Shown here in pieces: positions 1 to 36,753 of a stretch of 36,753 bases of DNA (the stretch's first letter is position 1; every line of letters begins with the position of its first letter). This DNA is from Nitrosospira sp. (GTDB lineage: Bacteria; Pseudomonadota; Gammaproteobacteria; Burkholderiales; Nitrosomonadaceae). The notes under the pieces are model-generated. The model saw nothing but the letters and a program-made list of their open reading frames with translations, did not search any database and was not told where the DNA came from. The translations under genes and the position numbers were made by a program. Location: the NCBI GenBank assembly GCA_026399575.1, contig JAPLQS010000063.1, forward strand, positions 1-36,753. The letters run 5' to 3'.

Positions 1-89
1 AACATCAATCACTTCAAAAGGAGATTAATTCCATCTCAGTCTGGTCGACTTACCCACAGCCATGTAGTACGCTACATCGCTATAACGCC

Positions 90-133
90 TGGTCAATTTT
101 CAACCGGCACAGATGGTCAGTTTTCAACCGGCA
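90..133. repeat. Two direct 20-bp repeats resembling an IS21-family element end
   Basis: Two 20-bp copies (90-109 and 114-133) differ at one base and share the core TTTTCAACCGGCA, with starts 24 bp apart. Multiple short terminal repeats containing a TTTTCAACCGG-like core are known from ends of IS21-family elements. The rest of the element would lie left of the window; no istA or istB coding sequence is visible. A separate hairpin, ATGTAG-TACG-CTACAT, lies just upstream at 62-77. The IS21 assignment is from memory of the repeat pattern, not a search. Confidence 0.45.
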
Positions 134-238
134 GCAACACCGTTAAGGTTTCTTTGGTCAGGGGGTTGCATTTATTCTGGCATATGATAAAAGTATTTTG
201 CCTACACATTTGCTACACACACAGGACAAGTTAAAACC

Positions 239-481
239 GTGAAGACCGACACACTCAATCTTCGAATATCACCAGTCACCAAGACAGCGTTGAGGTTCAT
301 CGCCGACAAGGAGATGAGAAGCATGGCCAATATGATTGACATCCTCGTCACCGACTACTGCGACAAGAACGGCGTGGCGCTACCTACCGAAAAACAAGGA
401 TTGAAAAATGCTAAGCGAAGCACTTCCGATTATTCGGCCTCCACATCAAAAACAAGAAGAAAGGGAGCTAATGACACGTAA
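239..481 (+). CDS. Small ribbon-helix-helix-like protein, first gene of the restriction-like operon
   Basis: An 80-residue basic protein starting at GTG. Residues 4-45 have the pattern of a ribbon-helix-helix DNA-binding fold: a short strand (TLNLRISP), a helix (VTKTALRFIADKEM) and a second helix beginning at RSMANMIDILV. The tail from residue 50 is Lys/Ser/Thr-rich and probably disordered. Its end overlaps the methyltransferase start by 11 bp, so the two are likely co-translated. Small RHH proteins often repress their own operon, and a controller role for the downstream restriction-like genes is a reasonable inference, but no operator was proven. It could instead be an antitoxin-like protein, although no partner toxin is visible. 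Confidence 0.7.
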   Translation: MKTDTLNLRISPVTKTALRFIADKEMRSMANMIDILVTDYCDKNGVALPTEKQGLKNAKRSTSDYSASTSKTRRKGANDT

Positions 482-1478
482 GCCAACCGAAAAGCACACC
501 CCACCCGCTAAGGCATTGTTGGCAGACTCATCCAAGTCATCGCCAGCCGTCGCACTGACAGCCGACCACGCCATCTGGCAGGGCGATACCGAAGCATTCC
601 TAAAAGCACTGCCTCTTGAACCGATCTTCGATCTTGTCGTCACATCCCCTCCCTACAACATCGGCAAGGAATACGAGAAGAAGGCAGGACTCGACAAGTA
701 TCTCGAATGGCAAAAGAGGATCATCGACGAGATCATCCCAAGGCTAAAAGAGGGTGGAAGCCTTTGCTGGCAAGTTGGCAACTACATCGACAACGGCGAG
801 ATCGTTCCGCTAGATATCGAATTCGCTCCGATTTTCAAGTCCCACGGCTTGAAGCTTAGAAACCGCATCGTCTGGCAGTTCGGCCACGGACTCCACACCA
901 AGAAGAGGTTTTCAGGCCGCTACGAAGTTGTCATGTGGTATACGAAGGGTGACGACTACGTGTTCAATCTTGATCCCGTTCGTGTTCCGGCAAAGTATCC
1001 AGGTAAAAAGCATTTCAAGGGGCCCAATGCTGGCACGTATTCCGGTAATCCTCTTGGCAAGAATCCCGAAGACGTTTGGAGTATTCCGAACGTAAAAAGT
1101 AACCACGTCGAGAAGACGGGCCATCCATGTCAGTTCCCTGTCGGCCTAATCGAACGGCTCATCCTTTCGATGACAAACGCGGGGGCGCTTGTGTTTGATC
1201 CGTTCTCCGGTGTTGCATCGTCTGGTGTTGCAGCCGCCATTCACGGCAGGCGTTTCATCGGTTGCGAAATAATGCCCGCCTATGCGAAGTCCGGTCTTAC
1301 AAGATTGCAGGAGGCGCTGGACGGAAGTGCCCGTTACCGGCCACATGACAAACCGCTCTACGATCACACCAAGAGCAATCTGTCATTAAAGCCAGGTGAA
1401 GTCCGAACCAAGAAGCCAACTAAGAAAAAAACAAAATCTGATAACTCTAACGGCCAAGAGTCAAGAGGTGAGAAATGA
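471..1478 (+). CDS. Beta-class site-specific DNA methyltransferase (SPPY type, probably N4-cytosine)
   Basis: Transfers a methyl group from S-adenosylmethionine to a base in a specific DNA site. Motif IV, TSPPY, is at residues 58-62. The AdoMet-binding motif (DPFSGVASSG) is near residue 243, preceded by a motif X-like HPCQFPVGLIERLI. The order IV...X-I is that of beta-class enzymes such as M.BamHI. The SPPY form is typical of N4-cytosine methylation, although some such enzymes methylate adenine. The start at 471 is chosen because AAGGGAG lies just upstream; an in-frame ATG at 408 would overlap the preceding gene by 74 bp. The protein is 335 residues with a Lys-rich tail. Its stop overlaps the next start (ATGA). 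BglII and BamHI methyltransferases are m4C enzymes, which fits the BglII-like gene that follows. Confidence 0.9.
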   Translation: MTRKPTEKHTPPAKALLADSSKSSPAVALTADHAIWQGDTEAFLKALPLEPIFDLVVTSPPYNIGKEYEKKAGLDKYLEWQKRIIDEIIPRLKEGGSLCWQVGNYIDNGEIVPLDIEFAPIFKSHGLKLRNRIVWQFGHGLHTKKRFSGRYEVVMWYTKGDDYVFNLDPVRVPAKYPGKKHFKGPNAGTYSGNPLGKNPEDVWSIPNVKSNHVEKTGHPCQFPVGLIERLILSMTNAGALVFDPFSGVASSGVAAAIHGRRFIGCEIMPAYAKSGLTRLQEALDGSARYRPHDKPLYDHTKSNLSLKPGEVRTKKPTKKKTKSDNSNGQESRGEK

Positions 1479-1936
1479 AGCTGGTAGCTCACTCACATCA
1501 AAATGCGTTGGCCGTTTTCCCCAAGAAGGAGCGGGAGGATATCGAGGCAGCCATTACAAATTGTCAGGTTGCACCCGCCAAGGGAGCGGCCCCAAAGATT
1601 CGGGAACTCATTGTCAATCATCTAGCCCACAACGGCTGGCCAGGAGAATTTCCCGTCGAGCCCAATTCATCGAAGATAACAATTGCTTCCGTGAAGAATG
1701 GAATAGGGCTTTGTGTCCAGACGGGAGGAAACATGGCACGGATGTATGCCGATCTGTTGAAACTGCAAACGCTCTACATGGACGACCAAGTCAGTGTCGG
1801 TGCAATCATTATGCCTACCAGTCCAGCATCAAGACTTCTGGGTGAAAACATTGCCAACTCGGATCGATTGCTGTCTGAGCTCGCGATCTTCAAAAAAGTA
1901 ATTCACATGCCAATAGCAATATTTTCATTTCAATAG
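1475..1936 (+). CDS. BglII/BstYI-family restriction endonuclease-like protein, apparently lacking the catalytic Asp and Glu
   Basis: A 153-residue protein translationally coupled to the methyltransferase (4-bp ATGA overlap). I aligned it by eye to BglII as I remember that sequence. The region from KIRELIVNHL (41-50) through MPIAIFSF (145-152) follows the BglII core, including a strand like VSVGAIIMP and the later ENIANSDRLLSEL helix. BglII uses Asp84, Glu93 and Gln95. At exactly that spacing this protein has Ala71, Cys80 and Gln82 (within ASVKNGIGLCVQ). So the fold looks kept while two metal ligands appear replaced. It is also shorter than BglII (223 residues), ending soon after the core. It may therefore be a non-cutting recognition or scaffold subunit, or a decaying nuclease with an intact frame. 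Family assignment is fairly confident; loss of activity is inference. Confidence 0.65.
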   Translation: MKLVAHSHQNALAVFPKKEREDIEAAITNCQVAPAKGAAPKIRELIVNHLAHNGWPGEFPVEPNSSKITIASVKNGIGLCVQTGGNMARMYADLLKLQTLYMDDQVSVGAIIMPTSPASRLLGENIANSDRLLSELAIFKKVIHMPIAIFSFQ

Positions 1937-1944
1937 GAATCGCC

Positions 1945-3288
1945 ATGTTTGATACTTCTAACCTGCCACAACCGAAAAAATCAAACTATGGCTGGTCCTT
2001 AGTGGATCGCCGGGAGGAGTTTAGAAAGCTGTTGGAAAAGCCGACCGGCGAAACCCACAGGGTCGCGGACTTCAAGGGAGAGACCGTTTCACTTCCCATT
2101 CTAAGAATTCCAATCAATCTTCCAAAATACCGAATATCCAACGGAAGAACGGCCTCCGCTCAGCAGGAATACGTCGCACTCCACCCCACTCAGGCCCAAG
2201 CCTCGATATTCGATGGCGACCCGGAGATTGAGGATGTTCAGATCGCCCAACATCACATATTGCAGGGGATGGTTAAGGATGAAGGGTTGGCGGCGAAATT
2301 CAAGGATTCGACTAACAAGCAGGTAGAACCAATCCTGCTTGATGAGAATGGATTCGTAGTCAATGGGAACCGGAGACTTTGTTGCTGGCGGACTCTCTAC
2401 GAAGGCAACAAGGAGTCATACGGGCACTTTGGGCACATAGACGTCGTCGTTCTGCCTCATTGCGATGAGAAGGAGCTCGACCGCCTTGAAGCGAAGTTAC
2501 AAATCGAAAGGGATATCCGCAGCGATTACTCATGGGACTCAGAAGCCAACATGATGGCTCAGAAGCAGCGTCTCCATAACTTGACCACGCTCGAACTGGC
2601 TCAAAATTACGGCAAGACCAAAAAGAACATCGAGGATATGCTGGCGATGCTCGCCATTGCTGGGGAGTATCTTGAATCGCGCCAAAGGAAAAACGAATGG
2701 TCGGTGGTCAAGGACGACCGTTATGCGTTTGAAGAACTGCAAAAGGCAATTGCCGCGACTTCATCGGCAGGAGACAAGGAACTTATAAAGGAGGCAGCGT
2801 TCGCGTTGATCGATGACTCTGGGCAGGTCGGTGAGAGGCTTTACTCCGCGATACCCAAGGTCAAGGAACACCTTGCAGCAGTCAAGGAAAGTTTAAGCGA
2901 AGCATTCCCCCTTCCCGCCCCGAAGAAAGACGAGGCTGCTGAAAATGCCTTCGGCGGGGGGCAAAAGGCCCCAGTGGCTGCCGTCAAAAGATCGGAATTT
3001 GCCTTGGTTGCAGCAATCAAGAAGGACGCTGCATCCGTCAAAAAGGCAAGGGAAGTAATCATTGAGGCAATTCGCACACAAGATGAGCAGGCAAATGAGC
3101 GGAACAGGACCGATTTTTTGTTCAAGACGATAAAGAAGGCAAACCAACTGATTCAGAATGCTGCCGGGCACGGGCTAAAACCGGAGAGCTCCGTATCAGG
3201 CGTGGAGTCTCAGCTTGAAAACCTAAAAGCCGGCATCGCCCTGATCGAGAAGTGGCTCGCCGAGAAAAAGCCGGAAGCGAAGGGCTGA
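1945..3288 (+). CDS. ParB/Srx-superfamily protein within the restriction-like operon
   Basis: A 447-residue protein starting 8 bp after the BglII-like gene. Residues about 50-170 resemble the ParB/sulfiredoxin N-terminal domain: PILRIPINLPKYRISNGR, then LLDENGFVVNGNRR near 131-144, where GNRR occupies the place of the GERR/GxxR nucleotide-binding motif. A helical segment at about 212-240 (TTLELAQNYGKTKKNIEDML) looks like the helix-turn-helix that follows this domain in ParB proteins. The C-terminal half is rich in Ala, Lys and Glu and is predicted helical or coiled. No parA is next to it, so chromosome or plasmid partition is unlikely. In this setting it more plausibly binds DNA or a nucleotide as part of the methyltransferase/helicase system. 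The precise role is unknown. Confidence 0.75.
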   Translation: MFDTSNLPQPKKSNYGWSLVDRREEFRKLLEKPTGETHRVADFKGETVSLPILRIPINLPKYRISNGRTASAQQEYVALHPTQAQASIFDGDPEIEDVQIAQHHILQGMVKDEGLAAKFKDSTNKQVEPILLDENGFVVNGNRRLCCWRTLYEGNKESYGHFGHIDVVVLPHCDEKELDRLEAKLQIERDIRSDYSWDSEANMMAQKQRLHNLTTLELAQNYGKTKKNIEDMLAMLAIAGEYLESRQRKNEWSVVKDDRYAFEELQKAIAATSSAGDKELIKEAAFALIDDSGQVGERLYSAIPKVKEHLAAVKESLSEAFPLPAPKKDEAAENAFGGGQKAPVAAVKRSEFALVAAIKKDAASVKKAREVIIEAIRTQDEQANERNRTDFLFKTIKKANQLIQNAAGHGLKPESSVSGVESQLENLKAGIALIEKWLAEKKPEAKG

Positions 3289-3292
3289 ACTT

Positions 3293-5107
3293 ATGCTCTT
3301 GTTCGATTATCGGGAGGAGGATCGGCGCGCAGTCATGTCTTGGAATGACGGTGATGTCCTGTTTGCATGGCTTGGGATCGCCAAGAACATGGCCCTTGGT
3401 GTTTCCAAGGAATCCAGAGGCGAAGGCGGTTGCGCCGTATCTCTTCCATGGTGGACGTTCCTGTCACTGCGGCCACAAATTCTGGACCTTATTGAGGGAT
3501 TCGGTCTTGAAAGTGGTAAGGATTTTCGGATTACCGAGGCTGCGACCTCCCTGCTATCGGAGGCGAGACTTCGGGCGGATGGCTATGGTGATGCGGTTGA
3601 AGCAAAGAGTCTTGACGAGGACGAACTTCTCTCCAAGTTGAAGGCTGTCGGGTTTGCCCGGAAGATGACACCACAGCAGACACGCAACGTCCGGGTAATC
3701 GGAGCTCTGCCTGCGGGAGCAACGTTTTCCGTTCCCGGAGCAGGGAAGACAACCGAGGCTCTTGCTACTTTTGGATGCAGGGCGGAACCTGGCGACAGGC
3801 TGCTTGTGGTAGCCCCAAAAAACGCCTTTGCCGCTTGGGATGAACAGTTGTCAGAATGCTTTCCACAATGGACCGAGACCTTCGTCCGTTTGAGAAAGTC
3901 AGACAAAATCCCCGGTCAGTTGCGTTCCGATCCACGGTTCATGATCATCGGCTATCAACAGTTGGCACGGGTCAGGAATATCGTGGCGGAACACCTTGCC
4001 AGCAGGCGGGTTCATGTCTTTCTTGACGAGAGCCACAGGATAAAAGGCCGAGAAAATATTTCAACAGATGCGGTTCTTGGATTTTCACATTTGCCGGTAA
4101 GTAAGCTGGTGATGTCAGGAACTCCCATGCCACAGTCGGCATCAGACCTTGTTCCCCAGTTCAATTTCCTTTTTCCTGAGATAGCCGTCGACGAATACAA
4201 TGTCATAAGTCTTGTTAAGCCGATTTACGTTCGCACAAACAAAACCGAGTTAGGACTTCCTCCCGTCACGAGGATACGTAAAACGTTGCCCATGGATCCG
4301 CTTCAAGCACGCCTTTACGATCTGATGAAAAGCGAGATAGCCCGGGAAGCAACGCAAGCCTTGGGCCTGAAAAGCAAGCAGGCGTTTAGGAAGCTCGGGC
4401 GTTCGGTCACAAGAATCCTTCAATTCGTTTCCAATCCAGCATTGCTCGCCCGTGAGATGGCTTTCGCGCACTCAGAGGAACTTGCCTCCGCACTGGCTGA
4501 GGGTCGGGGACCAAAACTCCGCTACGTGGTCAAAAGAGCGAGGGAGTTGGCACGCGAGGGAAAGAAGGTTCTCATCTGGACAACGTTCGTTGAGAACGTT
4601 GAATACCTTGCAGCGTCATTGCAAGACTTGGGCGCTGTGTTCATTCATGGCGGTGTCGATGCAGGGGACGAAAGCGACGACGATACCAGGGAGGGAAAGA
4701 TACGGTTATTCCATGATGATGATTCAGTTATGGTCATGGTTGCTAACCCTGCCGCGGCGGGAGAGGGTATCAGCTTGCACACGGTCTGCCACCATGCCAT
4801 ATACCTAGACAGGAATTTTAATGCGGCACAGTATCTCCAATCTGAGGACCGTATTCACAGAATAGGTCTTGCCCCCGGGCAAGAGACCATAATTGAAATC
4901 ATCGAGTGCGAAGCATCGGTGGATGAAACTGTCAGGCACAGACTGGAATTCAAAGTTGGCCAGATGGCGGCAGTTCTTGAAGACTCTGGCTTAAACATTG
5001 CCCCTGTTCCCATGGATACCGATGAGGAAGATGAGGAACTGGGAGCAGGAGGCATTGACGAAGGAGACATCAAGGCTTTGCTTGCCTCGCTCGGGGGGGC
5101 AGCATGA
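3293..5107 (+). CDS. SNF2/superfamily 2 DNA helicase-like ATPase
   Basis: A 604-residue ATP-dependent DNA translocase or helicase. All core SF2 motifs are visible: Walker A SVPGAGKTT (146-154), Walker B VFLDESH (242-248, DESH instead of DEAH), motif III SGTPMP (275-280), motif IV LIWTTF (427-432), motif V NPAAAGEGISLH (485-496) and motif VI QSEDRIHRIG (516-525). The form of motifs V and VI is typical of the SNF2 group. The N-terminal 130 residues are not recognised. The C-terminus is acidic (DTDEEDEEL near 575-583). It starts 4 bp after the ParB-like gene and its stop overlaps the DUF3883 start by 4 bp, implying fixed stoichiometry. It most likely moves along or remodels DNA for the companion nuclease. 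Confidence 0.9.
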   Translation: MLLFDYREEDRRAVMSWNDGDVLFAWLGIAKNMALGVSKESRGEGGCAVSLPWWTFLSLRPQILDLIEGFGLESGKDFRITEAATSLLSEARLRADGYGDAVEAKSLDEDELLSKLKAVGFARKMTPQQTRNVRVIGALPAGATFSVPGAGKTTEALATFGCRAEPGDRLLVVAPKNAFAAWDEQLSECFPQWTETFVRLRKSDKIPGQLRSDPRFMIIGYQQLARVRNIVAEHLASRRVHVFLDESHRIKGRENISTDAVLGFSHLPVSKLVMSGTPMPQSASDLVPQFNFLFPEIAVDEYNVISLVKPIYVRTNKTELGLPPVTRIRKTLPMDPLQARLYDLMKSEIAREATQALGLKSKQAFRKLGRSVTRILQFVSNPALLAREMAFAHSEELASALAEGRGPKLRYVVKRARELAREGKKVLIWTTFVENVEYLAASLQDLGAVFIHGGVDAGDESDDDTREGKIRLFHDDDSVMVMVANPAAAGEGISLHTVCHHAIYLDRNFNAAQYLQSEDRIHRIGLAPGQETIIEIIECEASVDETVRHRLEFKVGQMAAVLEDSGLNIAPVPMDTDEEDEELGAGGIDEGDIKALLASLGGAA

Positions 5108-6006
5108 ATGTCCCGGGCCTTTCTCCCACCATTGCAGTTGGATGCCTTGAACTCCTTGGAATAATAGAGAGGAATAGCGTCAAACGAGCCGACGTTTCGT
5201 CAATCTCCAAACGAGCCGACGTTTCGTCAATCTCATTTGGGGCAATTCCTTCGCAGGATGTAGTTTCAACCGCATTTAATTTGGGGTGGATTGAAGTCTC
5301 AGAGACTGGGCGTTTGCTTCGAACCCCCAAGGGGGAGCGCGCTTTTTCGCTGTCTGATATGCATGCAGGCCTTAGGGTTGTGCTGCTAGATCACATAGAG
5401 GCCGCAAGTCCTCCTTGGGCTCAGTTAGCCCCGGCGGGGCGAAGGGATGTCCTTGGCATGGCTCCGCCAGGCGTGAGGCAAATCATCGTTGATGCTGGTC
5501 TTGCCCATGGTGACGACGAGGAGACCGTTAAGTTTTGGGACATGCTGGCGGCACGGGCCAGAGGCTTACGAGATTCCCGCCTTTCGGATATTGGTCGTCA
5601 AGGGGAACGTCTGACAGTTGAGCATGAACGAAAGCGAACCGGAATCGCACCCAAGTGGATTGCCTTAGAAAGCAACTCGGATGGATACGACATTCTTTCT
5701 CGCGTGATTGACAGAGCTTCGGGATTACTGACCATTGAGGTCAAAACTACAACAGTGCCCGGTCTTTCAGGATATTTTCACGTGACACGCAAGGAATGGG
5801 AAGTAGCCACCCTGTCACTGAATCACCGTTTCCATTTGTGGGATATTTCGTCTCACAACCCGCAGCTTGCCGTTCTAGATGTAGAAGCCGTTGCCTCCCA
5901 TATTTCCAACGACCTTGGAGACGGCTTATGGGAATCGGTAAAAATTCCCTTTTCGACTTTTAGGAATTCATTCACCAACGAATGCAATTTCCCAATGCCT
6001 GACTAG
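5104..6006 (+). CDS. DUF3883 domain protein, probable PD-(D/E)xK nuclease
   Basis: A 300-residue protein, the last gene of the operon. The C-terminal half carries the DUF3883 pattern: GERLTVEHER (167-176), SDGYDILS (192-199) and LTIEVKTTT (209-217), followed by a strand/helix segment GYFHVTRKEWEVA. Glu173, Asp196, Glu212 and Lys214 sit where a PD-(D/E)xK nuclease would have its acidic and lysine residues, so this is the best candidate for the DNA-cutting subunit. DUF3883 commonly accompanies or is fused to helicases in defence loci. The N-terminal half (about 1-150) has the look of helical winged-helix modules. Residues 27-44 are an exact duplication of KRADVSSIS. ATGA overlap with the helicase gene suggests translational coupling. 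No terminator hairpin was obvious downstream. Confidence 0.8.
   Translation: MNVPGLSPTIAVGCLELLGIIERNSVKRADVSSISKRADVSSISFGAIPSQDVVSTAFNLGWIEVSETGRLLRTPKGERAFSLSDMHAGLRVVLLDHIEAASPPWAQLAPAGRRDVLGMAPPGVRQIIVDAGLAHGDDEETVKFWDMLAARARGLRDSRLSDIGRQGERLTVEHERKRTGIAPKWIALESNSDGYDILSRVIDRASGLLTIEVKTTTVPGLSGYFHVTRKEWEVATLSLNHRFHLWDISSHNPQLAVLDVEAVASHISNDLGDGLWESVKIPFSTFRNSFTNECNFPMPD
5182..5235 (+). repeat. In-frame 27-bp tandem duplication in the DUF3883 gene
   Basis: Two adjacent 27-bp units (5182-5208 and 5209-5235) are identical except for the last base. Each encodes KRADVSSIS. The unit contains the inverted pair AAACG...CGTTT. Near-perfect identity suggests a recent duplication, and the unit length keeps the frame. 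Confidence 0.9.
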
Positions 6007-6103
6007 CATCAGGAGTCGCTGGCTCGTCAGGATATTAATACCCAGCCACACTCACTTATACCGTCTGTCGATTTTAGGTGCAATCAATAAGCAGTATTCG
6101 TTT

Positions 6104-6184
6104 GTCAATATTGACTGCTATAGATTTCATTTAAAAAACGCGATATACAAATAGATAAGCTGATTTTTCGTCAATATTTTGACG
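6104..6184. promoter_or_regulatory. Pair of related palindromes upstream of the AT-rich gene pair
   Basis: A perfect 12-bp palindrome, GTCAATATTGAC, lies at 6104-6115. A second inverted repeat, CGTCAA-TATT-TTGACG, lies at 6169-6184. They share GTCAATATT and TTGAC and are 65 bp apart (start to start), in a 267-bp AT-rich gap between the DUF3883 gene and the next gene. They look like operator sites for one dimeric regulator, which I cannot identify. Confidence 0.45.
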
Positions 6185-6226
6185 TTGAATCAAATGACAA
6201 ACGGCAAGGACAATATGAAAGTGCGA

Positions 6227-6235
6227 TGCTATAAA
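6227..6235 (+). promoter_or_regulatory. Candidate extended -10 element (TGCTATAAA)
   Basis: TG-C-TATAAA sits 38 bp upstream of the ATG at 6274. No good -35 is seen at 17 bp, as is usual for extended -10 promoters. The start codon is preceded by AGGGAGAGAAGG, a good ribosome binding site. Confidence 0.4.
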
Positions 6236-6273
6236 TATATCATCGTATTTAATTTGTCTTTAGGGAGAGAAGG

Positions 6274-6480
6274 ATGGAAAAGTTGATTGATCGGATTGCG
6301 ACAGGGTTTAGGAAACTGTGCATCTCCCCGGAGGAGCAGGAAATTCTCCAAATTCTCAATAATCACTCATCATCATTTAAGGTTGATAGTGACTCCATTT
6401 CGTTGGTTAAAAACGAATACACAAAAAAGCGATTTGCCGAAGAGGCCCAAAAGGTCATCAGTTCGCTTTCCCATGATTAA
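6274..6480 (+). CDS. Small protein of unknown function
   Basis: A 68-residue soluble protein with a strong ribosome binding site (AGGGAGAGAAGG). I do not recognise it. It reads as an N-terminal helix (MEKLIDRIATGFRKLC), a short middle segment with a possible strand (SSFKVDSDSISLV), and a C-terminal helix (KKRFAEEAQKVISSL). It has no signal peptide or membrane segment. It ends 5 bp before the membrane-protein gene, so the two are probably co-transcribed. The local sequence is clearly more AT-rich than the operon to the left, suggesting a different origin. Confidence 0.65.
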   Translation: MEKLIDRIATGFRKLCISPEEQEILQILNNHSSSFKVDSDSISLVKNEYTKKRFAEEAQKVISSLSHD

Positions 6481-6485
6481 CCAGA

Positions 6486-7268
6486 ATGGGACTTTTTGCA
6501 TTTCTTGGCGTTTTGCTGTTGGTCGTTGGTTATTCGGTAATACTGACCACTCCGGAATATAAGGCACGCATTCATCATTATGATGGAGCTCATCTAAACC
6601 TATTTGCCACGCAATTAGGAGCCATGGCATTTGGTGTCAGTTTTTTTCTTGCTTATATCTGTCAAGGGTTTCTTGATTATCATTTGCAAAGAGTGCTTGC
6701 GTTTTATAAGTTGGACCCGCACCTTTTTTTGTTCACTGTCGTCAACTTATTGCTTCCATTTGCACACGCCTTGATTCGTTGGCTGTTTAATTCGTTCTTT
6801 GCGGGTGTATGGACTATCGGACAAAAAGGCTTTTCATTTTTTCGCAGATTTTTTCCCAAAGAATATTTGATTAGAGTAAGGGCGATGGTTGCTGCAAACG
6901 ACCCCCTTGAAAATATTATTTTGAATTCACTTTTGACGTATCAGCACTTATTGATTACGCTGAAAAGCGGTAAAGTATATGTCGGACAGGTTGTTCAAAT
7001 TACCGACAGAGCGGTTAATTTTCGCTCGGAACCTGCCATTTTGATGGTCTTGTCCGCAAGTGGGCATCGAAACAAAGATAGTCAGATTTGTGAGATTAAC
7101 CACTTATATAAAGAAAGGAACGCCGCTGGCGTAGAGAGCAAAGTCCTCGACGGTGAAGTCTGCATAAGACTAAATGAAGTGTTTTCCATTTCCCCGTTTA
7201 TAGGGGACACACACAATGCTCTAACAAGAACACAAATTCGAAGGCCAGTCGGCTTTGTCAGCGCCTAA
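6486..7268 (+). CDS. Membrane protein with a possible SH3/Sm-like cytoplasmic domain
   Basis: A 260-residue protein with probable membrane segments at about 2-20, 42-62 and 80-106, then a basic stretch (FSFFRRFFPKEYLIRVR). The C-terminal half is soluble. LLITLKSGKVYVGQVVQITDRA (from 155) and the later VCIRLNEVFSISPF look like the strands of a small SH3/Sm-type barrel, as found in DUF6338-like membrane proteins; this is a pattern judgement only. It is the second gene of an AT-rich pair beside a restriction-like operon, and membrane proteins with small partners in such places are sometimes effectors, but nothing in the sequence proves a defence role. Confidence 0.7.
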   Translation: MGLFAFLGVLLLVVGYSVILTTPEYKARIHHYDGAHLNLFATQLGAMAFGVSFFLAYICQGFLDYHLQRVLAFYKLDPHLFLFTVVNLLLPFAHALIRWLFNSFFAGVWTIGQKGFSFFRRFFPKEYLIRVRAMVAANDPLENIILNSLLTYQHLLITLKSGKVYVGQVVQITDRAVNFRSEPAILMVLSASGHRNKDSQICEINHLYKERNAAGVESKVLDGEVCIRLNEVFSISPFIGDTHNALTRTQIRRPVGFVSA

Positions 7269-7301
7269 AATATTTTTGGTTTCGACGGACGGTGATGATG
7301 A

Positions 7302-9080
7302 CTACCTGAAATAAATAATGTCGTTAAGGTCCAGTGGTGCCTTGGCAAGGCCTAGGCGGGTCGCCGGGGTTCCCTTTGCGGCCTTCTTGCCCTCTGCCGT
7401 CCAGACATAGTTGTGGCAAGCCCTGATGATGGTTTGAATCTTATTGATCTGTTCGGGGCGGTAGGCTGAATATGCATTCCACACACGCCCTCTGTTGGCG
7501 GAGGAAATGACTGGGCGTTCGAGCATTGACGAGCGCCTGCGGATTCTGTTGAAGAACGAATCCACTGCGTGAAGACTGGCCTTGTTGTAAAGCCACGCCA
7601 GATGATCGGGATCGTATAACCCCATATCGGTGAGATGACAGACAGCTTTGTCTGCCTCTGACAAGGTAGGGAGGGGATGGAAGACCCAACGGTCTTTCCA
7701 TGGACCGATGGTCTGTGCCTTTGCTATCCGGTCTTTGAGCATCAGCAGTTTCACCCCGTTTTCGTCAAGGCTGGGATTGGCGGCGGCGACTGAGTCGAAC
7801 TCACCCCTTGCCCAATCCACTCGACGACGTTTCTCATCAATAGTTAAGTCCTTGGCTATACGGACGTAGAAAGCATCGCAGGACCCATCCTTGATGCGGT
7901 TTGCAAAGGCTGAGAGGCAGGCTGCCCGCATACCTGAATCCTGGTCCAGGAAAAAGCGGACCTTTGCTGTGCTGGAAAACATCTTGCGGAGAGCAAGGAA
8001 AAATCCATGGAGCGTGTATTCGGCATGGACCAGCATGCCGTTTTGGGGAAGCATGTCCTCCCTGCCAACAATCTCCGGTGCTTCAATGTCAGCTTTGAGT
8101 TTGCCGTTGGCGTAAGTCGTGGCGATATCGGATGGGAGCGTCCCAATGCCTGAAAGCCTTTTGGAGTTCATCACCGCAGAATCGTAGTCCGATTCAAGCC
8201 AGAGACGGGCAAAGCCTCTGTGGCAGGCTCCAAGCTTGTCTTCACCACGAGACTTGTGCAGGGCCTCGACCCTTAACGGATCCATTCCCGGATCAAAGTT
8301 AGGGTGCATGCCGAAGACGTAGCCGGTGGCGTTGTCCGCAGCAGCAACAGACGAGAGGGTGACATTCCTCTTGTCCTTGCGTCCTGACCAATTGATGACG
8401 TGGTCCTGACGATCAACTCCGAGGTAGAGCCTCGGTATCTCCATGTCCGAGAGGTTCCTCTCCCGTTCCGCCAGAAAGGCGAGGGACTGTTCGTGGAAGA
8501 AGTCGATTCGTTCGTAGAGGACACGCGGGGCAATGTCTGCCGCCTCGCAAATCCTTCTCAGTGGCATCCTGCCAACGAGCATGGCCATTACTATCCGGTT
8601 CTTGTCTGACTGTTGTTGCCTTGCTATGGGATTGAGGCCCTTGGGCTTGACCGAAAAGGTCACAGAGCATTTCTTGCACCGATATCTCTTGCTCCCTGCC
8701 TTGGTTACCCCAAACTCCTGATAGGCCTTGGGGACGTGTGTGGGAACCCTGTGGTTGTCGCACATCGAATCGGGACAGGTGTCTGCTGTATAGGTCTGCT
8801 CGATGATCCGCCATGCCTCTTCAAAGACCCCTTGGTTGCTTTTGAGGCCGAATATTTCACCGCAGGCGTTGCACTTTGCTGCTGGCGTTTTTGCCGCAGT
8901 GGCGACTATCGTGTAGGGGTTTGTCCCGTAGGCGGTCTTTTCTGCGACCGGGACAGTGAAGTTGGAGCAATAGGGGTTCTTGCAGTGATTGACATTGACC
9001 CCTAGGACGACTGGCGGGACTCTGGGAGTGCTTGGACTCGGGGGTTGCTGCAATACTGCCGGGGTTGTGGCTTGGGTCAT
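7302..9080 (-). CDS. Large zinc-ribbon DDE-like transposase-like protein
   Basis: A 592-residue protein if begun at the ATG at 9080; an upstream in-frame ATG at 9188 lies within the A-tract of the clpA terminator and is unlikely. Paired cysteines at 33/38, 70/73, 102/107 and 135/138 suggest two zinc ribbons, the last (RYRCKKCSVTFS) like the N-terminal region of IS1-type InsA and related transposases. A helix-turn-helix-like segment follows (MPLRRICEAADIAPRVLYERI). Possible catalytic acids are Asp223 (YLGVDRQDH), Asp379 (RFFLDQDSG) and Glu521 (MLERPV), consistent with an RNase H/DDE fold. No second transposition gene or clear terminal inverted repeats were found; only a 10-bp inverted match (7271-7280 with 9097-9106) flanks it. 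It could be a solitary insertion sequence or a domesticated transposase. Confidence 0.65.
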   Translation of the reverse strand: MTQATTPAVLQQPPSPSTPRVPPVVLGVNVNHCKNPYCSNFTVPVAEKTAYGTNPYTIVATAAKTPAAKCNACGEIFGLKSNQGVFEEAWRIIEQTYTADTCPDSMCDNHRVPTHVPKAYQEFGVTKAGSKRYRCKKCSVTFSVKPKGLNPIARQQQSDKNRIVMAMLVGRMPLRRICEAADIAPRVLYERIDFFHEQSLAFLAERERNLSDMEIPRLYLGVDRQDHVINWSGRKDKRNVTLSSVAAADNATGYVFGMHPNFDPGMDPLRVEALHKSRGEDKLGACHRGFARLWLESDYDSAVMNSKRLSGIGTLPSDIATTYANGKLKADIEAPEIVGREDMLPQNGMLVHAEYTLHGFFLALRKMFSSTAKVRFFLDQDSGMRAACLSAFANRIKDGSCDAFYVRIAKDLTIDEKRRRVDWARGEFDSVAAANPSLDENGVKLLMLKDRIAKAQTIGPWKDRWVFHPLPTLSEADKAVCHLTDMGLYDPDHLAWLYNKASLHAVDSFFNRIRRRSSMLERPVISSANRGRVWNAYSAYRPEQINKIQTIIRACHNYVWTAEGKKAAKGTPATRLGLAKAPLDLNDIIYFR

Positions 9081-9186
9081 ATATGTATAACGCATCACCA
9101 AAAATAGCGTTGACGCCCGTAGCATGAGGGGTTTAAAGAAATTTACCTCTTTCGAGTTCGTTTTTGGAGGAAAGAAAAACAAAGGC

Positions 9187-9218
9187 AAAAAAAAGCTGCC
9201 GAAAAATTCTTCGGCAGC
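9187..9218 (-). terminator. Rho-independent terminator downstream of clpA
   Basis: GCTGCCGAA (9195-9203) pairs with TTCGGCAGC (9210-9218) around a 6-nt loop. On the minus strand the hairpin is followed by a run of eight U, about 110 nt past the clpA stop. It also marks the likely boundary between the core genes and the accessory island. Confidence 0.9.
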
Positions 9219-9329
9219 CTGTCCTTGCGAAGGCCCGTCAATTCAGGCCCCAATCTCAAATTTCAACACTTTTTGTTAACGGCTTGGTGATCCGCGCCTT
9301 TTTGTTTTTTACCGGGACAAACGAGTTTA

Positions 9330-11585
9330 CTACACGGCGGCAGCTTCTTCCTCAAACTCAAGCTTCACCTTGCCGTCGGCATCCACATCCACCGTCACCC
9401 GGCCACCGCTGGCAAGACGGCCGAACAGCAGTTCATCGGCCAGCGCGCTGCGGATGGTGTCCTGAATCAACCGTGCCATTGGGCGCGCACCCATCAGAGG
9501 ATCAAAACCATTTTTCGCCAGATGCGCTTTGAGTGCATCAGTAAACACGGCCTCCACTTTCTTTTCATGCAACTGCGCTTCCAGTTGCATCAGGAACTTG
9601 TCCACTACACGCAGGATCACATCGCGATCCAGTGCCCCGAAGGAAATGGTTGCATCCAGGCGGTTGCGGAATTCCGGTGTGAACATGCGCTTGATGTCGG
9701 CCATTTCGTCACCCGCCTGCGCCGATTTGGTAAAGCCAATGGAGGTTCTGGCGAGCGATTCGGCGCCGGCATTGGTGGTCATGATGATGATCACATTGCG
9801 GAAATCTGCCTTGCGGCCGTTGTTGTCGGTCAGGGTGCCATGATCCATCACCTGCAGCAGGATGCTGAAAATATCGGGGTGGGCTTTTTCGATTTCATCC
9901 AGCAGCAGCACCGCATAGGGTTGTTTGGTGATGGCTTCGGTGAGCAGGCCGCCCTGATCAAAACCGACATAGCCGGGCGGCGCGCCGATCAAGCGCGACA
10001 CCGCATGGCGTTCCATGTATTCGGACATGTCGAAACGGTGCAACTGGATGCCCAGTGCATAAGCAAGCTGGCGCGCCACCTCGGTTTTGCCGACGCCGGT
10101 GGGGCCGGAAAAAAGGAATGAGCCGACCGGTTTCTGTGGGTTGCCCAGTCCGCTGCGCGCCATTTTGATCGCTGCCGTGAGCGCATGGATGGCCTTGTCC
10201 TGACCGAAGACCACGGCCTTCAAATCGCGTTCGAGCGTTTTCAGGGTGTTGCGGTCATCGCTGGAGACATTTTGCGGCGGGATACGCGCAATCTTGGCGA
10301 TGATGTCTTCGATTTCGTGTTTGCTGATGATCTTGCGCTGCTTTGATTTCGGCAGGATGCGCTGGGCCGCGCCGGCTTCGTCAATCACGTCGATCGCCTT
10401 GTCCGGCAAGTGCCGGTCATTGATGAAGCGCGCCGACAACTCCGCCGCAGTGGAGAGTGCAGTGGCCGTATATTTGACGCCGTGATACGTTTCATAGCGG
10501 GATTTCAGTCCGCGCAGGATGGCAATGGTCTCTTCCACGCTGGGTTCGGGCACATCAATTTTCTGGAAGCGCCGCGACAGCGCGTGATCCTTCTCGAAAA
10601 TTCCGCGATATTCGCTATAAGTTGTGGCACCGATGCATTTCAGTTGGCCGGTATTGAGTATCGGCTTGAGCAGGTTGGAGGCGTCCAGCGTGCCGCCGGA
10701 AGCGGCACCCGCACCGATCAGGGTATGGATTTCGTCAATGAACAGGATCGCGTTGGGACTGTCGAGCAGTTGCTTCAGCACTGCTTTCAGGCGTTGCTCG
10801 AAATCGCCGCGGTATTTGGTGCCGGCCAGCAGCGCGCCCATGTCCAGGGCATAAACCTGATGGTGCGCCAGAACTTCCGGTACTTCGTTTTCGACGATAC
10901 GCCGCGCCAGTCCTTCGGCGATGGCGGTTTTGCCGACGCCGGCTTCGCCCACCAGCAGGGGATTGTTCTTGCGCCGGCGGCACAATGTCTGAATTACCCG
11001 TTCCAGTTCCTTCTCGCGCCCGATCAGCGGGTCGATCTTGCCTGCCAGCGCCTGGCTGTTGAGGTTCATGGTGTAGCTTTCCAATGCGCCGCTTGCACCC
11101 GTCTCCTGTTCGTTTTCGCCATCGCTTTCGGTCTTGGCGCTGCTGCCTTGCGGCACTTTGCTGATGCCGTGGGAAATGTAATTGACTACATCCAGCCTGG
11201 TCACGCCTTTCTGGTGCAGAAAATAGACTGCATGCGAGTCCTTCTCGCCGAATATCGCCACCAGCACGTTGGCGCCGGTGACTTCTTTCTTGCCGGAGGA
11301 CTGGACATGCAGGATGGCACGCTGGATCACGCGCTGGAAACCGAGCGTCGGCTGGGTATCCACTTCGCCGGTGCCGGACACAGTGGGTGTATTTTCGTTG
11401 ACGTGCTCCATCAGCAGTTTGCGCAGGTCATCGATATCGACCGAGCAGGCGCGCAGCACATCGGCCGCAGTGGGGTTGTCGAGCATCGCCAGCAGCAGAT
11501 GCTCGACCGTAATGAATTCGTGGCGCTTCTGCCGTGACTCGGCAAATGCCATGTGCAAACTTACTTCCAGTTCTTGCGCAATCAT
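9330..11585 (-). CDS. clpA: ATP-dependent Clp protease ATP-binding subunit ClpA
   Basis: An AAA+ unfoldase of 751 residues that feeds substrates to ClpP and works with the adaptor ClpS in N-degron proteolysis in the cytoplasm. It has two N-terminal Clp repeats (about 1-145), a first AAA+ module with Walker [10 protein letters not shown] and Walker B LFIDEIH, and a second with GPTGVGKTE and [10 protein letters not shown]. The length matches E. coli ClpA (758). The short linker without a ClpB-type coiled-coil middle domain separates it from ClpB. It starts 1 nt after the clpS stop, so the two form one operon, with a terminator downstream. Confidence 0.98.
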
Positions 11586-11586
11586 T

Positions 11587-11895
11587 TCAAGTTTTCTCCA
11601 TCACGCACTGTAGCGGATGCTGATGCTGTCTGGCAAACGCAACTACCTGCTCCACTTTGGCGGCGGCGACATCACTGGGATAGATGCCACATACTCCCAT
11701 ACCCTCTTTATGAACTTTGAGCATTATTTGCGTCGCCTGTTCTCGATTCTTGGAAAAAAAAGTCTGTAATACCGCAACCACAAACTCCATCGGGGTGAAA
11801 TCGTCATTCAGCAAAATCACTTTGAACATCGGTGGAGGTTTGAGTTTACTCTTTTCTGCCTCCAGTACGGCATCTCCATGATTTTCTGTTGCCAT
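11587..11895 (-). CDS. clpS: ClpS adaptor protein
   Basis: An adaptor of about 102 residues that binds the ClpA N-domain and delivers proteins with N-terminal Leu, Phe, Trp or Tyr. The family core is clear: [26 protein letters not shown], including the DDFTPMEFV substrate-pocket region, and the C-terminal [10 protein letters not shown]. The start at 11895 (MATENHG) is preferred because AGGTGA lies just before it; an ATG at 11910 would add five residues and is also possible. The gene is directly upstream of clpA and diverges from the cold-shock gene. Confidence 0.95.
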
Positions 11896-12173
11896 GGTCA
11901 CCTGCTTCATTCATCCATCCATCGGAATAAAACACGCATACTTCTGCATATTTGACGATTACGGCGGAATTTTCAAGTATCTTGAGAAAATTATTCTGTT
12001 GCATTTTTACAAAATACGATATGACCCCTTGACTTGGACGCCGGATTTGCGTAAAACCAACCTTGGCGTTTGGCTTCAAGTGTTCTGCAGTACCGGTTAC
12101 AGCCGTTTGCGGTCTTGAAACTCAAACAGTATTCGGGTTTCCGGCCCGGTTTTTTTATATATAGGAAGTAAAA

Positions 12174-12377
12174 ATGGCAACAGGTACAGTGAAATGGTTT
12201 AACGATTCCAAGGGTTTTGGTTTTATCACTCCCGACGATGGTAGCGAAGATTTGTTTGCGCACTTTTCCGCAATCAACATGTCTGGATTCAAAACCCTCA
12301 AGGAAGGTCAGAAAGTGAGCTTTGAAGTCACTCAGGGTCCGAAAGGCAAACAAGCATCAAATATTCAAGCTGCCTAA
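12174..12377 (+). CDS. Cold-shock protein of the CspA family
   Basis: A 67-residue single cold-shock domain that binds single-stranded RNA or DNA and melts secondary structure. Both nucleic-acid-binding motifs are present, [11 protein letters not shown] (RNP1) and DLFAHFSAI (RNP2), after the usual start [10 protein letters not shown]. The ribosome binding site is AGGAAG. The 263-bp gap to clpS leaves room for a long 5' leader, as is usual for cold-inducible csp mRNAs. A short GC stem (CGGG at 12134, CCCG at 12145) followed by seven T lies just before the gene and could affect leader folding. Which paralogue it is (cspA, cspD, cspE type) cannot be told from this sequence alone. Confidence 0.95.
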
Positions 12378-12434
12378 CGATTCTCTGCTGACGCAGCTCT
12401 GAGCTGCAATCAGTATGTAATCATTGGATGCAAC

Positions 12435-12468
12435 AAGCCCTTGCCGGGAAACCGGCAAGGGCTTTTTT
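12435..12468 (+). terminator. Terminator of the cold-shock gene, overlapping the icd stop
   Basis: A perfect 13-bp stem (12435-12447 with 12452-12464) closed by a GAAA tetraloop is followed by T residues to 12468. The T-tract overlaps the stop codon of icd, which converges from the other strand, so the hairpin may also limit read-through from icd. Confidence 0.95.
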
Positions 12469-13717
12469 ATGCCATGCGCTCGACCAGCGCCTGACCGAAT
12501 GCGGAGCATGATACTTTCTGCGCGCCGGTCATCTGTCGTGCGAAATCGTAGGTCACGATTTTGTCCTGGATGGTTTTTTCCACTGCGCGGATTATCAGGT
12601 CGGCAGCCTCAATCCAGCCCATGTGCCGCAGCATCATTTCCGCCGACAGAATAATGGACCCGGGATTAACCTGATCCTTGCCGGCATATTTGGGTGCGGT
12701 GCCATGAGTCGCCTCGAAGATCGCAATCGAATCGCTGAGGTTTGCACCTGGGGCGATACCGATCCCGCCCACCTGTGCCGCCAGGGCATCGGAGATGTAG
12801 TCGCCGTTCAGGTTCAGCGTGGCGATCACATCGTATTCTTCTGGTCGTAGCAGAATCTGCTGCAGGAATGCGTCGGCGATCACGTCCTTGATGACGATCC
12901 CGCCCTTGTCCGCCGGCAGCTTCATCCATGGCCCACCGTCGAGCAATTCGGCGCCAAATTCTTTTGCCGCCAGCGCGTAGCCCCAGTTCTTGAAGGCTCC
13001 TTCGGTGAATTTCATGATGTTGCCTTTGTGCACCAGCGTAACCGATTTGCGCCGATTGTCGATCGCATACTGGATTGCCCGGCGCACCAGACGTTCGCTG
13101 CCTTCGCTGGATACCGGCTTGATGCCGATGCCGGATGTCTGCGGAAAGCGTATTTTGGTGACCCCCATGTCTTTCATCAGGAAGTCGATCAGTTTTTTCG
13201 CTTTATCCGACCCGGCTTCCCATTCGATACCGGCGTAAATATCTTCCGAGTTCTCGCGGAAAATCACCATGTCGGTTTTCTCCGGTTGTTTCACCGGACT
13301 CGGCACCCCCTGGAAATAGCGCACTGGCCGCAAACACACGTACAGATCCAGCTCCTGGCGTAACGCCACGTTGATCGAACGGATACCGCCGCCCACCGGC
13401 GTGGTCAATGGTCCCTTGATCGAGACCACATACTCTTTTGCGGCCTGCAGCGTTTCTTCCGGCAGCCATACATTCTCGCCGTAGACGCGGGTGGATTTTT
13501 CCCCGGCATAGATTTCCATCCAGGAAATTTTGCGCTTGCCGGCGTAGGCCTTGGCCACCGCCGCATCGACCACTTTCTGCATTACCGGAGTAATGTCTAC
13601 ACCGATGCCGTCGCCTTCGATGTATGGAATGACCGGATGGTCGGGCACGTCCAGGGAAAAGTCTGCGTTGACACGGATTTTCTCACCCTCGGCTGGCGGC
13701 GTGATGTGTTGGTACAT
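12467..13717 (-). CDS. icd: NADP-dependent isocitrate dehydrogenase
   Basis: Oxidatively decarboxylates isocitrate to 2-oxoglutarate in the TCA cycle, reducing NADP. The 416 residues match the E. coli Icd type. [16 protein letters not shown] contains the substrate-binding serine that in E. coli is phosphorylated by Ace[12 protein letters not shown] keeps the Lys-Tyr pair that selects NADP over [15 protein letters not shown] and [13 protein letters not shown] are also conserved. The ribosome binding site AGGGAG lies before the ATG. It converges with the cold-shock gene and diverges from nudJ-mnmA. Confidence 0.97.
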
Positions 13718-13931
13718 GGTGTCTCCCTAGTGGTTGGCAAGTTGGCAATGCGTGGAGCCAGTGTTTGGCAAGGCAAGAAAAGCTGCTGCATTTTACCCTA
13801 AGCGCTGATGCGCTGTGAACGCTGCGCCATGTCGGTGATGCTGTTGCCTGTGTCTGTTTGTTCCTTTCTCCTGATCAAGGCGCTAGAATGCGGGCTTGCG
13901 CCGGTTGGGCGCGTGTCCACGGAATGGCAGC

Positions 13932-14378
13932 ATGATCTGGAAGCCTAATGTCACGGTTGCAGCAGTCATCGAGCAGGACGGGAAATACCTGCTGGTGGAA
14001 GAGCAAACCAATAGCGGCGAATTGTTCAATCAGCCGGCAGGGCACTGGGAACCTGATGAATCGATCATTCAGGGTGCGATCCGGGAAACCCTGGAAGAAA
14101 CCGGGTATACCTTCGTTCCGCAATGGCTGCTGGGTATTTATCGCTGGCACTCCCGTGCCAACGATGTCATTTATCTGCGTTTTGCCTTTGCCGGCTCGGT
14201 CGCCGGCTACGACCCCGAGCGCACGCTGGATGACGGTATACTGCGCGCAGCATGGTTCAGCCTGGATGAAATCCGCGCATTGATCCCGCGTCACCGCAGT
14301 CCGCTGGTGATGCAGTGCATCGAGGATCATTTGGCAGGCAAACATTATCCGCTGGATATCCTTACCCATTGCGATTGA
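13932..14378 (+). CDS. nudJ: Nudix hydrolase, NudJ-like
   Basis: A 148-residue Nudix hydrolase resembling E. coli NudJ, which cleaves nucleoside tri- and diphosphates and HMP-PP. The Nudix box (G-x5-E-x7-RE-x2-EE-x-G) begins at the glycine of PAGHWEPDE and runs through [31 protein letters not shown] at the N-terminus and [19 protein letters not shown] at the C-terminus match NudJ. The start at 13932 (MIWKPNV) is chosen over an in-frame upstream start because it fits NudJ proteins. It lies 1 nt before mnmA, as in enterobacteria where nudJ, mnmA and purB are also neighbours. Confidence 0.9.
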
Positions 14379-14379
14379 A

Positions 14380-15462
14380 ATGATGAGCAAACAGCGCGTG
14401 GTAGTCGGGATGTCGGGCGGAGTCGATTCGGCGGTTGCGGCCTTGCTGCTGAAACAGCAAGGCTACGACGTGGTCGGCCTGTTCATGAAAAATTGGGAGG
14501 ATGATGATACCGATGAATACTGTTCCTCCCGCCAGGATCTGATCGATGCTGCGTCGGTGGCGGACATTATCGGCATTCCGCTGGAGGCGGTGAATTTCTC
14601 CACCGAATACAAGGAGCGGGTGTTCAGTCAGTTTCTTGCCGAGTATCAGGCAGGACGCACACCCAACCCGGACGTGTTATGCAACGCGGAAATCAAGTTC
14701 AAGGCATTTCTTGATCACGCGCTCAGTCTCGGCGCCAGGCATATCGCCACCGGCCATTATGCCCAGGTGCGTGAAATAAACGGTGAGTTCCAGTTGCTGA
14801 AAGGCGAGGACGGAACCAAGGATCAGAGTTATTTTCTCTATCGCCTGAACCAGGCGCAGTTAGCCGGCACGCTGTTTCCGATCGGCCATCTGTACAAGCG
14901 CGACGTACGCAAAATTGCTCGCGATCACGGTTTGCCGAATTCCGCCAAGAAAGACAGCACCGGCATCTGTTTTATCGGCGAGCGTCCATTCCGGGAATTT
15001 CTCAATCGCTATCTGCCGCATGAGCCGGGAGAAATACAGACTCCGGAGGGCGTAGTGGTGGGGAAGCATATCGGTCTGATGTATTACACCATCGGCCAGC
15101 GGCAGGGACTGGGTATCGGCGGCACCAGGGACGGTGCTGGCGAGCCGTGGTTCGTGGTAGGCAAGGATATGTTGCAAAATATTTTGATCGTGGTGCAGGG
15201 TCACGATCATCCTGCACTGTTCCGTCCCACGCTCAGTGCTGCCGATTTGACATGGATCAGCGGGCAAGCACCCCACTGCAACTGGGTCTATGCTGCCAAG
15301 ATCCGTTATCGCCAGCCGGATGCGCCCTGCTTCATCACGCATCTTGGCGACGATAGATGTGACATCGAATTCGCCCAGCCGCAATGGGCGGTGACGCCGG
15401 GGCAATCAGTGGTGGTCTACGAGAGCAAGGTATGTCTGGGAGGGGGGGTAATTGCAGGATAA
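14380..15462 (+). CDS. mnmA: tRNA-specific 2-thiouridylase MnmA
   Basis: Catalyses 2-thiolation of the wobble uridine (U34) in tRNAs for Lys, Glu and Gln, using sulfur passed through the Tus relay. The 360-residue protein has the PP-loop [12 protein letters not shown] for ATP binding. The two catalytic cysteines are visible in [12 protein letters not shown] and [12 protein letters not shown]. The C-terminal beta-barrel region ends in CLGGGVIAG. It forms an operon with nudJ and converges with the GST-like gene. Confidence 0.98.
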
Positions 15463-15492
15463 GGGGAGCGTTTTGTTGCGTGCGACCAGTAA

Positions 15493-16101
15493 TTATCCTT
15501 TGGGTGCCGTTTCCACGAATGACGCTCCTTTTTCCAGCTTGTCGGCAAGATCGGCAAGATTGGGGAAGGCAGTACGCCATTCGACTTCGGGGAAGCGAAA
15601 AGTCAGATAACCCAGCGTGCAGCCCAGTGCAACATCAGCCAGCGTGTAGGCACTGCCGTTGCACCATTTTTTAGTGCCCAGTTCGTGGGCGGACGCTTCC
15701 AGGCCCCGCGTGACCTTCTGCTGCTGGCGCATGACCCATTCCGGACTCTGCTGGGCGGCGGGACGCTTGCGTTCCAGAAAAATCGTGGTGGCGGCATCGC
15801 TGATTCCGTCTGCCAGCACTTCCCAGCGCTTGACCATGATGCGGTGCCGGTTGGACTCCGGAATCAAACGCGATACCGGACTGATGTTGTCAAGATATTC
15901 GACGATCACGCGCGAGTCGTACAGCGGCGTTCCGTCTTCCATGATCAGCACCGGCACTTTGCCTAATGGATTGTAATCCGCTACCGGGCTGTCCGCGTCC
16001 CACGGAACAGCCACTTCGAAAGTGTAATTGATGCGTTTCTCCAGCAGGACGATACGCGTTTTGCGTACGTAAGGGCTGGTGAGCGATCCGACAAGCTTCA
16101 T
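15493..16101 (-). CDS. Glutathione S-transferase family protein
   Basis: A 202-residue GST-fold protein. The N-terminal thioredoxin-like domain has SPYVRKTRIVL (Ser9 as a likely glutathione-activating residue), the cis-proline segment KVPVLIMEDG and the glutathione-contact LYDSRVIVEYLD. The helical C-terminal domain holds the N-capping-like motif YTLADVALGCTLGY. It resembles E. coli YibF and other uncharacterised bacterial GSTs; the substrate is unknown. It stands alone, converging with mnmA and diverging from purB. Confidence 0.9.
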   Translation of the reverse strand: MKLVGSLTSPYVRKTRIVLLEKRINYTFEVAVPWDADSPVADYNPLGKVPVLIMEDGTPLYDSRVIVEYLDNISPVSRLIPESNRHRIMVKRWEVLADGISDAATTIFLERKRPAAQQSPEWVMRQQQKVTRGLEASAHELGTKKWCNGSAYTLADVALGCTLGYLTFRFPEVEWRTAFPNLADLADKLEKGASFVETAPKG

Positions 16102-16181
16102 GGTATTCCCTTGCTAGCAGTCTAATCGAACCGCGAATTATACCGGTTTTTGCTACTGCATGGCATAAGGCGGAAGCCTAA

Positions 16182-17597
<1,416 letters not shown>

Positions 17598-17692
17598 AGG
17601 AATTTTCCGCTTTCTTCCATGTGATCTTTCCATGTTGTGTCGACTCTGCAGCGCAATTTCTTTACATCGCGTACTAAATTCTTTTCTCCAGA

Positions 17693-17720
17693 CTTGAAAT
17701 CAGCAAAACTATCCCAACAT
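17693..17720 (+). promoter_or_regulatory. Sigma-32-like heat-shock promoter of grpE
   Basis: CTTGAAA (17693-17699), a 13-bp spacer and CCCAACAT (17713-17720) match the sigma-32 consensus (CTTGAAA ... CCCCATnT). Transcription would start near 17728, which rules out an upstream ATG at 17719 as the grpE start. Confidence 0.75.
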
Positions 17721-17763
17721 GCTCTGGACGGAAACCTGGAGAGCAAGGAGATGGAGCACAACT

Positions 17764-18324
17764 ATGCAACAGCCACAAGATCCACAAAACCAGCCAGAAC
17801 TGACCGCGACCATGAATGAAGCCGACGAAAACAAATCAACGGAACCAGTAATGGATACCATGCCGAGCCTGGAGCAGTTGCTGAAGAAAGCAGAACTCGA
17901 TGCTGCCGAGCATCACGATGCCTGGCTGCGTGCCAAGGCCGATACCGAGAATATACGCAAGCGCGCGCAGGTTGATATTGCCAACGCACATAAATATGCC
18001 GTCGAAAATTTCTCTACCGAGCTGCTGGCGGTGATGGACAGCCTGGAAGCTGCATTGGCGGTAGAAAATGCAACTGTGGAAAACTTCAAGAATGGCATGG
18101 AGCTGACACTCAAGCAACTCGCAGCCGCTTTCAATAGATTCAACATCAAGGTGATCGAGCCGCTAGGTGCAAAATTCGATCCGCATCAGCATCAGGCCAT
18201 GTGTGCGATAGATTCCGACCTGGCCCCCAACACCGTGTTGCAGGTGATGCAAAAAGGCTACATGTTGAACGACCGGATAATCCGCCCGGCACTGGTCACG
18301 GTTTCGAAAGCCAAAGAGTCTTGA
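17764..18324 (+). CDS. grpE: Nucleotide exchange factor GrpE
   Basis: Releases ADP from DnaK in the Hsp70 cycle. The 186-residue protein has an acidic, disordered N-terminus, a long helix ([35 protein letters not shown] in outline, about 35-70) for dimerisation, and the C-terminal beta domain with the conserved [10 protein letters not shown] and [21 protein letters not shown]. The start at 17764 has GGAG 7 nt upstream and is the first suitable ATG after the heat-shock promoter. dnaK follows 66 bp later. Confidence 0.96.
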
Positions 18325-18327
18325 AGA

Positions 18328-18355
18328 CTTGAAATTCCAGCCCGAACCCCCACTT
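18328..18355 (+). promoter_or_regulatory. Second sigma-32-like promoter, for dnaK
   Basis: CTTGAAA (18328-18334), a 13-bp spacer and CCCCACTT (18348-18355) match the sigma-32 consensus better than the grpE promoter at the -10. It begins right after the grpE stop codon, so dnaK can be heat-induced independently of grpE. Confidence 0.7.
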
Positions 18356-18390
18356 CGAATATCAATATAAACCTTCACAAGGATCAAATC

Positions 18391-20319
18391 ATGGGAAAAA
18401 TTATCGGCATTGACCTGGGCACCACCAATTCGTGTGTGGCCGTGATGGAGAACGGCAAGCCCAAGGTGATAGAAAACTCCGAGGGCGCACGTACTACTCC
18501 TTCCATCGTTGCCTACACGGAAGACGGCGAAATTCTGATGGGTGCTTCTGCCAAGCGGCAGGCGGTCACCAATCCGAAAAACACCCTGTTCGCGGTGAAA
18601 CGCCTGATCGGTCGCCGTTTCAACGAAGAAATGGTGCAGAAGGACATCAAGATGGTGCCCTACAGCATCATCAAGGCTGACAACAATGACGCGTGGGTGG
18701 AAGTGCGTGGCAAGAAAATTGCGCCACCGGAAATTTCTGCGCAGGTGCTGATAAAAATGAAGAAGACCGCCGAAGACTATCTGGGTGAGCCGGTTACCGA
18801 AGCGGTCATCACTGTCCCGGCTTACTTCAACGATTCGCAGCGCCAGGCAACCAAGGATGCCGGGCGTATCGCTGGTCTGGAAGTCAAGCGCATCATCAAC
18901 GAACCGACTGCAGCAGCGCTGGCTTTCGGCATGGACAAGAAAGAGGGGGATCGCAAGGTGGCAGTGTATGACCTGGGCGGTGGTACCTTCGACATTTCCA
19001 TCATCGAGATTGCGGAAGTGGAAGGCGAGCACCAGTTCGAAGTGCTGGCCACCAACGGTGATACTTTCCTCGGTGGCGAGGATTTTGACTCGCGTGTGAT
19101 TGAATATCTCACGGATGAGTTCAAGAAAGAAAGTGGCATCGACCTGAAAAAAGACATGCTTGCACTGCAGCGCCTGAAAGATGCAGCGGAAAAAGCCAAG
19201 ATCGAGCTGTCATCCAGCCAGCAGACCGAGGTCAACTTGCCCTACATTACGGCAGATGCCTCCGGCCCCAAGCATCTCGCGGTCAAAATCACCCGTGCCA
19301 AGCTGGAGAGCCTGGTGGAAGAACTGATCGAGCGTACCGTGGGACCTTGCCGCATGGCCATCAAGGATGCGGGTGTGAACATTGCCGACATCGAGGATAT
19401 CATTCTGGTGGGTGGGCAGTCGCGCATGCCCAAGGTGCAGGACAAGGTCAGGGAAATCTTTGGCAAGGAACCGCGCAAGGATGTGAATCCGGACGAAGCG
19501 GTGGCCATGGGCGCAGCCATCCAGGGTGGCGTGTTGCAAGGCGAGGTGAAAGACGTGTTGCTGCTGGATGTCACCCCGCTGTCGCTGGGCATCGAAACCA
19601 TGGGTGGAGTGATGACCAAGCTGATCCAGAAAAACACCACCATCCCGACCAAGGCGCAGCAGGTGTTTTCCACCGCCGACGACAATCAGACGGCAGTGAC
19701 CATCCATGTCCTGCAAGGCGAGCGGGATCTGGCATCCGGCAACAAGAGCCTGGGACAGTTCAATCTGAGCGATATTCCCCCCTCGCCGCGTGGCATGCCG
19801 CAAATCGAGGTGGTGTTCGACATCGACGCCAATGGCATACTGCATGTGTCAGCCAAGGACAAGGCGACCGGCAAGGAAAACAAGATCAAGATCCAGGCAA
19901 GTTCGGGTCTGTCGGATGAAGAAGTCCAGCGCATGGTGAAAGACGCTGAAGCCCATGCGGAGGAAGATCACAAAGTGCTTGAACTGGTCACCGCCCGCAA
20001 CCAGTGTGACGCGATGATACATTCGGTGAGAAAGTCACTGAAAGAATATGGCGACAAGCTGGAGGACAACGAGAAATTCAATATCGAGGCCGCGTTGAAG
20101 GACGCCGAGGACGCGCTCAAGTCTGACAGCAAGGACATCATTGAGGCAAAAACTCAGGCGCTGACGGAAGCTTCGCACAAGCTGGCAGAGAAAATGTATA
20201 GCCAGGAGCAAGCTCAGTCCGGTGCGGGATCGGAACCAGCGCATGGCGGTGGAGGTGAAAAGCCGGTGGAAGGTGATGTGGTCGATGCCGAGTTTGAGGA
20301 AGTGAAAGACAAGAAATAA
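18391..20319 (+). CDS. dnaK: Hsp70 chaperone DnaK
   Basis: An ATP-driven chaperone of 642 residues. The nucleotide-binding domain starts [19 protein letters not shown] and contains [13 protein letters not shown] and [10 protein letters not shown]. The linker [15 protein letters not shown] leads to the substrate-binding domain ([20 protein letters not shown]). A helical lid and a Gly/acidic C-terminal tail follow, ending in [12 protein letters not shown], the usual EEVKD-type end. Length and sequence are typical of proteobacteria. It lies between grpE and dnaJ, with its own heat-shock promoter upstream and a large stem-loop downstream. Confidence 0.99.
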
Positions 20320-20334
20320 GCAGGTGCTTGAATT

Positions 20335-20397
20335 GCCAAGGCGCAGAGGCGTGGAGAAGCGATTGAATGATTCTCCGCTGTACTCTGCGTTTTTGGC
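20335..20397 (+). other. Long intercistronic stem-loop between dnaK and dnaJ
   Basis: Three nested stems pair across 63 nt: GCCAA with TTGGC, CGCAGAG with CTCTGCG, and GGAGAA with TTCTCC, closing on a 12-nt apical loop. No U-tract follows, so it is more likely an RNA-processing or mRNA-stability element, or a partial attenuator that lowers dnaJ relative to dnaK, than a simple terminator. The remaining 148 bp up to dnaJ hold nothing I recognise. Confidence 0.7.
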
Positions 20398-20545
20398 ATT
20401 TAGCGGAAAAAGTGTAACAAGCTGAACGTGCGGTAATCTCCAGTGACTCTCCTGTTCAATAGGGAATGGGAGGAAGCAAGGTAGTCACCGTCGTTGGGAG
20501 ACTTATTCAGCGGCATGCATCGTGCCCTGGCAACAGGAAAATAAT

Positions 20546-21661
20546 ATGAGCAAACGCGATTACTATGAAGTGCTGGGGATTAACCGCGACGCCAGCGAAG
20601 ACGAGATCAAGAAGGCTTATCGCAAACTGGCGATGAAGCATCATCCGGATCGCAATCCGGATAACCCCAAGTCGGAGGAACATTTCAAGGAGGCCAAAGA
20701 GGCTTATGAAATTCTATCCGACGCCAGCAAGCGCACGGCTTACGATCAGTATGGTCACGCCGGAGTGGATTCCGGCAGCGCGGGTGCCGGTGGCGGTGCG
20801 CACGGATTTACCGACTCGTTCAGCGATATTTTCGGTGATATTTTCGGGGGGCGCGCCGGAGGACAGTCCAATGTCTATCGTGGCGCGGATCTGCGCTACA
20901 ACCTGGAAGTCACGCTGGAACAGGCTGCGCGTGGCACTGAAACCAAAATTCGCATTCCCACGATGGAAGCCTGCGAAACCTGTCATGGCAGCGGCGCCAA
21001 AGCCGGCACCACACCTGTCACCTGTCCTACCTGCAACGGCCATGGCCAAGTGAGGATGCAGCAGGGGTTTTTCTCGATCCAGCAAACCTGCCCCAAGTGT
21101 CACGGTAATGGCAAATATGTTGCCAGTCCTTGCGGTACGTGCCAGGGCGCGGGGCGCGTCAAACAGCATAAAACGCTGTCGGTGAAAATTCCTGCCGGAG
21201 TGGATGAAGGCGATCGTATCCGCTTATCGGGTGAAGGCGAGGCCGGGGTCAACGGTGGCCCAGCGGGAGATTTGTATGTGGTCATGCATCTGTTGCCCCA
21301 CTCCGTGTTTCAACGTGACCACAACGATCTGCATTGTGAAATGCCAATCAGTTTTACCACCGCTGCGCTGGGTGGAGAAATCGAGATCCCCACACTCGAC
21401 GGTCACGCTAAAATCAAGATACCGGCTGAGACCCAGAGCGGAAAGATTTTTCGTCTGCGCGGCAAAGGCATCAAAGGGGTGCGCAGTCATGCTCACGGTG
21501 ACCTGTTGTGCCACATGATAGTGGAAACACCGGTCAAGCTTACCGCGCGCCAGAAAGAGCTGCTGCAGGAACTGGAAACCCTCAACCAGGAAGACAGCTC
21601 CCGCCACAGTCCCCGCGCCAAATCCTGGATGGATAAAGTACGCGAATTCTTTACCGAATAA
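20546..21661 (+). CDS. dnaJ: Hsp40 co-chaperone DnaJ
   Basis: Stimulates DnaK ATP hydrolysis and delivers substrates. The 371-residue protein has an N-terminal J domain with the HPD motif (MKHHPDRNP), a Gly/Phe-rich region ([19 protein letters not shown]), and four zinc-binding CxxCxGxG repeats: [24 protein letters not shown] and CGTCQGAG. These are followed by the C-terminal substrate domains. The start at 20546 ([11 protein letters not shown]) has AGGAAA upstream. It closes the grpE-dnaK-dnaJ operon; its stop is immediately followed by the 7-bp repeat array. Confidence 0.98.
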
Positions 21662-21665
21662 AGCC

Positions 21666-21742
21666 TACCACTCCCCACTCCCCACTCCCCACTCCCCACT
21701 TACCACTTACCACTTACCACTTACCACTTACCACTCACCACT
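21666..21742. repeat. Array of eleven 7-bp tandem repeats between dnaJ and the Nudix pseudogene
   Basis: Heptamers follow one another without gaps: one TACCACT, four CCCCACT, five TACCACT and one CACCACT. On the minus strand they read AGTGGTA or AGTGGGG. The array fills the gap between the dnaJ stop and the end of the minus-strand Nudix gene and encodes the last residues and stop codon of that gene. The unit is not a multiple of three, so slippage would change that C-terminus. Confidence 0.95.
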
Positions 21743-22265
21743 CAAAACCTTCTCCGCCCAGAACAGGCCGGAAACAGTTTTGTTATCGGTGATCTTCCCC
21801 GCCTTGACCCATTCCAGCGCGTCAGCCAGTGTCAGCGTGAATACTTCCAGATGCTCGCCGTCATCGAGACTCGCACTCTGGAATACGAGTCCCTGCGCCA
21901 GGTAATACACCAGTTTTTCATCGGAATAACCGATGCAGGGATGCAGGGTGGCGAGATAGCGCCAGCTCGCCGCGATATAACCGGTTTCTTCCAGCAGTTC
22001 GCGCTGCGCACATGCCAGCGGGTCTTCGCCGGGGTCGATTTTTCCAGCGGGCAATTCGTAAAAATCCCGGTGCAGTGGATAACGGTGCTGGCGTTCCAGC
22101 ACCAGTTCACCGAACGACTGCGCCGGGGTGGGTGATGTACTCGCGCACCATCTGCTTGCCGTCAGGTAGGCTGACCTGGTCTGCGTGCACCTGCAGCAGA
22201 TGACCATCAAACACGCGCACACTGCTGATTCGGGTTTCAGTGAGATCGAGCGGTGGCTTGGGCAT
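21728..22265 (-). pseudogene. Frameshifted ADP-ribose pyrophosphatase (Nudix) gene
   Basis: An intact gene would hydrolyse ADP-ribose to AMP and ribose 5-phosphate. One frame from the ATG at 22265 encodes a normal family N-terminus (MPKPPLDLTETRISS..., then DGKQMVREYITHPGAVV) and stops at 22107. The rest, GELVLERQHRYPLHRDFYELP with the Nudix box PAGKIDPGED...RELLEETGY, is in another frame and runs to 21728. At the junction near 22107-22115 roughly six residues usually found between AVV and GELVLE seem to be missing, so the cause looks like a deletion of about 20 nt not divisible by three rather than one miscalled base. A Nudix-only open frame upstream to 22222 has an N-terminus unlike the family. 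A sequencing or assembly error remains possible. Confidence 0.8.
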
Positions 22266-22296
22266 GAGGATAAAGTCAGCTTGATTGGTTGCCGCT

Positions 22297-23631
22297 TCAG
22301 GGCAGTGTGGGCGCTGGATTATCCTGCGGCAGGATCAGCCGGTTCGCCGGAAACCAGGCACTGAAGCGGCTGCCTTTGCCCGGTTCGCTGACGATTTCCA
22401 GGTGCGCCTGGTGGCGGCTCAGCACATGTTTGACAATGGCGAGTCCCAGGCCGGTGCCGCCGGTTTCACGTGAACGGCTGCGATCCACCCGGTAGAAACG
22501 TTCGGTCAGGCGCGGCAGATGCTCCGGCTCGATGCCTATGCCGCTGTCCTGCACGGAGAATAGCCCCTGGTCGTCATGTATTCCCCAGCTCAGGATTATT
22601 TCCCCGCCGTCGGCCGTATAGCGTACGGCATTGCTGACAAGATTACTGAAAGCGCTGCGTAATTCATCCGCGCTTCCGCGTAATTGCGCATCGGTATCGA
22701 GATTGAGATTGAGGTGGTGACGCCCGGCACTCAACGATTGCGCCTCGTGATACAACTCGCGCAACATTTCGGCAACGTTGACGTTTTCTTCACGTACCGG
22801 ATTCTGCGCATTTTCCAGCCGCGACAGAGCCAATAAGTCTTCCACCAGACGTTGCATGCGCAGAGTCTGGTCGGTCATCAGTGTGAGTGCCCGCTTACCT
22901 ATTTTGCTGCCAGCCTGGTTCTCGTCCGACAGAGTTTCAAGAAAACCGCCGATCACGGTCAACGGTGTACGCAACTCATGCGAAACATTGGCGACAAAAT
23001 CGCGCCGCATGGTCTCGACTCTTTCAAGGCGGGTAATATCGCGGCTGACAAGCAGCTTCTGTTTATTGCCGTAGGGTATTAACTGCAGCGAAAGGATCAG
23101 CTCCTGCTGGCGCGATTGCCGGACTATCAGCGGTTCGCTGTAATTGCGCGTAGCCAGGTATTCGGCGAACTGCGGTTGCCGCACCAGATAGGTGATTTGC
23201 TGACCGCTATCGCGATTGTTGTCTATGCCGAAATGCTGTTCGGCTACCGGGTTGCACCATTCAATGCGGTCTGTTTCATCCAGAATCACTACCCCTTCCG
23301 GCATCGCCGAGGTGGCGCGCCGCAGGCGCTCCAATGCCGTGCTCAACTGTTGCTGGCTTTGGCTCTGGCTGCGCATGAGGCGCGCCAGGCGGGCAAATAC
23401 GTCGCCCCATGCGCCGGTGGCATCAGGCAACGTGGCAGTGGTGGGTGTAGGGGTTTGCAGCCACTGGTCCAGCGCTGTCAAGTAACGCAGGTGATGCACC
23501 ACCAGCAGTAGCAGCGCAAGACTGTAAAACACCAATGCAATGATGGCATCCAATGCCAGCCACAAACCGGCGGTTACGATGGTGAGCAAAATGATGCTGG
23601 TGAGGCGCTGGCGGAAGCCGGACACGTGCAT
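22297..23631 (-). CDS. phoR: Phosphate regulon sensor histidine kinase PhoR
   Basis: The membrane sensor kinase that phosphorylates PhoB under phosphate limitation. The 444-residue protein has two N-terminal membrane segments (about 9-27 and 30-47), a PAS domain (about 105-200, with PEGVVILDETDRIEWCNPVA), a HisKA domain with the phospho-accepting His218 in NVSHELRTPL, and a HATPase domain with FSNLVSNAVRYT, DSGIGIEPEHL and GGTGLGLAIVKH. This is the standard PhoR layout. It follows phoB by 36 nt in the same direction and shares its promoter. Confidence 0.95.
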   Translation of the reverse strand: MHVSGFRQRLTSIILLTIVTAGLWLALDAIIALVFYSLALLLLVVHHLRYLTALDQWLQTPTPTTATLPDATGAWGDVFARLARLMRSQSQSQQQLSTALERLRRATSAMPEGVVILDETDRIEWCNPVAEQHFGIDNNRDSGQQITYLVRQPQFAEYLATRNYSEPLIVRQSRQQELILSLQLIPYGNKQKLLVSRDITRLERVETMRRDFVANVSHELRTPLTVIGGFLETLSDENQAGSKIGKRALTLMTDQTLRMQRLVEDLLALSRLENAQNPVREENVNVAEMLRELYHEAQSLSAGRHHLNLNLDTDAQLRGSADELRSAFSNLVSNAVRYTADGGEIILSWGIHDDQGLFSVQDSGIGIEPEHLPRLTERFYRVDRSRSRETGGTGLGLAIVKHVLSRHQAHLEIVSEPGKGSRFSAWFPANRLILPQDNPAPTLP

Positions 23632-23667
23632 TATCCTGTAAAGCGGGGATAGGTTGCTACCAGCATA

Positions 23668-24372
23668 TTATCCCATACCTGCAGTGCGTGCAGCGGACAA
23701 GCGGTAGCCCGAGCCTCTTACGGTTTGTACCAATTCATCTTTGGCAACGGTTTCCAGCGTTTTGCGCAGGCGACGAATATGCACATCCACGGTACGGTCT
23801 TCGACGAACACATGATCGCCCCACACGCCATCGAGCAGTTGCGAGCGGGTGTGCACCCGTTCAGGGTGACTCATCAGGAAATGTAACAAGCGGAACTCGG
23901 TGGGTCCCACTACCACTTCCTGATCATTCACGGTCACGCGATGCGTGGCCGGGTCGAGCCGCAACCCGCCAATCTCAATCATGTCATCAGCCATCTCCGG
24001 TGAGCGCCGCCGCAGCACCGCTTTAATCCGGGCAATCAGTTCACGCGGTGAGAAAGGCTTGGTGATGTAATCATCAGCACCGATTTCCAGCCCCGCTACT
24101 TTGTCGCTTTCTTCGGCGCGGGCGGTAAGCATGATGATGGGGATAGTCTTGGTGCGTGCTACGCGCCGCAGCATGCGGGCAAACTCAACACCACTCATAC
24201 CTGGCAGCATCCAGTCGAGCAGCACCAGATCGGGCAACGCATCATTCACTACCGCCATGGCCTGTTCCGCATTTTCTGCGCAAAACACGACATGTCCGGC
24301 CTGCCGCAGGCTGTATGAGATCAACTCCTGGATTGCCGGCTCATCTTCCACTACCAGTATTGTCGCTGCCAT
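23668..24372 (-). CDS. phoB: Phosphate regulon response regulator PhoB
   Basis: A 234-residue transcription activator of Pho-box promoters. The receiver domain has the acidic pair ED at 9-11, phospho-acceptor Asp53 in LVLLDWMLPGMSG, and conserved Thr and Lys residues (IIMLTARAEE, DDYITKPFSPREL). The C-terminal winged helix of the OmpR/PhoB type includes TEFRLLHFLMSHPERVHTR and VEDRTVDVHIRRLRKTL. It is the first gene of phoB-phoR, with a Pho-box-like promoter upstream consistent with self-activation. Confidence 0.96.
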   Translation of the reverse strand: MAATILVVEDEPAIQELISYSLRQAGHVVFCAENAEQAMAVVNDALPDLVLLDWMLPGMSGVEFARMLRRVARTKTIPIIMLTARAEESDKVAGLEIGADDYITKPFSPRELIARIKAVLRRRSPEMADDMIEIGGLRLDPATHRVTVNDQEVVVGPTEFRLLHFLMSHPERVHTRSQLLDGVWGDHVFVEDRTVDVHIRRLRKTLETVAKDELVQTVRGSGYRLSAARTAGMG

Positions 24373-24418
24373 CGGCTTCTTCCTATGATTGGTTGGGGTT
24401 TTCTGCTTCGATGTTGCA

Positions 24419-24452
24419 ATAGTATGAAAACATTATTGCAGTTTCGTGACAA
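24419..24452 (-). promoter_or_regulatory. Candidate Pho box and -10 of phoB
   Basis: On the minus strand TTGTCACGAAACTGCAAT (24452-24435) matches 12 of 18 positions of the Pho-box pattern of two CTGTCAT-like repeats. A TACTAT -10 (24424-24419) lies 10 nt further, the spacing usual when a Pho box replaces the -35. It is about 60 bp upstream of the phoB start. Confidence 0.55.
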
Positions 24453-24498
24453 GCGGAAGACCGCCAAAGTCCACAGCATCCTGTCCGCCTCCGCAGCC

Positions 24499-25766
24499 CT
24501 ACAAAACCAGGATTGCCAGGTAATCATTGACGTTGGTGCGGGTAGGGCCGGTGACAATCAAATCATCCAGTTGATTAAAAAAAGTATAGGAATCATTGTC
24601 AGCGAGCGCAGTTGCGGCGCTGCTACCCAGTTGCCGGGCACGGTACAATGAATCCGGTGCGGCAATTGCGCCGGCGTTGTGCTCCGTGCCATCTATGCCG
24701 TCGGTATCGCAGGCAAGTGCATGCACATCCTTGACGCCGTCAAGTTCGATGGCAAGTGCCAGCAGAAATTCCGCATTGCGTCCGCCACGCCCGTTACCAT
24801 TTACCGTTACCGTCGTTTCCCCGACTGAAATCAATACCACCGGTGGTTTCCACGGGTGTCCGCAGTGGCGGATCTCCTTGACCAACGCAGCGTAAACCCT
24901 GGCGACAGCGCGCGCTTCGCCGGTGACTGCATCGCCAAGTATTGCCGCGGGGATGCCCTGGTTGCGAAAAAATTCCCCCGCCGCCACCAAGGAATCATGT
25001 GCGCGGGCAATCACACGATTTTCCACCTGGCTGAAGACAGTATTGCCTGGTTTGGGTGTCTCGGTGAGTTTGCCTTGTTTGCCCGCGAGCAGCATGTCCA
25101 TCACGGCTGCGGGTGCGCTGATCTGATAGCGTTCGAGTATCTCAAGTGCTTGCCGGTAGGTGGTGGGGTCGGGCGCACATGGACCGGAAGCGACATGAGT
25201 CGGGTCATCGCCGGTCACATCGGAAATCACCAGTGCCAGTACCGGTGCACGGCAGGAAGCTGCGAGCCAGCCGCCTTGAATGGCGGAAAGATGCTTGCGC
25301 ACCGTGTTGATTTCCTGAATCGTCGCACCGCTACGGAGTAGTTCTTGGGTGACAACCTTGAGATCATGCAGCGCAACACCTGCTACCGGCAATGACAACA
25401 GGCTGGAACCGCCGCCGCTCAGCAGGCACAGCAGCAGATCGTCCGCGCCAAGCTGGTTTACTTGCGTGAGAATTTCTCTGGCTGCCTGTTCGCCCTGCGC
25501 GTCGGGAAGCGGGTGTCCCGCTTCGATCACTGTGATGCGCCTGGTTGGCAGGCCGTGGCCATAACGGGTGACAACGATGCCGTTCAGCATCGCAGTTTCC
25601 GGCCAATGATTTTCCACGGCCAGCGCCATGGCCGCTGCCGCTTTGCCCGCGCCGACCACCAGCGTGCGGCCGCGAGGTGGCCTGGGTAAATGTTGCGGTA
25701 CGATAAGCAGCGGATCGGCAGCGGCAATGGCGGCGTTGAAGCTGTCGAGCAGGAGCTTGCGCGGAT

Positions 25767-25770
<4 letters not shown>
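24499..25770 (-). CDS. Glycerate 2-kinase, MOFRL family (GckA/TtuD-like)
   Basis: Phosphorylates D-glycerate to 2-phosphoglycerate, linking glyoxylate and tartronate metabolism to glycolysis. The 423-residue protein has the family features: [19 protein letters not shown] near the N-terminus, [16 protein letters not shown], the [25 protein letters not shown] segment in the middle, and a C-terminal MOFRL region with [19 protein letters not shown] and [11 protein letters not shown]. This family is distinct from the GarK/GlxK type. Its ATG overlaps the uvrA stop by 4 bp (ATGA), so it is probably translated from the uvrA message. It ends just upstream of the phoB promoter. Confidence 0.9.
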
Positions 25771-28625
<2,855 letters not shown>

Positions 28626-28704
28626 CGACTACCGTCATTGGCTACCGGAGTGTCGGTCAACCTGCTAATATACTCAAGTTCACAGTGTTTTCCCAATCTG
28701 ATTC

Positions 28705-30090
28705 ATGTCCGCATCATCATCCCACGAAAAGATGTCCCCCGTTGAACTGCGCGCCACTGCCGGCCTGGCCGGTATTTATGGGCTGCGCATGTTTGGAATG
28801 TTCATCATTCTGCCGGTATTCGCGTTCTATGCCGAGGATTTGCCCGGCGGCAACAACTACCTGCTGGTCGGTATCGCACTCGGCGCCTACGGGCTGACCC
28901 AGGCGATACTGCAAATCCCATTCGGCTGGCTGTCCGACCGTATCGGGCGCAAGCCGGTGATTTATCTTGGTTTGATCCTGTTCGCTATCGGCAGCTTCAT
29001 TGCCGCATCCGCCACCGATATTTACTGGGTGATTTTCGGCCGCATCATTCAGGGCGCGGGAGCAATTTCCGCAGCAGTAATGGCACTGGCTGCCGATCTG
29101 ACGCGCGAAGAACATCGCACCAAGGCGATGGCTGCGATCGGCATGACCATCGGCACCACATTCGCTGTTTCGTTGATCGTTGCCCCGGCGCTGAATAACC
29201 TGATAGGTGTGCCGGGGATATTCGCCATGACCGGCGTGCTGGCATTGCTGGCGATGGGGGTGGTGTACAAGATCATTCCCGATCCGCTGGTCAGCCGTTT
29301 TCATTCCGATACCGAGGCCTCTGCCGGGCGCTTTCGCAATGTGCTGCGCAATCCCGAACTGCTGCGGCTGGATTTCGGGGTGTTTGCGTTGCACGCGGTG
29401 CTGATGGCGTTGTGGCTGGTGGTGCCGCTGTCTTTGCGTCAAGCCGGTCTGGCAGTAGATCAGCATTGGCAGATATATTTGCCGGTGCTGCTCATCTCCA
29501 TGCTGCTGATTATTCCGGCAATTATTTATGCGGAAAAGAAAGCCAAGCTCAAACCGGTGTTTACCGTCGCGGTGGCCGTGTTGCTGGTGAGTCAGGTGCT
29601 GCTGGCGCTGGCGCTCGATTCTGTGTGGGGCACGGCAGCGGCATTGCTGGTATTCTTTGCCGCATTCAACCTGCTGGAAGCAAGTTTGCCGTCGCTGATT
29701 TCCAAGATTGCACCGGTCGGCGCGAAGGGCACTGCCATTGGTGTCTATAGCAGCGTACAATTTCTTGGTGCCTTCACCGGCGCCACCGCAGGCGGCTATC
29801 TTTACGGCAACCACGGTGGATCTGCGCTATTTGCATTCTGTGGCATTCTACTGGCATTATGGCTGGTGCTTGCCGCCACCATGAAAGCACCTGCTGCCGT
29901 GCGTACCAGGATGTATCATGTGCAGGAAATGGATACGGGCAGGGCCAGCGGTCTGTCGCGTGAACTGGCGGCGCTATCCGGCGTGCATGAGGCATTGGTG
30001 CTGGCGAGCGAAAGGGTAGCTTACCTGAAAGTGGATATGCAGGGTTTTGACGAAGAGCGGGTTATTCAATTAATTGGGGGAGAAGCGTAA
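28705..30090 (+). CDS. MFS transporter, YajR-like, with C-terminal YAM domain
   Basis: A 461-residue inner-membrane transporter with twelve probable membrane helices. The motif A signature between helices 2 and 3 is GWLSDRIGRKP, and TREEHRTKAMAAIG follows in the position seen in E. coli YajR. After the last helix a soluble domain of about 65 residues (from about 395) ends in VHEALVLASERVAYLKVDMQGFDEERVIQLI, matching the ferredoxin-like YAM domain of YajR. The transported substrate is not established. Its stop codon is immediately followed by the ssb ATG, so the two are co-transcribed. Confidence 0.9.
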   Translation: MSASSSHEKMSPVELRATAGLAGIYGLRMFGMFIILPVFAFYAEDLPGGNNYLLVGIALGAYGLTQAILQIPFGWLSDRIGRKPVIYLGLILFAIGSFIAASATDIYWVIFGRIIQGAGAISAAVMALAADLTREEHRTKAMAAIGMTIGTTFAVSLIVAPALNNLIGVPGIFAMTGVLALLAMGVVYKIIPDPLVSRFHSDTEASAGRFRNVLRNPELLRLDFGVFALHAVLMALWLVVPLSLRQAGLAVDQHWQIYLPVLLISMLLIIPAIIYAEKKAKLKPVFTVAVAVLLVSQVLLALALDSVWGTAAALLVFFAAFNLLEASLPSLISKIAPVGAKGTAIGVYSSVQFLGAFTGATAGGYLYGNHGGSALFAFCGILLALWLVLAATMKAPAAVRTRMYHVQEMDTGRASGLSRELAALSGVHEALVLASERVAYLKVDMQGFDEERVIQLIGGEA

Positions 30091-30546
30091 ATGGCATCAG
30101 TCAATAAAGTGATACTCATCGGTAATCTGGGCAAAGACCCCGAGACACGCTACATGCCCAATGGCGAGGCGGTGACTAACATCACGCTGGCCACTACCGA
30201 AACCTGGAAAGACAAGAGCGGCGAGAAGCAGGAAAAGACCGAATGGCATCGCGTCACGTTCTATCGCAAGCTGGCTGAGATCGCCGGAGAATACCTGAAA
30301 AAGGGCCGCCCGGTGTACGTCGAAGGGCGACTGGAAACGCGCAAGTGGACCGACAAGGCGGGCGTGGAACGCTACACCACCGAGATCATTGCGAGTGACA
30401 TGAAGATGCTGGGCAGCAAGCCCGGCAGCAGCAGTTTCGAGGTAGTGGAGCGGGAAGAAGGCGCCCCGGCCAGCGCATCGGCTAAACCGGCCGCCGCCAA
30501 AAGTGGCAGCGGGTTTGACGACATGGATGACGATATTCCGTTCTAG
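30091..30546 (+). CDS. ssb: Single-stranded DNA-binding protein
   Basis: Binds and protects single-stranded DNA as a tetramer in replication, recombination and repair. The 151-residue protein has the OB-fold ([45 protein letters not shown]), a low-complexity Ala/Ser linker and the acidic tip DDMDDDIPF that recruits partner proteins. Its start directly follows the transporter stop; a terminator lies 24 bp after its own stop. Nearness to divergent uvrA is a common proteobacterial arrangement. Confidence 0.98.
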
Positions 30547-30569
30547 CGGTTCCTTGGTATCGAAACATC

Positions 30570-30602
30570 AACCCGGCAAGCGTCTTGTTTGCCGGGTTTT
30601 TT
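30570..30602 (+). terminator. Rho-independent terminator of ssb
   Basis: AACCCGGCAA (30570-30579) pairs with TTGCCGGGTT (30589-30598) around a 9-nt loop, followed by a T-tract to 30602. Confidence 0.93.
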
Positions 30603-30624
30603 GTTGTTATATAGATACTCGCTG

Positions 30625-31614
30625 TTACGGCAGCACGCGCCAGCGGGTGGACATTCCTGCGAGCATGTGGTCGTTGACATGACAGTGCAGCAGCCAGTCG
30701 CCGGGCGAGCGTGGCGTCATGTCGACCGAGGTCATACTGGCGGGCAGCACCTCAACCACATCGGTGCGGCGGCCGTGAGCCAGCACCGTCTGCCCATGCC
30801 AATGCACGGTGTGATTGTCCTGTTCGTTGCCCAGCGCGGCGACATGCCAGCGGACGCGCTTGCCCAGCCGGGCTTCATAGCCGTCGAGATTGCCGAAAAT
30901 GCGGCCGTTGATGGTGTGCTTCAATCCGCTTTCCTTGCCTTCTTCCTCGTCGAAAATCATGAACAACGCAGTGAATTCCTGATCCACGTCACGCGGCATG
31001 GGGTTCGACGCGGAACGCGCCATCCCCTTGCGGGTGATGACGAGGGTGCCAATCAGGCCGAGGTTCATTTCTTCCTCCCCCATGACATGCGAGTGGTAGA
31101 GCCAGACGATTGATGAGGGGTCAGCTGGTCCCGGACCGGCAGCGGCATCTGCGACCCAAGTGTAAGTATAGCGCGCACCCGGCGCGACGCTTGCGCCGGC
31201 GCCGCCATCGGCGCCTTCGTTGTCCTTGTCGTACAGCACCCCATGCGGGTGCATGGAAAGTGGCCGATCCGTCCGGTTCAGAAAATGGACCCTGAGGGTA
31301 TCTCCCACCACGGCGCGCAACTGCGGCCCCAGTATGCCCATCGACGCAGGCTGCGGCAAAGGGGTGGCATAGCTGCCGTCGCTATAACCGATATAGCGGT
31401 ATTTGGTGTATGTCAGCGTTTGCCCCCACACCCCGAGTCCATCGGCAGGCTCGATCAGGTTTTGAGCGGAAGGAGCATAATTCCAGGAGACCTTTTCCGC
31501 AGCGACCCAGTATTCCCTCACCGCCGCCTGCACCGGAAGCGCGCAGCCGACACCGAGTATGAAAATCAGCAGGGTGGCAATCTTGCCCCGGATCAGGCTG
31601 GTTGGCGTCTTCAT
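30625..31614 (-). CDS. Exported two-domain multicopper oxidase
   Basis: A 329-residue periplasmic or secreted oxidase coupling substrate oxidation (metal ions or phenolics) to reduction of oxygen. The start at 31614 (MKTPTSLIRGK) gives a Sec signal peptide with a probable cleavage site after PVQA (residue 30). Four copper-ligand motifs are present: MHPHG (121-125), YHSH (173-176), HWHG (271-274) and HCHVNDHMLAGM (310-321). Only the last has the Cys and Met of a type 1 copper site, so T1 copper is in domain 2 only, as in some two-domain laccases that trimerise. It follows the TonB-dependent receptor gene in the same direction; ferroxidase activity tied to iron uptake is an inference from context. 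Confidence 0.88.
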   Translation of the reverse strand: MKTPTSLIRGKIATLLIFILGVGCALPVQAAVREYWVAAEKVSWNYAPSAQNLIEPADGLGVWGQTLTYTKYRYIGYSDGSYATPLPQPASMGILGPQLRAVVGDTLRVHFLNRTDRPLSMHPHGVLYDKDNEGADGGAGASVAPGARYTYTWVADAAAGPGPADPSSIVWLYHSHVMGEEEMNLGLIGTLVITRKGMARSASNPMPRDVDQEFTALFMIFDEEEGKESGLKHTINGRIFGNLDGYEARLGKRVRWHVAALGNEQDNHTVHWHGQTVLAHGRRTDVVEVLPASMTSVDMTPRSPGDWLLHCHVNDHMLAGMSTRWRVLP

Positions 31615-31755
31615 AAATGCCCCCGTGCCCGCCATGCTTCGGTGATGAAGCGGTTGCGGCAATAGAAATCCGGCATGTAATTCTTTTCTTGGGATTGTGT
31701 TCATTTTGTTGTTTCGATTGAGTGGAAAGCCGCCGATTCGGGTGACGTAGATCAT

Positions 31756-34221
31756 CTAGAAATTAAATATGGCCGATGCACGCACAGCGATAGGTGAGCC
31801 TGGCGTCATGTTATTGTTGTTATGCACAGCCGCAATATATTTGGTGTCAAACAGATTTTCAATATTCACCTGAAGACGCAGACGCTTGTCGATTCTGGCG
31901 AATATCGCCGCATCCACCCGGGTGAAGCCTTGCGCCCTGACCGTATTGTCCAGCGCGGCAAACATGTCGCTGCGATGGATCACGCCAAATGCCGCACCCC
32001 ACATCGGCGTAAAATCATAGCGGTTCCACATCGAGAACGTGTGCCTGGGCAGCTCCGCCAAAGTTGCACCATTTCTGGCGGTAGCGGTGCTCTGCGTGCT
32101 GAGAAGTTCCCCATCCTGAAAAGCGTATCCGCCCATGACACGCCACGCCGAGGTGATCTGTCCGCTTATACCTGCTTCAACGCCCTGCACACGCTGGCCC
32201 TTGGTTAAAAAGGTCAGTGCTGAATTGTTTGGATCGACACTGATCACATTGGTGCGGTCTATCTGAAACACTGCGGTGGTCAAGGCCAGACTGGGAAGGA
32301 CATCCCACTTGATGCCCGCTTCCAGGTTCGTGAATTTTTCCGGAGCAAGTGCTGCAGTGGTGACAGTCAATCCGGTAAGCTGCTCGGCCGCACGTGGTGC
32401 AAAAGCCTGGCTATAGCTGGTATAAACGGAGACCGGCTCGATTGGTTTGTATATGAGGCCGAAGCGTGGCGAGAGCAGGCCATCGTCGGTTTTCAAGTGA
32501 GTATTGGTGTTTCTTTTAACGAAATCCACTTCAAACCGGTCATAGCGCACGCCGACGATTGCCTGCAGTTGCGGCAGCAGCACAATCTGGTCCTGCACGT
32601 AGACCGAAGTGATTTTTGTGACGCTGTGGTTGTCTGCATCCGCGGTTCTGGTTGCGAAGGTGATGGGATCCGCAGTGATCGGGTTGCTGAGGGGCACAGT
32701 TAGCGAGGTCAGGCCATTACTGAAAGTACCGTTGCGGCGTATGTTATCTGTTACCTGGCGGCCCACTTCCACCCCGACTGCCAGTGTATGTTTAATCGGC
32801 CCCGTGTTCAGGACATACGAAAAATCCGTCTGGTTGAAGAAGTTGTCGCGGGTGGAAGAATCATTATAAGCAGCAAGATTCAGGTTGCCCGCATTGTTGA
32901 CAGCGGAATTTGCAAATACATTCTGGTAAAACTTGTCGTACATGGCATAGTTGGTGCGGTTACGGAAAGTGAACCCGGAATCGAATTTATGCTCAATCAG
33001 TGAATTGAATGACGTGACCGTAACATCTGCCTTGCTGCGACGGGGGTCGCCAAAAAATGTCGATGGGCTGGTGTTGACAGGCGCTCCATTAAAGGACGGG
33101 ATGCCGCGATCGGAGGTGCGGTGATCCTGGAAGTGTTCCATACCCAGGACAATGTTGGTGCGGTGGCTGGGCTTGAGCGTGACAGTAGGGCTGATGCCAA
33201 AACGTTCCAGATTTACGCCGTTACGATAGCTGCCTGAATTTTCGTACATGGAATTGAAACGGACAGCGGCTACGTCGTTGATCCCTTGGCCGACGTCAAC
33301 TGCCAGTCGTTTCTTGTCGTAAGACCCCCCCTCGAATGAGAATTCGCGGATCGGATCCCAGCCGGCCTGCTTGGTTACCCGGTTGATCACGCCCCCCGAG
33401 CCGCCACGACCAAAAATCATCCCGTTGGCACCTTTCAATACCTCGACTCGCTCGATGTTGTATAGGTCGCGGAAATATTGGACGTCATCGCGCACGCCAT
33501 CAGTAAAAAAATCCCCGGTCGAGCGATTGCCGCGAAAAACCAGTGCATCGCGATTGCCTTCGCCTTGCGATACGCCCACACCCGGCACGTAGCGCGCCAC
33601 GTCAGCCATGCTTTGCATGGATTGATCCCGGATCAGTTCACGCGTCACCACCGTGATGGATTGCGGTACATCACGCAACAGCGTGTTGGTCTTGGTTGCA
33701 GTGGTGCTATACGCGGCAGCATAACCCCCCATGGTGCTTGCCGCCACCTTTATCAACGGCAGCATGGCCACGTTGGTAGCCGGCTCAGTGCCGGATGGAG
33801 ACACTGGTGATTTCTTCACGACATAGCCATCAGCTTGCAGTTCCGCCTGCAGACCACTTCCAGCCAATAAACGGTTTAACCCATCCTGAATGGAGAAATT
33901 GCCGTTTAATCCGTGTGTCATCATTCCTTTTACCTCAGTAGCGGTAAAGGAAAGTCTGATGCCTGCCTGTTTGGCAAAACGATTGAGCGCATCTTCCAGC
34001 GAGTCTGCAGAAATGCTGAACGCCTGCAGGGTATTGCTGGCAACGAGGGTTGTCGCTGCATGGGTGTTCTGGGGTGGAAGCATCACGGCTGCCCCGAAGC
34101 AGATTAATGCGCCATGCAATGCGATTGCAACTTGAGCTTTGCGATGGTGATGGTGAGTATGGGCAACGGCGTGCTTTTGTAGCGATCTTGAGTTTGGGTA
34201 TATGGAGCCAAAGGCAGACAT
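31756..34221 (-). CDS. TonB-dependent siderophore receptor with STN signalling domain
   Basis: An outer-membrane receptor of 821 residues for iron-siderophore uptake. The start at 34221 (MSAFGSIYPNSR) follows GGGA; an upstream in-frame start is less likely. A His-rich patch (THHHH, 22-26) precedes the hydrophobic signal segment (about 30-56). Residues about 60-135 form the secretin/TonB short N-terminal domain (FSISADSLEDALNRFAKQAG), used by receptors that signal to FecR-type anti-sigma factors. The plug (RDVPQSITVVTRELIRDQ, VERVEVLKGANGMIFG) and beta-barrel follow, with the terminal aromatic signature ending in Phe (SAIFNF). It resembles FoxA/FpvA/FhuE-like receptors; the ligand is unknown. 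No FecI/FecR genes are in the window. Confidence 0.93.
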   Translation of the reverse strand: MSAFGSIYPNSRSLQKHAVAHTHHHHRKAQVAIALHGALICFGAAVMLPPQNTHAATTLVASNTLQAFSISADSLEDALNRFAKQAGIRLSFTATEVKGMMTHGLNGNFSIQDGLNRLLAGSGLQAELQADGYVVKKSPVSPSGTEPATNVAMLPLIKVAASTMGGYAAAYSTTATKTNTLLRDVPQSITVVTRELIRDQSMQSMADVARYVPGVGVSQGEGNRDALVFRGNRSTGDFFTDGVRDDVQYFRDLYNIERVEVLKGANGMIFGRGGSGGVINRVTKQAGWDPIREFSFEGGSYDKKRLAVDVGQGINDVAAVRFNSMYENSGSYRNGVNLERFGISPTVTLKPSHRTNIVLGMEHFQDHRTSDRGIPSFNGAPVNTSPSTFFGDPRRSKADVTVTSFNSLIEHKFDSGFTFRNRTNYAMYDKFYQNVFANSAVNNAGNLNLAAYNDSSTRDNFFNQTDFSYVLNTGPIKHTLAVGVEVGRQVTDNIRRNGTFSNGLTSLTVPLSNPITADPITFATRTADADNHSVTKITSVYVQDQIVLLPQLQAIVGVRYDRFEVDFVKRNTNTHLKTDDGLLSPRFGLIYKPIEPVSVYTSYSQAFAPRAAEQLTGLTVTTAALAPEKFTNLEAGIKWDVLPSLALTTAVFQIDRTNVISVDPNNSALTFLTKGQRVQGVEAGISGQITSAWRVMGGYAFQDGELLSTQSTATARNGATLAELPRHTFSMWNRYDFTPMWGAAFGVIHRSDMFAALDNTVRAQGFTRVDAAIFARIDKRLRLQVNIENLFDTKYIAAVHNNNNMTPGSPIAVRASAIFNF

Positions 34222-34342
34222 GGTTTTTTCCCGCGAGGTTAGTGTCAAGTCAAAGGCTGGCTTGCGCACACATATGCTGGCTAGCGGATGAAAAACCCGC
34301 TGCCATACGGCAACGGAATAAAAAGTTCCGGCAGATACAATT

Positions 34343-35191
34343 TCAATTGGTGACATACCCGGTCTGCTGTTGGTCGGCAAATGGAATTGCCGGCTGGGTA
34401 GTCGTGGTGGCCGATGCAGCTAGCACTGCCACTCCTTTGCGAAAGGTGGGCAGATCGGAACGCTCCAGTAATGCACAGGGTTTGCCGGAATGTTTGCAAT
34501 AGCGTTTCGCGGCAAAATAGGCATCGTGGTCTACGCAATCGACCGGACACAACAGCACATCGGCGCGGGCAAGCAGCGTGGGCAGACGATCTGCGTCTCC
34601 CTGCTGGTTGCCTCGACAAATCAGCAAACTGCCGCCTGCGGTTTCCACCACGTGGCGATATTCCGGGTAGAGCGCAGCACGTCCTCCCACGCACAGGACG
34701 CAGCGCCCCGCAAGGTCAGAACCATCAGCGTGGCTGGAGAGTTTTTCGGTACAAACATCGCGATCCAGGCAGTGTGTCGGAGGAGATGCTGCGGCAGGTG
34801 TGGCGGCCTTGATCAACGGCATCCAATCCTTCCCCGGTAAAAGGCCAGTTTCGCTGCTGGTGAGTGCGGATTCAGACAATATCTGCTTGATGCGCAGCCC
34901 GGTTTCCACCAGATGCGTTTTTCTCAGCGGCAGTTCGCGCCACAGCAAAGGGATTTCGTTGGTTCCGAACAACTGTTTGAGGATGCCGCTGAATTTGCTT
35001 TCCAGCAGCTTCTGCAAACGGTCGGATGGCGGCGTATGCTGCTGCAAGTGACGGGACATGGTTGCCACGCCATGCAGGCAGGCAAACAGCAGTTCGCCGG
35101 CGCGAGCCGCGTCCACGAGCGGAAAAGGGGTGGCGACACCCGAGGTGGTTGTTTCTGGCTGTTTCAAAGCCCCTGCTCCCTGGCAAGTCAA
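34343..35191 (-). CDS. DUF2325 domain protein near bacterioferritin
   Basis: A 282-residue protein of unknown function. The C-terminal DUF2325 domain reads VLCVGGRAALYPEYRHVVE, then LLARADVLLCPVDCVDHDAYFAAKRYCKHSGKPCALLERSDL (in parts), with several conserved cysteines and histidines (CPVDCVDHDA, KRYCKHSGKPC) that could bind a metal or be redox active. The N-terminal part has ELLFACLHGVATMSRHLQ. Such proteins are often found beside iron-storage genes. The start is uncertain: the longest frame begins at TTG (35191) without a clear ribosome binding site; an internal ATG lies at 35059. It lies 85 bp downstream of bfr on the same strand. Confidence 0.75.
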   Translation of the reverse strand: MTCQGAGALKQPETTTSGVATPFPLVDAARAGELLFACLHGVATMSRHLQQHTPPSDRLQKLLESKFSGILKQLFGTNEIPLLWRELPLRKTHLVETGLRIKQILSESALTSSETGLLPGKDWMPLIKAATPAAASPPTHCLDRDVCTEKLSSHADGSDLAGRCVLCVGGRAALYPEYRHVVETAGGSLLICRGNQQGDADRLPTLLARADVLLCPVDCVDHDAYFAAKRYCKHSGKPCALLERSDLPTFRKGVAVLAASATTTTQPAIPFADQQQTGYVTN

Positions 35192-35276
35192 ATAAAAAAT
35201 TGGCTGGCTTGCCCGGGAGGGGTTGGCTGGCTGAAATGCCGCTGGCGTAGGAGAAACCCAGCGGCAACGGATAAAG

Positions 35277-35741
35277 CTACATCTGGCTCTGCAGCCAGTT
35301 CTGGATGCCGACTTTCTGCATTACATCCAGTTGAGTTTCCAGAAAATCGATATGTTCCTCGGTGTCTTCCAGAATGTGCTCGAACAGTTCCCGTGAAACA
35401 TAATCCTGGGCAGTTTCACAGGCGGCAATGGCGGGGACCAGGGCTTCACGCGAGATCATTTCCAGCTTGAGATCGCAGGCCACGCATTCCTCGGCTTTTT
35501 CACCGATCAGAAGTTTGCCGAGTTCCTGCAGGTTGGGCAGTCCTTCCAGAAACAGAATGCGTTCGATCAGCGCATCGGCATGTTTCATTTCTTCGATGGA
35601 TTCTTCGTACTCGTGTTTACCCAGGCTATTGAATCCCCAGTTCTTGTACATGCGGGCATGGAGAAAATACTGGTTGATGGCAGTCAATTCAAGCTGCAAT
35701 TGACGGTTCAACAACTGAATGATGTTTGCGCTGCTTTTCAT
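35277..35741 (-). CDS. bfr: Bacterioferritin
   Basis: A 154-residue subunit of the 24-mer iron-storage shell, which oxidises and stores iron. Ferroxidase ligands are present: Glu18 ([12 protein letters not shown]), Glu51 and His54 (EEMKHAD), Glu94, Glu127 and His130 ([11 protein letters not shown]). Met52 in EEMKHAD is the usual axial ligand of the intersubunit heme. The ribosome binding site GAGGAGG is strong. It follows bfd by 10 nt, so hemP-bfd-bfr is one operon. Confidence 0.97.
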
Positions 35742-35751
35742 GTTTGCCTCC

Positions 35752-35976
35752 TCAGGCTGGATCTCGTATCAACGAGTGGGTTTTGGAATGATGTTGCGTC
35801 AGTGTTTTTTGCATCAGTGCCTGTTCCAGCACTTCCTTGGCGTAGCAGGCGCATATCCCACATTGCTCGCTTACGCCCAGGCAGGCCTTCAAATCACGCA
35901 TCCGGTCAACTCCGCTTTGGCAGACGGCTTCGCGGATCGCGCTATCGGTTACACCTTTGCAGATACAAATATACAT
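35752..35976 (-). CDS. bfd: Bacterioferritin-associated ferredoxin
   Basis: A 74-residue [2Fe-2S] protein that passes electrons to bacterioferritin heme to release stored iron. The BFD-fold cluster ligands are in [11 protein letters not shown] (CxC) and [13 protein letters not shown] (CxxC). The C-terminal tail after residue 55 is longer and more polar than in E. coli Bfd (64 residues). It lies between hemP and bfr. Confidence 0.93.
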
Positions 35977-35995
35977 GATGGGCGCCTCAAGTTCA

Positions 35996-36205
35996 CTATT
36001 TTGTCAGAATCAGCTTGCCGTTACGGGTGCGACGCAGACGGTATTCCGCACCCTGATGCTGGATAAGCACTTCGTCTCCCTGCGAGAACAGGGCATCACT
36101 GTAGATGGGTCCATTCCGATCTTGCATGCCAAACTTGCGCTGGTCGATGGCGGTTTCCGGAACTGCGTCGGACTTGTCCAGGACTGAATCCACTAGTGAA
36201 CTCAT
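35996..36205 (-). CDS. hemP: Hemin uptake protein HemP
   Basis: A 69-residue small protein with the HemP core SDALFSQGDEVLIQHQGAEYRLRRTRNGKLILTK in its C-terminal half, where the terminal GKLILTK is typical. Its molecular role in heme or iron uptake is not well defined. AGAGGT lies before the ATG and a Fur-box-like site lies 20-45 bp upstream, so it leads an iron-regulated operon with bfd and bfr, 19 nt before bfd. Confidence 0.9.
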   Translation of the reverse strand: MSSLVDSVLDKSDAVPETAIDQRKFGMQDRNGPIYSDALFSQGDEVLIQHQGAEYRLRRTRNGKLILTK

Positions 36206-36225
36206 TTCGACACCTCTTTGTGATA

Positions 36226-36248
36226 ATTAATGAGAATGATTCGTAATT
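36226..36248 (-). promoter_or_regulatory. Fur-box-like site upstream of hemP-bfd-bfr
   Basis: AATTAATGAGAATGATTCGT and following bases contain TGAGAAT-G-ATTCGTA, close to the 7-1-7 Fur consensus (TGATAAT-n-ATTATCA). It sits just upstream of the hemP ribosome binding site, so iron-bound Fur would repress the operon. Confidence 0.7.
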
Positions 36249-36423
36249 ATATTCAATCAGGGATGAAAAGCAAGACCTAAAGCAAATATTTTTTCAGGGA
36301 ACCGATACAGCCAGCTGGGAAGCGTCCCGCTCCGGCGTAATCGCATGATTGGGTTGTTTTTATCTGGTTTCGCGGGTTTTTCTGGTTCACAATGGCAAGA
36401 ACTATTCCCCATGCCCTGAAATC

Positions 36424-36753
36424 ATGCTGCAAATCTCTAAAAACATAACCATCGCCGATAACGAGATTGAGATCAGCGCAATCCGGGCGCAGGGAGCGGG
36501 TGGGCAAAATGTAAACAAGGTTTCCAGCGCGATCCACCTACGCTTCGACATCGGCGCTTCATCGTTGCCGGAGAGTTATAAAGAACGGTTACTGAAGCTG
36601 GGCGATCAGCGTATCACCACGGAAGGCGTCATCGTTATCAAGGCGCAGGAATACCGCAGTCAGGAGAAAAATCGGGAAGAAGCCTTGCGACGGTTGCGCG
36701 AGATTATTGAGAGCGTGGCCAGGGTGCCCAGAAAACGCAAGCCGACCAAGCCG
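36424..36753 (+). CDS. arfB: Alternative ribosome-rescue peptidyl-tRNA hydrolase ArfB (3' end outside window)
   Basis: Hydrolyses peptidyl-tRNA on ribosomes stalled on truncated mRNAs. The 110 codons seen start [33 protein letters not shown] in outline; [13 protein letters not shown] holds the catalytic GGQ motif of class I release factors. No codon-recognition domain precedes it, which separates ArfB from RF1/RF2. The basic C-terminal tail that enters the mRNA channel has begun (PRKRKPTKP) and would continue past the window. E. coli ArfB is 140 residues, so about 30 are missing. Confidence 0.93.

What the first reader, a model, noticed from the sequence alone, without database searches (positions are those of the whole stretch)
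239..6006. Candidate undescribed restriction-like system: RHH + m4C-type methyltransferase + BglII-like protein + ParB-like + SNF2 helicase + DUF3883
Six genes lie head to tail with overlaps of 4-11 bp or gaps of 4-8 bp, which points to one functional unit. A type II-like methyltransferase/BglII pair is joined to an ATP-driven translocase, a ParB-fold protein and a second possible nuclease. This does not match DISARM, BREX, Dnd or type I/III layouts as I know them. A plausible model is that methylation marks self DNA, the BglII-like and ParB-like proteins recognise unmodified sites, and the helicase with DUF3883 degrades the target.
Basis: partly seen in the sequence, partly recalled or inferred. 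Interest (0 to 1): 0.85.

Follow-up and report, generated by a model that had tools for sequence, protein, structure and literature searches.

The report
Restriction enzyme reused as target finder
A bacterial operon carries a DNA-marking enzyme, a relative of the restriction enzyme BglII that has lost its cutting residues, a ParB-like protein, a DNA motor and a separate likely cutter, which suggests that old restriction enzymes were turned into target-finding parts of a motor-driven defence system; none of it has been tested in the laboratory.

Summary
The six ORFs are real and placed as stated. Five (N4/N6 methyltransferase, BglII-like, ParB-like, SNF2, DUF3883) form a conserved, tightly packed unit; RHH recurs in only two other loci. 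Of 60 genome loci fetched with the ParB family, 31 carry BglII-like–ParB–SNF2, 30 of these with DUF3883, in at least four phyla. Main correction: the BglII-like protein has the BglII fold (predicted model, Z 21) but lacks both catalytic acids in 38 of 38 aligned copies, while DUF3883 keeps E-D-ExK in 35 of 35. In a Pfam-family search of 398 genomes, the 8 BglII relatives with intact sites lacked this cassette in the DNA seen; the 2 defective ones had it. Two sister cassettes repeat the pattern with other restriction-enzyme families (a Dcm-linked REase family; the Sau3AI C-terminal domain). Best reading: an ATP-dependent restriction–modification system in which a nuclease-dead restriction enzyme finds unmodified sites, ParB and SNF2 act as clamp and motor, and DUF3883 cuts. 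Residues, order and association are shown; mechanism and anti-phage role are inferred. Ten full-text searches of open-access papers showed no description of this cassette; a 2008 paper describes related SNF2/methylase/Vsr operons without ParB.

The parts
239..481 (+). RHH (Arc/CopG-like) small protein, probable operon regulator; not a conserved part
   Evidence: ORF; PF07878 E=0.0023 below cut-off; Arc-like repressor PHROG 5.1e-4; homologues only in L021 and L077
471..1478 (+). beta-type N4/N6 DNA methyltransferase (ATG at 408 also possible); motif TSPPY suggests N4-cytosine methylation (motif meaning recalled)
   Evidence: PF01555 1.8e-49; PDB relatives RsrI 2.8e-26 (m6A) and PvuII 1.8e-9 (m4C); TSPPY in 33 and SSPPY in 5 of 38 homologues
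1475..1936 (+). BglII/BstYI/BamHI-fold protein without the catalytic acids: proposed target-recognition subunit
   Evidence: PF09195 1.2e-7; AlphaFold2 pLDDT 95.5; Z 21.0, rmsd 1.8 over 150 residues to BglII 1d2i, similar to BstYI; A71 and C80 where intact relatives have D and E/D
1945..3288 (+). ParB/Noc/KorB-like protein with invariant NGNRR motif, HTH domain and long C-terminal helices: proposed nucleotide-dependent DNA clamp or adaptor
   Evidence: model pLDDT 87.0; best PDB matches KorB 8qa9 Z 9.6, Noc 7nfu Z 9.2, ParB 6t1f Z 9.0; invariant N140 G141 N142 R143 R144 in 25 sequences
3293..5107 (+). SWI2/SNF2 ATPase: proposed DNA translocase
   Evidence: PF00176 2.4e-14, PF00271 1.1e-7; SVPGxGKT Walker A pattern in 62 of 63 homologues
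5104..6006 (+). DUF3883/NOV_C protein: proposed nuclease (E168, D196, E212, K214)
   Evidence: PF13020 3e-9; the four residues invariant in 35 of 35; DUF3883 called a novel REase domain in passages of PMC3710099

Best explanation
A motor-driven restriction-modification system in which a former type II restriction enzyme is the target finder and no longer the cutter. Steps: (1) the methyltransferase marks a site in host DNA, probably with a GATC core as in BglII, BstYI and BamHI (inferred from the fold relatives). (2) The nuclease-dead BglII-like protein binds the same site only when it is unmodified (inferred; the loss of catalysis is shown at residue level). (3) The ParB-like protein is loaded as a clamp or adaptor (fold shown, role inferred). 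(4) The SNF2 protein translocates on the DNA (family shown, activity inferred). (5) DUF3883 cuts (intact E-D-ExK shown, activity inferred). The chassis ParB-SNF2-nuclease is shared by sister systems that carry recognisers from other restriction-enzyme families, and the methyltransferase can be exchanged.
For: Synteny in 31 of 60 ParB-fetched genome loci, 30 with DUF3883, with overlaps of a few bases, in Pseudomonadota, Bacillota, Verrucomicrobiota and Fidelibacterota (labels). BglII fold Z 21.0; catalytic D position A/F/T/S and E position C/Q/G in 38 of 38, third position Q in 38 of 38. Purifying selection on the dead gene: dN/dS 0.03-0.12 in the 5 of 8 compared pairs with a finite value. DUF3883 catalytic set in 35 of 35 and GYD...ExK in 17 of 17 rows of the Dcm-linked variant that cover it (read). 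Control: PF09195 in 398 genomes gave 10 hits; 8 with D and E/D intact lacked ParB, SNF2 and DUF3883 in the 10-18 kb seen, 2 dead ones had all (Fisher p 0.022). Four BamHI/OkrAI-like relatives keep the E and lack the cassette. The Dcm-linked variant: 20 of 20 ParB-adjacent copies lack the D and the E of ExK, while 2 of 2 copies beside the C5 methyltransferase keep them; PADLOC names that family a type II REase. A third variant uses the Sau3AI C-terminal domain alone (2reu 3.6e-42), which PMC548270 (passage) describes as having lost catalytic residues and become an effector-binding domain. Type I Zorya genes lie directly upstream in L015 and L019.
Against: No activity is known for any member. 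L039 has an intact PDDEXK_1 protein (GDGII..IIDYKT) in the recogniser's place; L044 and L028 have methyltransferase, ParB and SNF2 without a BglII-like gene. L030 and L042 have a Glu two residues from the lost Asp position. L107, a BamHI-like control, keeps the first E but has Leu for the second acid. One locus, L023, shows no methyltransferase. ParB-fetched counts are biased towards ParB-containing loci. 7 of 60 loci hold a ParB relative only.
Confidence: 0.7

Rival explanations
1. Second-tier or back-up response. A dead restriction-enzyme homologue senses target sites when modification fails or is attacked, and the ParB-SNF2-DUF3883 module then degrades all DNA in the cell, so that the system works by abortive infection rather than by ordinary restriction.
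For: In L003 and L053 an intact REase family member beside the C5 methyltransferase coexists with the dead copy in the ParB cassette; L084 has a full Sau3AI with its own dcm besides a Sau3AI C-domain protein in the ParB-SNF2 cassette.
Against: In the window and in most BglII-type loci no intact BglII-like copy was seen next to the dead one, and a methyltransferase is directly fused into the operon in 22 of 31.
Confidence: 0.15
2. The BglII-like protein is still a nuclease with an unusual active site, and SNF2, ParB and DUF3883 are helpers.
For: BglII fold is complete and Gln82, the third active-site position, is invariant in 38 of 38.
Against: Both acidic metal ligands are absent in 38 of 38 while 8 of 8 classical family members found in the same way keep them; DUF3883 keeps a full site in 35 of 35.
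Confidence: 0.06
3. The ParB-like protein is the nuclease or NTP-degrading effector, as reported for some ParB/Srx proteins.
For: Passages of PMC5512222 list DNase and NTPase activities for several ParB-like proteins.
Against: The model aligns with the CTP-binding partition proteins KorB, Noc and ParB and keeps an NGNRR motif; a separate protein has an intact nuclease site. Fold does not settle activity.
Confidence: 0.05

Closest known systems
Type II restriction endonucleases BglII, BstYI, BamHI, OkrAI
   Same: Fold of the 153-residue protein (Z 21.0 BglII, 20.8-21.0 BstYI, 18.6 BamHI, 17.6 OkrAI); partner methyltransferase
   Different: Both catalytic acids missing in 38 of 38; embedded with ParB, SNF2 and DUF3883
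CglI / NgoAVII ATP-dependent R-M systems
   Same: Methyltransferase, separate recognition protein and an SF2 motor cut DNA at unmodified sites with NTP hydrolysis (abstract and introduction of PMC5737866; PMC4267653 listing only)
   Different: CglI uses a B3 plus PLD protein and a DEAD-Z1 ATPase; here a BglII-fold protein, an SNF2 ATPase, a ParB and DUF3883
SNF2/methylase/Vsr/MORC operons of Iyer et al. 2008 (PMC2292703)
   Same: SWI2/SNF2 with REase, C5 methylase and Vsr, as in the Dcm-linked sister variant (passages)
   Different: ParB does not occur in that text; BglII-like genes are not mentioned in the passages seen; no statement there that the REase is dead
Type I Zorya, DISARM, BREX, Dpd SNF2 helicases
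   Same: SNF2 family resemblance (ZorD 7.9e-19, DpdE 1.7e-13, DrmD 3.6e-7)
   Different: Half-length matches only; none of the other signature genes in the window's first 7.3 kb
Sau3AI C-terminal domain
   Same: Precedent for a restriction-enzyme domain that lost catalysis and became a DNA-binding effector domain (passage of PMC548270); used as a separate protein in the sister cassette L002, L067
   Different: MutH-like, not BglII-like; in Sau3AI it is fused to an active domain

Membership tests
Type II R-M system, BglII family (PF09195) | BglII fold and family profile | tested here: met
   PF09195 32.1 bits over cut-off 26; Z 21.0 to 1d2i
Type II R-M system, BglII family (PF09195) | Catalytic D...(E/D)-x-(E/Q) of the endonuclease | tested here: not met
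   A71 and C80 in the window; 38 of 38 homologues lack both acids; 8 of 8 classical members keep them
Type II R-M system, BglII family (PF09195) | Cleavage without ATP at or near the site | not testable with these tools
   needs purified protein
CglI/NgoAVII type | R protein with B3 and PLD domains, Z1-type SF2 ATPase | tested here: not met
   Pfam scan shows BglII, SNF2 and NOV_C instead
Type I R-M | HsdS specificity subunit and HsdM/HsdR | tested here: not met
   no such Pfam, NCBIfam or PADLOC match in the six proteins at E<=1 (only the best 25 PADLOC rows are shown for the two longest lists)
DISARM / BREX / Zorya | signature genes besides a SNF2 helicase (drmA/B, pglZ/brxC, zorAB) | tested here: not met
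   eight proteins of window 239-7268 scanned, none matches these
PD-(D/E)XK nuclease (DUF3883/NOV_C) | conserved E-D-ExK residues | tested here: met
   E168, D196, E212, K214 in 35 of 35
PD-(D/E)XK nuclease (DUF3883/NOV_C) | DNA cleavage | not testable with these tools
   no solved homologue by sequence
ParB CTPase superfamily | ParB N-domain plus HTH fold | tested here: met
   model matches KorB, Noc, ParB as the top rows, Z 9.6-9.0; no sequence-level match to a ParB of the PDB
ParB CTPase superfamily | CTP binding and clamp closure | not testable with these tools
   NGNRR motif invariant; activity needs protein

The most novel reading that the evidence does not exclude
A new type of ATP-dependent restriction: one chassis (ParB-like clamp, SNF2 motor, DUF3883 or PLD-type nuclease) on which restriction enzymes of at least three families have separately been stripped of catalysis and reused as interchangeable target-recognition subunits, each paired with its own kind of DNA methyltransferase, so that any type II restriction enzyme could in principle be turned into a guide for a processive DNA-destroying machine.
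Probability: 0.55. Interest if true: 0.88.

Novelty: new variant of a known kind. Interest (0 to 1): 0.78.

Why it matters
It would give a clear case in which an enzyme family known for cutting DNA is kept, under selection, for reading DNA only, with the cut handed to another protein. It predicts that many genes annotated as restriction enzymes are not nucleases, explains why a type II-like pair sits with a motor, and makes the question of how a recognition event is passed to a translocase testable with small, separable proteins and ready specificity swaps. The possible use of a ParB clamp in restriction would also be new, as far as the papers searched show.

Tried and rejected
Rejected: an active type II BglII pair (catalytic residues); named systems in PADLOC, NCBIfam and Pfam; chance gene order.

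Led nowhere: first genome scan with the window's ParB alone found no relative; E. coli genomes, no match to window 1-6600; the window's BglII-like protein against 50,697 phage records, no match; phmmer of the BglII-like and DUF3883 proteins against the PDB gave only chance rows; profile of DUF3883 and of ParB against PDB sequences, no true match; promoter and terminator scan at the level of shuffles. 60 relatives in the family and order: only the window's own genome had the ParB gene (1 of 61). Class search with the BglII-like alignment: 2 of 369 genomes, one being the window and the other an intact OkrAI-like enzyme.

Limits: the 31 of 60 count comes from a ParB query. The Fisher value 2.0e-5 pools 7 dead against 12 controls that I chose from several BglII-type searches, with one dead locus (L078) cut inside ParB and one control (L107) of doubtful activity; I lean on the plain 2 against 8 instead. 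Of 4 plasmid hits, 3 were opened (H52 not). Of 11 plasmid records in which the SNF2 match covers 80% or more, 8 were looked at (L001, L003, L004, L006, L007, L083-L085), all 8 with a ParB-like gene directly upstream; H15, H17 and H18 were not opened. Control locus L102 begins 171 bases before its BglII gene, so one side is unseen. The strict motif VI pattern missed 14 of 63 SNF2 rows, which says more about the pattern than about the proteins; 59 of 63 rows went into the tree. One search compared residues by alignment; I did not superpose coordinates. The names of BglII, BstYI and BamHI catalytic and base-contact residues, the target sequences of these enzymes, and IS21 ends are recalled.

Not covered: subscription papers, preprints and REBASE were not searched, so prior description there is possible.

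Full report
What is there. The six ORFs of the finding are present at the stated coordinates, on one strand, with overlaps of 11, 4 and 4 bases and gaps of 8 and 4. Family searches support an RHH protein (weak), an N4/N6 methyltransferase, a BglII-family protein, a SNF2 ATPase and a NOV_C/DUF3883 protein; the ParB assignment rests on a predicted model (pLDDT 87.0) whose best PDB matches are KorB, Noc and ParB (Z 9.6, 9.2, 9.0), not on sequence. No PADLOC system fits the set.

It is a conserved unit. A search for the ParB family in 84,980 species genomes gave 60 loci. By homology (recounted) 31 have BglII-like, ParB and SNF2 genes in this order, 30 of them followed by DUF3883; the exception, L023, ends 180 bases after SNF2. 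Beside the 31 stand 22 methyltransferases of the window's kind, 6 C5-cytosine methyltransferases (L008, L015-L019; Pfam shown for three of them), 2 other N4/N6 enzymes (L024, L025) and none in L023. Gene spacing is tight throughout. Of the other 29 loci, 15 carry a different protein in the BglII position (14 with SNF2, 12 with DUF3883, 14 with a C5 methyltransferase, 12 with Vsr), 1 carries a Sau3AI C-domain protein, 2 begin inside the cassette (L022, L043), 3 have methyltransferase, ParB and SNF2 without a BglII-like gene (L028, L039, L044), 1 has ParB and SNF2 only (L066) and 7 a ParB relative alone. RHH is found only in the window, L021 and L077. A SNF2 tree of 59 rows groups the recogniser types on it (6 changes against 22.3 by shuffling), with labels from Pseudomonadota, Bacillota, Verrucomicrobiota and Fidelibacterota on the BglII side and also Actinomycetota on the other.

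The BglII-like protein looks dead as a nuclease and alive as a gene. The predicted model (pLDDT 95.5) lies on BglII (1d2i, Z 21.0, rmsd 1.8, 150 residues) and BstYI (Z 21.0 and 20.8), then BamHI and OkrAI, far above the next fold (Z 6.1). At the two acidic positions of the family it has Ala71 and Cys80. In 38 of 38 aligned homologues both acids are absent (first: T 19, F 14, A 3, S 2; second: C 22, Q 15, G 1), while the third position is Gln in 38 of 38. Two rows, L030 and L042, have a Glu two residues from the first position. The gene is under purifying selection: of eight pairs compared, five gave a finite dN/dS for it, 0.03 to 0.12, and three were saturated.

Control. To test whether the loss goes with the cassette I searched PF09195 in 398 genomes of the phylum: 10 hits. 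Eight are classical family members with D and E or D at the two positions; in the 10 to 18 kb fetched around them no ParB, SNF2 or DUF3883 relative was found at E 1e-4. The other two, the window and L105, are defective and have the full cassette (Fisher p 0.022). Four BamHI/OkrAI-like relatives (L086, L106-L108) keep the catalytic Glu and have no cassette, though L107 has Leu at the next acid. Defective BglII-like genes fetched by their own sequence in viral contigs (8 loci, 4 of them not seen before) all adjoin ParB; L078 and L082 are cut before the end of the cassette.

The likely cutter is DUF3883. Glu168, Asp196, Glu212 and Lys214 are invariant in 35 of 35 homologues, and the pattern GYD...ExK stands in all 17 rows of the other variant that cover it. 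DUF3883 was called a novel REase domain in a 2013 survey (PMC3710099, passages) and treated as a presumptive type II REase group in a 2023 survey (PMC10609329, passage).

The same pattern in sister cassettes. In the Dcm-linked variant the protein before ParB belongs to a type II REase family of PADLOC (2.8e-19); L003 has a second copy beside its C5 methyltransferase that matches the family at 2e-137, as does L053 by alignment. The two methyltransferase-side copies keep the acidic residues and Lys of (D/E)xK; the 20 ParB-side copies all have I or V in place of the E and V or I in place of an upstream D (L006 and L054 are the same plasmid lineage). In Lactobacillales, the gene after ParB and a PLD-like SNF2 protein (PbeA-like N-terminus) equals the C-terminal half of Sau3AI alone (2reu, 3.6e-42; PADLOC positions 273-526 of 527). 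That half of Sau3AI has lost its catalytic residues and serves as an effector-binding domain according to a passage of PMC548270. In Priestia (L084) such a C-domain protein lies by the ParB-SNF2 pair, while a full Sau3AI with an intact ELK motif sits by its own dcm. An exception is L039, whose protein in this place has an intact PDDEXK_1 site.

How it may work. The methyltransferase marks the host; the dead enzyme binds the unmarked site; ParB-like and SNF2 proteins carry the signal along DNA; DUF3883 cuts. The parts, residues and association are shown here; binding, translocation, cutting and phage defence are inferred. Defence is further suggested by type I Zorya genes A to D directly upstream, same strand, in L015 and L019.

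Known or new. Ten full-text searches found no paper describing this cassette. The nearest are the SNF2, methylase, Vsr and MORC operons of PMC2292703 (passages; ParB occurs 0 times) and the CglI system (PMC5737866, abstract and part of the introduction). Passages on BREX-related systems (PMC12839542) and Dnd (PMC10853773) show other architectures. The library lacks most subscription papers. I therefore rate it a new variant of ATP-dependent restriction-modification, with a bolder reading given in the section on the most novel reading.

Noticed in passing
L015 690-8459 and L019 749-8508: Complete type I Zorya gene sets (ZorA, B, C, D by PADLOC) end within tens of bases of the BglII-like gene, same strand, in two unrelated genomes (Fidelibacterota and Sphingomonas).
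   Followed up: partly
L003 1821-2687 and 6036-6902; L053 4543-5403 and 5529-6380: Two copies of one REase family in the same island, one with and one without the (D/E)xK acid, the intact copy beside the C5 methyltransferase.
   Followed up: yes
L039 8113-8976: Pelagibacteraceae version with an intact PDDEXK_1 protein in the recogniser's place.
   Followed up: partly
window 90-133: Two 20-base repeats 24 apart just inside the contig end, like the multiple end repeats of IS21-type elements (recalled); the contig may have broken at an insertion sequence.
   Followed up: no
window 7302-9188 (-): 628-aa ORF with CxxC pairs, no Pfam match at E 0.01 and no PHROG match.
   Followed up: no
window 6486-7268: 260-aa protein with a PHROG match of unknown function (phrog_3630, 8.7e-23).
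   Followed up: no
L004 4756-5665, L006 10238-12007, L022 1358-3186, L027 8866-9453, L028: Cassettes that look damaged: split DUF3883 ORF, an IS481 transposase gene between SNF2 and DUF3883, split SNF2 ORF, ParB fragment, shortened SNF2.
   Followed up: no
L097-L104: Classical BglII-family genes with intact sites had no match to the window's methyltransferase nearby, so their modification partner is unknown.
   Followed up: no
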